Shown: positions 1 through 64,000 of the stretch, piece after piece | Layout of the letters: each line of letters opens with the position of its first letter | Numbering within the stretch: position 1 is the stretch's first letter | Notes under the pieces: model-generated | Told to the model about the DNA's origin: nothing | What the model saw: the letters and a program-made list of their open reading frames with translations, nothing else | The model's database searches: none | Source: Paraburkholderia sp. PGU19 | GTDB lineage: Bacteria; Pseudomonadota; Gammaproteobacteria; Burkholderiales; Burkholderiaceae | Direction of reading: 5' to 3' | NCBI RefSeq assembly: GCF_013426915.1 | Contig: NZ_AP023181.1 | Coordinates: forward strand, 2,170,001 to 2,234,000 | Length of the DNA: 64,000 nt | Made by a program: the position numbers and the translations under genes

Positions 1-1496
1 ACTGCGGCAAGTATCTGCTCGGCGGCGTGATGGTCGGTGACGCGAGCGAATACGGCACGCTGCTGCAGATGATGCTGAACCGCATCCAGTTGCCGGAGTC
101 GCCGGAATTCCTGATCCTGCCGCAAGCGGACGGCAACGCGAAGCCCGCACTCGGCGTCGATGCATTGCCCGAAAGCGCGCAGATCTGCTCGTGCAACAAC
201 ATCTCGAAGGGCGCGATCTGCGCGGCCGTTTGCGCGGGCGCGACGACCATCGGCGACGTGAAGAGCGCGACGAAGGCGGGCACGGCATGCGGCGGCTGCG
301 TGCCGCTCGTCACGCAGGTGATGAAGGCCGAGATGAAGAAGCAAGGTCTCGCCGTCAACAATCATCTGTGCGAGCACTTTCCGTTTTCGCGCCAGGAGTT
401 GTATCACCTCGTTCGCGTCGAGCGCATTGAGACCTTCAGCGCACTGCTGAACAAGCATGGTCACGGCCTTGGCTGCGATATCTGCAAGCCCGCCGTCGCC
501 GGCATTCTCGCGTCGTGCTGGAACGAGTTCGTGCTGAAGAAAGAGCACGCCAGCCTGCAGGACACGAACGACTACTACCTCGCGAACATCCAGCGCGACG
601 GCACGTATTCCGTCGTGCCGCGCATGCCGGGCGGCGAAGTGACGCCGGAAGGCTTGATCGCCGTCGGCCAGGTCGCGCAGAAGTACGGCCTCTACACGAA
701 GATCACGGGCGGGCAGCGCGTCGATCTGTTCGGCGCGCGCGTCGAACAGTTGCCGTCGATCTGGGAAGAACTGATCGCCGCCGGCTTCGAGTCGGGCCAC
801 GCATACGGCAAGTCGCTGCGCACGGTGAAGTCATGCGTCGGCTCGACGTGGTGCCGCTATGGCGTCGACGATTCCGTCGGTCTCGCGATCGATATCGAGA
901 ACCGCTACAAAGGTCTGCGCTCGCCGCACAAGATCAAGTTCGCGGTGTCGGGCTGCACGCGCGAGTGCGCGGAGGCGCAAAGCAAAGACGTCGGCATCAT
1001 CGCGACGGAAAAGGGCTGGAATCTCTACGTGTGCGGCAACGGCGGGATGAAGCCGCGCCATGCCGAACTGATCGCGTCGGATCTGGATCGCGAAACGTTG
1101 ATCCGTTATATCGACCGCTTCCTTATGTTCTACGTACGTACGGCCGACCGCCTGCAACGCACCAGCGTGTGGCGCGAGAACCTCGAAGGCGGCCTCGACT
1201 ATCTGCGCGAAGTCGTCATCAATGACAAGCTCGGCATCGCGGCGGAACTCGAAGCGGAAATGCAGCACGTGGTCGACACGTACGAATGCGAGTGGAAGAA
1301 AGCCGTCACGGACCCCGAAACGCGCAAGCGCTTCCGTCACTTCGTCAACAGCGACAGTACTGACGACAACGTCAGCTTCGTCCCGACGCGCGGCCAGATC
1401 CGGCCCGCCACGCCCGAAGAGCGCCAGCGGCCCGTGCGTATTCCCGTCGTCGTCGAGCAGTCGACGGAATCGACAGAACCGGCCGAAACGGTTTGA
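1..1496 (+). CDS. nirB: Nitrite reductase [NAD(P)H] large subunit NirB, 3' part
   Basis: Cytoplasmic assimilatory nitrite reductase, reducing nitrite to ammonium with NAD(P)H. The gene runs in from the left edge, in frame from base 3; about 497 residues are visible, while the family is usually over 800, so the N-terminal FAD/NAD(P)H part is outside the window. A BFD-like [2Fe-2S] domain is seen first (Cys pairs around nt 186-194 and 288-299), then the ferredoxin-like half-domain, then the siroheme/[4Fe-4S] motifs SCVGSTWC (about nt 829-852) and SGCTRECAEA (about nt 949-978). nirD follows after 45 bp with its own Shine-Dalgarno, and a nitrate reductase comes next, so this is one nitrate-assimilation operon. 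Identification is firm; the true start cannot be seen. Confidence 0.96.
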   Translation, partial: CGKYLLGGVMVGDASEYGTLLQMMLNRIQLPESPEFLILPQADGNAKPALGVDALPESAQICSCNNISKGAICAAVCAGATTIGDVKSATKAGTACGGCVPLVTQVMKAEMKKQGLAVNNHLCEHFPFSRQELYHLVRVERIETFSALLNKHGHGLGCDICKPAVAGILASCWNEFVLKKEHASLQDTNDYYLANIQRDGTYSVVPRMPGGEVTPEGLIAVGQVAQKYGLYTKITGGQRVDLFGARVEQLPSIWEELIAAGFESGHAYGKSLRTVKSCVGSTWCRYGVDDSVGLAIDIENRYKGLRSPHKIKFAVSGCTRECAEAQSKDVGIIATEKGWNLYVCGNGGMKPRHAELIASDLDRETLIRYIDRFLMFYVRTADRLQRTSVWRENLEGGLDYLREVVINDKLGIAAELEAEMQHVVDTYECEWKKAVTDPETRKRFRHFVNSDSTDDNVSFVPTRGQIRPATPEERQRPVRIPVVVEQSTESTEPAETV

Positions 1497-1541
1497 TCCA
1501 GGCACCCACGTCATTTACTCACCGATAGAACGGAGATCGAC

Positions 1542-1889
1542 ATGAACAACGACCGTTTGCCGACCACCTGGACGTCCATTTGCACGCTCGACGACATCGT
1601 GCCGAACACGGGCGTCTGCGCACTCGTCAATGGCGAGCAGGTCGCCGTGTTTCGCGTCGAAGGCGAGCGCGGCGGCGTGTACGCCATCGACAACTTCGAC
1701 CCGGCATCGCAGGCGGCCGTGCTGTCGCGCGGGCTGATCGGCAGCCTCGGCGAGCGCATCGTGGTCGCGTCGCCGATCTACAAGCATCACTTCGATCTGC
1801 GCACGGGCGAATGCCTCGAAGCGCCCGACAAGTCCGTCAGCGCATTCGCGGCGCGCGTCGAAGACGGACACGTATGGGTATCGGCGTAA
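1542..1889 (+). CDS. nirD: Nitrite reductase small subunit NirD
   Basis: Small subunit of the NAD(P)H nitrite reductase, 115 aa, the usual family length. It has the Rieske-like beta fold of NirD but without the full set of Rieske ligands (YKHHFDLRTGECLE region near residues 82-95), as is normal for NirD. The start ATG follows AACGGAGATCGAC, giving a GGAG ribosome site at good spacing. It sits between nirB and the nitrate reductase gene, whose start lies only 21 bp after its stop, so co-transcription is expected. Confidence 0.95.
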   Translation: MNNDRLPTTWTSICTLDDIVPNTGVCALVNGEQVAVFRVEGERGGVYAIDNFDPASQAAVLSRGLIGSLGERIVVASPIYKHHFDLRTGECLEAPDKSVSAFAARVEDGHVWVSA

Positions 1890-1910
1890 TCTACTGAACG
1901 GGCTCTGGCG

Positions 1911-4900
1911 ATGGCGTGCGAGAACATCAAGACGGTTTGTCCTTACTGCGGCGTCGGTTGCGGCATGGTGCTGCACGTCGAGGAAGGGCAGGTCGTCAAG
2001 ATTTCCGGCGACAAGGATCATCCGACCAACTACGGCCGCCTCTGCACGAAAGGTCAGTCGGCGCACGTCGCGCTGCGCAAGTCGGGCCGCCTCGAAAGCG
2101 CATTCGAGCGGCGCACGCGCGACGCCGACCCGATTCCCGTTTCCGCCGATCTCGCGATTCCCGACACTGCCCGCCGTCTGCGCGCGATTCTCGACGAGCA
2201 TGGTCCCGATGCGCTGTCGTTTTATGTGTCGGGCAGATGTCGATCGAGGCGCAGTACCTCGTGAACAAGCTCGCGAAGGGCTTTATCGGCACCAACAACA
2301 TCGAGTCGAACTCGCGGCTGTGCATGGCGAGCGCGGGCAGCGGCTACAAGCTGTCGCTGGGCGCGGACGGCCCGCCCGGCTCGTATCAGGATTTCGACAA
2401 GGCCAATCTGTTCTTCGTGATCGGCGCGAACATGGCCGACTGCCACCCGATCCTCTTTCTGCGCATGATGGATCGCGTGAAAGCGGGCGCGAAGCTGATC
2501 GTCGTCGATCCGCGCCGTAACACCACGGCGGACAAGGCGAATCTGTTCATGCAGATCAAGCCGGGCACCGATCTCGCGCTGCTCAATGGACTCTTGCATC
2601 TGCTGCATAAGAGCGGCCGTACCGACGCGCGCTTCATCGGCGAGTTCACGGAAGGCTGGGACACGATGCCCGCGTTCCTCGACGACTACACGCCGGAGAA
2701 AGTCGCCGCGCTCACGGGCATTCCCGAAGCCGACATCCGCCAGGCCGCGCAATGGATCGGCGACGCGCCCGAGTGGATCAGCTGCTGGACGATGGGCCTG
2801 AACCAGAGCACGCACGGCACCTGGAACACGAACGCGATCTGCAATCTGCATCTGGCGACGGGCAAGATCTGCCGCCCCGGCAGCGGCCCGTTCTCGCTGA
2901 CGGGTCAGCCGAATGCGATGGGCGGACGTGAGATGGGTTACATGGGTCCGGGCCTGCCGGGCCAGCGCTCGGTGCTGGTCGAAGAAGACCGCGCGTTCAT
3001 CGAAGACCTGTGGCAAGTGCCGCGCGGCACGCTCAAGACGAAGCTCGGCAGCGGCACCGTCGACATGTTCTCGCGCATGGCGGCGGGCGACATCAAGGCA
3101 TGCTGGATCATCTGCACGAACCCGGTGGCGAGCGTCGCAAACCGGCAGAACGTGATTGCCGGATTGCAGGCCGCTGAACTGGTCATCGCGCAGGACGCGT
3201 TCCTCGACACGGAGACCAACCGCTACGCCGACGTATTGCTGCCCGGCGCGCTGTGGGCCGAGGCGGAAGGCGTGATGATCAACTCCGAGCGCAACATGAC
3301 GCTGATGCAGAAGGCCATCGATCCGCCCGGCGCCGCACTCGCCGACTGGCAGATCATTGCGCGCGTCGCGTGCGAGATGGGCTTCGCGGATGCGTTCACG
3401 TATGCGTCGGCGGCCGAGGTGTTCGATGAAATCGTGCGCGTGTCGAATCCGAAAACAGGCTACGACCTGCGCGGCGCGAGCCATGCGCGCCTGCGCGAGA
3501 CGTCGCTGCAATGGCCGTGCGCGCCCGACGCCGCATCCGACCGCAACCCGCTGCGCTATCTCAACGACGGCGTGAGCCAGACGCTGAAAGTGCTGCCCGA
3601 CGGCACGCACCCCAAGCTCGTGTTTCCGACCGCGAGCGGCAAGGCGATGTTCTTCGCGCGCCCGCATGTCGATCCCGCCGAGATGCCTGGCGCGGAATTC
3701 CCCATCGTCCTGAACACGGGCCGCCTGCAACATCAATGGCACACGATGACGAAGACAGGCAAGGTGCCGATGCTCAACCGGCTGAACCCAGCGCCCTTCG
3801 TCGAACTGCATCCGGAAGATGCCGCGTCGCTTGGCGTGCGCGACAAGGACCGCGTCGAGGTTCGCTCGCGGCGTGGACGCGCGGTGCTGCCCGCCGTGGT
3901 CACCGAGCGCGTGCGTCCCGGCAACTGCTTTGCGCCGATGCACTGGAACGACGTCTATGGCGACGACCTGTGCATCAACGCGGTGACGAGCGACGCAATC
4001 GACGCGATCTCGCAGCAGCCCGAGCTGAAGTTCTGCGCGGTGGCGTTGGCGCGCGTTGAAGCCGATGTCGTCGAAGCCCTGCCACACGACACTGAAGAAG
4101 CACCCGCCGTCGCGAACGAAACGTCTGTCGCGATGTCGAGTCAGCCACAGGAACTGGATATGTCCCGTATCGACGCTCTCGCCGCCATGCTCGGCATCAC
4201 CGACACGCCCGCGCCGACGCTGGACGACGCAGCGCGGCTCTACATGGCGGGCTTTATCAGCGGCTTGCGCTCGTCGCCGGGTGACGCGGGCGGCGTGCCC
4301 GTGTTGCCTGCCACCGCGCCGCTGCCCGCGACTACGCGGCTATGGTTCGACGGCATGCTCGCGGGTCTGTTCAGCCGCGCGCCGGAATCCGCCACGGCTC
4401 TGACCTCCGTGACGCAACCCGCAGCGGTCGGCGGACCTGCCGTGCGTATCGCGCACGCGCGGCCCAAGGTCGCGCTGCTGTGGGCATCGCAGACGGGCAA
4501 CATCGAATCGTTGACGGAGCAATACGCGACGCAACTGATGGAGTCCGGCTTCGAGATCCGCATGTCGTGCATGGCGGACATGCCGATTGGCGCGCTCGCG
4601 CAGAGCAAGTACGTGCTGCTGATGACGAGCACGTTCGGCGACGGCGACGCACCCGACAACGGGCAGAGCTTCTGGAACGCATTGCAGGCCGACAGCGCGC
4701 CGCGCCTCGTCGATCAGCAATACGCGGTGCTCGCGTTCGGCGATCCCAGCTACGACCAGTTCTGCGGCCACGGCCGCAAGCTCGACGATCGCTTCGCCGA
4801 ACTGGGCGCGAAGCGGCTGCATATGCGCGTCGATTGCGACACGGATTTTCAGCCGGCCGCCGACAGGTGGCTCGAAGCCGTGATCGCGAAGATCAAGGCC

Positions 4901-6079
4901 GACGACGCATTGCTGTATGAAGTACCCGCGCAAGGCGTGATTCCCGCCGTGCTGCCGGGCGCGACGCCGTCGAAGACGAGTCCCGCCCAGTCGCGGCTCG
5001 TCGACAATCTGCGCCTGAATCGCAATGGCTCGAAGGACACGCGCTACTTCTCGCTGGCGATCGGCGATTCGAACCTCGAATACGAAGCGGGCGATGCGTT
5101 GGGCGTGTGGCCGAAAAACTGCCCTGCACTCGTCGACGAGCTGATCGATCTGTCGGGCGTGAAGGCGGATGCGTCGGTGCATGTCACGGGTGTCGGCGAC
5201 ATGCGGATCGCCGAAGCACTGGCGCGGCACTATGAAATCGCGCGGCCGAGCGTGGAAGCGCTGCAACTGATCGCATCGCGCAGCCGCAACGATGCGCTGG
5301 CGAAGTTGCTTGCCGACGAGCGCAAAGCCGATCTGAAGCAATGGCTGTGGGGCCAGCAGCTTGCCGACGTGCTGCACGAGTTTCCCGCCGATCTGTCGGC
5401 CAGCGAGTTGCTCGGTGTGCTCAAGCGTCTGCAGCCGCGGCTTTATTCGATCGCATCGAGCCCGAAGGCGCATGCGGGCGAGGTCCATCTGACGGTGGCC
5501 GCCGTGCGCTACAACAACGGCAGGCGCAACCGCAAAGGCGTGTCGTCGACGTTTCTCGCGGATCGCGCGCACGATGTCAGCGTGCCTGTCTTCGTGCAGA
5601 AGTCCGCGCATTTCCGTCCGCCGCGCAGTGGCGACACGCCGATGATCATGGTCGGGCCTGGCACGGGCGTCGCGCCGTTTCGCGGCTTCCTGCACGAGCG
5701 CAGCGCGCGCGGCGCAACAGGGCGCAACTGGCTCTTCTTCGGCGAGCAGCATGCGGCAACGGACTTCTACTATCGCGACGAACTCGAAAGCATGCAGCAA
5801 AGCGGACTGCTGACGCGGCTCGATCTGGCGTTCTCGCGCGATCAGGCCGACAAGGTCTATGTGCAGGACCGGATGCGCGAGCAGGGCGCGCAACTGTGGG
5901 CGTGGCTCGAAGAGGGCGCGCACTTCTACGTGTGCGGCGACGCGAGCCGGATGGCGAAGGACGTCGATGCCGCGTTGAAGGAAGTGGTTGCGCAGCACGG
6001 CGGGCTCAGCGCGGAGCGCGCGGAAGAATACGTCGGTGCGATGACGAAGGACCGGCGCTACGTGCGGGACGTGTACTGA
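1911..6079 (+). pseudogene. nasA: Assimilatory nitrate reductase fused to CysJ-type flavoprotein, frameshifted
   Basis: A single-polypeptide nitrate reductase carrying its own NAD(P)H-flavin electron module. The N-terminus has the [4Fe-4S] motif CPYCGVGC (Cys 10, 13, 17 and 45) and then a long molybdopterin oxidoreductase domain to about nt 4060. A linker leads to a flavodoxin domain (WASQTGN near nt 4480), a CysJ-type FAD domain (RLYSIASSP near nt 5430) and an NAD(P)H-binding domain ([11 protein letters not shown] near nt 5655), ending DRRYVRDVY. Reading is broken near nt 2232-2236: the first frame ends at 2264, and the continuation [15 protein letters not shown] is in the next frame. Restoring one C after GGC at 2232-2234 gives [10 protein letters not shown], the expected family sequence, and a protein of about 1389 aa. 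It is either a real one-base deletion that inactivates nitrate assimilation or an assembly error. No strong Shine-Dalgarno precedes the ATG. Confidence 0.9.
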
Positions 6080-6126
6080 AGCGGGCGGGCGCCTGCCCGC
6101 AACCTTTGCGTCATGTCAAGCATTTC

Positions 6127-6152
6127 CGATTAAATCGCACACGATGTATAAT
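6127..6152 (+). promoter_or_regulatory. ohrR promoter with OhrR-type operator
   Basis: A TATAAT -10 box lies at 6147-6152, preceded directly by CGATTAAATCGCACACGAT at 6127-6145, which contains the perfect dyad CGATT-A-AATCG. Read on the opposite strand the 19-mer closely matches the site next to the ohr promoter at 6758-6776. A repressor bound here would cover the -35/-10 spacer, so ohrR is probably autorepressed. Confidence 0.65.
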
Positions 6153-6195
6153 GCGTTCTTGTAGAGACATCCGTCTCGTGCTAACGAGGACGCAA

Positions 6196-6657
6196 ATGAA
6201 GACCACCGCCAAGGCAGAAGACACGAACCCGAAGCTGGCCGACTTCCTGTGCTTTGCCGTTTACTCGGCGAACCTGGCATTCGGCAAGGCTTACAAGCCG
6301 ATTCTCGAAGAACTGGGACTCACGTACACGCAATACATCACCGTGATTGCGTTGTGGGAAGAGGACCATCAGACCGTCAGCAGTCTCGGTGAAAAACTGT
6401 TTCTCGAATCGAACACGCTCACGCCGATTCTGAAGAAGCTCGAAGGGATGGGCTATCTGGAGCGCCAGCGCGATCCGGAAGACGAGCGCCAGGTGCGCGT
6501 CAGCCTGACCAAGGCCGGCCGGAAGCTGCGCGAAAAGGCGTTCGGCATGGATCTGGTGGAGGCTTGCGGCCTCACGCCCGACGAGTTCTCCAAGATGCAG
6601 AAGTCCGTCGTCACGCTGCGCAACAACCTGATCAAGGCGGTGAGCGAGCAGGACTGA
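6196..6657 (+). CDS. ohrR: Organic hydroperoxide-sensing MarR-family repressor OhrR
   Basis: Cytoplasmic winged-helix repressor of 153 aa. The N-terminal LADFLCFAVYSANLAFGK region carries the peroxide-sensing cysteine at residue 19, and a second cysteine at residue 124 (VEACGL) fits the two-Cys OhrR class, in which an intersubunit disulfide releases DNA. The MarR helix-turn-helix and wing (LFLESNTLTPILKKLEGMG, then RQRDPEDERQVRVSLT) are clear. The ATG at 6196 was chosen because it gives the standard OhrR N-terminus. ohr lies downstream after a terminator and its own promoter; dyads in both promoters match each other, supporting regulation of itself and of ohr. Confidence 0.93.
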   Translation: MKTTAKAEDTNPKLADFLCFAVYSANLAFGKAYKPILEELGLTYTQYITVIALWEEDHQTVSSLGEKLFLESNTLTPILKKLEGMGYLERQRDPEDERQVRVSLTKAGRKLREKAFGMDLVEACGLTPDEFSKMQKSVVTLRNNLIKAVSEQD

Positions 6658-6723
6658 GCAACGCCTGGCGGGGCGCGGCGGCGCGTGCCGCGCCCGTTGA
6701 CGCGCTTTGCCTGGCGCGTCGCC

Positions 6724-6747
6724 AAGCCGGATTTCCGGCTTTTTTTT
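6724..6747 (+). terminator. Rho-independent terminator after ohrR
   Basis: AAGCCGGA (6724-6731), a 2-nt loop and TCCGGCTT (6734-6741) form a perfect 8-bp stem running into a T-tract to 6747. It separates ohrR from the ohr promoter. Confidence 0.85.
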
Positions 6748-6757
6748 CGACAAATAC

Positions 6758-6836
6758 ATCGCACACGATTAAATCGTGCTTGACAGGAAAAATTTTGGGC
6801 CTAGAATGCGTCGTACGCGATGCAATCGTGTGCGGT
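6758..6836 (+). promoter_or_regulatory. ohr operon promoter flanked by two OhrR-type operators
   Basis: TTGACA (6780-6785), a 16-bp spacer and TAGAAT (6802-6807) form a good sigma-70 promoter. Upstream and abutting the -35 is ATCGCACACGATTAAATCG (6758-6776), whose core CACGATT-A-AATCGTG is a perfect dyad. A second related copy in inverse orientation, CGATGCAATCGTGTGCGGT (6818-6836), overlaps the likely transcription start region. Two operators bracketing the promoter fit repression by OhrR. Confidence 0.75.
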
Positions 6837-6930
6837 TAAAAGAGTTGGGTGACGTCGACGAGGCGTGATCCGCGGAATTTTCAAAATTTTGGCGCCCTCA
6901 GGCGGGTGCCTCCACCTAGCGGAGTTCAAC

Positions 6931-7200
6931 ATGAACAAGTTCTTCAAAGTTGCAGTCTGGTTTGCCCTTGGCGTCGCAGCGTCCACTTCGGCCTTCGCGA
7001 GCGGCTACGGCCCGGTGCCGCATTACAACCCGCTGCAAGGCGCGCCTGTGTCGCAGCAAGGCCCGAGCGCCATCGTCGCTGACGCAGGGCGTAACGCAGC
7101 CGCCAACGACGACATGGGCGGCGTTGCGACCCAGACCGTTCAGTCGGGTCACCGCACCATTTCGAGCGAGTTCGGCGTGTCCACCTTCAAGCATCACTAA
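6931..7200 (+). CDS. Small secreted protein of the ohr operon, unknown function
   Basis: Protein of 89 aa with a clear Sec signal peptide (MNKFFKVAVWFALGVAASTSAFA, likely cut after about residue 23) and a short mature part rich in Gly, Gln and His ending FKHH. No family is recognised beyond a general resemblance to short exported proteins common in Burkholderia. The ATG at 6931 is preceded by AGCGGAG. It is the first gene after the OhrR-controlled promoter and lies 24 bp before ohr, so it is probably peroxide-inducible. Confidence 0.75.
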   Translation: MNKFFKVAVWFALGVAASTSAFASGYGPVPHYNPLQGAPVSQQGPSAIVADAGRNAAANDDMGGVATQTVQSGHRTISSEFGVSTFKHH

Positions 7201-7224
7201 TTCGCGAGCAGAGGAGAGACCATC

Positions 7225-7641
7225 GTGGCAAGAATCGACAACGTCCTGTACACCGGCAAGACGCAAACCACGGGCGGCCGCGAAGGCGCGGCGCGCAGCT
7301 CGGACGGGCGTCTGGATATCCAGCTTTCGCCGCCGGGGTCGAGCGGCAAGGGCACGAACCCCGAGCAACTGTTCGCGGCAGGCTGGTCGGCGTGTTTCAT
7401 CGGCGCAATGGGACTGGCGGCGCGCGATCTGAAACTGACGCTGCCCGCCGATACCCACGTGAACGCCGAAGTCGACCTCGGCACGGGCGAGGGCGGCTAC
7501 TTCCTGCAGGCGCGTCTGAACGTGAGCCTGCCGGGCGTCAGTGCTGATGTGGCGCAGAAGATCGTCGATGCGGCACACCAGACGTGCCCGTATTCGAAGG
7601 CAACGCGCGGCAATATCGACGTCGAGATCGCGCTGGTTTGA
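7225..7641 (+). CDS. ohr: Organic hydroperoxide resistance protein Ohr
   Basis: Thiol peroxidase of the Ohr/OsmC family that reduces organic hydroperoxides, 138 aa. Both catalytic cysteines are present: Cys57 in [12 protein letters not shown] and Cys121 in HQTCPYSKATRGN. The start is GTG, with AGAGGAGAG upstream as ribosome site. Its position downstream of an OhrR-type promoter, with ohrR next door, is the classic ohrR-ohr arrangement. A second Ohr paralogue lies at 43206-43631. Confidence 0.95.
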   Translation: MARIDNVLYTGKTQTTGGREGAARSSDGRLDIQLSPPGSSGKGTNPEQLFAAGWSACFIGAMGLAARDLKLTLPADTHVNAEVDLGTGEGGYFLQARLNVSLPGVSADVAQKIVDAAHQTCPYSKATRGNIDVEIALV

Positions 7642-7701
7642 TGTACGCGCCGCGGTGGCTGGTTCGCTGGCGTCCTTCAGACGATGGATGCGGCGGACCG
7701 G

Positions 7702-8142
7702 CTATTGCGCCGTGCCGCCCGATTGCGGCGGCTGCGGGTTGTGGGCGGGATTCGTGTCGTACTTGAACACGCGCTCGATACCCGAATCGCGGTCCAGCGC
7801 CAGCGACGAGAGCGCCGCTTCGAGCGAGTCGGCTGTCTCCTTCGCATAGATCTGCTCGTCTTCCACATACACGGTGAAGGAGCGCAGGTATTTCGCTTTT
7901 TTCTCCGGGTTTTCGATGGTCTGCCGCGTCCACTCATAGAGCGGGTATGCAGCCGTCCCGATCTCCTCGGCTTCCTTGACGTAATCGGCGAATGCGTCGA
8001 ACTGGCATTTCAATTCCGCACGATGCCGTTTCAACACGTCATGCAGCGGCGCGTACGACTGCGCAGCCGGATCGGCGCGCAACGCGCCAGCCCGTTCGTC
8101 CGAAACGGTGATCCGGATCTGGAACTGCCATGTGTCCTGCAT
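7702..8142 (-). CDS. Conserved hypothetical protein
   Basis: Protein of 146 aa starting MQDTWQFQIRITV. The ATG at 8142 is preferred over an in-frame TTG four codons upstream because GGGGAAAA lies at ribosome-site distance. No signal peptide or membrane segment is seen; the middle is charged and probably helical, and the last 20 residues are Pro/Gln-rich. No family is recognised. It converges with ohr. Confidence 0.65.
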   Translation of the reverse strand: MQDTWQFQIRITVSDERAGALRADPAAQSYAPLHDVLKRHRAELKCQFDAFADYVKEAEEIGTAAYPLYEWTRQTIENPEKKAKYLRSFTVYVEDEQIYAKETADSLEAALSSLALDRDSGIERVFKYDTNPAHNPQPPQSGGTAQ

Positions 8143-8181
8143 GGTTTTCCCCAATCGAGCGATGCCGCGATTCTAGCGAAT

Positions 8182-8229
8182 GGCTGAACTCTCAGCCTGG
8201 GCATCCGTGCCGATTCTGAAGCCTCAGAA
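8182..8229 (+). promoter_or_regulatory. Paired dyads upstream of the sigma-54 promoter (putative activator sites)
   Basis: Two perfect dyads share the core CTGA-N4-TCAG: GGCTGA-actc-TCAGCC (8182-8197) and TTCTGA-agcc-TCAGAA (8214-8229). Their centres are 32 bp apart, three helical turns. They lie roughly 115 and 150 bp upstream of the start expected from the -24/-12 element, the usual place for NtrC/DctD-type enhancers. Assignment to the DctD-like regulator at 11766 is inferred. Confidence 0.6.
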
Positions 8230-8311
8230 CGGCGCCGTCTGCGGTCATTTTGCGAGTCGAAAAAACATTTAAAAATCAATCAGTTAAAGATTTTCTCCTT
8301 GGCGAAAAAAC

Positions 8312-8326
8312 TGGCATGGGCCTTGC
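8312..8326 (+). promoter_or_regulatory. Sigma-54 promoter of the 2-hydroxycarboxylate transporter
   Basis: TGGCAT-GGGCC-TTGC has the invariant GG and GC elements with exactly 10 bases between them, matching the -24/-12 consensus. It lies about 72 bp before the transporter start codon. A DctD-like sigma-54 activator with the GAFTGA motif is encoded downstream. Confidence 0.75.
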
Positions 8327-8398
8327 GGTATAGGCGTCCACTGGCCACGGCCATAGACAAGCGATGCCACCCGCGCATCGAGATCAAGGAGACATGCT

Positions 8399-9763
8399 TT
8401 GCAGACCACTTCTCACGCCCACGGCCCTTCGCAGCCGGCGCCCGCGCAGCAACCCGCTGCCAAAACACGCTTCTGGCCGGAAGGCTGGTGGAAGCTGATG
8501 GAATACCGGATCGGCATCATTCCGCTGCCCGTCTACTTCATCCTGCTTGCGCTGATCACGGGCTTCGCCGTGACGGGCAAGGTGCCTGGCGAAATTTCGA
8601 TGGCGATCGCCGTGCTGGCGTTCTTCGGCTTCACCTGTGCCGAACTGGGCAAGCGTCTGCCCATCCTGCGCAACATCGGCGCGGCCGCGATCTGCGCGAC
8701 CTTCGTGCCGTCCGCGCTCACGTACTACCACCTGCTGCCGAAACCCGTCCTCAACCTGACGACGGAGTTCACCAAGCAGACGAACTTCCTGTACCTGTTC
8801 ATTGCGTCGATCATCGTCGGCAGCATTTTGAGCATGGACCGGCGCGTGCTGATTCAGGGCTTCATCAAGATCTTCGTGCCGCTGGCGATCGGTTCGATCG
8901 CGGCGGCCATCGTCGGCACGGCGGTCGGCGCGATGTTCGGACTCGGCGTGCGCCATACGCTGCTGTATATCGTCGTGCCCATCATGGCGGGCGGCGTCGG
9001 CGAGGGTGCGATTCCGCTGTCCATCGGTTATTCGGAAATCATGCATCTGCCGCAGGGCGAACTGTTCGCCCAGGTGCTGCCGCCCGTGATGCTCGGCAGC
9101 CTGACGGCGATCGTGCTGGCCGGCGCACTCGACATGCTCGGCAAGCGTCTTCCGCATCTGACGGGCAACGGGCGTCTGCAGGTCGGCGAGAAGGACGAAA
9201 TGGACCCGGTGAAGGAAGAAATCAGCGGCCATATCGACGTCACGCATATCGCGGCGGCCGGCATCACCGCGATCACGCTCTACCTGCTCGGCCTGATGTG
9301 CCGCAATCTGTTCGGTCTGCCCGCGCCCGTCGCGATGCTGTTCCTCGCGGTGCTGGTGAAGCTCGCGCGCGCGGTGTCGCCGCAGTTGCAGGAAGGCGCG
9401 TTCGTCGTCTACAAGTTCTTCTCGACGGCCGTCACGTATCCGCTGCTGTTCGCAATTGGTGTGGCGATGACGCCGTGGGACAAGCTGATCGCCGCGTTCA
9501 CGTTCGCCAATATCGTGACCATCGTCGTGACGGTCGCGACGCTGATGGGCACGGGCTTTGTGGTTGGGCGCTTCCTGAAGATGTACCCTATCGACACCGC
9601 GATCGTGAACGCCTGCCACAGCGGCCAGGGCGGCACGGGCGACGTCGCGATCCTGACGGCGGCGAACCGCATGACGCTGATGCCGTTCGCGCAGATCGCC
9701 ACGCGTATCGGCGGCGCGATCGTGGTGACGCTGACGTTGATCCTGCTCGCGCATTTCGGCTGA
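8399..9763 (+). CDS. 2-hydroxycarboxylate transporter family (CitN/citrate-malate type) permease
   Basis: Inner-membrane secondary transporter of 454 aa for citrate, malate or a related 2-hydroxycarboxylate. After a polar N-terminus, about 11 hydrophobic segments follow. The two family signature loops are present: AGGVGEGAIPLS (about residues 199-210) and GQGGTGDVAILTAANRM (about residues 410-426). The start is TTG at 8399, supported by AAGGAG at 8386-8391; the nearby ATG at 8394 is out of frame. A sigma-54 promoter lies upstream and a DctB/DctD-like pair downstream, so expression is probably induced by an external dicarboxylate or tricarboxylate. The exact substrate cannot be read from sequence. 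Confidence 0.9.
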   Translation: MQTTSHAHGPSQPAPAQQPAAKTRFWPEGWWKLMEYRIGIIPLPVYFILLALITGFAVTGKVPGEISMAIAVLAFFGFTCAELGKRLPILRNIGAAAICATFVPSALTYYHLLPKPVLNLTTEFTKQTNFLYLFIASIIVGSILSMDRRVLIQGFIKIFVPLAIGSIAAAIVGTAVGAMFGLGVRHTLLYIVVPIMAGGVGEGAIPLSIGYSEIMHLPQGELFAQVLPPVMLGSLTAIVLAGALDMLGKRLPHLTGNGRLQVGEKDEMDPVKEEISGHIDVTHIAAAGITAITLYLLGLMCRNLFGLPAPVAMLFLAVLVKLARAVSPQLQEGAFVVYKFFSTAVTYPLLFAIGVAMTPWDKLIAAFTFANIVTIVVTVATLMGTGFVVGRFLKMYPIDTAIVNACHSGQGGTGDVAILTAANRMTLMPFAQIATRIGGAIVVTLTLILLAHFG

Positions 9764-9880
9764 CGCGTCCGCGCCCGATGCGGCGCGGCGGCGGGCGGCG
9801 CGATCAGCTTGCGCCGCCCGTTTTCGTATAAGGTGCCGTGCGTGAGTCCAGCGCAAGCCGGCATCCGGCGTCGGGCATCG

Positions 9881-11776
9881 ATGAGGTTGAATGTGCGCGT
9901 GAGAATAAGAGGCATACCATTGTGGGCATGGGCCGCTGCTGGCGCGCTGTATCTCGGCGCGGCGGCCGCGGCCGTCGAATTCGCGTGGGACCGCGCGATC
10001 GATGCGCTCGCGCAAGTCGGCGCTCATCGGCTGGACCTGTACGCCGCCGGCCTGAAAAGCGAGCTGGGCCGCTTCGAGATGATGCCCGCCATCGTCGCGC
10101 GGCAGGACAGCGTGCGCGCGCTGCTGCGCGCTGGTTCGAGTGCTTCGCCCGAACTGCTGCACGAAGTCAACACGTATCTCGAAGCCGTCAGCGACGACGC
10201 GGGCAGTCTCGCCGTCGACGTGATCGACCTGCAAGGCTCGGTGATCGCCGCGAGCAACTGGAACCAGTCGTTCAGCTTCGTCGGCACCAACGTTTCCTAT
10301 CGGCCGTACTTCAAGGATGCGCTCGCGCACGGCGCGGGGCGCTTCTTCGGCATCGGCACGAACACGGGCATGCCGGGCCTGTACTTCTCGAGCGCCGTGC
10401 GCGACGCAGGCAAGCCGATCGGCGCGGCGGCCGTGAAGGTGAGCGTCGATGCGCTCGAAGCGGCATGGCGCACGCCCGGCGAAGCAGCGATGGTGATCGA
10501 CAGCAACGGCGTGATCGTCATCTCGACGGTGCCCGCGTGGAAGTTCACCGCGTTCCGGCCGATCACCGCGCAGCAGCAGCGCGATATTCAGGCTTCGCGT
10601 CAATACGCGGGCCGCAACGTCGACGCGCTGCTTTATCGGCGGGTCGCCGACTGGGACGGCACGGCGTGGCTTGGACGCTTTCCCGACTGGCGGCGCGCGG
10701 GCCGGACCACGCAGTTTCTCGTGATGTCGCGGAGCGCGCCGCAAGCGGGCGACTCGATCACGGTGTTGCTCGACGTTGCCGCCGCGCGGCGTCAGCAGCA
10801 GATTGCGCTCGCGTTCGTGACGGGCGCGTTTCTGATCGCCGGGTTGTATGCGCTGTACGCGACCCAGCGGCGCCGCACCATTGCCGAAAAGCTCAAGGCA
10901 CAGGACGCATTGCGCCTCGCGAACGACCGGCTGGAAATGACCGTCGCGCAACGCACGGCCGCGCTCGTGGAAACCAATGAACGGATGAAGCAGGAGATCG
11001 TCGAGCGCAAGCGGACCGAACAGCGTCTGCGCGACTCGCAGCAGGAAGTCGTGCATGCGGGCAAGCTCGCCGTGCTCGGGCAGATGGCCGCGGGCCTCAC
11101 GCACGAGCTGAACCAGCCGCTCGTCGCGATTCGCACGTTGTGCGACAACGCGCGCACGTTCTTCGAGCGCAATCAGCCGGCGCAGGCGGTGGCGAATCTG
11201 GAGCGCGTGGCGAAACTCGTCGACAGCATGGCCGTGCTGACGGGCGAGTTGAAAACCTTCGCGCGCAAGCCGGATGTCGAGCGGGTGGCGGTGTCGCTGA
11301 GCGAAGCGGTCGCGCACGCGCGGCTGATCTACGAAGCGCGCATCCGCGACGAAGGCGTGCAGCTCGACGTGAAGATTCCGGCGGGCACGACGGTGTGGGC
11401 GGAATCGAGCCAGTTGCAGCAGGTGATCGTCAATCTGCTGGGCAACGCGCTCGACGCCGTGCGCAACGAACCAAGACGTGTCATCACGATTGCCGCCGCC
11501 GATCCCGACGCGCGCGAGCGCGTGCTGTTCACGATCGCGGACAGCGGCCCCGGCATCGCGCCCGACGTGCTCGCGCATCTGTTCGAGCCGTTCGTGACGA
11601 CCAAGCCGCGCGGGCAAGGCCTCGGCCTCGGGCTCGCCATCTCGTCGCGTATCGTCGAAGGTTTCGGGGCGAAGATTTCCGCTGCGAATCTTGCAGACAG
11701 CGGCGCGGACGGCGGCGCACAATTCACTATCGAATTCGCGGCGGCAACGTCGCAGAGGGTGGTTCATGGGAGATGA
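9881..11776 (+). CDS. DctB-like membrane sensor histidine kinase
   Basis: Sensor kinase of about 631 aa. One N-terminal membrane helix, a periplasmic double-Cache-type sensor region (NWNQSFSFVGTNVSYRPYFKDAL and the GLYFSSAV region), a second helix near residue 320, a coiled coil, HisKA with phospho-acceptor His in GLTHELNQPL (about residue 408), and HATPase with DSGPGIAP and GLGLAIS. This is the architecture of DctB C4-dicarboxylate sensors. ATG 9881 is chosen; a TTG 24 codons upstream is also open but gives an unlikely polar extension. The 3' end overlaps the response regulator by 11 bp. Confidence 0.88.
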   Translation: MRLNVRVRIRGIPLWAWAAAGALYLGAAAAAVEFAWDRAIDALAQVGAHRLDLYAAGLKSELGRFEMMPAIVARQDSVRALLRAGSSASPELLHEVNTYLEAVSDDAGSLAVDVIDLQGSVIAASNWNQSFSFVGTNVSYRPYFKDALAHGAGRFFGIGTNTGMPGLYFSSAVRDAGKPIGAAAVKVSVDALEAAWRTPGEAAMVIDSNGVIVISTVPAWKFTAFRPITAQQQRDIQASRQYAGRNVDALLYRRVADWDGTAWLGRFPDWRRAGRTTQFLVMSRSAPQAGDSITVLLDVAAARRQQQIALAFVTGAFLIAGLYALYATQRRRTIAEKLKAQDALRLANDRLEMTVAQRTAALVETNERMKQEIVERKRTEQRLRDSQQEVVHAGKLAVLGQMAAGLTHELNQPLVAIRTLCDNARTFFERNQPAQAVANLERVAKLVDSMAVLTGELKTFARKPDVERVAVSLSEAVAHARLIYEARIRDEGVQLDVKIPAGTTVWAESSQLQQVIVNLLGNALDAVRNEPRRVITIAAADPDARERVLFTIADSGPGIAPDVLAHLFEPFVTTKPRGQGLGLGLAISSRIVEGFGAKISAANLADSGADGGAQFTIEFAAATSQRVVHGR

Positions 11777-13130
11777 CATTCGCGTGCTCGTCGTCGAGGA
11801 CGATGAGAACGTTCGCTTCGGCGTCGAGCAGGCTGTGGCGTTGGCGGGATTTCCTGTCAGCGCGTTTGCATCGGCGGCGCAGGCGCTGGCCGACGTCGCG
11901 CCGGGTGCGCCGCTCGTGATCGTGTCGGATGTTCGGATGCCGGGCATCGACGGATTGCAGCTGCTCGACAAGGTGATGGCGATCGACTCGCAGATTCCCG
12001 TCGTGCTGATCAGCGGGCATGCCGATATCTCGACGGCCGTGGGCGCGATGCAGGTCGGCGCGTACGACTTCATCGAGAAGCCTTTTTCGTCCGACCATAT
12101 TGCGGGGCGCGTCGCGCGCGCGGTCGAGAAGCGGCGCCTCACGCTCGAAGTGCAGGGCTTGCGGGCGGCGCTCGACAACTGGCAAGGCATCGAGGCGCTG
12201 GTGCTCGGCAAGTCGCCCGCTATTGCCGAAGTGCGCAAGAAGATTCTGCGGCTCGCCGACACGTCGGTCTCGGTGCTGATTACGGGCGAAACGGGCACAG
12301 GTAAGGAACTGATCGCGCGCAGCCTGCACGACTTTGGCGGACGGCGTGACAAGCACTTCGTCGCGCTGAACTGCGGCGGCCTGCCGGAACAGATTTTCGA
12401 AAGCGAGCTGTTTGGGCACGAAGCGGGTGCGTTCACGGGCGCGATCAAGAAGCGTGTCGGCAAGATCGAATGGGCGCACGGCGGCACGCTGTTTCTCGAC
12501 GAAATCGAAACCATGCCGGTCGCGCTGCAGATCAAGATGCTGCGCGTGCTGCAGGAACGCACGCTGGAGCGGCTCGGCGCGAACGAGTCGATCTCCGTCG
12601 ATTGCCGGGTGATCGCCGCGTCCAAGGCCGATCTGACGGCGCTTTCAGCCGACGGGCGCTTTCGCTCGGACCTGTTGTACCGGCTGAACGTCGCGCAGAT
12701 CGAACTGCCGCCGTTGCGCGAGCGCCGCGAAGACGTGCCGCTGCTGTTCGAGCATTTCGCATTGGCGGCCGCGCGCCGCTTCGGACAACCGGCGCCCGTC
12801 GTGTCGGCTTCGCAGGTGTCGGAACTGATGACGCACGCGTGGCCCGGCAACGTGCGCGAGTTGCAGAACGTCGCGGACCGCTTCGTGCTCGGTCTCACGG
12901 GCGACAGTCTGCTGGCGGAAGCCGGCAGCACAACAGTCAAGGGCGGCACGCTCGCCGATCAGCTTGCATACTTCGAGCGCATGCTGATCGAGGACATGCT
13001 GCGGCGTCACCACGGCAACGTCGCGGAAGCGAGCGAGGCGCTCGGCATGCCGAAGAAGACGCTGTATCACAAGCTTCGCCAGTTGAAGATCGCTGCGCGC
13101 GATGCGCAGGGCGAAGAGATCGACACGTAG
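11766..13130 (+). CDS. DctD-like sigma-54-dependent response regulator
   Basis: NtrC-family activator of 454 aa: receiver domain with phospho-acceptor Asp55 (VSDVRMPG), AAA+ domain with Walker A GETGTGKE, the sigma-54 contact motif GAFTGA (HEAGAFTGAIKK) and Walker B GGTLFLDE, then a Fis-type helix-turn-helix (AEASEALGMPKKTLYHKL). The ATG overlaps the kinase stop, implying translational coupling. The sigma-54 promoter and twin dyads before the transporter are its likely target. The cognate signal is inferred to be the transporter substrate. Confidence 0.92.
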   Translation: MGDDIRVLVVEDDENVRFGVEQAVALAGFPVSAFASAAQALADVAPGAPLVIVSDVRMPGIDGLQLLDKVMAIDSQIPVVLISGHADISTAVGAMQVGAYDFIEKPFSSDHIAGRVARAVEKRRLTLEVQGLRAALDNWQGIEALVLGKSPAIAEVRKKILRLADTSVSVLITGETGTGKELIARSLHDFGGRRDKHFVALNCGGLPEQIFESELFGHEAGAFTGAIKKRVGKIEWAHGGTLFLDEIETMPVALQIKMLRVLQERTLERLGANESISVDCRVIAASKADLTALSADGRFRSDLLYRLNVAQIELPPLRERREDVPLLFEHFALAAARRFGQPAPVVSASQVSELMTHAWPGNVRELQNVADRFVLGLTGDSLLAEAGSTTVKGGTLADQLAYFERMLIEDMLRRHHGNVAEASEALGMPKKTLYHKLRQLKIAARDAQGEEIDT

Positions 13131-13151
13131 CGTTTGTTTTATCCGGCGTTT

Positions 13152-14033
13152 TCAGCGCTTGATACTTTCCATCAACACCTGCACGAAAGCCTTGCTCGCC
13201 GCCGTGCGATACGCGTCCCTACGCTGCAGCAGTGCGGCCGTGCGCGCGGGCAGCGGCGGATCGAGCGGCACGGGCCGCAGTTCGGCATGCTCGCGCGCGA
13301 TGCCGTCGGGCAGCACGGTCGCAAGCTGGCCGTGACGCACGATCTCGACGATCGCGCTGATCGAATTCACCTCGATGGCAACCTGCGGGCGAACGCGATA
13401 CCGCGCGCTGTATTCGTCGATATAGCGGCGCGTCGCGAATGCCTTGTTCAGCAGCACCAGCGGTTCCTTCGCAAAATCCTGCGCGGAAAGCGGCTTGCGG
13501 CGCGACGCCCGCGCATGGCCGCCGCCGACCACGAGGCTCAGCGTCTCCTGAAACAGCGGCTGGCTTTCGATTTCCGCCGCGTACACCGGCTCGAACGCGA
13601 TGCCGGCATCGAGCTTGTCGTCGGCGAGTTGGGCTTCGATCTGGTCCTGTGTCATTTCCTGAATCTCGATCGCGATGCCGGGATGCGACGCATAGAAGCG
13701 ATCAATGACAGGCCCCACCAGATACGCCGTGAACGTCGGCGTGACGGCAAGACGCAGATTGCCGCGGCTCAGTTCGCCGACATCGTGGATGGCCCTCACG
13801 CCTGCATCGAGGTCCTGTAGCGCGAGCTTGGCGTAGCGCATCCATGCCACGCCCGCATCCGTCAGTTGCACGGTTCGACCCGAGCGGTCGAGCAGCTGCG
13901 TGCGCAGCGTGTCTTCCAGTTGCCTGATCTGTTGCGACAGCGTGGGCTGCGAAACATGCAGCGCCTCGGCGGCGCGCGTGAAATTGCGGTGCTCCGCGAC
14001 GGCCAGAAAATAGCGGATATGACGTAGCAGCAT
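13152..14033 (-). CDS. cynR: LysR-family regulator CynR (cyanate operon activator)
   Basis: LysR-type regulator of 293 aa with N-terminal winged helix (HIRYFLAVAEHRNFTRAAEALHVSQPTLS) and a substrate-binding effector domain. It is divergent from cynT-cynS, exactly as in the E. coli cyn locus, which supports the CynR call over a generic LysR. The ATG at 14033 is chosen because it gives the canonical LysR start MLLRHIRYFL and follows AGGGGC; the open frame extends 40 codons further upstream into the intergenic region. The expected effector is cyanate. Confidence 0.88.
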   Translation of the reverse strand: MLLRHIRYFLAVAEHRNFTRAAEALHVSQPTLSQQIRQLEDTLRTQLLDRSGRTVQLTDAGVAWMRYAKLALQDLDAGVRAIHDVGELSRGNLRLAVTPTFTAYLVGPVIDRFYASHPGIAIEIQEMTQDQIEAQLADDKLDAGIAFEPVYAAEIESQPLFQETLSLVVGGGHARASRRKPLSAQDFAKEPLVLLNKAFATRRYIDEYSARYRVRPQVAIEVNSISAIVEIVRHGQLATVLPDGIAREHAELRPVPLDPPLPARTAALLQRRDAYRTAASKAFVQVLMESIKR

Positions 14034-14052
14034 GTCTGCCCCTGTCGGGTAA

Positions 14053-14071
14053 CTATTGGTGTCGCCTATAG
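14053..14071. promoter_or_regulatory. LysR-type (T-N11-A) site between cynR and cynT
   Basis: CTAT-N11-ATAG at 14053-14071 is a perfect interrupted dyad with the LysR T-N11-A spacing. It lies 20 bp upstream of the cynR start and about 105 bp upstream of cynT, where CynR would be expected to bind for autoregulation and cyanate-induced activation. Confidence 0.55.
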
Positions 14072-14176
14072 CCACAATCATAAACCGGTCTTGGACACTA
14101 TGATTGATCGCGTCCATTCTTTGTTCAACGCAGCGCAACGCAACCCAACGCACTGAGCGACTGAATGGAGCGAATC

Positions 14177-14836
14177 ATGCAAGAGATCATCGACGGTTTT
14201 CTGAAGTTTCAGCGCGACGTCTTTCCGGCGCGCAAAGAGTTGTTCCGCAAGCTGGCCACCAGCCAGACGCCGCGAACGTTGTTCATCTCGTGTTCGGACA
14301 GCCGGATGGTGCCCGAACTGGTCACGCAGCGCGAACCGGGCGACCTGTTCGTGATCCGCAATGCCGGCAACATCGTGCCTTCGTTCGGGCCGGAGCCTGG
14401 CGGCGTGTCGGCCACGGTCGAGTATGCGGTGGCCGCGCTGGGCGTTACCGACGTTGTGATCTGTGGCCATTCGGATTGCGGCGCGATGACGGCCGTTGCG
14501 ACGTGCAAGTGCCTCGATCACATGCCCGCCGTCGCAAACTGGTTGCGCTACGCCGATTCGGCGAAGCTCGTCAACGAATCGCGCGATCATGCAGACGAGC
14601 GCGAACGCGTCGATTCGATGGTGCGTGAGAACGTGATCGCGCAACTCAACAATCTCAAGACCCATCCGTCCGTGGCGCTGGCACTCGCGCAGGGCCGCCT
14701 GAAACTGCATGGCTGGGTCTATGACATCGAATCCGGTTCCATCGATGCGCTCGACAGCACGACACGTCAGTTCGTTTCGCTGGCCGAGCATCCGGATGTC
14801 AACGCGACGCGTGAGGAATGCGTCGCAGCGTTTTGA
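14177..14836 (+). CDS. cynT: Beta-class carbonic anhydrase CynT
   Basis: Zinc enzyme of 219 aa, the same length as E. coli CynT. It interconverts CO2 and bicarbonate and keeps bicarbonate available for cyanase. Zinc ligands and the catalytic dyad are visible: Cys39, Asp41, Arg43 in ISCSDSR, and His98 and Cys101 in CGHSDCGAM. The start at 14177 ([14 protein letters not shown]) aligns with E. coli [14 protein letters not shown] and has GGAGCG at the right distance; an ATG four codons upstream is less likely. It precedes cynS by 49 bp in the same operon. Confidence 0.95.
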
Positions 14837-14885
14837 TTTTCGCCTCGTCGTTATTCCCAGCCTCACTCATTCAAGGAGCAACACC

Positions 14886-15356
14886 ATGACCCAATCGCAA
14901 ACCACCCCGCACGCACGCGAAGCCCTGACCGAAATCATCATCGACGCGAAGACGCGCAAGAACCTGACGTTCGAAGCGATCAACGAAGGCACGGGCCTGA
15001 GCGTCGCGTACACGACGGCCGCGCTGCTCGGCCAGCACGCACTGCCGGAGAAGGCGGCGAAGCTGGTTGCCGAACGTCTCGGACTCGACGACGACGCGGT
15101 CCGTCTGCTGCAGACCATCCCCGTGCGTGGCAGCATTCCCGGAGGCGTGCCGACCGATCCGACCATCTACCGCTTCTACGAAATGGTGCAGGTGTATGGC
15201 ACGACGTTGAAGGCGCTGGTTCACGAGCAGTTCGGCGACGGCATCATCAGCGCGATCAACTTCAAGCTCGATATTCAGAAGGTGCCGGACCCCGAAGGCG
15301 GCGAGCGAGCCATCATCACGCTCAACGGCAAGTATCTGCCGACCAAGCCTTTCTGA
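14886..15356 (+). CDS. cynS: Cyanate hydratase (cyanase) CynS
   Basis: Cyanase of 156 aa, identical in length to the E. coli enzyme; converts cyanate and bicarbonate to ammonia and CO2. The catalytic triad Arg96, Glu99 and Ser122 is intact (TIYRFYEM and [10 protein letters not shown]). The start ATG follows AAGGAG at 14873-14878. Downstream of cynT in one operon; its ammonium product feeds the same nitrogen economy as the nitrate genes at the window start. Confidence 0.97.
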
Positions 15357-15415
15357 TTTCCTCCGTCCCGCACGAACCAAAGCACGGCAACAGACCTCGT
15401 AAAAGGAGAGTCGAC

Positions 15416-15898
15416 ATGTCTACGCAACAACAGGAAATTCGTCCGCCGCTTCCTCCGTTCACGCTGGAAACGGCCAAAGAGAAAGTGCGCCTCGCGGAAG
15501 ACGGCTGGAACTCGCGCGATGCGGCGAAGGTCGCGCTTGCCTATTCGCTCGATACGAAGTGGCGTAACCGCGCGGAGTTCGCAAACAACCGCGCCGAGGC
15601 GCAGGCATTTCTGGAGCGCAAGTGGCGCAAGGAATTCGAGTATCGGCTGATCAAGGAGTTGTGGGCGTTCGGCGGCAATCGCATCGCGGTGCGCTACGCG
15701 TATGAATGGCGCGACGATGCGGGCAACTGGTTCCGTTCGTATGGCAACGAGAACTGGGAGTTCGGCGAAGACGGTCTGATGCAACGCCGCTTTGCGTGCA
15801 TCAACGACATGCCGATCAAGGAGTCTGAGCGCAAGTTTCATTGGCCCCTGGGCCGTCGTCCCGACGGTCACCCAGGCTTGAGCGACCTCGGCCTTTGA
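15416..15898 (+). CDS. DUF1348 / NTF2-like family protein
   Basis: Protein of 160 aa with the SnoaL/NTF2-like fold expected of DUF1348: helical N-terminus followed by [39 protein letters not shown] and ENWEF segments. No catalytic role is established for this family. A strong AAAGGAGAG precedes the ATG. It lies 59 bp after cynS and may be co-transcribed with the cyn operon. Confidence 0.85.
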
Positions 15899-15913
15899 GC
15901 GCGAAGCGCACGT

Positions 15914-15950
15914 GTCACGCCTGACATGCTCAAGGCGTGACGCGTGTTTT
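15914..15950 (+). terminator. Terminator after the cyn/DUF1348 operon
   Basis: GTCACGCCT (15914-15922) pairs with AGGCGTGAC (15933-15941) and a short TTTT stretch follows at 15947-15950. It overlaps the last codons of the convergent EAL gene, so it can serve one strand only loosely; moderate support. Confidence 0.5.
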
Positions 15951-16721
15951 CGTCTTGAGAGGGTTAGTGCTGGTAGTCACGAAGAGTTGCGAGATGGGCT
16001 CGGGGCGCTGGTAGAAATAGCCTTGACCGAACGGGATGCCCAGGCTGCGCAGCGCCTCGTGCTGCGATTCCGTTTCGACGCCTTCGGCAACGACCTCCAT
16101 CCCATAGTGTTTCGACACGGCGGCAATCGCGCGTATCAGTTCGCGGCCTTGCCGGTCGACTTGCCGCACGAACTGGCCATCGATTTTCACGTAGTCGAAC
16201 GGAAAGCGGCCGAGCAGATCGAGGTTGCTGTGCTGCGTGCCGAAATCGTCGATGGCGAATTGAACGCCATGCGCCTTCAGGCTGTTGAAGATCGCCTCGG
16301 TGCGAGGATGCTTCTGCAGCAGAAAGCGTTCGGTCACTTCGAGCACGAGCGTGATGTCGTCGGGCAGTTTGTCGTTTGCGGCTAGAACGTCCGCGACGAA
16401 GCCCTTGCGCTCCAGATCCATTGGCGCGATGTTGACGGCGATGCGCAATGGGCGGATGTCCGTCGTTTGCGCAATGTCCTCTGTCGCGCGTTGCGGCGCA
16501 AAGCGGGTGACGCTCGCCAGCAGGCTGCTGCTTTCCACTTCCGTCATGAACGCACTGGGGCTCACGGGTCCCCATTTCGGATGCGTCCAGCGTATCAGTG
16601 CCTCGACGCCCGTCACGCGGCGCGTGGCGATCTCGACCACGGGTTGATGCGCGATATAGCATGCGAACCATTCGCAAACGGCGCTCCGAATCATCAGTGC
16701 GTATTGCCATTCGAATGGCAT
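15930..16721 (-). CDS. EAL-domain c-di-GMP phosphodiesterase
   Basis: Stand-alone EAL protein of 263 aa with no sensor domain or membrane segment. Signature motifs are intact: GVEALIRW near residue 38, a conserved Asn in AVNIAP, Glu in LEVTER, DDFGT, Lys in YVKIDGQF and EGVET, so it is predicted to be an active phosphodiesterase hydrolysing c-di-GMP to pGpG. The ATG at 16721 has AGGA a few bases upstream. A PilZ effector is encoded at 54889. Confidence 0.88.
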   Translation of the reverse strand: MPFEWQYALMIRSAVCEWFACYIAHQPVVEIATRRVTGVEALIRWTHPKWGPVSPSAFMTEVESSSLLASVTRFAPQRATEDIAQTTDIRPLRIAVNIAPMDLERKGFVADVLAANDKLPDDITLVLEVTERFLLQKHPRTEAIFNSLKAHGVQFAIDDFGTQHSNLDLLGRFPFDYVKIDGQFVRQVDRQGRELIRAIAAVSKHYGMEVVAEGVETESQHEALRSLGIPFGQGYFYQRPEPISQLFVTTSTNPLKTKTRVTP

Positions 16722-16943
16722 TCCTGATCAATTGACGGACATGTTATTCGTTGGAATGCATATTTTTAATGCTATTCGCCGAATTAGCCGATTCGGGAAA
16801 TAAAGCGAGAATCGATTTATGTCTTTTATGGAAAACCCTTATGTCAGTTTATGCGAAATAAATGCCAATGCGAGAATTCGTTCCAAATCGATTTTACTCA
16901 TCATGCATAGTAGAAATATTCGAGAAATATTTTGTAATGAAAG

Positions 16944-16973
16944 TTGACACGCTGACGTTTGCCCAACTAATCT
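16944..16973 (+). promoter_or_regulatory. Sigma-70-like promoter in the M1 peptidase leader
   Basis: TTGACA at 16944-16949 and TAATCT at 16968-16973 with an 18-bp spacer. Transcription would begin about 300 nt before the peptidase ATG, giving either a long leader or a separate short RNA. Confidence 0.45.
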
Positions 16974-17055
16974 ACCGTCCATCGTAAGCTGATAGTCATT
17001 CACAACGGGCGCATCAAATTATTATCGCGCGCGTGGTCAGCCCTTCGAGTCTGTG

Positions 17056-17075
17056 CGCGTGGCGTCCGCCACGCG
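17056..17075 (+). other. Strong hairpin in the leader, followed by a T-tract
   Basis: CGCGTGGCG (17056-17064), loop TC, CGCCACGCG (17067-17075): a perfect 9-bp GC stem. A T-tract (AATTTTTTCT) starts about 16 nt later, so a classic terminator is not certain. Together with the upstream promoter it could bound an RNA of roughly 115 nt. Confidence 0.4.
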
Positions 17076-17282
17076 TCGCTGTCGTGCCGTAATTTTTTCT
17101 CTAGTTCACGTTTTATAAATGTAAATATCAGCGAATTGGGCTGAGGCTTGTTTTCGTCTGTTTATTGCGATTCTTTCATTCGCCTTGAAGCGCGTGGGGG
17201 AGACCTTTTTCGCGATTTTTAATAATAAAAAGAGACGCATAACCATACATTTCCAGAACTGCTTTATCCGATAGGACGAACC

Positions 17283-19454
17283 ATGCGACCATATTTTCGG
17301 TTAAAGGCGCAGTGCCTGTTGCTGGCTGCGATACTGGTATTGAGTGCATGTGGTGGTGGAGACGATGGAGGTCTGGCTTCGAGCAAGTCCGCCCAGGTGG
17401 GCGCGACGGCACCGGCGTCACAGCCTGCGCTCGCGGCGCCGGACTCGCCTATCGTCGCCGATACGTCGATCAACAAGTCGGTGCCGCCCGTCGAGTTGCC
17501 CGACACCGTGAAGCCGATCAACTACAAGCTGTGGTTCCGGCCTAACCCGGATCTGAACGCGTTCGACGGCCGCGCCGATGTCGAGATCCAGGTCACGAAG
17601 AACATCAATCAGATCGTCATTGCCGGGCATCGCATCAAGTTCGTCAACGGCAAGACGACGCTGCAGCCGGGCAACATCCAGCTGATCGCGACGCCGCAGG
17701 ACGACGGCGACTTCTACCAGCTGCGCCCCGTCAGCGGTCAGATTCATCCCGGCAACTACTCGCTGCATATGGAGTGGTCGGGCATCATCAACTTCAAGAC
17801 CTACGACGACCCCGCCACGAAAACAGGCGGCAGTTGCGGCGACGATCCGTATCCCGGCTGCTCCGCGGCGGAAGGCGTGTTCCGCGTCGATCTGAAGTCG
17901 ACGGACGGCACGACGAGCGGCGCGATCCTCACGCAAGGCGAAACCAACCTCGCGCGCCAATGGTTCCCGGGCTGGGACGAGCCGGCATTCCGCATGACGT
18001 ATGAGGTGTCGGCGGAAGTGCCGCAGAACTGGCGCGTCGTGTCGAATGCGGCGGAGAAGCCGTCCGTCAATGTGGATAGCGGCTACAAGCGCGTCACGTT
18101 CGACAAGACCCCGCCGATGCCGCAATACCTGCTGTTCTTCGGCGGCGGTATGTTCGATACACTCGAAGACGACTTCACGAGCCCGCTGAAGGACGGCAAG
18201 AATCTGCATTTGCGGATCTTCACGCCGCCGGGGATGCGCGACTGGGCCGTGCCCGCGATGCAGCAGACCAAGCAGGCGCTCGACTACTACTACCGCTATA
18301 CGGGCATCCCGTTGCCGCTGACGAAGTTCGACACGATCGCCGCGAACGATGCGTTCAAGGAGCAGAAGGACCTGAACTTCGGCGGGATGGAGAACTGGGG
18401 CGCCATTCTCGAATTCGCCGACGACATTCTTCCGCCGCCCGGCACGCCGATGTCCGACTACGGCGTGACGGTGTTGACGCACGAGGCTGCGCACCAGTGG
18501 TTCGGCGATCTCGTGACGCTCGACTGGTGGGACGACGTGTGGATGAACGAATCGTTCGCGACGTATTTCGAGAACAAGACGAAGATTCTGTTCTTCCCCG
18601 ATCGTTTCAGCTGGGTCGACGAGGTGAAGACCAAGTACGCGGTGATGTCGCGCGACCTGCGAAATACGTCGTTCCCGGTGCAGCCGAACTTCAACGACTG
18701 GGCATCGAATGATTTCGTGTTGAGCGCCAGCCCGTTCACGTACGACAAAGGCGGCATCGTGCTGAAGATGCTCGAGAACTATCTCGGCGATGGCGTGATG
18801 CGCAGGGGTCTGCAGTCGTATCTGGCCGACTACTCACTCGGCAACTCGACGCCCAAGCGTCTGTGGGACGAGCTTGCGAAGGTGAGCGGCGAGCCGATGG
18901 TCGCCATCGGCGACAGCTTCGTGCGGCAAACGGGCGTGCCGCTGGTATCGCTCGATACGCAGTGCGATCTGACGAGCAATCAGACGGTCGTTACGCTCAG
19001 GCAGTCGCCGTATCCGAACCAGAATCTGTATCCGGGCATTCAATGGACGGTGCCGTTGACGCTCGCTTACGGTGAAGGTCTCGCGCGGCGCAAGACGGTT
19101 GCGCTGAAGGACGCGCAGATGCAGGTGCGGGTCAACGGTTGTTCGGCCGTCGTCGCGGACCCGAGCGGGCTCGATTACTACGTGACGAACTACGGCGACA
19201 ACGCATGGAGCCAACTGCTCGCGCAGAGCAGCGCGTTGACCGATCCCGTTTTGCTGACCAACCTGCAGATGGAAGCGAAGATGCTCGTGAATTCGGGCCT
19301 GGCCGACCCTTCACGCGCGACGACGATCGGCTCGATCACGCCGCCCGTCAGCGCGATGGCACGCCGTCAGTTACTGGTGACGCCGCAGGCAGAAACGGTT
19401 CGTCCGACGCTGCGTTATCAGGGCAAGCTGAAGCCGCGTAACAAGACGGAATAA
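17283..19454 (+). CDS. M1-family metallopeptidase lipoprotein
   Basis: Aminopeptidase N-like zinc peptidase of 723 aa. The N-terminus is a lipoprotein signal (LSAC lipobox, Cys23) and the next 40 residues are a Ser/Ala/Pro linker, so the enzyme should be anchored in the envelope. The M1 core is present: FGGMENWGAI substrate motif, the zinc motif HEAAHQWFGD (HEXXH) and the third ligand in NESFATYFE. The C-terminal region has two Cys that may form a disulfide. It ends with a likely terminator and is not in an obvious operon. Confidence 0.92.
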   Translation: MRPYFRLKAQCLLLAAILVLSACGGGDDGGLASSKSAQVGATAPASQPALAAPDSPIVADTSINKSVPPVELPDTVKPINYKLWFRPNPDLNAFDGRADVEIQVTKNINQIVIAGHRIKFVNGKTTLQPGNIQLIATPQDDGDFYQLRPVSGQIHPGNYSLHMEWSGIINFKTYDDPATKTGGSCGDDPYPGCSAAEGVFRVDLKSTDGTTSGAILTQGETNLARQWFPGWDEPAFRMTYEVSAEVPQNWRVVSNAAEKPSVNVDSGYKRVTFDKTPPMPQYLLFFGGGMFDTLEDDFTSPLKDGKNLHLRIFTPPGMRDWAVPAMQQTKQALDYYYRYTGIPLPLTKFDTIAANDAFKEQKDLNFGGMENWGAILEFADDILPPPGTPMSDYGVTVLTHEAAHQWFGDLVTLDWWDDVWMNESFATYFENKTKILFFPDRFSWVDEVKTKYAVMSRDLRNTSFPVQPNFNDWASNDFVLSASPFTYDKGGIVLKMLENYLGDGVMRRGLQSYLADYSLGNSTPKRLWDELAKVSGEPMVAIGDSFVRQTGVPLVSLDTQCDLTSNQTVVTLRQSPYPNQNLYPGIQWTVPLTLAYGEGLARRKTVALKDAQMQVRVNGCSAVVADPSGLDYYVTNYGDNAWSQLLAQSSALTDPVLLTNLQMEAKMLVNSGLADPSRATTIGSITPPVSAMARRQLLVTPQAETVRPTLRYQGKLKPRNKTE

Positions 19455-19471
19455 CGTCGCTCCCGTTTGAA

Positions 19472-19515
19472 CGACGCGCGCCCGTTCGCATCATGCGGAC
19501 GGGCGCGTCTGTTTT
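19472..19515 (+). terminator. Terminator after the M1 peptidase gene
   Basis: An imperfect but long stem: ACGCGCGCCCGTTCGCA pairs with TGCGGACGGGCGCGT around a 3-4 nt loop near 19491-19494, followed by CTGTTTT. Confidence 0.65.
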
Positions 19516-19535
19516 GCTTTGCGCTATTGCACGCG

Positions 19536-20465
19536 TCAGGCACGCAGTTCGGCAGGTTCGAGAAAGAAGGATGTGTTCTCCGCGAGCCGCTCGATCATGA
19601 AGTCGATGAACGTCCGCACGCGCAGCGGCTGTTCAGTGCGATGCCGGTAGTAGATGTAGATCGATTCGCGCTGCGTCATGTGCTGTGTCAGCAAGGGCAC
19701 GAGCCGTTTGCTACGAATATGCGAGACGGCCGAGAAGCTGCCTAGCTGGCCGATTGCGAGACCCGCCAGCACCGCGTCCGTCTCCGCGTCGATATCGTTC
19801 GCGCACAGCGTCGCGGCCACGTCGCGATAGACGATTTCATTGCCGATCAGAAATTCCCACGGCGCCTGCTTGCCGGTGTTTGCGCGCAGGTATCCCGTGC
19901 AGCGATGCGTGTCGAGTTCGTCGACCGTCGACGGTTTGCCGTGACGCTCGATATACGCCGGCGACGCGCACACGATCAACTGAATAGGCAGCAACCGCCG
20001 CGCAATCGTGCCGCCCGAAGGCGGCGAACCGCCGCGAAAGCCGACGTCGGCACGATCGCTGACGAGGTCGGTGAAGTGATCGTCGAAGCGCACGTCCAGT
20101 TGCACCTCGGGATAGAGCGCGGCGAATTCGAGGACGGACGGCCATAGCACCGCGCGCCCCAGCGCCATCGGCGCGCTCACGCGCAGCGGGCCCGCGACTT
20201 CGTCTTTGGCGCGGCGCGCGTCGTCGATCGCTGACGACAGCGTGGCGAGCGCCGGCTCGACGCTTTGCAGCAGCCGCTGTCCTTCCTCCGTCAGGCTCAG
20301 CTTGCGCGTGGTCCGATGAAACAGCCGCACGCCGAGCGACTTTTCCAGCTGCATCACGGCGTGACTGGCCGCCTGAGGCGAGATGCCCTGATCGACGGCG
20401 GCCTTGCGCAGGCTGCCGACGGCAGCGGCGCGGACAAAGATCGAAATGGCGCGGACCTCGTTCAT
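19536..20465 (-). CDS. LysR-family transcriptional regulator
   Basis: LysR-type regulator of 309 aa: N-terminal winged helix (ISIFVRAAAVGSLRKAAVDQGISPQAASHAVMQLE) and LysR effector domain. It belongs to the branch with the ALGRAVLWPSVLEFAALYPEV segment, common beside oxidoreductase genes. It diverges from the SDR gene, with 119 bp between starts, so the SDR gene is the likely target. Confidence 0.85.
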   Translation of the reverse strand: MNEVRAISIFVRAAAVGSLRKAAVDQGISPQAASHAVMQLEKSLGVRLFHRTTRKLSLTEEGQRLLQSVEPALATLSSAIDDARRAKDEVAGPLRVSAPMALGRAVLWPSVLEFAALYPEVQLDVRFDDHFTDLVSDRADVGFRGGSPPSGGTIARRLLPIQLIVCASPAYIERHGKPSTVDELDTHRCTGYLRANTGKQAPWEFLIGNEIVYRDVAATLCANDIDAETDAVLAGLAIGQLGSFSAVSHIRSKRLVPLLTQHMTQRESIYIYYRHRTEQPLRVRTFIDFMIERLAENTSFFLEPAELRA

Positions 20466-20584
20466 CGGCTGTTCCCGATTAGCAAATAAAAGTTGATTAT
20501 CAGTCTAGCAATTGATGGCTAGTTTATGCGAATCGGACGTCCTATTCTTCGTTCCACTCTCACCACGAACGTAGGAACACGATC

Positions 20585-21442
20585 ATGAGCAACGTCACGA
20601 AACAACAGTTCAAGCGCGTCTGGTTCATCACGGGCGCTTCGCGCGGTCTGGGCGCGCTGATGGCGGAAGCGGCGCTGGCGGACGGCAATGCCGTCGTTGC
20701 TGCGGGCCGCAATGCCGCCGCAATTGTCGAGCGGCTCGGAGAGTCGCCGGCCGTGCTGCCCGTCGCGCTCGACGTGACCAGCGAAGCGCAGGCGCAAGCG
20801 GCCGTCGAGGCCGCCGTCGAGAAGTTCGGCCGGATCGACGTGCTGATCAACAATGCCGGCTTCGGCCTGCTGGCGGCTGTCGAGGAATCGAGCGACGCCG
20901 ACGTGCGCCGTATGTACGACACCAACGTCTTCGGTCTGCTGAATGTGACGCGCGCCGTGCTGCCCGTCATGCGCAAGCAACGCTCGGGGCATGTGATCAA
21001 CATGTCGTCGATCGGCGGTTATCGCTCGGGGGCGGGTTTTGGCGTGTATTGCTCGACGAAGTTCGCTGTCGAAGGCATCACGGAAGCGCTGCATGCGGAG
21101 TTGAAGCCGCTCGGCATTCACGCGACGGTCGTCGAGCCGGGCTACTTTCGCACGGACTTCCTGGATGGGTCGTCGCTGCTCGTCGGCAAGGACATCATCG
21201 ACGACTACGATGAGACGTCGGGCAACGTCCGCCGTTTCGCGGTCGGCATGAACCACAACCAGCCTGGCGATCCGCAGAAACTGGCGACCGCGCTCGTCGC
21301 GCTCGTCGACGCGCAAACGCCGCCGCTGCGTCTTCCGCTTGGCACCGATACGCTGAAGGCGATCGCGGAGAAGAACGAATACGTGACAACGGAAACGGAA
21401 GCCTGGAAGACGCTGTCGGCGTCCACAGACTTCCCTGTCTAA
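20585..21442 (+). CDS. Short-chain dehydrogenase/reductase
   Basis: NAD(P)-dependent SDR of 285 aa. The cofactor motif TGASRGLG is near residue 16, NNAG in DVLINNAGFG, and the catalytic Tyr-Lys in YCSTK near residue 156, with Ser in MSSIGG. The substrate cannot be predicted. Divergent from a LysR gene and probably under its control. Confidence 0.88.
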   Translation: MSNVTKQQFKRVWFITGASRGLGALMAEAALADGNAVVAAGRNAAAIVERLGESPAVLPVALDVTSEAQAQAAVEAAVEKFGRIDVLINNAGFGLLAAVEESSDADVRRMYDTNVFGLLNVTRAVLPVMRKQRSGHVINMSSIGGYRSGAGFGVYCSTKFAVEGITEALHAELKPLGIHATVVEPGYFRTDFLDGSSLLVGKDIIDDYDETSGNVRRFAVGMNHNQPGDPQKLATALVALVDAQTPPLRLPLGTDTLKAIAEKNEYVTTETEAWKTLSASTDFPV

Positions 21443-21472
21443 GCCGGTATTGATCGGACGAAAGTGAAAAGC

Positions 21473-21504
21473 AACAGCGCCGCTGCGAGAGCAGCGGCGC
21501 TGTT
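21473..21504. terminator. Bidirectional terminator-like hairpin
   Basis: AACAGCGCCGCTGC (21473-21486), loop GAGA, GCAGCGGCGCTGTT (21491-21504): a perfect 14-bp stem between the convergent SDR gene and the Pro/Ala-rich protein gene. No long T-run follows. Confidence 0.7.
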
Positions 21505-21527
21505 GTGCTTTGCGTGAATAACCCGCG

Positions 21528-22373
21528 TTATTTCGGTGGCGGCAGTGAGGGGTCGAGCTTGGCGGAATCGCGGACCAGTTGATCCGTCGCCGCGGCGGCG
21601 ATGGGGTTCGAACCGGCGCCGGGTTTCATCGCCTGTTGTTGCTGTTCGGTCGCAGCGCGAACGGCCGACATATCCGGCGGCGGCAGCGAAGGATCGGGCT
21701 TCGCCGAATCGCGCACCAACTGGTCTGTTTGCGCAGCCCCCGTTTGATACGCGCCGCGAGACGCGCTGCGCGGGTTCGTGCTCGCCGTGGGAGGCGTCTG
21801 CGTCGGCATCGACGTGGGAGGCGGCAACGAAGGATCGAGCTTCGCCGATTCGCGGACGAGTTCGTCCGTTTCCGGCGTCGTGCCCTGATTCGCTGCTGCG
21901 CGTCGGTCGAGGCTTTCGCGTCCGCGTTGCGCACGGGGCGCTGGCGCTGGTGCTGGCACCACTTTCGGCGCGCCCGCGTCCTGCACGTTGACCGATGCAA
22001 CGGCCGTCGACGGCGCCGGCTTCGCCTGCTCGGTGCTCTGCGTGACGGCAGCGCTGGGCGCGGGCTTCACCGGCGCGGGTGCTGCCGGAACTGGAGCGGG
22101 AGCGGGAACGGGAGCCGGAACAACGGGCTGCTGCGCGACGGCGGCACTCTTCGTGACCTCGCGCGACGGCGTCGACTGGTCGATACTGCCTTCCGTCATA
22201 TGACTTTCGCTCACGCGCGAATCGACGGCAGCAGGGCGCACGGTTTCATCCATGCCGGCCCTGGCTTCGGCCGTTGCACGGCGGTCCGCCTGAAGCAGCA
22301 TCAGGTACGTGGTCAAGGCCGCGCCGAGCACGAGCCCGGCGAGAATCATCAAAATCTTTCGGGTAGTCATCAT
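21528..22373 (-). CDS. Membrane-anchored Pro/Ala-rich protein with a triplicated LVRDSAKxDPSLPPP motif
   Basis: Protein of about 281 aa, not assigned to a family. One hydrophobic helix near residues 5-28 (ILMILAGLVLGAALTTYLML) is followed by a long low-complexity Pro/Ala/Val region (APVPAPAPVPAAPAPV). The C-terminal part has three copies of an 18-residue unit: TDELVRESAKLDPSLPPP, TDQLVRDSAKPDPSLPPP and TDQLVRDSAKLDPSLPPP, the last at the very C-terminus. Topology would put the repeats in the periplasm. The start is uncertain: ATG 22373 is used, but ATG 22370 and a GTG at 22409 are possible. Composition suggests an extended envelope-spanning linker. Confidence 0.7.
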   Translation of the reverse strand: MMTTRKILMILAGLVLGAALTTYLMLLQADRRATAEARAGMDETVRPAAVDSRVSESHMTEGSIDQSTPSREVTKSAAVAQQPVVPAPVPAPAPVPAAPAPVKPAPSAAVTQSTEQAKPAPSTAVASVNVQDAGAPKVVPAPAPAPRAQRGRESLDRRAAANQGTTPETDELVRESAKLDPSLPPPTSMPTQTPPTASTNPRSASRGAYQTGAAQTDQLVRDSAKPDPSLPPPDMSAVRAATEQQQQAMKPGAGSNPIAAAATDQLVRDSAKLDPSLPPPK

Positions 22374-22635
22374 ACTGACGGTCGTTCGATCGACGCGAGC
22401 GTCGATCACCGACCGCTCGCGGGTTTAAATCAGACAAATGCCAGCAATTGGCACGCCTGACGTGGAGACAGGCGAGCAATAAGCAGAGAATCGTGCTCCC
22501 CAAAGGGGACGATGACCGCCAGGCGCAGGAAACGCGGCGAGTCGAAGCTTCTCCGATTATCGAACGCTTCGGTTTAGTTTGCGTGTCGAGAACGCGCGCT
22601 ACTGACGGCGCGTTGATTGCACAACTAACGTCTGA

Positions 22636-22941
22636 TCATTCCCAGGGATTGGGTGCGTACAGTCCCTGTTGGCGGCGCATGCCATGACGCAGGAACCAGT
22701 GCCTGACGGCACTGAGCTTGCGCGGCAAGCCCGGCATCCGATTGCCTTCGATGCGGGCTTTTGCGCACGACGTCGCGTACTCGATCGCCTCTTCCTCGGA
22801 AGAAAAGTAGCCGAGGATGCCAAAGGCTTTACGCCGTCCGTTCGGGCCGGTGACGAACACGCTGGCCGCGTATCCACGAGTGCCCACGGACGCAAGTGGG
22901 ATGATGACGTGGCGCCGGTAATGTACTGCATGCCTGTCCAT
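22636..22941 (-). CDS. Conserved hypothetical protein
   Basis: Protein of 101 aa, basic, with a GYFSSEEEAIEYATSCAKARIEG segment that looks like an alpha/beta domain used for small regulatory or stress proteins in Burkholderia. No function is assigned. ATG 22941 is chosen because GGAG lies 6 bases upstream; ATG 22947 is also in frame but immediately abuts it. Confidence 0.6.
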   Translation of the reverse strand: MDRHAVHYRRHVIIPLASVGTRGYAASVFVTGPNGRRKAFGILGYFSSEEEAIEYATSCAKARIEGNRMPGLPRKLSAVRHWFLRHGMRRQQGLYAPNPWE

Positions 22942-23137
22942 GATCATCTCCAAGGGTTTTGCCCTAGGTCACATGGTACACGTTGCGAAACAGTGCCGGC
23001 AATGCATTGCGGGTGCGAAAAAAAATTCGCCAGCGGATGCGCTGGCGTGACGCGCGATGCAGGCAATGGGGCTGCATCACGCGTGATGTGGAGCGTTTTT
23101 GCTGCTTTTGCCACGCTATGTGGCGCGAAGCGTCTGC

Positions 23138-23971
23138 TTAAGCGCTGCGCTCCATCGGTTCGCCGAGCACGAACGCACCGCCCTGGAAGCGTTGCGCCGG
23201 GTCGTCGTATTCGGCCGTCGGCGATGTGACGGGGAAGCGGTCCGAGAACTGGGTGGAGCTATCGCGCGGACGGAAGCCGAGAAAATTCGCCTTCGTGTTG
23301 TCCCACCACTTGATGGGGTTGTCCGACGCGCCATAGACGACGGCATGGCCGACACGGTTCGTGAACAGCGAGCAGCGCACCAGTTCGATGAAGTCGCGAT
23401 AGCTCAGGTACGTGACGAGCATGCGCGGATTCTTCGGTTCTTCGAACGACGAGCCGATGCGCAGGCACACGGTCTCGATGCCGAAGCGGTCGAAGTAGTA
23501 GCGCGACAGCGACTCGCCGAAGCACTTCGTCACGCCGTAAAGGCTGTCGGGACGTTGCGGCGCGTCGGTGTCGAGCACTTCGGTGACGGGATGAAAGCCA
23601 ATTGCGTGATTCGAGCTGGCGAATACGACGCGCTTCACGCCATGTTTGCGCGCGGCTTCGTACAGGTTGTACGTGCCGCGGATGTTCGCTTCGATCAGAT
23701 CGTCGAACGGTGCGTCGATCGAAATGCCGCCCAGATGCACGATCGCATCGACGCCTTCGACCATACGCATCACGGCCTCCCGGTCCGCCAGATCGACGAC
23801 GCTCGCTTCCTCGTGCGCAGCCGCGGCGCTCATGGGGGCGATGTCGCTCACGCGCACGATGTCGGCCCAGCCGGCTAGCGCATCGCGCAGCTGACGGCCC
23901 AGATTGCCGCCCGCGCCCGTCAGCAGCAGGCGGCGGAATGGCTTGCGCGACCCAGCAGATGTCTCGTTCAT
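23138..23971 (-). CDS. udh: Uronate dehydrogenase (NAD+)
   Basis: Extended-SDR enzyme of 277 aa oxidising glucuronate/galacturonate to the aldaric acid lactone with NAD+. Motifs: TGAGGNLG cofactor loop, HLGGIS, SSNHAIGF, YGVTKCFGE with the catalytic Tyr and Lys, GAS-N-x-x-x-WWDN, and C-terminal RFQGG, all as in Agrobacterium and Pseudomonas Udh. The ATG at 23971 is preceded by AAGGA. A perfect LacI-type palindrome sits 30 bp upstream, and a LacI regulator and ExuT-like transporter adjoin. Confidence 0.88.
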   Translation of the reverse strand: MNETSAGSRKPFRRLLLTGAGGNLGRQLRDALAGWADIVRVSDIAPMSAAAAHEEASVVDLADREAVMRMVEGVDAIVHLGGISIDAPFDDLIEANIRGTYNLYEAARKHGVKRVVFASSNHAIGFHPVTEVLDTDAPQRPDSLYGVTKCFGESLSRYYFDRFGIETVCLRIGSSFEEPKNPRMLVTYLSYRDFIELVRCSLFTNRVGHAVVYGASDNPIKWWDNTKANFLGFRPRDSSTQFSDRFPVTSPTAEYDDPAQRFQGGAFVLGEPMERSA

Positions 23972-24000
23972 TGCTAATCCTTCAAAATAACCTGAAATAA

Positions 24001-24014
24001 GGAAAACGTTTTCC
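24001..24014. promoter_or_regulatory. LacI-type operator upstream of udh
   Basis: GGAAAACGTTTTCC is a perfect 14-bp palindrome with the central CG typical of LacI/GalR-family operators, 30 bp before the udh start. GAAAACGTT recurs before the regulator gene and the transporter gene. Confidence 0.7.
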
Positions 24015-24127
24015 AACTATAAAGGCGACGCCGGTTGTGCGTCAATCGCCAGATTCAACAAGCCGCAAGAGGCGAGCCAACAGGTTTCATTCGAGGCGTT
24101 TTCTGCGACAATTCGGTTACGGCAAAA

Positions 24128-24139
24128 GAAAACGTTACC
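24128..24139. promoter_or_regulatory. LacI-type half-operator before the regulator gene
   Basis: GAAAACGTTACC shares the left half and centre of the udh palindrome and ends 7 bp before the regulator ATG, so the LacI-type protein may repress its own translation start region. Confidence 0.5.
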
Positions 24140-24145
24140 TTCCGG

Positions 24146-25138
24146 ATGAAAAAAGTTTCCCCAACGATTCGCGATGTCGCTGGCGACGCGGGCGTGTCGG
24201 TCGCGACCGTTTCCAAATACATCAATGGCGCGCAGCGTTTTTCTCCTGCCGTCGAAGCGCGGCTCAAGGAAGCGATCGAGCGGCTCGGCTATCGCTCGAA
24301 CCCGCTTGCGCGCTCGATGATCACGGGCCGCACGCGCACCATCGGGCTCGCGATCCTCGACATCAGCAATCCGCACTTCACGAACGTCGTGAAGGGCGCG
24401 AACCGCGTCGCGCTGCAGCACGACTACACGCTGCTGCTCGTCGACACCGAAGAAAACCAGGCGCGCGAGCGTTCGCTGATCGAGGCGCTGGCGCAGCGAG
24501 TCGACGGTCTGATCGTCAACTCGCGGATGCCCGACGAAGAATCGCAGTGGATGCTCGAACTCAACAAGCCGCTTGTGCTGCTGCGGCGCAGTCCGGGTCT
24601 GCCGATTCCGAGCGTCGGTATCGACAACCGGCTTGCCACTTACATGCTCGCGCGTCATCTGCTGAACCTCGGGCATCGGCATATCGCGTATCTCGGCTTT
24701 GGCCAGGCCCGCATCAACGACGAGCGCATTCGCGGCGCGCGCGAGTGTCTCGACGAAGCCGGCCTCACGCTCGACGTGCACGACGCGCATGCGCCCACGG
24801 CGCAAGCTGGCGAGCAGGCCTGCTCGCGCGTGATGCTCGGGCCGCAGCGGCCGCAGGCGGTGATCTGCTACAACGATCTGATCGCACTCGGCTTCATGAA
24901 AGAGGCGGCTTCGCTCGGTTTCAAGCTGCCGCGCGACGTCTCCGTGACGGGCATCGACAACGTGCCGTATGGCGAGTACGCCGCGCCCGCGCTGACTACC
25001 GTTGATATTCAAAGCGAGAAGATGGGCGAACTGGCGATGCAGAAACTGATCGACGGTCTCGCGGGCCACGCGGAAGCCGAGCATTCGGTGTTCGAGCCGC
25101 GCCTGATCGTGCGCGAGTCGACGGCCGCTTGCGGCTGA
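24146..25138 (+). CDS. LacI-family regulator of uronate genes
   Basis: LacI/GalR-family repressor of 330 aa. The N-terminal helix-turn-helix is TIRDVAGDAGVSVATVSKYINGAQRFS, followed by the hinge helix (LARSMITGRTRTIGL) and a periplasmic-binding-protein-like effector domain. ATG 24146 gives the standard LacI start MKKVSPTIRDVA; the frame is open 37 codons upstream without a ribosome site. Flanked by udh and an ExuT-like transporter that share its operator motif, it probably responds to a hexuronate or its product. Confidence 0.87.
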   Translation: MKKVSPTIRDVAGDAGVSVATVSKYINGAQRFSPAVEARLKEAIERLGYRSNPLARSMITGRTRTIGLAILDISNPHFTNVVKGANRVALQHDYTLLLVDTEENQARERSLIEALAQRVDGLIVNSRMPDEESQWMLELNKPLVLLRRSPGLPIPSVGIDNRLATYMLARHLLNLGHRHIAYLGFGQARINDERIRGARECLDEAGLTLDVHDAHAPTAQAGEQACSRVMLGPQRPQAVICYNDLIALGFMKEAASLGFKLPRDVSVTGIDNVPYGEYAAPALTTVDIQSEKMGELAMQKLIDGLAGHAEAEHSVFEPRLIVRESTAACG

Positions 25139-25199
25139 GGGTCGACTCGCGCCATCAGCGATGGCACGCGCGCCGCGCGTCGCAGCGCGGCACACCGGA

Positions 25200-26489
25200 T
25201 TACGCATCGAGCTTCGCGGGCGTCATGCGCGGCGTCAGCAGATGCATGACGACGAGCGCGACGAGGTAGGCGAGCGCGCCGATCGCGAACAGCACCCAGT
25301 AGTGGCCCGTACGTTGGAGCACCTGGCCGATCACTTCGGAGAACAGCACGCCGCCGACCGAACCCGCCATCCCGCCGATACCCACCACGGCGCCGAGCGC
25401 GCGGCGCGGGAACAGGTCAGATGCCGTCGTGAACAGATTCGCCGACCAGCCCTGGTGCGCAGCCGCTGCGAGACCGACGATGCCCACGGCAACCCACAGA
25501 TTGTCCACTTGCGACACGAACGCGATGGGCAGCACGCAGCACGCGCAGATCAGCATCGCTGTCTTGCGCGCGGCGTTCACGCTCCAGCCCTTGCGCAGCA
25601 ATGTCGACGAAATCCAGCCGCCGCCGATGCTGCCGACCGTCGTGATCGCGTAAATGACGACGAGCGGCAAGCCGATGTGCTGCATGTCCATGCCGCGCGA
25701 CTCGTTGAGCCACTTCGGCAGCCAGAACAGGTAGAACCACCAGACGGGATCGGTCAGGAACTTGCCGATCAGGAACGCCCACGTTTCGCGCTTGCGGATC
25801 AACTGGCCCCAGCCCGGCGCGGCTGCGTTCGCGTTGCGGGCGTCGAGCGCGTCGGCGTCGTCGCGCGTATCGTCGAACGCTTCCTCCTGGTCGCTACGGT
25901 CGGCGGGACGATAGACGACGAGCCACACGGCCAGCCACACGATGCCGATCGCGCCGATGATGATGAACGCCGCGCGCCAGCCGTACAGCACGGCGATGGG
26001 CGGAATGATCGCGGGCGCGAACACCGCGCCGATGTTAGCGCCCGAGTTGAAGATGCCCGTGGCGAGCGCGCGCTCGCGGCGCGGAAACCATTCAGCCGTG
26101 GTCTTGATCGCGGACGGGAAGTTGCCGCCTTCGCCGATGCCGAGCAGTGCGCGCACCATCGCGAAGCCCATCACCGAGCCGACGGCTGCGTGCAGCATCG
26201 CGGCGATGCTCCAGACCAGCATCGCGGCCGCGTAGGAAATACGCGTGCCGAGCCAGTCGACGATGCGCCCGAAGCCCAGCAGGCCGATTGCATAGAACGC
26301 CGAGAAGGCGATCACGATGCGGCCGTACTGCACCTGCGTCCAGCCGATTTCGTGCTGGAGCACGGGGGCGAGCAGACCGAGAATCTGCCGGTCCATGTAG
26401 TTGATGACGGTCGCGAAGAAAAGCAGCGCGCAGACGGTCCAGCGGAAGCGGCTGGCAGATCGCACGACGCCGACGACGGCAGATTGCAT
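25200..26489 (-). CDS. ExuT-like MFS hexuronate/anion:cation symporter
   Basis: Major facilitator protein of 429 aa with 12 predicted membrane helices, of the anion:cation symporter group to which ExuT/GarP/GudP belong (MDRQILGLLAPVL, FPSAIKTTAEWFP and RRERALATGIFNSGANIGA are typical). Hexuronate is the likely substrate because Udh and the LacI regulator adjoin. The ATG at 26489 follows CGGAGACATAC. A near-palindromic operator lies about 119 bp upstream. Confidence 0.85.
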   Translation of the reverse strand: MQSAVVGVVRSASRFRWTVCALLFFATVINYMDRQILGLLAPVLQHEIGWTQVQYGRIVIAFSAFYAIGLLGFGRIVDWLGTRISYAAAMLVWSIAAMLHAAVGSVMGFAMVRALLGIGEGGNFPSAIKTTAEWFPRRERALATGIFNSGANIGAVFAPAIIPPIAVLYGWRAAFIIIGAIGIVWLAVWLVVYRPADRSDQEEAFDDTRDDADALDARNANAAAPGWGQLIRKRETWAFLIGKFLTDPVWWFYLFWLPKWLNESRGMDMQHIGLPLVVIYAITTVGSIGGGWISSTLLRKGWSVNAARKTAMLICACCVLPIAFVSQVDNLWVAVGIVGLAAAAHQGWSANLFTTASDLFPRRALGAVVGIGGMAGSVGGVLFSEVIGQVLQRTGHYWVLFAIGALAYLVALVVMHLLTPRMTPAKLDA

Positions 26490-26961
26490 GTATGTCTCCG
26501 TTCGCGGCATCGCTCGTCGCGCCGCGACTTTATTCATGGCCGGCGACGAGCGCCGGTGCGGGATGCATCGCGCTGGGCAGCTGCGCGGGCATTTTTCCGT
26601 CACGTTTGGAAAACGTTTTTCTAAGAATAGGCGGTTTATCGCTGCTTGGCTAGTACGTGTTTTCCTCGATACGAGGCGGGATGGCGCTTTCTTTGCTGGA
26701 CTGGTTGATGTGTAGCTAGTTAATCGTTTTCTACAGGGCGTTAGAAAGTGAGAGTCCCGGCGCGCTGGCGGCGGAGGGTGTCCCGCTTATGCACATATTA
26801 GAAACACGCACCCAGGTGGGGCGTTTGCTGCCTCAGTAGACTCGATTCAGGCGCTAAGGGGCGGATGCCGGTATCTTTCGCATCACTGCGTGGACTGTGC
26901 AGGGAAGAACGAGGGCTGTATGCTGTAAAAGCGCAACCACGTTAAAGCACTGGGGCAAAAA
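26490..26961. other. Intergenic region upstream of the ExuT-like gene
   Basis: About 470 bp. It holds the operator at 26608-26621 and presumably the exuT promoter near it. From about 26700 to 26961 no gene, hairpin or repeat is evident. Confidence 0.6.
26608..26621. promoter_or_regulatory. LacI-type operator upstream of the ExuT-like gene
   Basis: GGAAAACGTTTTTC differs from the perfect udh palindrome by one extra T in the right arm. It lies about 119 bp before the transporter start, consistent with promoter-level repression. Confidence 0.6.
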
Positions 26962-27288
26962 ATGACTACGAACTCCGCCAAACTCCCGCCAGACGTGGAA
27001 GCACTATCGACCTTGTCCGAATATCTCGAGCGTGCGCTCGATAAGGCGCTCAGCCTGATCATGCTGCGCACGGGCGTCGAAGACGCAAGGCTGTATCTCG
27101 GTGACGTGAGCGCACCCAAAGAGGAATGGGCGAGCTGCGGAACCATTCACCGTGAACTGTCGGACGCGATACTGGTGGCGACGCAGTCAGGCCTCAATAA
27201 TCTCAGTATCGACGGACAGACGTACCGCTTCACGAGAGTGTTTGCCCAGGCGGACAACCGGGGTGCAATCGTCTTCACCCCTGCGTAA
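26962..27288 (+). CDS. Hypothetical protein
   Basis: Protein of 108 aa, acidic, no signal peptide. The central segment SEYLERALDKALSLIMLRTGVEDARLYLGDV looks helical. No family is recognised. The ribosome site (GGGGCA) is modest. Codon use is similar to the neighbours, so it is probably a real gene. Confidence 0.55.
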   Translation: MTTNSAKLPPDVEALSTLSEYLERALDKALSLIMLRTGVEDARLYLGDVSAPKEEWASCGTIHRELSDAILVATQSGLNNLSIDGQTYRFTRVFAQADNRGAIVFTPA

Positions 27289-27417
27289 CCCGGCACCCGC
27301 CAGGAGCACGGATTGCTAGCCGCCACCAGGGCTCAGACAGAGGCTGTGGCACGCCGCCGTGCGCGGCTATGACGCGACGGCGTATCGATCGGCGGATAGC
27401 GTCCGCCGAGGCACCGC

Positions 27418-27666
27418 TCAGTTCGGCAGCAAAACAGGCAACTGCGACACGCGTCCCGTCTGCACGTCGAGCCACATCTGCCGGCCGCTTGCCGAATGAC
27501 TGTAGACGAGCGCGCGCATGTCGCGATGCATGCCGAGAAAGCCCATCAGCGCGCGCACGTTGCGCTTGCCGTGATAACGCAGCGAGCGCGACGTCTCGCC
27601 ATTGACGATGACGACAGGATTGATCCGCACGAGCCGCGCAATGAGTTCAGGGTTGACTGTATCCAC
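27418..27666 (-). CDS. Hypothetical protein
   Basis: Protein of 82 aa beginning at a GTG with GAGGA about 8 bases upstream. Two features suggest a small cytoplasmic domain: VVIVNGETSRSLRYHGKRNVRALMGFLG and a C-terminal QMWLDVQTGRVSQLPVLLP strand. No family is recognised. It lies just downstream of the hybrid kinase gene on the same strand. Confidence 0.55.
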   Translation of the reverse strand: MDTVNPELIARLVRINPVVIVNGETSRSLRYHGKRNVRALMGFLGMHRDMRALVYSHSASGRQMWLDVQTGRVSQLPVLLPN

Positions 27667-27765
27667 GTACGATCCTCGAATGAAGTTACTGTCTTCGCTA
27701 ACGTCCCCAGGATTTGCTTCTTGAGTTTTCGGAAGGATCGGTAAGCGTGCGCCTGGTCGCGCACA

Positions 27766-30297
27766 TCAGGCGCGCACATGCGTGACCGCAATCTGCAACA
27801 CGCTCTCCAGTTCCGGCAGATCGACAGGCTTGGTCAGGTGCAGATCGAAACCCGCCGCTTCCGTCTTCGCACGGTCTTCACTGGTGCCGAGCCCGGTCAT
27901 CGCGGCGATGACGGCGCCCGGCGCCGCAAGCGCCTTGCGGATATGCGGCAACGCCTCGAAGCCCGTCATCTTCGGCATCGACAGATCGAGCAGCACGAGA
28001 TGCGGCTGCAGCGTCTGCGCCAGTTCGATGGCGGCCGCACCGTCGTACACCGCGTGCGCTTCGTGGCCGAGCACCTGTACGAGCGTCGCCATGCTGTCGG
28101 CGGAATCGACGTTGTCGTCGACCACCATCACCTTCAGATCGACGGGCTGCGAGGGCACGGGCGCTTCTTCGCGCACGGCTTCGGCGGCGATCGCATGACT
28201 GAATTCGGGCAGCCACACGGTGAACACGCTGCCTTTGCCGCGACCTTCGCTGTGGGCTTCGATATGCCCGCCATGCAGATCGACGATCGCGCGCGCAAGC
28301 GTCAGCCCGATGCCGAGCCCGCTCTTGTCAGCCTGTTCTTCGGTCGGGGTTTCCTGCACGAACAGGTTGAAGATCGCGTCGATCGCATCGGGATCGATGC
28401 CGCGCCCGGAATCGTGAATGCGGATCGCGAGCAGACGGCCCGAGCGGAACACCTGCAAGCTGATCGACGCGCCCGCCGGACTGAATTTCGATGCATTGTT
28501 CAGCAGGTTCTGCACGACCTGCACCATCCGCGTGAGATCGCCTTTGATAGTCATCGGCGTGTCGGGCATCACCACATCGAGCGTCTGTTGGCGCGCTGCG
28601 AGCAAGGGCGCGCTGCCTTCGATGCTCAGTTGCGCGATGGCCTGCATCGACACGGGCTTCGGCTCGATCTGCACGCGTCCCAGCGTGACGCGCCCGGCGT
28701 CGAGCAGATCGTCGACGAGACGCGTGAGATGTGACAACTGCCGGTCGATCAGTTCATGTTCGGGCACGAACTCGTGATGATCGGCCGTCTTCAGTTGCAG
28801 CATGCTGACGGCGTTGCGCAGTGGCGCGAGCGGATTGCGCAGTTCGTGGCCGAGCAGCGCGAGGAACTGGCTCATGCGCTGGCTCGACGCCTCGAGTTCT
28901 TCGAGACGCCGGCGCCGCGACATGTCGCGTGTGATCTTCGCGAAGCCTTGCAGCGCGCCGTTTGGATCGCGCAGAGCCGTCGTGATGATGTTCGCCCAGA
29001 AGATCGTGCCGTTCTTGCGCACGCGCCACTCTTCCATCTCGACGCGGCCTTCGCGCGCGGCGAGTTCGAGATCGCGTTGCGGCCGGCCCGCCGCGATGTC
29101 TTCGGGCGTGTAGAAGAGGGAAGCCGGCTGGCCGATCACTTCATGCGGCATATAGCCCATCACCTGCGTCGAACCCGCGCTCCACGTCATGATGTGACCG
29201 TGCGAGTCGAGCATCGTGATCGCATAGTCCTTGATCGCATCGACCAGCACGCGGAAGCGCTTGTCGAGTTCCCGTGCGTTGAAGCGCTCGGTGACGTCGC
29301 GCATGAAATACGCGAGCTCGGTATGTCCGTCGAACTGCACGGGACACACGGAGAGTTCAGCAGGAAACTCGTTACCGTCGATGCGCCGCGCGATCAACTC
29401 CGTGCGGCTGCGATGCAAGGGCGTGTCGGCGCTCTGTTCCGATGCGCTTTTGAACACGTCCAGTTCGGCATAGCGTGCCTTGCAACGCGCCGGAAACAGC
29501 GCGTCGAGCATCGGGCGTCCCATCACCGCGTCGCGCGCATAGCCGAAGGTGCGCGTCGCGGCATCGTTCCATTCGATGATGACGCCGTCGGCGTCGGTGC
29601 ACACGAACGCGTCGTGCGTCGTGTCGAGCACCAGACGGCGCCGGCGCAGCGATGCTTCGAGCTTGCTGTCGGCCGCTTCGCGCAGGCTGATTTCGGTGCG
29701 CAGCCGGGCGATCGTGATGGTGTTCTGCTCGATCAGCGCGCGGTTCTCCGCGAACACGCGCTGATGCGCCATGCCCGATGCGACGAGCGACGTGATCCGT
29801 TCGAGGGTCTCGATGTCGTCGGCGGAAAATGCGTCGGTGCGGCTCGCCATCAGCTTCACGACGCCCGCCACTTCGGACTGATAGAGCAGCGGCGCGACGA
29901 CCATCGACGTTGCGCCCACGCGCTTGCACGCGGCGGCATCCACGCGCGGATCGTCCGATGTGTCGCTGCTGTATAGCAGATGTTTTTCGAGCGAGCACAG
30001 TCCTGACAGGCTGCCGTCGCGTTTGAGGCGCAAGCCGATGTGATGCGCGATGGTGCCGCTGCACGCGCGATACACCATCTCGTCGCCATCGACCCATTCG
30101 ACCACCGATCCATGCGCGGCAGGCACGAGTTCGAGCAGCGAGTCGGTGACGAGCGACAGAAAGCGGTCAAGGTCGAGTTTCGCAGCGGCGATTCGGGAAT
30201 GCGCGTCGATCAGTTTTCGCAAACGTGCGTTTGCCAGACGCTCGAGTTGGGTGGCGGTGTCGCTGGTGTCGATTTGTCGGTCCTGGCTGGCGTTCAT
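27766..30297 (-). CDS. Hybrid sensor histidine kinase (GAF-PAS-PAS-HisKA-HATPase-REC)
   Basis: Soluble hybrid kinase of 843 aa. In order: short coiled coil; GAF domain (about residues 40-190); PAS (about 225-335) and a second PAS with PAC (about 345-460); HisKA with His in LLGHELRNPLAPLRNA (about residue 485); HATPase with SGLGIGLTLA; C-terminal receiver with VMVVDDNVDSAD and phospho-acceptor Asp in LVLLDLSMPKM. No membrane helix, so it senses a cytoplasmic cue. No separate regulator adjoins, so its output partner is unknown. Confidence 0.9.
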   Translation of the reverse strand: MNASQDRQIDTSDTATQLERLANARLRKLIDAHSRIAAAKLDLDRFLSLVTDSLLELVPAAHGSVVEWVDGDEMVYRACSGTIAHHIGLRLKRDGSLSGLCSLEKHLLYSSDTSDDPRVDAAACKRVGATSMVVAPLLYQSEVAGVVKLMASRTDAFSADDIETLERITSLVASGMAHQRVFAENRALIEQNTITIARLRTEISLREAADSKLEASLRRRRLVLDTTHDAFVCTDADGVIIEWNDAATRTFGYARDAVMGRPMLDALFPARCKARYAELDVFKSASEQSADTPLHRSRTELIARRIDGNEFPAELSVCPVQFDGHTELAYFMRDVTERFNARELDKRFRVLVDAIKDYAITMLDSHGHIMTWSAGSTQVMGYMPHEVIGQPASLFYTPEDIAAGRPQRDLELAAREGRVEMEEWRVRKNGTIFWANIITTALRDPNGALQGFAKITRDMSRRRRLEELEASSQRMSQFLALLGHELRNPLAPLRNAVSMLQLKTADHHEFVPEHELIDRQLSHLTRLVDDLLDAGRVTLGRVQIEPKPVSMQAIAQLSIEGSAPLLAARQQTLDVVMPDTPMTIKGDLTRMVQVVQNLLNNASKFSPAGASISLQVFRSGRLLAIRIHDSGRGIDPDAIDAIFNLFVQETPTEEQADKSGLGIGLTLARAIVDLHGGHIEAHSEGRGKGSVFTVWLPEFSHAIAAEAVREEAPVPSQPVDLKVMVVDDNVDSADSMATLVQVLGHEAHAVYDGAAAIELAQTLQPHLVLLDLSMPKMTGFEALPHIRKALAAPGAVIAAMTGLGTSEDRAKTEAAGFDLHLTKPVDLPELESVLQIAVTHVRA

Positions 30298-30652
30298 CGT
30301 GGGCAGCTCCGTTCGATGCCGGTGACGTGTGCAGGCGCGATTTGCTGATTTGCTTATTTGCTTGTGCTGCGCAGGCGGTGTGCCTATGCATGCTGCATGG
30401 ATGCGCGAATCGCTGTTTCAAGGGTTATACACGTATGCGGGGGGCTCGCTCAAGGGCGCGATTTTCTGGTTTTTGCCTTTGCTTTTGCTTTTTGCTTTTG
30501 CTTTTGCACTGGTGTCCGCGTTTTGCCTTCGTGGTGCGGGCGGGTTGGTTTGCTTGTGTTTGCGCCGGCATCCGCGATGCGTTAGCGTGCTTCAAGCGTC
30601 GCCCCTGTGCGGGCGGCACCTACTTTTCTTTGCCGCCGCAAAGAAAAGTAGG
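30298..30652. repeat. Left arm of palindromic repeat element, copy 1
   Basis: From about 30527 to 30652 lies the left arm, containing the 30-bp-class palindrome CTACTTTTCTTTGC-cgcc-GCAAAGAAAAGTAG (30620-30651) and the GTTAGCGTGCTTCAAGCG segment, mirrored at about 32266-32390. The arm is cut at 30652 by the IS30-family element. The 30298-30526 part is T-rich and shows no gene. Confidence 0.8.
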
Positions 30653-31776
30653 GGCGGTTTCAAGATGCAAGTGCAACACTTCCGTTTAGGATACGTTGCA
30701 TGGGAAAAAACTACGAACAGCTGAGCGCCGAAGAGCGCGGTGTGATCTTTACAATGAAGTTTGAGGACAAGAGCACGCGCGAGATCGCGCGTGCGCTTGT
30801 GCGCTCACCCAGTACGATCAGTCGCGAACTGAAGCGCAATGACTGGAAACCGGCTCACGAGCGCGCAACGATGGGACGACCGCCGATCGCCGGCGGTTAC
30901 AATTCAAGGCGTGCGGGTTTGCGGGCAGGCAGACTGCGGCGCAAGCCTCGGCGGGAACGCAAGCTGCACGTCGATGGGCCGCTGTGGCCGCAGGTGCGTG
31001 AACTGCTGGCCAAATGCCATTCACCCGAGCAGATCAGTGCGCAGCTGAAGCAGGCGCATCCGGATGAGCCCACCCTGAACGTGTCTCACGAAACCATCTA
31101 TCACGCCATCTATGCCATGCCTCGGGGCGAGCTCAAACGCGAGCTGATCGCGCTGCTCAGACGGGGACGCAGCACGCGCAGACCCCGCTCGCGCGGCGAA
31201 GACCGGCGTGGCAAGCTCACTGACATGGTCAGCATCCATGTGCGCCCCCGGAGGCGAACGAGCGGGTGCTTGCCGGACACTGGGAAGGCGATCTCATCAA
31301 GGGGGCAGGAAACCGCTCGGCGGTGGGCACGCTGATCGATCGCAGCACGCTGTTCCTGATGCTGGTCAAGATGGATGACAGCACGGCGGAAGCGGCGTTG
31401 CGGGGCTACAGCGCAGCGTTTGCGCCGCTTGACCCGGAACTGCTCAAGACGCTGACCTACGATCAGGGCAAGGAGATGGCACTGCACAAGGAACTGGCCA
31501 AAGCAACGGGCATGCGCATCTACTTCTGCGATCCACACAGCCCGTGGCAGCGCGGCATCTGTGAGAACACCAACGGTCTGTTGCGCCAGTACCTGCCCAA
31601 GGGCGCGGACCTGTCCGTGCTCTCGCAGCGCCAGCTCGACATGATTGCGATAGAGATGAACAACCGTCCGCGCAAGACGCTCGGCTGGAGAACGCCCGCG
31701 CAAGTCTTTACTGAAAACTGCAAGAAGCAGGGAATCGAAATCAACCCCGCTGTTGCACTTGGTCTTTGAAACCGCC
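30653..31776 (+). mobile_element. IS30-family insertion sequence, copy 1
   Basis: Element of 1124 bp bounded by imperfect inverted repeats of about 25 bp starting GGCGGTTTCAA. It is flanked by the 3-bp direct repeat AGG (30650-30652 and 31777-31779). Removing the element and one AGG restores the repeat sequence ...AAAAGTAGGCAAAAGAAAG seen intact in the second locus, which fixes the ends exactly. It carries one transposase gene in two frames. Copy 2 is the same length and inverted. Confidence 0.93.
30700..31769 (+). CDS. IS30-family transposase, split by a -1 frame change
   Basis: The first frame (30700-31335) encodes the N-terminal helix-turn-helix (SAEERGVIF, STREIARALVRSPSTISRELKRN) up to DMVSIHVRP. 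The second (about 31245-31769) continues PEANERVLAGHWEGDLIKG with the DDE residues: Asp in HWEGD, Asp in TYDQGKEM and Glu in RGICENTNGLL. The junction is a CCCCC run at 31245-31249; one more C, or a -1 slip on CCC, joins the halves into about 356 aa, the family's normal size. The same frame change is in the other copy, which has inserted independently. It is either a programmed slip or an inactive element moved in trans. Confidence 0.85.
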
Positions 31777-32400
31777 AGGCAAAAGAAAGCGGCTAACACC
31801 GCCAACTCTTGTTCTTGCCTGAGGGCCCCCAAAGGTTCCTACGCCTCACACGGCAATCACGTGACCCATGCTTGTTGCCAGCGCTCTAAATGAGCGCCTC
31901 ACCCGCTTCACGCGCCCGCGTCGCCGCACGCCGCGCCAGATAGTCTCCCGCCGCCAAGGTGGCAAACTGTGTGTAGGCCGTAGTACTGCACACGCCTCAC
32001 TCCGGACACTCCGGACCGATAACGCACGCGCTCCATCGTGTAAGAGCGCCAGGCTATACGCCGCGACAACCTACACACAGTTTGCCACCTGGGCGGCACA
32101 TGCCATTCGCCGCCGCTTGCCCGAGTACGTGTATTCGAAGCGGGTGAGGCGTTTATTCGAAGCGTTGGCAACGAATGCGAACAGGAAAGTCGCCGTGTGA
32201 AGAGTAAGACCCTGTGGGGGCCCTCAGGCAAGAACTAGAACTGGCGGTGTTAGCCGCGTTCTTTTGCCTACTTTTCTTTGCGGCGGCAAAGAAAAGTAGG
32301 TGCCGTCCCACACAGGGGCGACGCTTGAAGCACGCTAACGAATCGCGGATGCCAGCGAAAACACAAGCAAACCAAACCGCCCGCGCCGCAAAGCCAACCC
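31777..32400. repeat. Palindromic repeat element, copy 1, right portion
   Basis: Continuation of the host repeat after the IS. It contains a central inverted pair, AGGTGGCAAACTGTGTGTAGG (from 31957) against its complement at 32070-32090, around a 92-nt loop. The right arm (about 32160-32390) mirrors the left, including the CTTTTCTTTGC palindrome at 32266-32299. No coding potential beyond chance. The 32400-32565 remainder is A-rich and carries the leader of the chemotaxis gene. Confidence 0.8.
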
Positions 32401-32565
32401 CCAACTGCCAACCAAAAAACCCAAATCAAAAAAGCCGTTGCAAACAAAAAACCCCCCATCGAGTCAATTATAAAAAATGCACTCCGTTCAGACTGCGCGC
32501 GAGCCTTCCGTAATAGGCAATAGATCAATCGATATTCGTCAATGCATACGCACAGGGAACCCCGC

Positions 32566-34467
32566 ATGGGCATGCGCTCCATCGCAGTCAAACTGAGCCT
32601 CATATTCGGCGCGGCACTCGCGGCCACGATACTGGCCATCACGCTATACGCGACGCTCAACGTGCGACGCCAGGCCATCGACAACTTCAACGACGCTGGC
32701 CTCGGCCAGATCCGCCAGATCGACAGCAGTCTGCGCGAGACCTTCAAGCGCATCCACGACAACGTCGTGTTCCTGTCGGACCTGCCGCTCGTGCAATCCG
32801 CGGACACGTCGGTCACCAACTACCTGACGCACGGCGGGCAGATGACGCCCGACACGAACGGCGGCGTCGAGACGGATATCTTCCACCTGCTGCAACGCTT
32901 CGGCGACAGCCATCCCGATCTGCGCTACGTCTACGTCGGCACGCAATGGGGCGGCTACGTGCAATGGCCGAAAGGCAAATTCACGAGCGATCACTACGAT
33001 CCGCGCGAGCGTCCGTGGTACGTGCAGGGCATGCAGGCAGCGGGCGGCGTGCGGCGCACGGCCGCGTATGCGAACACGGGCGGCGACAACAACGTGATCA
33101 TCAGTTTCGTGCGCTCGATCCAGAACGCCCAGGGCAAGCCCGTCGGCGTGCTCGGCATGGATATCTCGCTGGATGGCTTCGCGAAGATGATCGGTCAAGT
33201 GCGCTTCGGCGAAACGGGCTACCTGATGGTCGTCGAAGACAGCGGCACCGTGCTGGTGGACCCGCACGACGCCGCACACAACTTCAAGGCGCTGAAGGAT
33301 CTCGGCGACGGTTATCGCGACCTCGCGGCGATGGGGAACGGCACGCTGTCCGTCGATATCGGCGGCGCGCGGTACGACACCCTCGTCTATACGTCGCCGG
33401 AACTGGGCTGGAAATACATCGGCCTGATTCCGCACGCGGAAATGATGGCGTCGGCCAATCGGCTGAGCGCGATGCTGATTGTCGTGGGTCTCGTCGTGCT
33501 GCTGGTCGCGCTCGCGCTGACGACGGCGCTCGGCAGTCGTCTGACGGCGCCGCTGCGCCAGTTGTCGAACAGCATGCAGGACATCGCATCGGGCGACGGC
33601 GATCTCACGCGGCGTCTGCCCGTCGGCAGCAACGACGAAGTCGGCGTGCTCGCCGAGCAGTTCAACGCGTTCGTCGAGAAGCTGAACGGCGTGCTGCTCG
33701 ACATCCGCGACAGCAGCGCGCTGCTGCGCACGGCGACGGGCGAGATATCGACGGGCAACGCCGATCTGTCCGCACGCACCGAGCAGCAGGCGGCCGCGCT
33801 CGAAGAAACGGCGGCGAGCATGGAAGAGCTGACGGCCGCCGTCAAACAGAACGCCGAAAGCGCGCGCCAGGCGAGCACGCTCGCCAGCGACGCCTCCGAC
33901 GTCGCGCGCCGCAGCCACGAGGCCGTCGAACGCGTGGTCACGACGATGACCGACATCAGCCAGAGCTCGAACCGGATCGCCGATATCACGGGCATCATCG
34001 ATGGCATTGCGTTCCAGACGAATATTCTCGCGCTCAACGCCGCGGTCGAATCGGCGCGCGCCGGGGAGCATGGGCGCGGCTTCGCGGTCGTCGCGAGCGA
34101 AGTGCGCAGCCTCGCGCAACGGTCGTCGAGCGCCGCGAAGGAGATCAAGGAACTGATCGGCGCGTCGGTCGATCGCATCAGGGATGGCTCGTCGCTGGCG
34201 GGCGAGGCAGGCGAGACAATGACAGAAGTGACGCGGGCCGTAGGTCAGGTGACGGCAATCATGAGCGAGATCGCGGCGGCTTCTGAAGAACAGAGCCGCG
34301 GCATCGCACAAGTGAACCTCGCGATCACGCAGATGGACGACGTCACGCAGCAGAATGCCGCGCTGGTCGAGCAGGCGGCTGCCGCGTCACGCTCGCTCGA
34401 AGATCAGGGGCGGCAGCTCGATGAATCGGTGGCGGCGTTCCGGTTGAAGTCGGCGGCAGCGTCTTGA
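32566..34467 (+). CDS. Methyl-accepting chemotaxis protein
   Basis: Transmembrane chemoreceptor of 633 aa. Membrane helix 1 ([19 protein letters not shown]), a periplasmic dCache-type sensor ([16 protein letters not shown] and [27 protein letters not shown]), membrane helix 2 ([16 protein letters not shown] near residue 300), HAMP, and the long signalling coiled coil with the hairpin tip ([18 protein letters not shown]). The PYF/PWY-type cache motif often binds amino acids. ATG 32566 was chosen for its AGGGAA site; an ATG eight codons upstream lacks one. Confidence 0.92.
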
Positions 34468-34485
34468 TGACGTCACGCTGAAAAC

Positions 34486-34514
34486 AACGGGCAAGCGTGC
34501 ATCGATTGCCCGTT
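34486..34514. terminator. Hairpin between convergent chemoreceptor and MFS genes
   Basis: AACGGGCAA (34486-34494) pairs with TTGCCCGTT (34506-34514) around an 11-nt loop. On the minus strand A-residues upstream give a short T-run, so it may act on both strands. Confidence 0.55.
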
Positions 34515-34528
34515 GATACGCTTTCGGC

Positions 34529-35947
34529 TCAGCGCACCGGTACGCCGAGCACGGGCGTGGCAGTGTCTGCCGTGCTGGTTTCTTCCACAGGCTCATTCGC
34601 GCGGCGATTCGACGCCTCGCGTGCGAGACTCGTCCGGAACTGCTTGCAGCCGATCCACAACAGCGCCGCTGCGAGCGCCGACGCGACGAGGTTCACGATT
34701 GCCATCGAATGGCCGACCGCGAGCGGCGACGCGAACACCTTATCGGTGATCAGCGCGACGATGGTCGTGCCCGCGCCGAGCGCGATCAGGTTCGACACCA
34801 GTAGAAACACCGCGGAGATCTGCGCGCGCATCTGATTCGGCGCGAGCGTCTGCATCGCGGCCGTCGAGGTCGGCATCGGGAAAGACGCGAAGAACATCGC
34901 CAGCACCAGCAACGCAAGCGACGCGCCGAGGCTGCCCACTTGCGTGAACGCGACGGACGGGATCAGCATGCACGCCGCACCGATGAAACCCGCGCGCATC
35001 GGCGCGTCGCTGTGGCCTTTGCGCAGCAGCCAGTCGTTGAACCAGCCGCCGCAGAACACACCCGTCGTGTTAGCGATCAGCAGCACGGTGCCGAGCGTGT
35101 AGCCCGCTTCGACGGGCGTGAGGCCGAAGCGGCGGATATAGAAAGCGGGCGTCCAGCTCATCAGGCAGAACAGCGTCATCGCATAGAACGAGAAGCCGAT
35201 GTAGTGGCAAAAGAACGTCTTGCCATGCGCGGCGATGAATCGCAGCGCGTCGGGCATCGACACGCGCTTCACTTCGCCCATGCTGTCCTGCGCTAGCCCC
35301 TTGCGCTGCGGATCGCGCACCGTCAACGCGAAGATCAGCGCAACGAGCAAACCGGGCAGGCCGACGATGAAGAACGTCAGCTGCCACGCATGCATGTCGC
35401 CCAGCACGGGCAGTGTGAGTGTCGGCGTGTGCTTGAGCAGCGCGATCACATAGCCGCCGATCAGAAACGCGATACCGCCGCCGATAAACGACCCGAGCGA
35501 GTAGATAGCGACCGCGCGCCCAAGCTTCTCCTTCGGGAAGTAGTCGGCAAGCATCGAATAAGTTCCGGGCGAGAGCGCCGCTTCACCGACGCCCACGCTC
35601 ATCCGCGCAAAGAACATGTGCAGGAAGTTCTGGCTGAGTCCGCAGGCGGCTGTCGCGACGCTCCATAGCGCGACGCCGATCGAAATGATGCGCGGGCGTG
35701 CGAAGCGGTCGGCAAGATACGCGAGCGGCATGCCCATCACCGCATAGAAGAGCGAAAACGCAAAGCCGTGCAGCAGGCTGAATTGCGTGTCGGTGAGATT
35801 CAGATCGCGCTTGATCGGCTCGATCATCAGCGCGAGCACCTGACGGTCGACGAATGAAAAGACATACGCGAGCATGCAGATCACGACGACGTACCACTCG
35901 TATGTGTAGCGTTTGCGGGTCAGGTTGTTTCCCGATGAAGCAGTCAT
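34529..35947 (-). CDS. MFS transporter
   Basis: Major facilitator of 472 aa with 12 membrane segments and the loop 2-3 motif LADRFARPRIISIG. The N-terminus (YVVVICMLAYVFSFVDRQVLALMIEPIKRDL) resembles Spinster-like and sugar/aromatic acid permeases in proteobacteria. ATG 35947 is chosen for GGAGAAC just upstream; the frame is open further without support. It lies beyond a LacI-type regulator of a moc-like locus, so it may move that pathway's substrate. Confidence 0.85.
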   Translation of the reverse strand: MTASSGNNLTRKRYTYEWYVVVICMLAYVFSFVDRQVLALMIEPIKRDLNLTDTQFSLLHGFAFSLFYAVMGMPLAYLADRFARPRIISIGVALWSVATAACGLSQNFLHMFFARMSVGVGEAALSPGTYSMLADYFPKEKLGRAVAIYSLGSFIGGGIAFLIGGYVIALLKHTPTLTLPVLGDMHAWQLTFFIVGLPGLLVALIFALTVRDPQRKGLAQDSMGEVKRVSMPDALRFIAAHGKTFFCHYIGFSFYAMTLFCLMSWTPAFYIRRFGLTPVEAGYTLGTVLLIANTTGVFCGGWFNDWLLRKGHSDAPMRAGFIGAACMLIPSVAFTQVGSLGASLALLVLAMFFASFPMPTSTAAMQTLAPNQMRAQISAVFLLVSNLIALGAGTTIVALITDKVFASPLAVGHSMAIVNLVASALAAALLWIGCKQFRTSLAREASNRRANEPVEETSTADTATPVLGVPVR

Positions 35948-36223
35948 CCCGGTTCTCCAGTGTTCCAGTGTATCGGTGAGGAGCAGGCGTCTCTTCGCGA
36001 CGGGACGCACTGGTCGGGAAGCAGGGTACGTAAACAAATTTCGCCGACAAAGGTGCAAATGGCGCGTCCATATCGGCGCGTTCACCCATGCGTCTAAAGG
36101 AATTCCCAGGTCATGTGCAGCAAACCCGTGCGCAACAAGCCGCGCGGTGCCGCAAACGCGTTTGTGACAGCGCTCATGCATCGAATGGACGCATGCTCGA
36201 GCACCTCGGTCTCGCGCCTGCGT

Positions 36224-37249
36224 TCAATACAGCGAATAGCGCGAGTACGTCTCGATCGGGATGATGGCGTGCGAAGGCACGGCCGCGCCTTCGCGCGCGG
36301 CCTTCAGATGATCGACGGCCGTGCGCAGCATGAGGCGCACGTCCTGCGTCAGCAGATAGTCGATCGCATCGGAGCGCAGCAGCGGCTCCGTGATGCGGTT
36401 GACTTCGTGCGTCACATAGAGCGTGCGGCCCGTCAGATTGTGCTCGCGCAGCGCGGCAGCGAGCCCCTCGTTGCCACCCGCGACGTTGTAGATGCCGTCG
36501 AGCTTGCCATGCGCCTTCAGGAAGCGGGTCGTCGCCTCATAGGTCGCCCCGCCGGAGTCGGCGCCCTTGATCACCTCGACCAGATTCACATGCGGGAACC
36601 GTTGGCGCAATAGCGAACGGAAACCGATCTCGCGATCCTCGTGACAGGTGTACGAAAACGTCGCGACGATCACGGCGACATCGGGTGACGCATGCGCCTG
36701 CAGATGCCGTCCGAGCAGAAAAGCCGCCGACTGCCCGGCCGCGCGGTTGTTGACGCCGACATACGTGTGGCGCGCGTCGGCGTCCACATCCGTGATCAGC
36801 GTGACGACGGGTTTGCCCGCCGCCATGCATTCGCGCAACGCCGACGACGTCGTCGCGGTGTTCGTGCAGATGATGCCGATGCCGTCCACTTCCGCCGTCG
36901 CCTGCCGGATACGGGCCGCGACTTCTTCGTCGGATGCGCCCACGCATCTCTCTACTTCGAGCCGTACACCGTTCGCATCGAACTCCCCTTCGAGCGCTGT
37001 TGCCGTTCGGATCAACTCGTCGGTGAACGCGTCGCCTGCTTGCGCGAGCAGCCGGAAATCGTAAGTGGTTTGCTTCGCGCGAACGGCTGATCTCGCGGAT
37101 GAACCTGTGCCCAGCCTCTTCAACGCCGCCTCGACCGCGTGGCGCGTGCGCGGGTGCACGCCGGGCCGGTCGTTCAGCGCGCGATCGATCGTCGCGCGGC
37201 TGAGTTGCGTGATCTCCATGAGTTGCTTGAGGGTCGGTTTGCCTTTCAT
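36224..37249 (-). CDS. LacI-family regulator of the moc-like locus
   Basis: Regulator of 341 aa: short HTH (TLKQLMEITQLSRATIDRALNDRPGVHPRTRHAV) with a sugar-binding effector domain of the type-1 periplasmic fold. This variant, with an ATIDRALN recognition helix, is common beside inositol and rhizopine genes. ATG 37249 yields the standard start. It diverges from the mocD-like gene, and dyads in the spacer may be its operators. Confidence 0.83.
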   Translation of the reverse strand: MKGKPTLKQLMEITQLSRATIDRALNDRPGVHPRTRHAVEAALKRLGTGSSARSAVRAKQTTYDFRLLAQAGDAFTDELIRTATALEGEFDANGVRLEVERCVGASDEEVAARIRQATAEVDGIGIICTNTATTSSALRECMAAGKPVVTLITDVDADARHTYVGVNNRAAGQSAAFLLGRHLQAHASPDVAVIVATFSYTCHEDREIGFRSLLRQRFPHVNLVEVIKGADSGGATYEATTRFLKAHGKLDGIYNVAGGNEGLAAALREHNLTGRTLYVTHEVNRITEPLLRSDAIDYLLTQDVRLMLRTAVDHLKAAREGAAVPSHAIIPIETYSRYSLY

Positions 37250-37299
37250 CGTGAGTTCTCGCACGGCGGGTCGAATGATTGCATGGGCTCGATTGTGAA

Positions 37300-37426
37300 T
37301 CATTTTGAGGCATTTGTGTGAGACATCGATTAAATGGATTGCGGTGCCGTGCAATAGGCGTCATGGATTACCCTCGGTAACTCAAAATGAGGCATAAATA
37401 GCTTTGACTCGTGCTCATTACGAGTC
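37300..37426. promoter_or_regulatory. Candidate operators between regulator and mocD-like gene
   Basis: TCATTTTGAGG (37300-37310) and its inverse CTCAAAATGAGG (37381-37392) both lead into GCAT, and GACTCGT-N7-ACGAGTC (37406-37426) is a perfect interrupted dyad. The spacer of about 258 bp between divergent genes is where the LacI-type protein should bind; which dyad it uses is unknown. Confidence 0.5.
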
Positions 37427-37507
37427 TTAAATGCACTCAACGATGATCACTGCCTCAGGCAAATCACCGCCCGAGCGAAACCGTCAAGCCAGCATCAGGA
37501 GCCATGC

Positions 37508-38566
37508 ATGTCCGCACAGCAAGACAACTCGAAACCGATCACGATGGACGACTGGTACAAGTGCCCGCTCGACCGCAAGGTGCTCAAGGAACTCACGCGG
37601 CGCAATGATCGCGACGCGCTCCTGTACCTCGGAGGCTTTCTCGCGATGGTCGCTGGCAGCGGCGTGCTTGCGTGGCTGTCGCTCGGTGCCTGGTGGTGTG
37701 TACCCGCGTTCCTGCTCTACGGGACGATCTACGCATTCGCCGAAGCGATGGAACACGAGTTGCGCCATCGCACACCGTTTCGCAGCGAATGGCTGAATGC
37801 GTCGGTGCACTGGCTGATCTGCTTCATGACGTGGCGCGAGCAGATTTATAGCCGCTGGTCGCATGCGCAACATCACACGTACACGCATCTGACGGCAACC
37901 GTACCCGCCGATGTCGAAATCGCCGTGAAGCGGCCGCCGAACTATCTGAAGCTCGCGACCGATTTTCTGCGCGTCTCACACGGTGTTCATCATCTCGGCA
38001 ACATCGTGCTGCATAGCCTCGGCATCGTGTCGCGCAGCGCGAAAGCCGTCGTGCCGGCGATCGAATATCGCGCGATGTGCCGGAATTCGCGAATCGTTCT
38101 CGCGCTTTATGTCGGCGTGATTGCGTGGGCAATCGTCGCGCATAGCTGGCTGCCTGTCGTGTTTCTTCTTTTGCCGCGTGCGTATGGCGCATGGCTGCAT
38201 GAACTGCTGGCCATCACGCAGCACACGGGGCTGCGCGAGAACGAACTCGATCACCGCTTTTCGACGCGAACCATCCGGCTCAATCCCGTTCTCCAGTTGC
38301 TGTACTGGAACATGAACTATCACGTCGAGCATCACATGTTTCCGAACGCACCGTTTCACGCGCTGCCGAAATTGCGCAAAGCGATCGAGGCGGACCTGCC
38401 GCCTGCTTACGACGGACTGTTCAGCGCCTGGAGCGAGATTCTGCACTTCCTGCGCATACAGCGGCACGACCCGGAATACATGATCACGCCGCGCGTGCCG
38501 GGCAAGACGCCCGCCGCGCAAGCGCAACCCTCCAGCGACGAAGCACTCGTCGCCCAGGCACGCTGA
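37508..38566 (+). CDS. mocD: MocD-like membrane di-iron oxygenase (fatty-acid-desaturase fold)
   Basis: Membrane-bound di-iron enzyme of 352 aa with three His boxes: HELRH (His83, His87), HAQHHTYTH (about 119-127) and HVEHH (about residues 275-279), plus four hydrophobic segments. Together with the Rieske ferredoxin gene 18 bp downstream it matches MocD/MocE of rhizobial rhizopine catabolism, which demethylate 3-O-methyl-scyllo-inosamine. The substrate here is inferred from that pairing; an alkane- or lipid-type hydroxylase is the alternative. The matching reductase (MocF) is not in the window. Confidence 0.75.
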   Translation: MSAQQDNSKPITMDDWYKCPLDRKVLKELTRRNDRDALLYLGGFLAMVAGSGVLAWLSLGAWWCVPAFLLYGTIYAFAEAMEHELRHRTPFRSEWLNASVHWLICFMTWREQIYSRWSHAQHHTYTHLTATVPADVEIAVKRPPNYLKLATDFLRVSHGVHHLGNIVLHSLGIVSRSAKAVVPAIEYRAMCRNSRIVLALYVGVIAWAIVAHSWLPVVFLLLPRAYGAWLHELLAITQHTGLRENELDHRFSTRTIRLNPVLQLLYWNMNYHVEHHMFPNAPFHALPKLRKAIEADLPPAYDGLFSAWSEILHFLRIQRHDPEYMITPRVPGKTPAAQAQPSSDEALVAQAR

Positions 38567-38584
38567 ACACGAACGGAGCACGGA

Positions 38585-38908
38585 ATGAACATTCTGCAAT
38601 GGCATCAGGTCTGTGCATGCGACGACATCGACGAAGAAGACGTGATGGAGTTCGAGCACGAAGGCAAGCTGTACGCGGTCTATCACACGGCCACGGGGTT
38701 TTACGCAACAGCGGGACTCTGCACGCATGAAACGGCGCGGCTCGCCGATGGTTTTGTGTTTGGCGAGGTGATCGAGTGCCCGATGCACATGGGGCGCTTT
38801 CACATCCCGACGGGCGCCGCGAAGGGCGCGCCCGTATGCGTGGACCTCGTCACGCATCCCGTCAAAACGGAAGACGGCAACGTATTCATCGGCCTCGCCG
38901 CAGACTGA
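38585..38908 (+). CDS. mocE: MocE-like Rieske [2Fe-2S] ferredoxin
   Basis: Soluble Rieske ferredoxin of 107 aa. Ligands are Cys46 and His48 (LCTHE) and Cys65 and His68 (CPMHMGRF). Its length and its place right after a desaturase-fold oxygenase match MocE, which passes electrons to MocD. The start has GGAGCACGG upstream. A reductase partner must come from elsewhere in the genome. Confidence 0.85.
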   Translation: MNILQWHQVCACDDIDEEDVMEFEHEGKLYAVYHTATGFYATAGLCTHETARLADGFVFGEVIECPMHMGRFHIPTGAAKGAPVCVDLVTHPVKTEDGNVFIGLAAD

Positions 38909-38930
38909 TCGAGCAAGGCAACGCAGCAAA

Positions 38931-38953
38931 CTGCCGGTGCGAGACACCGGCAG
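38931..38953 (+). other. Intercistronic hairpin between mocE-like and mocB-like genes
   Basis: CTGCCGGTG-cgaga-CACCGGCAG is a perfect 9-bp stem with a 5-nt loop and no T-run. Such hairpins often adjust the relative amount of a downstream binding protein. Confidence 0.5.
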
Positions 38954-38973
38954 CCACAAACATGGAGACAGCG

Positions 38974-40008
38974 ATGAGATTACCCGTCATGAAGGCGCTT
39001 TGCGTCGCCGCAGCCGTCCTGAGCATGGGCCTGTATGTCGATGCGAATGCGGGGCCTGCAGCGCATTTCGATTTCATCACGCATGCGCCCGATTCGGATG
39101 CCTGGTGGAACACCGTCAAGAACGGTATCAAGCAGGCGGATGAAGATTTCAACGTGCAGACCGACTATCGCAACCCGCCGAATGGCGATATCGCCGATAT
39201 GGTCCAGCTCGTGAATCAGGCTGCGGCGCGCAACTACGACGGCGTGGTGACGACCATCGCCGACTTCGATCTGCTCAAAGGCTCCGTCTCGCGTCTGAAG
39301 GCGAAGAACATTCCGTTCGTCACGGCCAACACGGGCACGGAGAAGCAGAGCGCCGATCTTGGCGCATTGCTGCATGTGGGGCAGCCCGAGTATCTCGCGG
39401 GCAAGGAGGCGGGACAGCGTGCCAAGGCCGACGGCATCAAGACGTTCCTGTGCGTGAACCACTATGCGACGAACCCGCTGTCGTTCGAGCGCTGCCGTGG
39501 GTTCGCCGAAGCGATCGGCGCGGATATGAAGACATCGGTTCTGGACGCGGGGACCGACCCGACGGATATCGAATCGAAAGTCAGCGCCTATCTGCGCGCG
39601 CATCCGAACACACAGGCCGTGCTGACGCTTGGGCCCACTTCCGCCGATCCGACCATTCGCGCCGTCACGAAGATGGGGCTCGCAGGCAAGATCTGGTTCG
39701 CGACGTTCGATATCGACTCTGACGTCGCCAAGGGAATGAAGGACGGCACGATCAAGTTCTGCACCGATCAGCAACCCTACTTGCAGGGCTATATTCCCGT
39801 CGCGATGCTCGCGATCATGCACAAGAATCACAACACGGACGTCGCGCAGGCTCGCAATGAACTGGAGAAGGACCCGAAGTTCATCAAGCGGCTGCAGGAC
39901 TATGGGCTGAAGCCTGTCTACGAGGCGCGCAATATCAGTTCGGGGCCGGGCTTCATCACGCCACAGAACATCGAGAAGGTGTCGGCGCTCGCAGGGAAGT
40001 ACCGATAA
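38974..40008 (+). CDS. MocB-like periplasmic sugar/inosamine-binding protein
   Basis: Exported solute-binding protein of 344 aa: signal peptide (MKALCVAAAVLSMGLYVDANA) and type-1 periplasmic fold with FITHAPDSDAWWNTVKNGIKQA at the start of the mature chain. This family includes MocB/IbpA binders of rhizopine and inositol. ATG 38974 has GGAGA upstream. No ABC permease or ATPase gene accompanies it, so the transporter partner is elsewhere, or the protein serves another role such as sensing. Confidence 0.8.
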   Translation: MRLPVMKALCVAAAVLSMGLYVDANAGPAAHFDFITHAPDSDAWWNTVKNGIKQADEDFNVQTDYRNPPNGDIADMVQLVNQAAARNYDGVVTTIADFDLLKGSVSRLKAKNIPFVTANTGTEKQSADLGALLHVGQPEYLAGKEAGQRAKADGIKTFLCVNHYATNPLSFERCRGFAEAIGADMKTSVLDAGTDPTDIESKVSAYLRAHPNTQAVLTLGPTSADPTIRAVTKMGLAGKIWFATFDIDSDVAKGMKDGTIKFCTDQQPYLQGYIPVAMLAIMHKNHNTDVAQARNELEKDPKFIKRLQDYGLKPVYEARNISSGPGFITPQNIEKVSALAGKYR

Positions 40009-40069
40009 GCGGGTTTCGTTTTGCAGGCGTCTCCACCGCCAGCACTTTTCCCACTATGTTTTGGGTGGG

Positions 40070-40106
40070 CGATATGGGCCAATCAATGGCCCATATCGTT
40101 TATTTG
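40070..40106. terminator. Terminator between mocB-like and LysR genes
   Basis: CGATATGGGCC (40070-40080), loop of 7, GGCCCATATCG (40088-40098), then TTTATTT. A perfect 11-bp stem; it can work for both convergent genes. Confidence 0.8.
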
Positions 40107-40121
40107 CGGATCAAGGCTGAC

Positions 40122-41063
40122 TCAAACGGGAAAGCCGTTTGCAAAGCGCTCGCGCAAATAACCGACGAACAGCCCGACTGCACGCGGCACATGCGACGCA
40201 TAAGGCCGCACGATATAAAGCTGCTCGGCGAACGCGCCCGTCACGCGCCAGTCCGGCAGCACGACGACCAGCTTGCCCGCCTGCACGGCCGCCTGAGCGG
40301 TGAAGTCCGGCAGCAGCGCAATGCCCAGGCTCTCGAGCGCCGCGTCGCGCAGCGCCTCGCTGTTGTTCGCGGAGAACTGTCCGTTGACGGGCAAGGTGAC
40401 CGGCCGCGCGCCTGCCTTTCGCGCCGCCTTGCGCTCGAACGACCACATCGGTTCGCCCGACGATCGCGGATAAAAAAGGCAATCGTGCGAAGCAAGTTCT
40501 TCCGGTGACTTTGGCGTGCCGCGCTTTCGCAGATACGCGCGCGTCGCGACGATCACCGAATGCGTGTCGCAAAGTTTCCACGCGACGTGCGTATCGGGTG
40601 GCTCGGCGCTGTGACGGATCGCGAGATCGAAGCCTTCCGTGGCGAGCGAGACGAGCCTGTCCGACACCTCCAGTTGCACCCGAACCTCGGGATTGGCCGC
40701 CAGAAACTCGGGCACTTTCGGCACCAGCTGCTGCCGCGCGAACGCGACAGGCGCCGTCACGCGCACGAGGCCACGCGGCACGCCCGACAGTTCGCGGACC
40801 TGCGCGAAGCTGGCGGCGATCTGCGCATATTGCCCGCGCGTGCTGTCGACGAGCTGCTGGCCCGCTTCCGTCAGCCGGACGCTGCGCGTCGTGCGCTGCA
40901 CCAGCGAAATCCCCGCGGCGCGCTCCAGTTCGGAGATGCGCTGGCTCATGGCCGCTTTGCTGACGCCCAGACGCGCGGCCGCCGCCGTGTACGTTCCCTG
41001 TTCGGCGAGCATGGTGAGCCAGTGCAGATGCGTCCAGAGTTCTTCGATATTTTGCGTATCCAT
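40122..41063 (-). CDS. LysR-family transcriptional regulator
   Basis: LysR-type regulator of 313 aa. [40 protein letters not shown]; LysR effector domain follows. The start ATG 41063 ([10 protein letters not shown]) is chosen over in-frame codons further upstream, which run into the divergent mmsA leader. It diverges from mmsA with 107 bp between starts, so mmsA is the likely target. Confidence 0.85.
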
Positions 41064-41170
41064 ACACTCATTGTTCACGATGGCAAACATTGATTTCAAT
41101 GTTAGCCTCTTTCCAGCGCGTCCGCAGCTTCCTACACTGCTTCTCAAGCCAATCACGAAGGAGCCGAGAC

Positions 41171-42682
41171 ATGCAAGCCTATACCGACAGCGCAGACGTG
41201 GGACATTTCATTCACGGGGAGCGCGTCAGCGGAACGGGAAGCCGTAGCCAGGCCGTCTTCAATCCCGCCACGGGTGCCAGGGCCCGCAAGCTGCTGCTCG
41301 GCGAGGCTGCCGATGTCGATGCCGCCGTCGCGAGCGCGAAGGCGGCGTTTCCGAAGTGGGCCGATACGCCGCCCATCAAGCGCGCACGCGTCATGCTGCG
41401 TTTTCTCGAACTGATGAATCGCCACCACAACGAACTCGCGGCGATCATCACGGCGGAGCACGGCAAGGTGTTTTCCGATGCGCAAGGCGAAGTTGCGCGC
41501 GGCATCGACGTGATCGAATTTGCGTGCGGCATTCCGCAACTGCTGAAGGGCGACTACACGGAACAGGTTTCGACGGGCATCGACAACTGGACGATGCGTC
41601 AGCCGCTGGGCGTCGTCGCAGGCATCACGCCGTTCAACTTTCCCTGCATGGTTCCGTGCTGGATGTTCCCCGTCGCGATTGCGGCCGGCAATACGTTCAT
41701 TCTCAAGCCGAGCGAGCGTGATCCGTCGGCGGCGCTGTTCATGGCCGGACTGCTCAAAGAGGCAGGCCTGCCCGACGGCGTGTTCAATGTCGTGCAGGGC
41801 GACAAGGTTGTCGTGGATGCATTGCTCACGCATCCGGACGTGAAGGCGGTGAGCTTCGTCGGCTCGACGCCGATTGCGAACTATATCTACGAAACGGGCG
41901 CGAAGCACGGCAAGCGCGTGCAGGCACTGGGCGGCGCGAAGAACCATATGGTGGTGATGCCCGACGCCGATCTCGACAAGGCCGTCGATGCGCTGGTCGG
42001 CGCCGGCTACGGCTCGGCAGGCGAGCGTTGCATGGCGATCTCCGTTGCGCTGCTGGTTGGCGATGTGGCAGACAAGATCGTGCCGCGACTCGCCGAGCGC
42101 GCCCGCAGCCTGATCGTGAAGAACGGCATGGAACCGGACGCGGAAATGGGGCCGATTGTCACGCGGCAGGCGCTGGAGCGGATCGAGGGGTATATCGCCG
42201 AGGGCGTGAAGGAAGGCGCGACGCTCGTCGTCGATGGCCGGGGCTTGAAGGTGGCGGGTCATGAAGACGGCTTCTTCACGGGCGGTACGCTGTTCGACAA
42301 CGTGACGCCGGACATGCGTATCTACAAGGAAGAGATCTTCGGCCCGGTGCTCGCTTGCGTGCGTGTGAAGGACTTCACGGAAGCCGTCGAGCTGATCAAT
42401 GCACACGAATTCGGTAACGGCGTGGCGTGCTTCACAAGCGACGGCCATGTTGCGCGCGAGTTCGGCCGCCGTATCGAAGTTGGCATGGTCGGCATCAATG
42501 TGCCGATTCCGGTGCCGATGGCGTGGCATGGCTTCGGCGGCTGGAAGCGCAGCCTGTTCGGCGACACGCATGCATACGGCGAAGAAGGCGTGCGTTTCTA
42601 CACGAAGCAGAAGTCGATCATGCAGCGCTGGTCGGAGAGCATCGAGAAGGGCGCAGAATTCGCGATGCCGACCGCGAAGTAA
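41171..42682 (+). CDS. mmsA: CoA-acylating (methyl)malonate-semialdehyde dehydrogenase
   Basis: Aldehyde-dehydrogenase family enzyme of 503 aa that converts methylmalonate or malonate semialdehyde with CoA and NAD+ to propionyl- or acetyl-CoA. The catalytic Cys is in [11 protein letters not shown] (about residue 287), with the cofactor motif [13 protein letters not shown] and the family-specific [16 protein letters not shown]. MmsA and inositol-pathway IolA are not separable here. It could take malonate semialdehyde made by the tautomerase-family dehalogenase encoded 10 kb away, or end products of inositol/inosamine breakdown. Confidence 0.92.
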
Positions 42683-42712
42683 CACGCATTAATTCACGCC
42701 AGACAGCCCTTG

Positions 42713-42739
42713 TTAAAAGGGCTGTTTTCATTTGTGCGC
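42713..42739 (+). terminator. Rho-independent terminator after mmsA
   Basis: ACAGCCCTT (42713-42721), loop of 5, AAGGGCTGT (42727-42735), then TTTC. Confidence 0.75.
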
Positions 42740-42913
42740 TTTGATCTGATGTTTGACGATGCAGTCAATCGAAGCCATAGCACGCATTATTCCCGATTTG
42801 AAAACTGTGAATTCTGCGCAGCCCGGTTGATGATTGCGTCAGGAGGTTTACCCTAGCTTCATAGGCCGACGTTTCAATTCGACGTCGCGACAGGCTCTAC
42901 TGAGGATCAGGCA

Positions 42914-43111
42914 ATGAAGCGCGAATCTTTGAACTTCCGGAATATCGACGACCATAGCGGCGCAGGCGTCCGCACGCGCATCGAAGCAGTATCGAGCGAG
43001 AACGCACAAGCCGCCGCCGTGCCGCGCAATTGGGCATGGGCGCATTTCAGCGATTCATACGACTGGATGGACTCGCATAGCCCGGCTGTGGTGACGGAGT
43101 TGCTGGACTGA
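42914..43111 (+). CDS. Small hypothetical protein
   Basis: Protein of 65 aa with AGGATCAGG before the ATG. The C-terminal half has several aromatic residues (NWAWAHFSDSYDWMDSH). No family is recognised. It ends before the convergent ohr-like gene, with a shared terminator hairpin. Confidence 0.5.
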   Translation: MKRESLNFRNIDDHSGAGVRTRIEAVSSENAQAAAVPRNWAWAHFSDSYDWMDSHSPAVVTELLD

Positions 43112-43150
43112 ATGCGCATTGCGAATTGCCGTTCAGATTCGCAATAGCGT

Positions 43151-43185
43151 ATTGCTGGCCGCGCGATAAAACGGCGGCCAGCAAT
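43151..43185. terminator. Bidirectional terminator at the end of the bufferin operon
   Basis: ATTGCTGGCCGC (43151-43162) pairs with GCGGCCAGCAAT (43174-43185), a perfect 12-bp stem with an 11-nt loop, between convergent genes. Confidence 0.65.
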
Positions 43186-43205
43186 GTAGAGAATGAATCG
43201 ATGCG

Positions 43206-43631
43206 TCAGACGAGCGTGAGCTTCACGTCGATGTTATTACGCGTCGCATTCGAATACGGGCACACGATGTGAGCCTTGTTGACCAGATCTTGAGCGGCAC
43301 TGCGCTCCATACCCGGCAATGATATTTTCATCTCGACTTCGATGCCGAACCCATTTGGAATCGGCCCGATCCCGACGCTGCTGTCGATCGACGCATCTGC
43401 GGGCATCGCGATCTTATCGCGTGCGGCAACGAATTTCATCGCACCGATAAAGCAGGCGCTGTAACCGGCGGCGAACAGTTGCTCCGGGTTCGCGCCGTCA
43501 CCGCCTTTTCCGCCCAGTTCCGTCGGCGTGGTGAGCTTGAATTCAAGGTTGGCTTCGGGCACCGTCGCGCGGCCGTCGCGGCCTCCCGTCGCGGTTGCGT
43601 GTGCAGTGTAAAGCGCCTTTTCGAGCGACAT
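43206..43631 (-). CDS. Second Ohr/OsmC-family peroxidase
   Basis: Thiol peroxidase of 141 aa, paralogue of the protein at 7225. Both catalytic cysteines are present: Cys60 ([10 protein letters not shown]) and Cys124 ([12 protein letters not shown]). AAGGAG precedes the ATG. It is the last gene of the leftward bufferin operon, 47 bp after the tautomerase gene, so it is probably expressed with the RiPP genes and reduces organic or lipid hydroperoxides. Confidence 0.92.
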
Positions 43632-43678
43632 GGCAAACTCCTTCGTTGAAGAGCTACGCGTTGTTGGAAGACTGCTGG

Positions 43679-43915
43679 TCAGGCTGATTTCGCTGCTTTG
43701 AGCTTTCGATACTCGAGGGCAGGCAGACCGCCCCAGCCCCAATTGTCCGTCAGCACTTCCTCGATCACAACAAAGGTGGATTCGAGCGGCTTGTTCAGCA
43801 CGTCGAGCAACACCTGGCTCACGCCCTTGATGAGTCGCGCCTTTTCTTCGGCCGTCACGCAATCCGCGCCGGGCTTCGTCCCTTCTCGCGTAACCTGAAT
43901 GGTGACAATCGGCAT
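43679..43915 (-). CDS. 4-oxalocrotonate tautomerase-family protein
   Basis: Protein of 78 aa. Pro2 ([12 protein letters not shown]), the catalytic base after Met removal, is present, and [15 protein letters not shown] is typical of the tautomerase group found beside stress genes. The reaction is unknown. GGGGAGC precedes the ATG. It lies between bufC and the Ohr paralogue in one operon, with gaps of about 50 bp. Confidence 0.85.
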
Positions 43916-43964
43916 CTTGCTCCCCTCGATCGTAGTTGAGGAATGGGCGGAGAGCCAGCTACTG

Positions 43965-44717
43965 TCAGACGGTCTCCACACCCACGATGAGTTCGCTGCC
44001 CAGCCATCCCGCCAGCAGCGCACCCGCTTTCGCCACGCCATCCGCGTCACCCAGACGCTCGACGAGCCGATCGCATAGTGTTGCAAAGCTTTGATTTTCC
44101 TGCAGATGAAGGAGCGCTTCGTACTCGGCGGCATCGACGCGCTTGAGACACGACACGAACTGCCGCCGCCAGACGATCAGGCCGCCCGGCTCGTCGAGCA
44201 TTTCGCTTTCGGGCGCCTCGGTGTTGGCGAATAGGGCGGACCAGATGCCGTCTGCATTCGTCGTGGCGGGGCGATGCCTGAGCGACGGCGTAAAGCGCAG
44301 CCGCGCTGCGTCCCAGTCGACGGAAGCGAGCGCGTCGAGCGGCAGCGGCTGCGCGTCAGGCGCAACGAAGGCTTCGGCCAGCGCATTTTCGATCCACGCG
44401 AGTTCGTGCACGTCGGGGTTGTGCGGAAACAGCACGCCCAGCGTGTCGCCGAAACCGTATGCGTACGCGTCGAGCGTCCACGCGTGCGGCGGATGGTGGT
44501 TGATGTGTGTCACGGCGGCATGCAGAAACGCATCCTCGCCAAGCAACGTCCGTACCTGTGGAAACGAATGCTCGAGGCATTCGATCAAGTGCCCGCGATA
44601 GTTGTTCTGGTAGACCGACAATCCGCGTGATGCATCGCCGCCGACGCGGCGGGCGGCTTCTTCCGATGCATCCGTAAGCCACGAGCGGAAGTCCTGTTGC
44701 CAGGCAGCGAGTGTCAT
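43965..44717 (-). CDS. bufC: BufC/HvfC-like DUF2063 partner of the RiPP maturase
   Basis: Protein of 250 aa with the DUF2063 N-terminal region (WQQDFRSWLTD, YQNNYRGHLIECLEHSFPQV) and a second domain toward the C-terminus. In bufferin and methanobactin-like systems, such proteins pair with an MNIO enzyme and bind its substrate peptide. Its ATG overlaps the bufB stop by four bases (ATGA), showing tight coupling. Confidence 0.88.
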   Translation of the reverse strand: MTLAAWQQDFRSWLTDASEEAARRVGGDASRGLSVYQNNYRGHLIECLEHSFPQVRTLLGEDAFLHAAVTHINHHPPHAWTLDAYAYGFGDTLGVLFPHNPDVHELAWIENALAEAFVAPDAQPLPLDALASVDWDAARLRFTPSLRHRPATTNADGIWSALFANTEAPESEMLDEPGGLIVWRRQFVSCLKRVDAAEYEALLHLQENQSFATLCDRLVERLGDADGVAKAGALLAGWLGSELIVGVETV

Positions 44718-45586
44718 GCAGCCTCCGCAATGGGCGTGTCATGTGCGACCCGTGCGTCCTGTTGCGCATGAGCGCCGAGCTTGCGCGCGATCCACAGTTC
44801 TCTCAGCAGTTCGTTCAACGGCGGCACGTTGCCATCGCGCTCGATCATCGTCGCGACAGGACCGAGCCGCGCCATCGCGTTCTCATAGAGTGCCCACACT
44901 TCATCGCACACGGGGCTATCGTGCGTGTCGATCAACAGATCGCGGCTTTGCGAGTGTCCCGCGAGATGGATCTGATGCACGCGATCGACGGGCAATCCGT
45001 CGAGATAGGCGAGCGCATCGAAACCGTGGTTCGTCGCGCTCACGAAGATATTGTTCACGTCGAGGAGCAGGCCACAGCCGGTGCGCTTCGACATCGTGGA
45101 AATGAATTCCCACTCGGTCATCGTTGCGCCGTCGAACGCGAGATAACTGGACGGATTCTCGAACAGCATCTGGCGGCCGAGCGCGTTCTGCGCGATGTCG
45201 ATATTCGCGCAGACGGTGTCGAGTGCTTCGTCGGTATAAGGGACGGGCAACAAGTCGTGCGAATTGAAGCGGCCGATGCGCGACCAGCTCAGGTGATCGG
45301 ACACGAACAGCGGTTCGATCTCATCGACGAGCGACTTCAGGCGGCGCAGATAGTCACGGTCGACGCCATCCGCAGAGCCGATCGACATCGACACGCCATG
45401 CAGCACGACGGGATGCTTCTCGCGCACGCGCCGCAGAATGTCGCGCGGCTGACCGCCATCGACTATGAAGTTCTCGGAAATGACTTCGACGAAATCGACG
45501 GGAACATTCGTTTCCAGGAAGTCGCGATAGTGTTCCTTGCGCAGGCCAAGGCCATAGCCTGCAAAGCGGGGATTAGAAGAGAGCAT
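44714..45586 (-). CDS. bufB: MNIO (DUF692) iron oxygenase, bufferin maturase BufB
   Basis: Multinuclear non-heme iron-dependent oxidative enzyme of 290 aa with a TIM-barrel-type sequence. Metal-binding segments are visible: VVLHGVSMSIGS, VSDHLSWS, LFENPSSYL, LLLDVNNIFVS and QIHLAGHS. In related systems this enzyme converts precursor cysteines to oxazolone- or thiooxazole-type groups that bind copper. It adjoins a Cys-rich secreted precursor and the BufC-like partner. Confidence 0.92.
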   Translation of the reverse strand: MLSSNPRFAGYGLGLRKEHYRDFLETNVPVDFVEVISENFIVDGGQPRDILRRVREKHPVVLHGVSMSIGSADGVDRDYLRRLKSLVDEIEPLFVSDHLSWSRIGRFNSHDLLPVPYTDEALDTVCANIDIAQNALGRQMLFENPSSYLAFDGATMTEWEFISTMSKRTGCGLLLDVNNIFVSATNHGFDALAYLDGLPVDRVHQIHLAGHSQSRDLLIDTHDSPVCDEVWALYENAMARLGPVATMIERDGNVPPLNELLRELWIARKLGAHAQQDARVAHDTPIAEAA

Positions 45587-45661
45587 GTGGCGTACCCGGC
45601 TGCGGAGTGTCGGTGAATGGACTGGCCCGGCGACGCATAGCCGGGCCAGCGATAGCGTGAC

Positions 45662-45931
45662 TTACTTCGGTTCCGTCAGCGTGCCGCCCAGTGACAGGCA
45701 TTCGCTCGGCGTCTTCACGACCACGCCCTTGCCCTTGCAGCTGTTGAGGCCCTTGCAGTCGTTGTGAGCCGTCGCGCACAGCGCCTGGCCCTTGCATGCA
45801 TTGACGCCGTAGCAGCGGCCGGGTTGTTCGCCCGTGGCGGCGCTCGCGGAGGTCGCGACGGTGGCCGATGCGATGGCGAGGAGGGCTGCGGCTGCAGCGA
45901 AGCTGACGCGGGATTTGACGTTGCTGTTCAT
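45662..45931 (-). CDS. bufA: Cys-rich bufferin-type RiPP precursor (second in operon)
   Basis: Exported protein of 89 aa: signal peptide (FAAAAALLAIASATVATSASA) and a mature part with six cysteines, CYGVNACKGQALC, then C in NDCKG, LNSCKGKG and PSEC. The repeated CKG units next to an MNIO maturase indicate a bufferin-like precursor. It lies 75 bp before bufB. The core residues that are modified cannot be named from sequence. Confidence 0.82.
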   Translation of the reverse strand: MNSNVKSRVSFAAAAALLAIASATVATSASAATGEQPGRCYGVNACKGQALCATAHNDCKGLNSCKGKGVVVKTPSECLSLGGTLTEPK

Positions 45932-45983
45932 GGTTGCTCCATGGTGGGTTGAGTGAAATGCGATTGGGAAAATGGCTTGGCGT

Positions 45984-46748
45984 TTATTTCGCGTGCAGCG
46001 CGGCTTCTTCGATGACCTTCGCGACCGCTTCGGGCTGCGAGATCTCGATCGCATGGCTTGCCTTCACTTCCGTGACCTTCGAACCCGCACGCTTGTACAT
46101 CCAGCGTTGCAGGTCGGGGTTGATCACGCGGTCGTCGGTCGCGACGATGCCGTAGGTCGGCTTGTCATGCCATGCGACCGTGTACGGCGCGGAGGCAAAG
46201 TCGGCGACAGTGGCGGGCACCTGCGAAACGGCCATGAAGTCGGTGCGGTTCGACACCAGATCGCCGGCGTAGTCCGTGCCGTATTTGGCGGGGTCGAAGT
46301 AGTAGTGACCGTCGATGGTCTTCTGCACGCCGTCGGTGAGCTTCGGCATCGAGCCCGCCAGCTGGTTCACGCTTTCGCCGACGTCGGGCTGAAATGCGGC
46401 GACGTAGACCAGCGCCTTCACCTTGGGACGCGCACCCGCTTCCGTGATGACGGCGCCGCCGTAGCCATGGCCGACGAGCACCACGGGGCCCGTCTGTCCG
46501 ATGACGGCGTTGTTCGTCGCGGCGACGTCTTCTTCGAGCGTCGTCATCGGTTGCTGGACGATGCGGACGTTATAGCCCTTGTGAATCAGGATGTCGTGCA
46601 CCGCGCGCCAGCCGGAGCCGTCGGTGAAGGCACCGTGAACGATCACGATGTTCTTCACGCCCGCCGGTGTGTCCGGCGTTGCGGCGAATGCCGCGCCTGA
46701 AACGGCGAGCGCTGCCGCAGCGAGGGTCAAAGTCGAAAGAATGCGCAT
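45984..46748 (-). CDS. Exported alpha/beta-hydrolase-like protein lacking the nucleophile Ser
   Basis: Protein of 254 aa with a signal peptide (MRILSTLTLAAAALAVSGAAFA) and alpha/beta-hydrolase fold. The nucleophile elbow, normally GHSYGG in close relatives, reads GHGYGG (VVLVGHGYGGAVIT, codon GGC near nt 46475), so the catalytic serine is absent. The oxyanion motif HGAF and the C-terminal His (ASHAIEIS) are kept. It may be a binding protein or inactive enzyme. It is the third gene of the bufferin operon. Confidence 0.85.
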   Translation of the reverse strand: MRILSTLTLAAAALAVSGAAFAATPDTPAGVKNIVIVHGAFTDGSGWRAVHDILIHKGYNVRIVQQPMTTLEEDVAATNNAVIGQTGPVVLVGHGYGGAVITEAGARPKVKALVYVAAFQPDVGESVNQLAGSMPKLTDGVQKTIDGHYYFDPAKYGTDYAGDLVSNRTDFMAVSQVPATVADFASAPYTVAWHDKPTYGIVATDDRVINPDLQRWMYKRAGSKVTEVKASHAIEISQPEAVAKVIEEAALHAK

Positions 46749-46821
46749 AGTGTTTTTGAATGGAGGCCACGCGGGCCGTGTTGTTGATGTCGGGTGGCGA
46801 AAGGTTGGTCGTGTGCTGCGG

Positions 46822-47331
46822 TCAGTCCGTCGTGCGTGAGCGGCCCAGCAGATGATCGACCGACCATTTGCCTGCGCCATGCGCGATCAGCGGAAGAAGC
46901 AGACCTGCCCACGTCAGATGCGTCGGCCATGCGTCGGGATAGACAAAGATCTCGATTACAGCCGTCATGCCCAGCAGCACCAACGCGGCAGAGCGCGTGA
47001 ACAATCCGAGCACGAGCAGGATCGGGCACAGGTGTTCCGCATACGTGGCGAGGTGCGCGGCAATCTCCGGCGGAATCAGCGGCAATGCGTATTCCGAGCT
47101 GAACAGGGCAAACGTCGACGGCTTGATCGTCAGCAGGCCCGTTACTTTCGTGCGTCCCGACAGAAAGAAGGTGGCTGCGATACCGAAGCGCGCCACCAGC
47201 AACAGTAGCGAAGGCGAAAGCGCGCGCGACAAGCGCTCGATGACGGCCGCGCGGAGTGCCGTCACGCCGCCCTGTTTCGCGAGGGACGAGTGGGAAACGC
47301 GCGCGTCGCGGGTTTGGGAGTGCAGCATCAT
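46822..47331 (-). CDS. DoxX-family membrane protein of the bufferin operon
   Basis: Membrane protein of 169 aa with four predicted helices ([17 protein letters not shown], the [13 protein letters not shown] region, [27 protein letters not shown]). DoxX proteins regularly accompany DUF692/DUF2063 RiPP genes and may serve redox or export steps. Its ATG overlaps the stop codon of the preceding precursor gene (ATGA), so the two are translationally coupled. Confidence 0.88.
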
Positions 47332-47606
47332 GACTTCGCCTTCAGCGCGCCGTAGCCCTTCGGCGTCTTGATCGTCGTGCAGGTGCCCTTGTCGACCATG
47401 ACGAACGCGTCGCCCTGATAGTCGACCTTCGACGTGCCTGCGCAGCTCGTACCGGGGCCGGCTGCGCAATCGTTCTTGCCGGCGAGCGACACACCGAAGC
47501 ATTTCTCTTGAGGCTTGGCCTGCTCGGACCCGGCATGTGCGCTGGTGGCGAGGACAGTGAGCGAAAGGGCGAACGTGGCGGCGAGTGCTGCGCGAGTGCT
47601 TTTCAT
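47328..47606 (-). CDS. bufA: DUF2282-type bufferin precursor (first in operon)
   Basis: Exported peptide precursor of 92 aa: signal peptide ([19 protein letters not shown]), then the DUF2282 pattern [32 protein letters not shown] and KGTC, with four cysteines. This is the classic copper-binding bufferin precursor family. ATG 47606 is preferred because GGAG lies six bases upstream; ATG 47612 abuts it. First gene after the OhrR-like promoter. Confidence 0.9.
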
Positions 47607-47972
47607 ATTCATCTCCGGTGGTGTGACAGTCAGGTGGTCAGGAATAAGTAGATCGCATGCGATCGAATCAGATGCGAGATGATACTGGGGTCTTGGAATT
47701 TGTCAATCGGTTACGAGTAAATCGCGTGCGATATATATGTAAAAGTGGAATGGCGTGATACTCGATAATCTCGCTGGATTGGGAGAGCGAGAGCGGAAAG
47801 CCGGGCCATGAGCCTGCAAAAGCGCGTGCAAGCGCGAGTAGTGATTGCATTGATTGTTTCCTGATGTTCAATATTTTCGGGGATTGATGGCCGTTGAACG
47901 ACGCATGCGAAGCACGCGACGATGCGTTAACATCTGCGCGACACACGACGCCGAACACCTGGAGATTTCCGC
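47607..47972. other. Intergenic region with the bufferin operon promoter
   Basis: About 365 bp between divergent genes, more AT-rich than the flanks. It holds the leftward promoter and two OhrR-like operators listed at 47652-47732. The rest shows no gene; the rightward dcyD gene has a GGAG site at about 47961. Confidence 0.7.
47652..47732 (-). promoter_or_regulatory. Bufferin operon promoter with two OhrR-like operators
   Basis: On the minus strand TTGACA (complement of 47701-47706), 16-bp spacer and TATCAT (complement of 47679-47684). Upstream lies ATCGCACGCGATTTACTCG (minus strand, 47714-47732), identical to the ohr operator at 16 of 19 positions. Downstream, over the expected start, is a second related palindrome, ATCGCATGCGATCGAATCA (47652-47670). 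The order operator, -35, -10, operator is the same as at ohr. Confidence 0.72.
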
Positions 47973-48986
47973 ATGTCGACCGCACCCGCTCTCGATCTCA
48001 CCGCCTTTCCTCGTTACGCATTGATCGAAGGGCCTACGCTGATTCAACATCTCAGCCGCTTGAGCAAGCTGCTCGGCGACGTGGATATCTACGTCAAGCG
48101 CGACGATCTCACCGGCCTCGGCGGTGGCGGCAGCAAGCTCAGGAAACTCGAGTTCCTGTTGGGCGAAGCGCTTGCGCAGGGCGCGGACACGGTCATCACG
48201 GTGGGCGCGCGCCAGTCGAATCACGCGCGGCTCACGGCCGCAGCGGCGGCGCGTGCGGGCCTTGCGTGCGAGGTCGTGCTGACGCGCATGGTGCCGCGCG
48301 AAGACGACGATTACATCCACAATGGCAACGTGCTGCTCGACTCGCTGCTCGGCGCGCGCATTCACGATCTGCCTGGCGGTGCCGACGCGATGGCGTTCGC
48401 GCAGAATCGCGCGGACGAACTTCGCAATGCCGGACACAAGGTGTATCTCGCGCCGATGGGCGGCTCGTCGGCTATCGGCAATCTTGGCTATGCGGCGTGC
48501 GCGGCGGAAATTCTCGAACAGGCGCGCGCATTGGGTGTTTCGTTCGACCGCATTGCAGTGCCCAACGGCAGCAGCGGCACGCAGGCGGGCCTTGTCGCCG
48601 GCTTGCTGGCGGTGGGCGAGGACCCGACGCGTGTCGTTTCGCACAATGTTCTGGCGACGCATGAGAACACGTTGTCCAACACGCGATTGAAGGCGAAGGA
48701 AACGCTTGCGCTGCTGCGGCCCGACGCGGTGCTTTCCGACGCGAGTGTGATCGTTCAGGACGGACAGCGCGGCGAAGGCTACGGCATTCCCACGGACGCA
48801 ATGCGCGAAGCCGTGCGGCTTCTGGCGAGCGTCGAAGGCCTGCTTCTGGACCCCGTGTATAGCGGGAAGGCGTTCGCGGGACTGCTGCACGACATTCGTA
48901 GCAAGACGTTTGCGCCAGGCTCGAAGGTGCTGTTCCTGATGACGGGCGGCCTGCCGGGACTGTTCGCGTATCGCAGCGCATTTTGA
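47973..48986 (+). CDS. dcyD: D-cysteine desulfhydrase (PLP enzyme)
   Basis: PLP-dependent enzyme of 337 aa, of the ACC deaminase/D-cysteine desulfhydrase family; degrades D-cysteine to pyruvate, H2S and ammonia. The PLP lysine is in GLGGGGSKLRKLE (Lys55), with the phosphate loop PNGSSGTQAG. The missing ACC-deaminase-specific residues favour DcyD, but the two are close. GGAG precedes the ATG. Confidence 0.85.
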   Translation: MSTAPALDLTAFPRYALIEGPTLIQHLSRLSKLLGDVDIYVKRDDLTGLGGGGSKLRKLEFLLGEALAQGADTVITVGARQSNHARLTAAAAARAGLACEVVLTRMVPREDDDYIHNGNVLLDSLLGARIHDLPGGADAMAFAQNRADELRNAGHKVYLAPMGGSSAIGNLGYAACAAEILEQARALGVSFDRIAVPNGSSGTQAGLVAGLLAVGEDPTRVVSHNVLATHENTLSNTRLKAKETLALLRPDAVLSDASVIVQDGQRGEGYGIPTDAMREAVRLLASVEGLLLDPVYSGKAFAGLLHDIRSKTFAPGSKVLFLMTGGLPGLFAYRSAF

Positions 48987-49033
48987 GCGAATAGCGCGGC
49001 GCACACGCCGCGCTTTGGCGACATCAGCCAACA

Positions 49034-49585
49034 TCAACCCGCGCGCGCCAGTTGCTCGCGGACGGCCGCTTCCGTCTTGTCGTAATCGCCTTCGCCGAAA
49101 TGGCTATAGACGATCTGCCCCTGCTTGTCGATCAGATAGACGGCAGGCCAGTATTGATTGCCATAAGCGTTCCACGTCGCGTACTGGTTGTCCTGCGCGA
49201 CGGGGTAGTGCAGCCCGTATTCGGCAATCGCCGCCTTGACCTTTTTCGTCTCGTGCTCGAACGCATATTCAGGCGTGTGCACGCCGACCACGACCAGGCC
49301 TTGATCCTTGTACTTCTGATACAGCTTCTCGACATGCGGCAGCGTATTGACGCAGTTGACGCACGTGTACGTCCAGAAATCGACGAGCACGACTTTTCCG
49401 CGCAGTTGCTGCATCGTCAGAGGCGGTGAATTCAGCCATTGATCGATGCCAGCGAATTCCGGCGCAGCGCGGTTGGTTTCGGCAGGAACGGCTGTCGCGG
49501 CGCCGCTGTTGGCGATCATTGCACCCAGCCCGGCAACGGCGGCAATTGCGACGACGGTAGTCAGGGTTTTGATTCGGGAGAACAT
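49034..49585 (-). CDS. Exported thioredoxin-like (TlpA/DipZ-C-terminal-type) protein
   Basis: Protein of 183 aa with an N-terminal signal or anchor (VVAIAAVAGLGAMIANSG) and a thioredoxin fold. The active site is CVNC (Cys75, Cys78) in WTYTCVNCVNTLP, as in periplasmic redoxins related to the C-terminal domain of DipZ. It would act on periplasmic disulfides or peroxides. Convergent with dcyD. Confidence 0.88.
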   Translation of the reverse strand: MFSRIKTLTTVVAIAAVAGLGAMIANSGAATAVPAETNRAAPEFAGIDQWLNSPPLTMQQLRGKVVLVDFWTYTCVNCVNTLPHVEKLYQKYKDQGLVVVGVHTPEYAFEHETKKVKAAIAEYGLHYPVAQDNQYATWNAYGNQYWPAVYLIDKQGQIVYSHFGEGDYDKTEAAVREQLARAG

Positions 49586-50078
49586 GTCAGCGTCCTTTGA
49601 TTGGAAGACATGGCTGTATTTGAACGTTCTCGCGTATCTCTGCTGTGTCGCCGTGTCGCGCGTTTGAATCGTCTTGTATCAGTGGGGTGCTTCGATACAT
49701 TGGGACACAAATGGGCGCATGTTCTGCGCTATAACCAAGCCGTGACTCAATGTTGGAGGCAATCATGAAACGGCTTTTGGCAATCTTCTTCTTTCTCGCG
49801 GGCGGGCTTGCAACGGAAATCACTCACCCCGTTCAGTGCGATCTGATGACGGCAAGCGGTGTGCAGCAAAAGCGCCGGAAAACATCGGCGCGCGTCGCAC
49901 GATAAAGCTCAGGTTCTCCACTACATCGCCTGCGTAGGGTTTGTATGCGAAAAGTAATGCCTGAAAACGTGTCGCCACTATCAGCGCAACAGATAGCGGT
50001 ATCCAAACCCTTCGCTTGATCTCCGCAGTGAGCGGTGCGACATTGAGTCACCCGTTCTTCATGCGAGACCTTCAAGCC
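49586..50078. other. Intergenic region with one possible small gene
   Basis: About 490 bp. The only candidate gene is the 46-aa reading frame at 49765-49905. The rest has no recognisable promoter or repeat that could be supported. Confidence 0.5.
49765..49905 (+). CDS. Possible small membrane or secreted peptide
   Basis: Reading frame of 46 aa, MKRLLAIFFFLAGGLATEITH then a basic tail (KRRKTSARVAR). TTGGAGG lies about six bases before the ATG. The N-terminus looks like a signal peptide or membrane anchor. Short length means chance cannot be excluded. Confidence 0.35.
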   Translation: MKRLLAIFFFLAGGLATEITHPVQCDLMTASGVQQKRRKTSARVAR

Positions 50079-51488
50079 ATGAGCACTCATACCGCTGTCG
50101 AACGTATCGGCCGGTTTGCCGACGTTGCGCACGCCAGTCATCTCACGCCGCAGACCCGGCACTTGCTGAAGCGGAACATACTGGACAGCCTGGGGTGTGC
50201 AATTGCCGCATTGCCAGGCTCGCCTTTCAAGGCGCTTCGGGAGCAGTTCGACGAATATCGCAGCGGCGGTACCTGCACGCTGATTGGCGGCGGCTCGACT
50301 TCTCCGGATCAGGCGGCGTTGTACAACTCGGCTCTGGTGCGCTATGTGGATCTGCTCGACAGCTATATGTCGCCAGGCGGTCTTTGTCATCCGAGCGACA
50401 ACTTTGGCGCAGTATTGGCCGCCGCCGAGCACGCATCGGCGGACGGCGAATCGTTCATGCTGGCGCTCGCGGTTGCGTATGAGATCGGCTGCCGCATTAC
50501 GGCAATCGTTCCTGTCATGGCAAAGGGTTTCAATCACGCGATTCAACTGGCGATTTCATCAGCCGCTGCTTCGGGAAAGCTGCTTGGCCTCGATGCAGAT
50601 CAAATCGCGCATGCGATCGCCATCGCAACCGTCGACAACATCTCGCTCTCCTGCGTTCACTCCGAACCCGTGTCGTACTGGAAGGGCTTTTCTCCGGGCA
50701 TAACCTGTATGCGGGCTGTTTATTCGGCGTCGCTTGCGAAGCGCGGTTTTACGGGGCCGCTACGCCTTTTCGAAGGACCGAACGGACTCGTGCGGATGTT
50801 CGATCAGCCGGTCGAAGTGGATTGGGAGGATTCGAGCCTGGAGGTCGTTCATCAGACTGTGATGAAGAAGTACTGTTCGCTGATTCACGGCCAACCCGTG
50901 CTCGAAGCCACGCTGGAACTCAAGCGCGCGCACGGCATAACGGGCGGCGACGTCGAAGATGTGGCTTGCGACATCTTCCAGATGGGCTATGACATCGCGG
51001 GCGGCGGCGGCTTCGGTGCAAAAGACGACCCGCAAACGAAAGAGCAGGCCGACTATAACCTCAAGTATCTGATTGCCGCGGCCTTGCTCGACGATCAGGT
51101 CGGTCCCGCGCAACTGGAACCCGCGCGTGTCCAGGCAGCCGACGCGCAGGCGCTGCTGAAGAAGGTCACGATACGTCCCGACGCCGCCTTCTCGGCCCAA
51201 TACCCGCAGGCATTGAATACGCGCATCACGATCCGCTGCCGCGATGGCCGTGTGGTGTCGAAGGAGCATGTGGGATTCGAAGGCGGTCTCGACAATCCGT
51301 TCACGTGGGAGCGGACTGTCGAAAAATTCAACTGGCTAAGCGAGCCCTATGCGGACGAAGCGATGCGTGGCCAGATCGTCGATCTCGTTTCCAGACTCGA
51401 AGAACACGACATTTCGGAGTTGATGCAACTCCTCACGAAAGTCAATCGAGAAGCGGTGTACCCGGCAAAGCATCCGGGAATTCAATAA
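50079..51488 (+). CDS. MmgE/PrpD-family protein
   Basis: Protein of 469 aa of the MmgE/PrpD (2-methylcitrate dehydratase-like) superfamily, which also includes iminodisuccinate epimerase and cis-aconitate decarboxylase. Family motifs: DSLGCAIAAL, YNSALVRYVDLLDSYM and HPSDNFGAVLAAAE near residues 90-125, and a C-terminal YCSLIHGQPVLEA. ATG 50079 is used; ATG 50061 is possible and no good ribosome site marks either. It is 26 bp upstream of two CaaD-like subunit genes, so its substrate may be an unsaturated or halogenated acid related to theirs. Confidence 0.82.
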   Translation: MSTHTAVERIGRFADVAHASHLTPQTRHLLKRNILDSLGCAIAALPGSPFKALREQFDEYRSGGTCTLIGGGSTSPDQAALYNSALVRYVDLLDSYMSPGGLCHPSDNFGAVLAAAEHASADGESFMLALAVAYEIGCRITAIVPVMAKGFNHAIQLAISSAAASGKLLGLDADQIAHAIAIATVDNISLSCVHSEPVSYWKGFSPGITCMRAVYSASLAKRGFTGPLRLFEGPNGLVRMFDQPVEVDWEDSSLEVVHQTVMKKYCSLIHGQPVLEATLELKRAHGITGGDVEDVACDIFQMGYDIAGGGGFGAKDDPQTKEQADYNLKYLIAAALLDDQVGPAQLEPARVQAADAQALLKKVTIRPDAAFSAQYPQALNTRITIRCRDGRVVSKEHVGFEGGLDNPFTWERTVEKFNWLSEPYADEAMRGQIVDLVSRLEEHDISELMQLLTKVNREAVYPAKHPGIQ

Positions 51489-51514
51489 TTGATTCAGGCA
51501 TACAGGAGATTCGA

Positions 51515-51745
51515 ATGGCCCTGATTTCATGTGACATGCGATACGGCAGAACGGACGAACAGAAACGTCAGCTCGCAGCGGGTCTGCTGCGTGTGGTCAG
51601 CGAGGCGACAGGCGAAGCGAAGAATGACATCTTCATTGTGTTTCGCGAGGGCAGGGGTATCAACTTCGTCGAGCATGGCGAGCATCTTCCCGAATACGTG
51701 GAAGGCGCGGCCAACGACAAAGAACTGATCAGTCGCCTTAAATAA
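51515..51745 (+). CDS. caaD1: trans-3-chloroacrylic acid dehalogenase alpha-like subunit
   Basis: Tautomerase-superfamily subunit of 76 aa. MALISCDMRYGRTDEQKR and INFVEHGEHLPEYV closely resemble the CaaD alpha chain. Counting from the residue after Met, Arg8, Arg11 and Glu52, needed for catalysis in CaaD, are all present. Residue 1 is Ala, not Pro, which is tolerable because the catalytic proline is on the beta chain. ACAGGAGA precedes the ATG. Followed at once by the beta-like gene. The enzyme hydrates 3-haloacrylates to malonate semialdehyde; the natural substrate here is unproven. Confidence 0.8.
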   Translation: MALISCDMRYGRTDEQKRQLAAGLLRVVSEATGEAKNDIFIVFREGRGINFVEHGEHLPEYVEGAANDKELISRLK

Positions 51746-51764
51746 ACATCGCAGGAGTATCAGC

Positions 51765-51971
51765 ATGCCTTTTATCGAATGCCATATTGCGGCTGGATTG
51801 ACGCCGGCACGCCGCGAGCAATTGATGCGCGATATCATTCAGGTCACGCACGACGCGATCGGTTCCGACCCGAAGATCATCAACGTGATCCTGCATGAGC
51901 ATCCACGCGAAAACATCAGCATATCGAGCCGTATCAATGGCGAGGAATTCAAAGCCCAGAAGACGGGTTGA
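51765..51971 (+). CDS. caaD2: trans-3-chloroacrylic acid dehalogenase beta-like subunit
   Basis: Tautomerase subunit of 68 aa, MPFIECHIAAGLTPARR with the catalytic Pro exposed after Met removal, and IGSDPKIINVILHEH as in the CaaD beta chain. With the alpha-like subunit 19 bp upstream it should form an alpha3-beta3 hexamer. CAGGAG is upstream of the ATG. The LysR gene downstream is a candidate regulator. Confidence 0.8.
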   Translation: MPFIECHIAAGLTPARREQLMRDIIQVTHDAIGSDPKIINVILHEHPRENISISSRINGEEFKAQKTG

Positions 51972-52116
51972 GGCCTTGTCAGAAGCAATGGCCGTGATCA
52001 GCGCGCCGATGCGCAATCCGGCTTTGGTGTAGGATGACGATCGACCTGCGCCGCAGCGCAGTGCGGGCCTGTGATGACAGTATCGAGGCCCGGTCGATCT
52101 CATCGAGGTACACAGC

Positions 52117-53004
52117 ATGGATGTCGCCGACCTCAAGGTGTTCGAGGCAGTGGCCCGTCACGGCAGCATGAACCGGGCGGCTGCCGAACTTCATACCGTT
52201 CAGTCCAATGTGACAGCGCGAATCCGGTCTCTCGAACGGGAAATCGGTGTCGCGCTGTTTCAGCGCCATGTGCGCGGCGTCAGCCTGACGCCCGCTGGGC
52301 AACGCATGCTGCCGTACGCGGCGCGCATTGCGAAACTGCTTTCGGACGCGCGGCTCGCGGCGCTCGACGACGGCCCGCCCGCCGGTACGCTCGCTTTAGG
52401 CACGCTCGAAACGACGGCCGCGTTGCGCCTTTCGCCGATATTGAGCAACTTCGCCAGAATCTATCCGCAAGTGCGCCTGTCTCTGACCACGGGCACGAGT
52501 TGCAGTCTGACGGAAGAGGTGGCCGCGTGCCGGCTCGATGGCGCCTTTGTCGCGGGCCCCGTCGAGCATCCCGAACTGCATGCCGAGATGATCTTTCAGG
52601 AAGAACTGGTGCTGGTGACGCCGCGCAACCTGCGATCGATGGATGCGCTGCGCGCCGTACCCGACCTGAAGACCATCGTGTTCAGATTGGGTTGTTCGTA
52701 TCGTCAGCGGCTTGAAGCGCTGCTGGCGGAAATGGGTATCGTGACGGCCACGCCGCTCGAATTTGGTTCACTCGATGCGATCATCGCGTGCGTCGCGGCG
52801 GGCATCGGCGTGACGCTGTTGCCGCGCGGCGTGGTGTCCAGTGCGGCCGAGCAGGATATCGTCGCGCTTCATTCGTTGCCGCCGGAGAAAGCGCAGGTAG
52901 CCACGCTGTTTATTCGCCGGCACGACGCCTACGTGTCGAGCGCGATGCAGGCGTTCGTCGAAGTGACGCGCTCGCGTCTCGGCCCTGTGATGGCGGCAGC
53001 CTAA
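52117..53004 (+). CDS. LysR-family transcriptional regulator
   Basis: LysR regulator of 295 aa: HTH DVADLKVFEAVARHGSMNRAAAELHTVQSNVTARI, then the effector domain. It is on the same strand as and 145 bp after the CaaD-like genes, and resembles LysR proteins of the CynR/GltC type with LHTVQSNVTARIR recognition helix. Target not shown. Confidence 0.85.
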   Translation: MDVADLKVFEAVARHGSMNRAAAELHTVQSNVTARIRSLEREIGVALFQRHVRGVSLTPAGQRMLPYAARIAKLLSDARLAALDDGPPAGTLALGTLETTAALRLSPILSNFARIYPQVRLSLTTGTSCSLTEEVAACRLDGAFVAGPVEHPELHAEMIFQEELVLVTPRNLRSMDALRAVPDLKTIVFRLGCSYRQRLEALLAEMGIVTATPLEFGSLDAIIACVAAGIGVTLLPRGVVSSAAEQDIVALHSLPPEKAQVATLFIRRHDAYVSSAMQAFVEVTRSRLGPVMAAA

Positions 53005-53013
53005 CCAAGCAGC

Positions 53014-53961
53014 TTAAGCCGCCTGCGGTTGGGCATCCAGCAAGGGTGCCCGCCGCCGTGCGCTGTTAAGGCGAAAGAACGCGGTGCAGAAGTCGACGAA
53101 CGTTCTGAAGCGGGCGGGCAGCAACTCCCGATGCGAATAGAACAGGCAGATTTCGACTTCGCTATCCGAGATCGAGCAGCCGGGCAGAACGGGCACCAGC
53201 TTGCCCATCGCCACATCTTCCCGCGCCATCGCTTCCGGTAACTCCGCAATGCCAGCGCCAGCCAGCGCCGCCGCGCGCAACAGCACGTCGTTGCCGTCCA
53301 TCGACGACATCGGAATCACCTGCACAGGCTCGCCGTTTTCGATCACCTGCACGTAGTTCGTGCTTCGCTGGCGCGATTGGGACGGCAGGAGCAGAAAGTG
53401 CTTGGTGAGATCCGCCGCGCAATTCGGCGTGCCGCGTTGCGCAAGATAATCGGCGGATGCGACCAGCGAGCGCGACGACTTGAACAAGGTTCTGCGAATG
53501 ACGGCCGACTGTTCGACCTGATGCGGCGGAAGCATCGCCATGTCGAACTGTCCGTCATAGAGATTGACGGCGCCCTCGTCAACGGAAACGACGAGGTTCA
53601 CGTTCGGCGCGATGGCGCGATAACTGGACAGGAACTGCGAGAACGTCTCGCTGACCAGCATCGGATGAATCACGAGACGCAGCTTGCCACTATCGACTTC
53701 GCGCTCGCGCATGATGCGGCGATTCGCTTCGTCGAGTTCTTCGAGCAGGCGGCAGCAACTGAGGTAATAGGATTGCGCCTCTTCCGTCAGCGTGACGGAG
53801 CGCGTCGTGCGATGGAGCACGCGTGTCTGGATAGAAGCTTCCAGCTTCGCAATCGCCTTCGAAATGGAGCCAGTCGTCACACCCAGCGAGGTCGCCGCCT
53901 TGCTGAAACTCTGATGCTGCGCCGCCGAGACGAACGCCCTCAACATGTAAAGCTGGTCCAT
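53014..53961 (-). CDS. LysR-family transcriptional regulator
   Basis: LysR regulator of 315 aa: HTH QLYMLRAFVSAAQHQSFSKAATSLGVTTGSISKAIAKLE, then the effector domain. ATG 53961 is chosen; a TTG two codons upstream is possible. It converges with the preceding LysR gene, with only 9 bp between stops, and diverges from nothing obvious, so its target is unknown. Confidence 0.83.
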   Translation of the reverse strand: MDQLYMLRAFVSAAQHQSFSKAATSLGVTTGSISKAIAKLEASIQTRVLHRTTRSVTLTEEAQSYYLSCCRLLEELDEANRRIMREREVDSGKLRLVIHPMLVSETFSQFLSSYRAIAPNVNLVVSVDEGAVNLYDGQFDMAMLPPHQVEQSAVIRRTLFKSSRSLVASADYLAQRGTPNCAADLTKHFLLLPSQSRQRSTNYVQVIENGEPVQVIPMSSMDGNDVLLRAAALAGAGIAELPEAMAREDVAMGKLVPVLPGCSISDSEVEICLFYSHRELLPARFRTFVDFCTAFFRLNSARRRAPLLDAQPQAA

Positions 53962-54130
53962 GCTCAACCTCTGCTCTGTCGCTGCCCAACTGCACTGGCA
54001 TCACTCTAGCAACAGATCACGAGGAGATCGCGCGGTTTGTTTTGATAGGGGTATCACCCGCGGTGATAGCTCATCACCGCGACCTTTTCTGCGTGTCATG
54101 GATTGCGGGTTGGCGAGCGCAATGCGCTGC

Positions 54131-54556
54131 TCAGCCAGCCGCCTTCAGACGCGAATCGAAGTCGAATTCGAGCCGGATGCCGCCGGGTTCGTAGATCATC
54201 GTGTGACGCTTCGGTCCCGCGCCGAGGTTCTCCGGCGCGAACTCGACCTTGACGCCGGGCCACTGCGAGACGCGTGCGAAAATCTCGTTGAGCGCCTCCT
54301 CGCTGCCCACACGCAACGCAAGATGATGCAGGCCGACGTTGGTCTTGCGGTCGAACGCTACGAGATTCGCCTGATTGGTGACTTGCCACAGCGTCAGCAT
54401 CACGTGTCCATCCGACACGAACGCAGCGGGGTAGTCCGGCTTTTCGCCGACCTGTTTCCACTGCAGGCATTCGACGAAGAAATCGCGCGTCAGGTTCAGA
54501 TCGCGCACGGCGAGACCAACGTGATCGATGCCGGAGGTGAGGGCCTGGGTAGTCAT
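54131..54556 (-). CDS. VOC-family (glyoxalase/dioxygenase fold) protein
   Basis: Metal-binding VOC protein of 141 aa: DHVGLAVRDLNLTRDFFVECL at the start, and GLHHLALRV and YEPGGIRLEFDF with the His and Glu that supply metal ligands (His12, His76 and Glu in LEF are candidates). Reaction unknown. AGGAC precedes the ATG. Confidence 0.85.
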   Translation of the reverse strand: MTTQALTSGIDHVGLAVRDLNLTRDFFVECLQWKQVGEKPDYPAAFVSDGHVMLTLWQVTNQANLVAFDRKTNVGLHHLALRVGSEEALNEIFARVSQWPGVKVEFAPENLGAGPKRHTMIYEPGGIRLEFDFDSRLKAAG

Positions 54557-54888
54557 GTCGAATTGTCCTGTGCAGTGGGCGGGCGGCTTGTCCCGTGATA
54601 GCACGCGAAACGCAGTAACGCAAACGCCGGTAATGGCGGCCATTATAGGGACGCGCCGCTGCGAAGATTCTTGAGCCGCGGGAAACCAACCTTTGCGGGT
54701 CCGGCATTGCGCGCGATGGCGTTTTGGATACGTCTGTCTAAACAATCGAGTCAGACAAACGTTTGCCAGGTTGGTCCGGACGCCCACGTCGTGCATACTT
54801 GCTGCCTGCACGCACTGCACGCACTGCACGCACTGCACGCACTGCACGATTGCGATGCGGTAAAAAGTTCGAGAGGAGAAAACGAGTC
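54557..54888. other. Intergenic region upstream of the PilZ gene
   Basis: About 330 bp between divergent genes. It carries the 9-bp tandem repeat at 54806-54848. No gene is seen. Confidence 0.6.
54806..54848 (+). repeat. 9-bp tandem repeat (CTGCACGCA, nearly five copies)
   Basis: Four exact copies of CTGCACGCA (54806-54841) and a partial fifth (CTGCACG). It lies 41 bp before the PilZ start and 25 bp before its ribosome site, so copy number changes could alter promoter or leader spacing. Confidence 0.85.
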
Positions 54889-55800
54889 ATGCCGTTGGTG
54901 CCGCTGTCGCAACGGGAAGTCACGATCGGGGTTCCGCTGCCGTTTTCCGTCTACACGGCGGACGGCAGGCTGCTGATGGCGCGCGGGCACATCGTTCATA
55001 GCGCGGTGCAATGCGAGCGGCTCTTTGCGCAAGGGCCGTTCAGGCATCCGTTCCCCGGTGAGCGCCGCGACGACGCCACGCCTGAGGACGCGGACACCAC
55101 ACCCGCGTCCGCTGGGCGCGCGCGGCGCGGCAATGAGGACCAGACGCTCGTGGGTCCATTTCCCGTGTCGGGCTGCATCCCCGAAGACTTCGTCATCACG
55201 CTGGCAAACGGCCCGGCCATTTCCTCGCGCACCCGCTTCGTCGGCGCGCTCGACGACGTCAGCCTGCTGCTCGCGGGCGCGGGCGTCGATCCTGCGTTCG
55301 CGGCGGGCGAGGCTGTCGAAGGGCAGTTCATCGCGGGGCGTTATCGCCATGCGTTCGAATCGGAAGTCATCGGCCGGCATACGTCACCGTTCGACGTGCT
55401 TTATCTGCGTTACCCCACGGAAGTCCGCTCGCGAGCGCTGCGGCGGCATGTGCGCGTCGGCATCGACGTGACGGCGCGCCTCTCGCAAAACGACCGGCCC
55501 ATGGCGGGGACGGAAGTCCGCGCAGTCGATCTGAGCGCCGCGGGCGTCGGCCTGCTGGTGAACTCGACCTCGAATTCGCTCGCGCCCGGCGAGCACTTCA
55601 AGCTTTCGCTGCCGCTCGCGCGTGCCGGCCGCGTGCGCACGGCGCCGCTGAACTGCATCGCGCGCAACCGCCGCACGAAGGACGGGGAAACCCTGGTGGG
55701 CGCCGAGTTCGGCAATACGTCGGGCGACGTGCGCGCGCTGGTCAAGGAGTATGTGCTGGACGTGCTGACGGGGGCCGTGCCGCCCGAGCGCCACGCATAG
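54889..55800 (+). CDS. YcgR-like PilZ-domain c-di-GMP effector
   Basis: Protein of 303 aa. The C-terminal PilZ domain has the c-di-GMP motifs: RxxxR in RRHVRVGIDV (about residue 185) and DLSAAGVGL. The N-terminal part has a YcgR-N-like beta domain interrupted by a Pro/Asp/Arg-rich insertion (about residues 55-85). GAGGAG lies upstream of the ATG. Probably a flagellar brake or adhesion switch. Confidence 0.85.
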   Translation: MPLVPLSQREVTIGVPLPFSVYTADGRLLMARGHIVHSAVQCERLFAQGPFRHPFPGERRDDATPEDADTTPASAGRARRGNEDQTLVGPFPVSGCIPEDFVITLANGPAISSRTRFVGALDDVSLLLAGAGVDPAFAAGEAVEGQFIAGRYRHAFESEVIGRHTSPFDVLYLRYPTEVRSRALRRHVRVGIDVTARLSQNDRPMAGTEVRAVDLSAAGVGLLVNSTSNSLAPGEHFKLSLPLARAGRVRTAPLNCIARNRRTKDGETLVGAEFGNTSGDVRALVKEYVLDVLTGAVPPERHA

Positions 55801-55830
55801 CGCGACAGCCCGCCCGCCTGGACCGGCGCG

Positions 55831-55856
55831 AAAAAAAGCCGACGTCATCGTCGGCT
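55831..55856 (-). terminator. Rho-independent terminator for the H-NS-like gene
   Basis: On the minus strand AGCCGACG (complement of 55849-55856), loop of 4, CGTCGGCT (complement of 55837-55844), then a run of seven T (complement of 55831-55837). Confidence 0.75.
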
Positions 55857-55986
55857 GAATCGGTTCCCGTGCTTACGAGGGGGTGCACAGGAACCGTCGC
55901 CATGATACGGACGGCAAGATGAAGAGACGCTTAAGGGCCTGCGAGATGTCACATTCGCGTCGTTCGCGTGATGCTGGCCATTCGCG

Positions 55987-56241
55987 TCACTCGCACAGAA
56001 AGTGATCGATGCTTTGCCCAGCCGCAACCGCGCGGCGCAGCCATTCCGGGTGCTCGCCGTCGCCCGTCCACGTATTGCCCCACGCATCGCGGTAGCGAAT
56101 CCGTTTCGCTTCGTCGATATCCTGCTGCAGCGCATGTTGCAGTGCTTCCAATGTGATATTGCACTCCTGCATGCGGCGTTTGAGCCAGACAATCAGGCGC
56201 TCGCGCGCTTCGCCTTCGAGATGTTCAATGACGGCGGACAC
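55987..56241 (-). CDS. H-NS-family nucleoid protein, short form
   Basis: DNA-binding protein of 84 aa. The C-terminal AT-hook-like H-NS motif is clear: YRDAWGNTWTGDGEHPEWLRRAVAAGQSIDHFL. The N-terminal oligomerisation region is short (about 45 residues, helical). It starts at GTG with GAGGAAA upstream. H-NS proteins often silence foreign or AT-rich DNA; whether the short form oligomerises is uncertain. Confidence 0.78.
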   Translation of the reverse strand: MSAVIEHLEGEARERLIVWLKRRMQECNITLEALQHALQQDIDEAKRIRYRDAWGNTWTGDGEHPEWLRRAVAAGQSIDHFLCE

Positions 56242-56569
56242 GTTGTGTTTCCTCGTTTGCAAAAAAGACGGTTGATCCCGTGACGATGGGGTGGGCCGGG
56301 CGTTGGCCCATGACGTCGACAATGTAGGGAGGCCGCGCGCAAGCGGGTTTCCGCAAGGCACGCGCGGGTTCCGAAACGCACGGCGGCGGGCTGGAATCTG
56401 CCGTAAGGAGGCCGGCCGGGCTTGACGGGCGGGGCCCGAGGCCGCGCGGAGGGGCAGAACTATACCTACATATGATTCTCGCGGCCGGGCGATTCCCATA
56501 AGATGGAATCATCTTGAACGGCATTACGCAGAACCGTGCCGTCGCAAACCAACGGCCGAGGAAAGTCGC
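56242..56569. other. Intergenic region between H-NS-like and receiver genes
   Basis: About 330 bp with both divergent promoters. AAGATG-GAAT-CATCTT (56500-56515) is a short perfect dyad upstream of the receiver gene. Otherwise nothing is seen. Confidence 0.5.
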
Positions 56570-56950
56570 TTGCACAACCATCCGATCGCTTCAGTCATCG
56601 ACGACGACGAATCCGTCCGCACCGCGATGTCTAGCCTCGTTCGTTCGCTGGATTGGGATGTCCGGCTGTACGCATCGGCCGAGGCGTTCCTCGCATCCGA
56701 CGTGGACCAGGTCGCGTGCATCATCTCCGATGTGCAAATGCCCGGTATGAGCGGTCTCGACATGTATCGTCATCTGCTGGACATGGGCGTCACGCAGCCC
56801 ATCATTTTCATCTCCGCTTTCGCCTCCGACGCGGTGCGCCGCCAGGCACTCGACCTGGGCGCGCTATGCGTGCTGACCAAACCTGTCGACGGCGCCGAAG
56901 TGTCGCGCTGCCTCGCTGGGCTCGAACCCGACGGCTCGCAGGGCGACTGA
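56570..56950 (+). CDS. Single-domain response regulator
   Basis: Stand-alone receiver of 126 aa: VIDDDESVRTA, phospho-acceptor Asp in CIISDVQMPGMSG (about residue 53) and Lys in VLTKPV. No output domain, so it acts by protein contact or as a phosphate sink. Starts at TTG with GAGGAAAG. It resembles the FixJ receiver and precedes a FixL/FixJ-like pair. Confidence 0.8.
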   Translation: MHNHPIASVIDDDESVRTAMSSLVRSLDWDVRLYASAEAFLASDVDQVACIISDVQMPGMSGLDMYRHLLDMGVTQPIIFISAFASDAVRRQALDLGALCVLTKPVDGAEVSRCLAGLEPDGSQGD

Positions 56951-57224
56951 GTCCGGCGCGGATTACCGCGCCGCGGCCCTATGACAAGGGTTGTCGGGCT
57001 ATTCGGATAGAATCCTTACCGGATCGAAATGGGCCGGCTTGCTGGATGTCCGACTGTCGAGCGACGCGTGTGGCGGCGCGAATCAGGGTTGCGCCGCCCG
57101 CTGACAAATGCGGCTTTAAAGCGCCGCTAATCAATGCCGCAGACAAGCGCTCGCGAGGAACGCCTATGCCGAAGATGTGCCGTCCATTCCACTCCACAGC
57201 AATACAGCGCGTTCACGGGGCGTC

Positions 57225-59426
57225 ATGACGTTCCGTCAGGGCGCAGCCGTGACGTCGGCTCGCGACGCGCGCGTTCTCTTTTCTCTTGCGGGCATTGTCG
57301 GCGTGATCGTGTTCCTGATCGACGCGCTGACGCCGCTCGACATCGCCATTGCCGTGCTTTATGTGGCCGTCGTGCTGCTCGTCGCGTCGACGGGCTTGCG
57401 GCATGCCACGATCGCAACGGCATACGCGTGTGTGGCGCTGACGGTGATTGCCTTCCTGATGTCGCACGACGAGAACTATTCCGGCGGCTCGATTGCGCGC
57501 GGTATCGTGAGCCTGCTTGCAATCGGCACGACCTCGTTTCTCGCGTTGCGCAACCAGGCGAACACGGTGCGGCTGCAGGAGCAGATCCAGTTGCTGAACC
57601 TGACGCACGACGCGATCGTCGCGTACGACATGAGCGACCGCATCACGTTCTGGAACCAGGGCGCCGAGGAACTGTACGGCTGGACGGCCGACCAGGCAAT
57701 CGGCCAGCGCATCCACGAACTGACGCGCACCAGTTCATCCATTCCCCTCGACGCGCTGCGCGATGAGGTCGTGCGCAAGGGCCGCTGGGAAGGCGAACTG
57801 GAGCGCGTGCGCAGCGACGGCAGCACCGTCATCGTGTCGAGCCGCTTTGCCCTGTGGCGAGACGACAAGGGCAAGCCGCGCGCGATACTCGCGACCAACA
57901 ACGACATCACGATGCGCAAGCGCATGGAAGCCGAGTTGCAGCGGCAGCAGGAAGACCTGCGCGCGATCATCGACGCGATTCCCGGCATGGTCTGGAGTTC
58001 GTCGCGCGATGGCGAACTGAGCTACATCAACCGACGCTGGAACGAGCTTGGCATCACGTTGACGGGCGGCAGCGGCGACGTCTGGACATCGATCGTGCAT
58101 CCCGACGACTGGCCCGCGATGCACGCGGCGTGGCGCGGCGCGATCGCCACGGGCAAGCCGTTCGAGAACGTCGCACGCATCCGCCAGAGCAACGGCTCGT
58201 ACCGGTGGATGCATATCGGCGCGGACCCGCTGCGCGATCAGAACGGGGAGATTCTGCGCTGGTATGGCGTCAATACCGATATCGAGGAGCGCAAGCAGGC
58301 CGAGCAGGCGCTGGAGCGCAGCGAGGCGTTCCTGTCCGACGCGCAGCGTCTGAGCCGCACTGGCAGCATTGCGACGCGCCTGCCCGCGGGCGCGATGTGG
58401 TGGTCCGACGAGGTCTACCGGATCTTCGAGTATTCGCCCGACTACACGCCGGGCATGGAGCTGATCCTCGCGCGCACGCATCCCGACGATCTCGCTTTGG
58501 TCCGTGAAGCGTACGAAGCGGGACTGTCGGGCGCGCCATATGTCGACGTCGAGCACCGGCTGCAGATGCCCGACGGGCGGATCAAGTACGTGCACTACGT
58601 CGCGCATCTGGCCGTGCCGCAGTCGGCCAGCATCGAATACGTGGGCGCGCTGATGGACGTGACGGAGCGGCAGCTCGCGCAGGACGCGCTCGACCGCTCG
58701 ACGGCGGAACTCGCGCACGTCACGCGCGTGACGATGCTCGGCGAACTCGCCGCGTCGATCGCGCATGAAGTCACGCAGCCGCTCGCCGCGATCGTCACGG
58801 CGGGCGATGCCGCGACGCGCTGGCTGAACCGCGCGAAGCCCGATCTCGGCGAAGTCGGCCAGTCGATCAACCAGATGGTGCGCGACGCGAAGCGCGCCAG
58901 CGACGTGATCCGCCAGATACGTTCGATGGCGCAGAAGCGCGATCCGAGCCAGGCGGTGCTCGATCTGAACGGTATCGTGAGAGAATCGATTGAGCTTGTA
59001 CGGCGTGAGCTGGACGCCGCGCGGGTCGAGCTGGAAGCCTGCTACGCGGAGCCGCCGCCGTTCGTGTGCGGTGACCGCGTGCAGCTTCAGCAGGTGGTCA
59101 TCAATCTCGTGATGAATGGCGTGCAGGCGATGGCGGGCATGACGGGGCGGGCGCGGCACATGCGCATCGCAACGAGCCTCGCGGACGGGCACTATGGGCA
59201 GGTCGCCATCGAAGATTCGGGAACAGGCATCAGCGACGAGAACGTGGGGCGGCTCTTCAACGCGTTCTTCACGACCAAGGCGGACGGCATGGGCATGGGA
59301 CTGTCGATCTGCCGGTCCATCGTCGAGGCGCACGGCGGGCGTATCTGGGCCGAGTCTGAAGAAGGGCGGGGCGCAACGATGCAATTCGTTTTGCCGATCG
59401 ATAAAGGAACGTGCGATGAGCAGTGA
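57225..59426 (+). CDS. FixL-like multi-PAS sensor histidine kinase
   Basis: Kinase of 733 aa. Three N-terminal membrane segments (residues 15-110), then PAS (LTHDAIVAYDMSDRITFWNQGAEELYG), PAS (GMVWSSSRDGELSYINRRW) and a third PAS-like region (DAQRLSRTGSIATRL), each with a PAC tail. HisKA has His in AASIAHEVTQPLAAI (about residue 525), HATPase has EDSGTGI and GMGMGLSICRSI. The ATG 57225 is chosen (GGGGCG upstream); a GTG at 57177 is less likely. The stop overlaps the FixJ-like gene by 11 bp. Confidence 0.88.
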   Translation: MTFRQGAAVTSARDARVLFSLAGIVGVIVFLIDALTPLDIAIAVLYVAVVLLVASTGLRHATIATAYACVALTVIAFLMSHDENYSGGSIARGIVSLLAIGTTSFLALRNQANTVRLQEQIQLLNLTHDAIVAYDMSDRITFWNQGAEELYGWTADQAIGQRIHELTRTSSSIPLDALRDEVVRKGRWEGELERVRSDGSTVIVSSRFALWRDDKGKPRAILATNNDITMRKRMEAELQRQQEDLRAIIDAIPGMVWSSSRDGELSYINRRWNELGITLTGGSGDVWTSIVHPDDWPAMHAAWRGAIATGKPFENVARIRQSNGSYRWMHIGADPLRDQNGEILRWYGVNTDIEERKQAEQALERSEAFLSDAQRLSRTGSIATRLPAGAMWWSDEVYRIFEYSPDYTPGMELILARTHPDDLALVREAYEAGLSGAPYVDVEHRLQMPDGRIKYVHYVAHLAVPQSASIEYVGALMDVTERQLAQDALDRSTAELAHVTRVTMLGELAASIAHEVTQPLAAIVTAGDAATRWLNRAKPDLGEVGQSINQMVRDAKRASDVIRQIRSMAQKRDPSQAVLDLNGIVRESIELVRRELDAARVELEACYAEPPPFVCGDRVQLQQVVINLVMNGVQAMAGMTGRARHMRIATSLADGHYGQVAIEDSGTGISDENVGRLFNAFFTTKADGMGMGLSICRSIVEAHGGRIWAESEEGRGATMQFVLPIDKGTCDEQ

Positions 59427-60090
59427 TGAAATGAACGACCCGAATCAGTCGATCGTTTATGTCGTCGACGACGACGATTCGATGCGCGCGGCCGTCACGA
59501 TGCTGCTGCGGTCGGTGGGTTTGCGGGTCGAGGCTTTTGCGTCTGCGCAGGAGTTTTTGTCGCTCGATAAGCCTGATATTCCCAGTTGCCTGATTCTCGA
59601 TGTGCGGTTGAAGGGGCAGAGCGGGCTCGCTGTGCAGGAGCAGATCGCTGCTGGCAATGTGCATGTGCCCATTATTTTCATGACTGCGCATGGCGATATT
59701 GCGATGTCTGTGAAGGCTATGAAGGCCGGCGCGATGGATTTTCTGGCGAAGCCGTTTCGGGATCAGGACATGCTCGATGCGGTTGCGAATGCGCTCGCCA
59801 AAGACGAAGAGCGGAGAAAGTCCGAACGTTCGGTTTCTGATTTGAGAAAACGGTATGAGTCGCTGACGCCGAGAGAGCGTGAAGTGATGGCTTTTGTTGC
59901 TAGCGGGCTTATGAATAAGCAGATTGCTGCTGAGATGAACCTCAGTGAGATTACCGTCAAGATTCATCGCGGGCAGGCTATGAAGAAGATGGAGTCCAGG
60001 TCTCTGGCTGATTTTGTTCTTAAGGCGGAAGCGCTGGGGGTCAAGTCGTTGGAGGTGGGGGCGTCGACGCGGACGCAGCGCGGGTCTTGA
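59416..60090 (+). CDS. FixJ/LuxR-type response regulator
   Basis: Regulator of 224 aa: receiver (VYVVDDDDSMRAA, Asp in LILDVRLKGQSG, Lys in AKPFRDQ) and LuxR HTH (LTPREREVMAFVASGLMNKQIAAEMNLSEITVKIHRGQ). Translationally coupled to the kinase by an 11-bp overlap. Together they form a two-component switch of unknown signal. A few bases at the 3' end lead straight into the palindromic repeat. Confidence 0.9.
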   Translation: MSSDEMNDPNQSIVYVVDDDDSMRAAVTMLLRSVGLRVEAFASAQEFLSLDKPDIPSCLILDVRLKGQSGLAVQEQIAAGNVHVPIIFMTAHGDIAMSVKAMKAGAMDFLAKPFRDQDMLDAVANALAKDEERRKSERSVSDLRKRYESLTPREREVMAFVASGLMNKQIAAEMNLSEITVKIHRGQAMKKMESRSLADFVLKAEALGVKSLEVGASTRTQRGS

Positions 60091-60139
60091 GGTTGTTGTC
60101 TGTCTTCGACGTTGGTTTGGGTTTGCTTTTGGTTCTTTG

Positions 60140-60641
60140 CTGGCGTTCGCCGTTAATGGTGGTCTGCCAGTGGTTCCGCTGGCATCCGCGTTTTGTTAGC
60201 GTGCTTCAGGCGTTGCCCCTGTGCGGGGCGGCACCTACTTTTCTTTGCCGCCGCAAAGAAAAGTAGGCAAAAGAAAGCGGCTCACACCGCTAACTCTTGT
60301 GTTTGCCTGAGGGCCCCCAACGGGTCCCTCACTTCATGCGGCAACTTCTCGATTCGCGTTCGTTGCCAGCGCTCTTGCGGTGCGCCTCACCCGCTTCACC
60401 CACCCGCGCTGCACCATGCCGTGCCGGATATTCCTCCGCCGCCCAGGTGGCAAACTGTGTGTAGGCCGTAGTACTGCACACGCCTCACTCCGAACCGATA
60501 GCGCACGCGCACCACCCTGTAAGAGCGCCAAGCTATACGACGCGACAACCTACACACAGTTTGCCACCTGGGCGGCACATACCATTCGCTGCCGCTGGCC
60601 CGAGTATGGGTATTCGAAGCGGGTGAGGCGTTTATTCGAAG
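60140..60641. repeat. Palindromic repeat element, copy 2, left portion
   Basis: The left arm (60156-60289) is a 134-bp perfect inverted copy of 61851-61984, including the CTTTTCTTTGC palindrome (60237-60267). A central pair of perfect 25-bp inverted repeats lies at 60441-60465 and 60549-60573 around an 83-nt loop. Without the IS the element would be about 702 bp. No credible gene. Confidence 0.88.
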
Positions 60642-61765
60642 GGCGGTTTCAAAGACCAAGTGCAACAGCGGGGTTGATTTCGATTCCCTGCTTCTTGCAG
60701 TTTTCAATAAAGACTTGCGCGGGCGTTCTCCAGCCGAGCGTCTTGCGCGGACGGTTGTTCATCTCTATCGCAATCATGTCGAGCTGGCGCTGCGAGAGCA
60801 CGGACAGGTCCGCGCCCTTGGGCAGGTACTGGCGCAACAGACCGCTGGTGTTCTCACAGATGCCGCGCTGCCACGGGCTGTGTGGATCGCAGAAGTAGAT
60901 GCGCATGCCCGTTGCTTTGGCCAGTTCCTTGTGCAGTGCCATCTCCTTGCCCTGATCGTAGGTCAGCGTCTTGAGCAGTTCCGGGTCAAGCGGCGCAAAC
61001 GCTGCGCTGTAGCCCCGCAACGCCGCTTCCGCCGTGCTGTCATCCATCTTGACCAGCATCAGGAACAGCGTGCTGCGATCGATCAGCGTGCCCACCGCCG
61101 AGCGGTTTCCTGCCCCCTTGATGAGATCGCCTTCCCAGTGTCCGGCAAGCACCCGCTCGTTCGCCTCCGGGGGCGCACATGGATGCTGACCATGTCAGTG
61201 AGCTTGCCACGCCGGTCTTCGCCGCGCGAGCGGGGTCTGCGCGTGCTGCGTCCCCGTCTGAGCAGCGCGATCAGCTCGCGTTTGAGCTCGCCCCGAGGCA
61301 TGGCATAGATGGCGTGATAGATGGTTTCGTGAGACACGTTCAGGGTGGGCTCATCCGGATGCGCCTGCTTCAGCTGCGCACTGATCTGCTCGGGTGAATG
61401 GCATTTGGCCAGCAGTTCACGCACCTGCGGCCACAGCGGCCCATCGACGTGCAGCTTGCGTTCCCGCCGAGGCTTGCGCCGCAGTCTGCCTGCCCGCAAA
61501 CCCGCACGCCTTGAATTGTAACCGCCGGCGATCGGCGGTCGTCCCATCGTTGCGCGCTCGTGAGCCGGTTTCCAGTCATTGCGCTTCAGTTCGCGACTGA
61601 TCGTACTGGGTGAGCGCACAAGCGCACGCGCGATCTCGCGCGTGCTCTTGTCCTCAAACTTCATTGTAAAGATCACACCGCGCTCTTCGGCGCTCAGCTG
61701 TTCGTAGTTTTTTCCCATGCAACGTATCCTAAACGGAAGTGTTGCACTTGCATCTTGAAACCGCC
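60642..61765 (-). mobile_element. IS30-family insertion sequence, copy 2
   Basis: 1124 bp, same length and ends as copy 1 but inverted. Flanked by AAG (60639-60641 and 61766-61768), a different target duplication. Removing it restores ...TTCGAAGCGTTGGCAAC, which is intact at the first locus. It differs from copy 1 by at least two coding changes (Asn to Ser and Thr to Ile in the transposase). Confidence 0.93.
60649..61718 (-). CDS. IS30-family transposase, same -1 frame change
   Basis: First frame 61718-61083 (helix-turn-helix) and second about 61173-60649 (DDE domain), joined at the CCCCC run complementary to 61169-61173. Domain content is as in copy 1. Two substitutions distinguish it: ENTSGLL for ENTNGLL, and QVFIEN for QVFTEN. 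Confidence 0.85.
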
Positions 61766-61768
61766 AAG

Positions 61769-62000
61769 CGTTGGCAACGAATGCGAACAGGAAAGTCGCC
61801 GTGTGAAGCGTAAGACCCTGTGGGGGCCCTCAGGCAAGAACTAGAACTGGCGGTGTGAGCCGCTTTCTTTTGCCTACTTTTCTTTGCGGCGGCAAAGAAA
61901 AGTAGGTGCCGCCCCGCACAGGGGCAACGCCTGAAGCACGCTAACAAAACGCGGATGCCAGCGGAACCACTGGCAGACCACCATAACGCGGACGCTAGCG
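61769..62000. repeat. Palindromic repeat element, copy 2, right arm
   Basis: Contains the right perfect arm (61851-61984) and a looser extension inward mirroring 60300-60375. Beyond 62000 to 62264 is intergenic leader with no gene; it supplies the promoter of the AraC gene. Confidence 0.85.
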
Positions 62001-62264
62001 CACCCACAGGCAGACCACCACAACGCCGCTGCAAGCGAAGAAAACCCCAAACCCCAAAATCCGGCTGCGCCGCCAAAACAAAAAACCCCGCGCCCCGCGC
62101 GGCCCCCCCGGTATTAAACCTTCATATAGGTTGACGCAACCATTCGACTGCAAGGGCAACCCTATGTACGGCTAGTCGCGCCAGGCCCATCCGTTTAACT
62201 TTGATTCCATCGCGGCAGCGTTATTTGAGCCGCAATCAAATCACTGAAACCGGAAGAACCTGCC

Positions 62265-63224
62265 ATGACCACCACACTGATCGACCTGCCCGCTCCGCTT
62301 GCCGATGTCGTGTCGCGCCGCCAGGCATCCCCCATCGTCGCCGAACAGCAATGGCGCCGCATGAACGAATCCGCGCACGACGCCGCGACGCAGCGCGACA
62401 ACGTCGTCGTCATGCGCTGGACCCACGGCGGCGACGCGCCGCTCGAAGTATCGAACGAAGGCAGCGTCGCCGATCACTGCATCGGCCTGAACCTGAAGTG
62501 CGCGGCACTCACCTTCGATCACGCCGGCCGCAGGCTCGTACACGGCCGTCTGACGGCAGGCGCCGTTCAGGTCACCGCGCCCGGCGTGCCGACCCGAGCC
62601 GTGTTCTCGTCATCGGCCGACGTGCTCCATCTCTTCGTGTCGCAGCAGGTCCTCGCCGAGTGCTATCAGGACCTGTTCCAGCACTCGCGCGACGCCGACA
62701 TCGTGCTCGACGATCCCGAACTCATCCGCGACCCCGTGCTCGAGCGTCTGGGCCAGGCGCTGGCCGTTTCGCAGAGCAACGATGCCGCGCTCGGCAAGAT
62801 GTTCACGGACAGCGTCAGCCTCGCGATCGTGTCGCATATCGTCGGGCGTCATTTCGCCGGTGCGACCCGCCGTTCGCGCGAGGCCGCGCCGCTGCCGCAG
62901 TGGCGCATGAACCGCGTGATCGAATTCGTCGAAGCCCATCTCGCCGAACCCATCGGGCTTGCCGACATTGCCGCGAGCGCCGGCCTCACGCGCATGCATT
63001 TCGCCGCGCAATTCCGCCGCGCAACGGGCGTGCGCCCGCATGAATATCTGCTGCGCCGACGCGTCGAGCATGCGCAACATCTGCTCGTGACATCGAAGCA
63101 CAACGTGATGGATGTCGCGCTGAGCTGCGGATTCCGCTCCCAGGCCCACTTCACGACCGTGTTCAAGAAGTTCGTCGGCGAAACACCGCATCGCTGGAAA
63201 GAGAAGACGAACGACGCGCGCTAA
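62265..63224 (+). CDS. AraC-family transcriptional regulator
   Basis: Regulator of 319 aa: N-terminal sensor domain (residues 1-200) and C-terminal double HTH (IGLADIAASAGLTRMHFAAQFRRATGVRPHEYLLRRRVEHA and VMDVALSCGFRSQAHFTTVFKKFVGETPHRWK). Ligand and targets unknown. It precedes the DUF3331 gene by 73 bp. Confidence 0.88.
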   Translation: MTTTLIDLPAPLADVVSRRQASPIVAEQQWRRMNESAHDAATQRDNVVVMRWTHGGDAPLEVSNEGSVADHCIGLNLKCAALTFDHAGRRLVHGRLTAGAVQVTAPGVPTRAVFSSSADVLHLFVSQQVLAECYQDLFQHSRDADIVLDDPELIRDPVLERLGQALAVSQSNDAALGKMFTDSVSLAIVSHIVGRHFAGATRRSREAAPLPQWRMNRVIEFVEAHLAEPIGLADIAASAGLTRMHFAAQFRRATGVRPHEYLLRRRVEHAQHLLVTSKHNVMDVALSCGFRSQAHFTTVFKKFVGETPHRWKEKTNDAR

Positions 63225-63297
63225 CGCGCCGCCGTCCCGTACTTCAGACAGTCCACAAGCCTCGCCCGAACCGATCGCTTTCCACAGGAGTTTCGAC

Positions 63298-63684
63298 ATG
63301 CTGGCAAACGCAAACGTGATGGACCCATGGACCCAGACCATCGGTCTGCTAGGGACGACTTCGCGCCTGATGGCCGTCGCGGAAGCCGCAGCGCAGCCGC
63401 GTCACAAGACCCGCAACACGGATGAACCCGTGGGCGCGCAGGTGACGCTGATCGATCGCCCGACGCCTTCGACGGCCACCATCGCGTGGCGCGATTCGAC
63501 ACGCGGCTGTTTCGGCGATCAGGTCTGGCGCATGGCGCGCGCGCGCATGCCGGGCTTCTGCGCGATGAGCGGCCAGGTCATCCGCCCCGGCGATGCCGTG
63601 TACAAACCGAATCCGCGGCCCACGCCCGTCAATGGCGATGCGATGATTCTGGCGTCCGTCCTGCGCGACGCGGACACGCTCTGA
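63298..63684 (+). CDS. DUF3331-family protein
   Basis: Protein of 128 aa; TATIAWRDSTRGCFGDQVWRM and GFCAMSGQVIRPGDAVYKPNPRP are the DUF3331 pattern, seen almost only in Burkholderiaceae. The Cys pair and basic residues suggest a small metal- or nucleic-acid-binding protein, but no function is known. CACAGGAG precedes the ATG. Confidence 0.85.
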   Translation: MLANANVMDPWTQTIGLLGTTSRLMAVAEAAAQPRHKTRNTDEPVGAQVTLIDRPTPSTATIAWRDSTRGCFGDQVWRMARARMPGFCAMSGQVIRPGDAVYKPNPRPTPVNGDAMILASVLRDADTL

Positions 63685-63836
63685 ACGACGCGTGTCGTGT
63701 GTTGCCGGCGGCGCGCGATGTCCCCTGCAATGCGAATGATGCGGCGCGTACGGCATAGTCCCCGCCTTGGGGCGCGATGTGGCCGCGAACGGGCGTGTCG
63801 TGCGGGATGGGATCTCCACTTTGCCTGGATCAGCGA

Positions 63837-64000
63837 ATGGCAGATATCGTCGGCAGCATGCGCGTGTTCGCCCGGGTGGTCGAGTCGGGTTCGTTCACTG
63901 CCGTTGCGAAAGAGAACGACGCAACGGCTGCGCAGATTTCGCGTGCGGTCACGGCGCTCGAAGAGCGGTTGCAGACGGCGCTGCTGCATCGCACGACACG
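63837..64000 (+). CDS. LysR-family regulator, 5' part
   Basis: Only the first 54 codons are in the window: MADIVGSMRVFARVVESGSFTAVAKENDATAAQISRAVTALEERLQTALLHRTTR, an N-terminal LysR winged helix. The rest lies beyond the right edge. Confidence 0.85.
   Translation, partial: MADIVGSMRVFARVVESGSFTAVAKENDATAAQISRAVTALEERLQTALLHRTT

Follow-up and report, generated by a model that had tools for sequence, protein, structure and literature searches.

We propose that an eight-gene bufferin (buf) operon in Paraburkholderia sp. PGU19 is repressed by a predicted organic-peroxide sensor, OhrR, and is induced once peroxide oxidizes OhrR, a reading to which we give a probability of about three in four. 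Bufferins are known copper chelators, and their clusters are also induced by oxidative stress. The window analyzed here, a 64,000-nucleotide stretch of the genome, holds the operon and also an ohrR/ohr locus. Because close copies of the ohrR/ohr promoter site flank the buf promoter, the predicted copper defense encoded by the operon is likely peroxide induced. OhrR-type repression of the operon, as predicted from sequence, is well supported by comparison.

The probable bufferin operon

Eight intact, codirectional open reading frames occupy the minus strand from 47612 to 43206. Their spacing, which ranges from ATGA overlaps (Buf1/DoxX and BufB/BufC) up to 75 nt, suggests that they are likely cotranscribed as one operon:

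47328 to 47612, minus strand: Buf1 bufferin precursor (DUF2282); PF10048, 3e-24; four Cys
46822 to 47331, minus strand: DoxX membrane protein; PF07681, 1.3e-17; ATGA overlap with Buf1
45984 to 46748, minus strand: alpha/beta hydrolase; PF12697, 1.4e-20; signal-like N terminus
45662 to 45931, minus strand: Buf2 (BufA2) bufferin precursor; NF050166, 84.6 bits, cutoff 60; six Cys
44714 to 45586, minus strand: BufB, MNIO bufferin maturase; PF05114, 1.9e-110; NF050167, 382.5 bits, cutoff 310
43965 to 44717, minus strand: BufC, DUF2063 partner protein; PF09836, 1.8e-21
43679 to 43915, minus strand: tautomerase-family protein; PF01361, 7.5e-13; TIGR00013, 58.0 bits, cutoff 56.9
43206 to 43631, minus strand: Ohr-family peroxidase, operon copy; TIGR03561, 178.1 bits, cutoff 88.85; PDB 4noz, 3e-73

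These reading frames and their family matches agree with a preliminary description of this DNA, which had listed eight same-strand genes with short gaps or ATGA overlaps running from a DUF2282 precursor to Ohr. Its account of a hydrolase lacking the nucleophile also holds, since a comparison of elbow motifs with those of relatives gives GHGYGG, without serine. The core genes of a bufferin cluster are all there, with both precursors (DUF2282 and Buf2), the MNIO protein BufB, and the DUF2063 partner; the signal-like N termini of Buf1 and Buf2 were judged by eye only. BufC passes the PF09836 cutoff and scores under that of NF050145 (26.5 of 142 bits). The operon Ohr, as expected of its family, passes the TIGR03561 cutoff and has two Cys residues, C60 and C124, which align with Cys of PDB entries 4noz and 1n2f and which we take to be the catalytic Cys of the Ohr family. 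No sigma or anti-sigma gene, the mark of an ECF-sigma/NrsF-controlled bufferin operon, lies among the eight genes. In its folding energy the Buf2-BufB hairpin region is ordinary (z -1.6), since 12 of 200 shuffles did as well.

Predicted OhrR-type operators at the buf promoter

Two predicted operators bracket the sigma70-type -35 and -10 boxes of the buf promoter:

47714 to 47732, minus strand: Operator 1, ATCGCACGCGATTTACTCG, adjoining the -35 box on its upstream side; ohr-only matrix score, 26.4 bits
47701 to 47706, minus strand: -35 box TTGACA, read from the sequence; identical in eight aligned orthologs
47679 to 47684, minus strand: -10 box TATCAT, separated from the -35 box by 16 bp; 96% mean identity in eight orthologs
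47652 to 47670, plus strand: Operator 2, ATCGCATGCGATCGAATCA, directly downstream of the -10 box; 19.8 bits

The ohrR/ohr locus of the window comprises the following features, its operators having been located by motif search and matrix:

6127 to 6145, minus strand: operator at the ohrR promoter, ATCGTGTGCGATTTAATCG
6196 to 6657, plus strand: OhrR, MarR-family protein; Cys19, Cys124; best PDB matches 2pfb (3e-33) and 2pex (5.4e-32)
6758 to 6776, plus strand: ohr operator 1, ATCGCACACGATTAAATCG
6818 to 6836, minus strand: ohr operator 2, ACCGCACACGATTGCATCG
7225 to 7641, plus strand: Ohr, first copy, downstream of ohrR; TIGR03561, 167.4 bits

The best PDB matches of the regulator are two OhrR chains, and it scores under the cutoff of the NCBIfam equivalog NF052638 TransRegOhrRVib (121.6 of 200 bits). 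Two marks of an OhrR regulon are found, a Cys-bearing OhrR encoded in the genome and, at the buf promoter, an OhrR-type operator common to ohrR/ohr. The preliminary description had placed TTGACA-N16-TATCAT between two operators, and the boxes are confirmed at 47706-47701 and 47684-47679. Recounting upholds its 16-of-19 match between one buf operator, Operator 1, and the ohr operator at 6758-6776 (three positions differ), and the order of operator, -35, -10, and operator is indeed alike at the two loci, with operator, TTGACA, TAGAAT, and operator at ohr.

Sites were scored with a matrix trained on 22 ohrR/ohr sites (11 distinct) from eight genomes, from which buf sites were excluded; the training sites are putative OhrR sites, taken as such from their position. 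Across the window, the matrix ranks its three training sites first, followed by three buf-promoter readings (26.4, 19.8, and 19.7 bits), so that Operator 1 is the best site outside the training set. In 20 Mb of order-2 Markov random sequence, scanned on both strands, no match reached 26.4 bits, and 28 reached 19.7 bits or more. A search of the genome with the 19-mer recovers a small set of promoters: with at most two mismatches there are nine places, eight of them at five promoters, which are those of ohrR, ohr, another Ohr, buf, and an operon-related, amidase-like gene. A two-mismatch site at C1:881730 lies inside a gene that resembles minD on inspection by eye, and it was discounted as a coincidence within coding sequence. 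The 19.7-bit reading at the buf promoter overlaps the 26.4-bit reading, and the score of Operator 2 scarcely exceeds those of the window's best unrelated matches (18.5 and 18.3 bits).

Conservation within the genus

Operator 1 is kept in all nine orthologous operons of the genus, and the whole promoter is kept in eight; loss of the motif upstream of orthologous buf operons, named at the outset as evidence that would count against OhrR control, was not seen. In the genome labeled G040, Operator 1 is present, and TTGACA and Operator 2 are absent. Mean pairwise identity among eight orthologs is 94% for Operator 1, 85% for the Operator 2 region, 62% for the spacer, 52% upstream, and 30% further downstream (ungapped), the operators and promoter being the most conserved parts while the flanks diverge. 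Operator 2 is the weaker match in the window's genome, and its position and conservation argue for it as a candidate site. Ohr is the last gene of the row in eight of the nine genomes.

Other bufferin loci differ. No site of at least 18 bits occurs anywhere in 21 second-tier buf loci of the genus (those built into loci, out of many more matches) or in three further MNIO loci of the same genome (best across both sets, 17.0 bits), and the proposal that OhrR-type sites are a general property of bufferin promoters was rejected. Ohr, the operon's hydrolase, and Buf2 were likewise found at none of these 24 loci (tblastn, 1e-6, 40% of the query), which comprise the 21 from the genus with 1.5-kb flanks and the three from the same genome as stretches of about 10 kb.

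Alternative regulators

First, the operon might be controlled chiefly by copper or another metal, like bufferin clusters elsewhere, with the OhrR-like sites acting as a minor modulator or persisting as a relic. Buf1 is copper protective in Caulobacter (PMC12452194), copper induces the ECF (RpoQ)-controlled gig cluster in C. metallidurans (PMC7563307), and 41 of 86 related loci carry another promoter element. We nevertheless consider chiefly metal-dependent control unlikely, given that the eight genes include neither a sigma nor an anti-sigma gene, that a good sigma70-type -35/-10 pair lies between the operators, and that conservation peaks over precisely this region. Dual control by OhrR and a copper regulator may operate.

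Second, the genome encodes two further OhrR-like proteins, at C4:725777 (78%) and C3:1500129 (69%), either of which might bind the operators in response to a similar oxidant signal. Because their recognition helices are nearly identical, a paralog could be the binder, and Ohr genes near both paralogs bear similar sites (three mismatches). However, in five of the nine operon-bearing genomes (G001, G021, G043, G083, and G096) only one OhrR is close (at least 89%) and the buf operators are kept, and the other homolog in these five (46 to 48%) has a differing helix, which makes a paralog quite an unlikely candidate.

Finally, a chance palindrome common in the genome is a highly improbable source of the likeness and was rejected: the 12-bp core pattern ATCGYRYRCGAT is common (62 places), but the 19-mer is uncommon and exceeds its reversed control (33 matches with at most three mismatches versus 3), the 24 other loci lack sites of 18 bits or more, and eight orthologs yield a phylogenetic footprint.

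Proposed mechanism and significance

Under the preferred reading, control by OhrR, the reduced protein (Cys19 as sensor, Cys124 as partner) would sit on both operators and block RNA polymerase, and its oxidation by an organic hydroperoxide or hypochlorite would release it. The operon would then yield two exported precursors, Buf1 and Buf2, whose cysteines BufB and BufC would convert to copper-binding groups, the thiooxazoles expected of a bufferin cluster, and the operon Ohr would reduce lipid hydroperoxides. A likely rationale is that periplasmic copper splits lipid hydroperoxides into radicals, so that removing copper and peroxide together would end the chain. The natural inducer may be something other than organic peroxide, because the ohr genes of B. 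cenocepacia respond to H2O2 and NaOCl (PMC2830190).

The preliminary description had presented the link between peroxide and copper handling as new. Bufferin-type clusters have already been described as linked to, and induced by, oxidative stress (PMC13097082), and what is new is the probable sensor, OhrR, together with an Ohr gene inside the operon, neither of which was found in the literature searched; the terms OsmC, peroxid-, and MarR do not occur in the main text of PMC12452194. With a likely peroxide sensor acting at the promoter, Ohr encoded in the operon, and another gene of the module carrying its own copy of the promoter, the oxidative-stress link would take a testable molecular form. 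If true, one repressor would govern two kinds of product through two operators, and the OhrR regulon would widen from peroxide removal to metal control.

Relationship to known systems

The operon shares its core genes, each passing a curated Pfam or NCBIfam cutoff, with bufferin (captophorin) clusters (PMC12452194, PMC13097082). Tandem precursor genes are known there (PMC12452194). Unlike those clusters, the operon of the window pairs Buf1 and Buf2 with one MNIO, adds a hydrolase, a tautomerase, and Ohr, and has predicted OhrR-type operators in place of a sigma/anti-sigma pair.

In Chromobacterium violaceum, both regions footprinted by OhrR share the 12-bp palindrome ATAGTGCACTAT, although a CTATT-A-AATAG repeat is an alternative possible core according to the authors (PMC3469484). 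A two-Cys OhrR, a 12-bp palindromic promoter site, and a site at ohrR itself are common to both systems, whereas the palindrome of the window is ATCGCATGCGAT and the half-site bases differ (ATCG..CGAT versus ATAG..CTAT). The regulon predicted here is also wider, taking in a metallophore operon along with the amidase-like gene.

We take the DUF2282, DUF692, and DoxX genes of the Caulobacter sigma-F regulon to be bufferin operons. They are mentioned in the study of the sigma-F/NrsF regulon (PMC3511200), which reports that agents generating reactive oxygen species do not induce sigma-F-dependent genes; in the window, by contrast, control likely lies with a peroxide sensor.

Related operons in other genomes

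In Cupriavidus sp. YR651, a divergent ohrR (OhrR, 76% identity) adjoins buf1 of the same operon, and the buf promoter has sites of 27.3 and 23.8 bits in the layout seen in the window. This arrangement, with the retention of Operator 1 in the genus, supports the claim of OhrR-type control. The amidase-like gene, whose names (amidase/formamidase, Amd) come from visual inspection and from a match that falls far short of the cutoff (NF045496, 32.7 of 500 bits), follows bufC in loci L104, L106, L140, and others. In eight of eight genomes where the gene stands away from the operon, one or more sites score at least 25 bits, and in seven of these eight there are two separate sites scoring at least 20 bits; in G040 it follows bufC and has no site of its own.

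A site of at least 20 bits is absent from 72 of 86 loci, including every locus outside Burkholderiales and, within that order, loci of Massilia, Undibacterium, C. pampae, and three Duganella; L134 and L145 were scored with hand-set gene starts. C. glathei and Paraburkholderia sp. UYCP14C have one strong site with no evident TTGACA beside it. The association of Ohr with bufferins recurs at the opposite end of a related operon in Dyella and Luteibacter, where an Ohr gene comes first in 16 of 16 loci and the promoter element differs.

A predicted OmpR-type response-regulator element, probably the repeat TGTATC-N4-TGTATC, occurs at the related operon in Pseudomonas, Dyella, and Luteibacter, and the window's clade has predicted OhrR sites only. 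Because a quick-method tree does not fix how the main Burkholderiales groups branched, OhrR control may have been gained once or more than once. We see about even odds that control of a copper-binding peptide operon passed from an OmpR-type element to OhrR, that Ohr joined the operon at opposite ends in two lineages, and that bufferins serve as a lipid-peroxide defense in which copper removal stops peroxide radical chains. If so, this regulatory rewiring would be traceable through promoters that are still extant, those of Caballeronia glathei and Paraburkholderia heleia, in which both elements are predicted.

Probable OhrR-Type Control of the buf Operon

We regard OhrR-type control as the best reading of the buf operon, with a probability of roughly three in four. 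The window occupies positions 2170001-2234000 of contig C3 in the 11.2-Mb PGU19 genome (G000), and the preliminary description proposed a TTGACA-N16-TATCAT promoter with two flanking operators ahead of the operon. These elements are all present:

47732-47714, operator 1, matching the ohr site
47706-47701, -35 element TTGACA
47684-47679, -10 element TATCAT, N16 after the -35 element
47652-47670, operator 2, a putative OhrR site

The match of operator 1 to the ohr site had been put at 16 of 19 positions, which is right, and the layout is the same at both loci, as had been claimed: the ohr promoter runs ATCGCACACGATTAAATCG, TTGACA, TAGAAT, second operator. The core, ATCGCATGCGAT, follows the same pattern as the 12-bp palindrome ATAGTGCACTAT, which the excerpted text of PMC3469484 places in both regions protected by Chromobacterium violaceum OhrR; its authors also considered CTATT-A-AATAG.

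We derived a 19-bp matrix from the ohrR/ohr promoters of eight genomes, including PGU19; these supplied 22 sites, of which the 11 distinct ones each entered once, and buf sites were excluded. When the window was scanned, the training sites ranked 1 to 3, and the buf promoter accounted for ranks 4 to 6 (26.4, 19.8, and 19.7 bits, the last being an overlapping reverse reading of the 26.4-bit site); the best unrelated matches to this ohr-only matrix scored 18.5 and 18.3 bits. Order-2 random sequence (20 Mb) contained no matches of at least 26.4 bits and 28 of at least 19.7 bits. Across the whole PGU19 genome, the 19-mer with up to three mismatches gave 33 matches, versus 3 for the reversed pattern. 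Eight of the nine matches with at most two mismatches lie at five promoters, those of ohr, ohrR, another Ohr gene (C3:896k), buf, and an amidase-like gene (C3:1554.8k), and the ninth falls inside a minD-like gene.

Conservation within the Genus

BufB was matched in 75 of 97 genus genomes, an evenly drawn sample, and nine are orthologs (PGU19 and eight others, at least 78% identity). Loss of the motif upstream of orthologous buf operons would have spoken against OhrR-type control; operator 1 is present in all nine. The whole promoter is kept in eight, and the ninth (G040) has neither TTGACA nor operator 2. Among those eight orthologs, mean pairwise ungapped identity is 94% for operator 1, 100% for the -35 element, 96% for the -10 element, and 85% for the operator 2 region, compared with 62% for the spacer and, for the flanks, 52% on the upstream and 30% on the downstream side.

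The Predicted Regulator

The ohrR-ohr locus includes:

6196-6657, OhrR, with Cys19 and Cys124
7225-7641, another Ohr copy, behind ohrR

The best matches of OhrR among solved structures are OhrR chains, and it scores below the cut-off of the one NCBIfam OhrR model matched. PGU19 has two additional close OhrR paralogues (78% and 69%), and five of the nine operon-bearing genomes have a single close OhrR plus one distant homologue, which is 46-48% identical and differs in its helix. The distance from ohrR to buf is at most about 90 kb in seven of the nine genomes; in the other two, they lie on separate contigs.

Between ohrR and ohr, a small-protein gene with a signal-like N terminus (6931-7200) would, by position, be part of the ohr transcript. 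Elsewhere, an open-frame OhrR paralogue adjoins an Ohr gene that seems to be frameshifted, with three OhrR-like site readings (L100:1086-1584; G000:C4:726k).

Genes of the buf Operon

The eight same-strand genes proposed were recovered as eight intact, successive open reading frames (47612-43206, minus strand): Buf1 (DUF2282), DoxX, alpha/beta hydrolase, Buf2, the MNIO protein BufB, the DUF2063 protein BufC, tautomerase, and Ohr. ATGA overlaps join Buf1/DoxX and BufB/BufC; the gaps are 73 nt (DoxX-hydrolase), 52 nt (hydrolase-Buf2), 75 nt (Buf2-BufB), 49 nt (BufC-tautomerase), and 47 nt (tautomerase-Ohr). BufB passes NF050167, Buf2 passes NF050166, and the operon's Ohr passes TIGR03561, with C60 and C124 aligned with the cysteines of solved Ohr proteins. 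Named Burkholderia and Paraburkholderia records are among the close orthologs.

46748-45984, minus strand, alpha/beta hydrolase, nucleophile serine lost

The hydrolase was correctly called nucleophile-less, and most of the window's clade has a GHGYGG elbow. Among 61 hydrolases (duplicates counted), the elbow has serine (GHSSGG, GHSYGG) in 31, lacks it in 28, and was unparsed in 2. Judged from these sequences, loss of the serine is recurrent across the family, and the serine-less protein is possibly now a binding protein.

A G+C-rich 11-bp hairpin without a T run lies between buf2 and bufB (45650-45621) and may hold the level of precursor mRNA above that of maturase mRNA. Past the Ohr stop, the inverted repeat TTGCTGGCCGC...GCGGCCAGCAA (43184-43152) is a plausible operon end. 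In G021 (L062:8570-9680), a gene that looks by eye like a short-chain dehydrogenase separates bufC from tautomerase. A thioredoxin-like redoxin gene (PF08534) lies near the operon at 49585-49034.

Copper and Peroxide

The buf products would chelate copper, peroxide would induce the operon, and copper removal would stop lipid-peroxide chains. PMC12452194 presents bufferins as chelators of copper, notes tandem precursors, and places sigma/anti-sigma genes in Buf1 clusters; a word search of its main text found no OsmC, peroxid-, or MarR. A general connection between such clusters and oxidative stress has already been published (PMC13097082). Sigma-F genes are reported to show no induction by reactive oxygen species agents (PMC3511200), H2O2 and NaOCl induce Burkholderia cenocepacia ohr genes (PMC2830190), and copper is reported to upregulate ohrR in C. 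metallidurans (PMC7563307). Among the matches listed from open-licence full text, no paper joined OhrR with DUF692, DUF2282, or MNIO, and OhrR and DoxX co-occur in one, a biosensor review (PMC7662651).

The Wider Family and a Second Promoter Element

The best 80 of 183 scanned loci plus the nine genus loci gave 89; removal of duplicates (L102, L103, L123) left 86, four of which (L115, L122, L170, L179) have scant or no upstream DNA. An upstream OhrR-type site of at least 20 bits occurs in 14 of these 86: the nine genus loci, C. glathei, Paraburkholderia sp. UYCP14C, Cupriavidus sp. YR651, and two Duganella loci, all of them Burkholderiales. In C. glathei, UYCP14C, and G040, just a single strong site is present. 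In Cupriavidus sp. YR651, a divergent OhrR gene (76%) adjoins buf1, and 27.3- and 23.8-bit sites flank TTGACA/TATTAT.

A TGTATC-N4-TGTATC or GACACA-GATAC element occurs in 41 of the 86 loci, with L063 and L104 belonging to both this and the OhrR-site group. Both elements are found in 28 loci, always spaced 61 bp apart. The conserved TGTATC-N4-TGTATC, about 75 to 175 bp before the first operon gene (L106, L114, L124, and others) and 61 bp before GACACA-N4-GATAC, is likely a response-regulator site. In all 16 Dyella/Luteibacter loci, the row opens with an Ohr gene, directly ahead of buf1, and an OmpR-type regulator gene lies upstream in the opposite orientation, at a distance of 0.9 kb from Ohr in L114. 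Because the BufB tree (a quick method, with many open forks) separates these loci from the Paraburkholderia clade with terminal Ohr, buf and Ohr probably became linked on more than one occasion, and control probably changed at least once.

The Amidase-Like Gene

In several relatives (L063, L104, L105, L106, L117, L132, L140), the gene after bufC, in the same orientation, is amidase/formamidase-like; in L128 this gene sits between buf2 and bufB. In G040, where it comes after bufC, no preceding site exceeds 4 bits. In the window's clade, it is sited away from the operon, and the 300 bp upstream hold at least one site of at least 25 bits in 8/8 genomes and two separate sites of at least 20 bits in 7/8 (the second in G043, L217, scores 13.4). 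The PGU19 promoter reads as follows:

L068:1930-2019 (G000:C3:1554729-1554818), operator, TTGACA, N16, TATGAT, operator; three OhrR-like site readings

A LysR-type regulator in the window (52117-53004) looks, by eye, very similar to the LysR adjoining the amidase-like gene in a Cupriavidus locus (L140:10252-11139).
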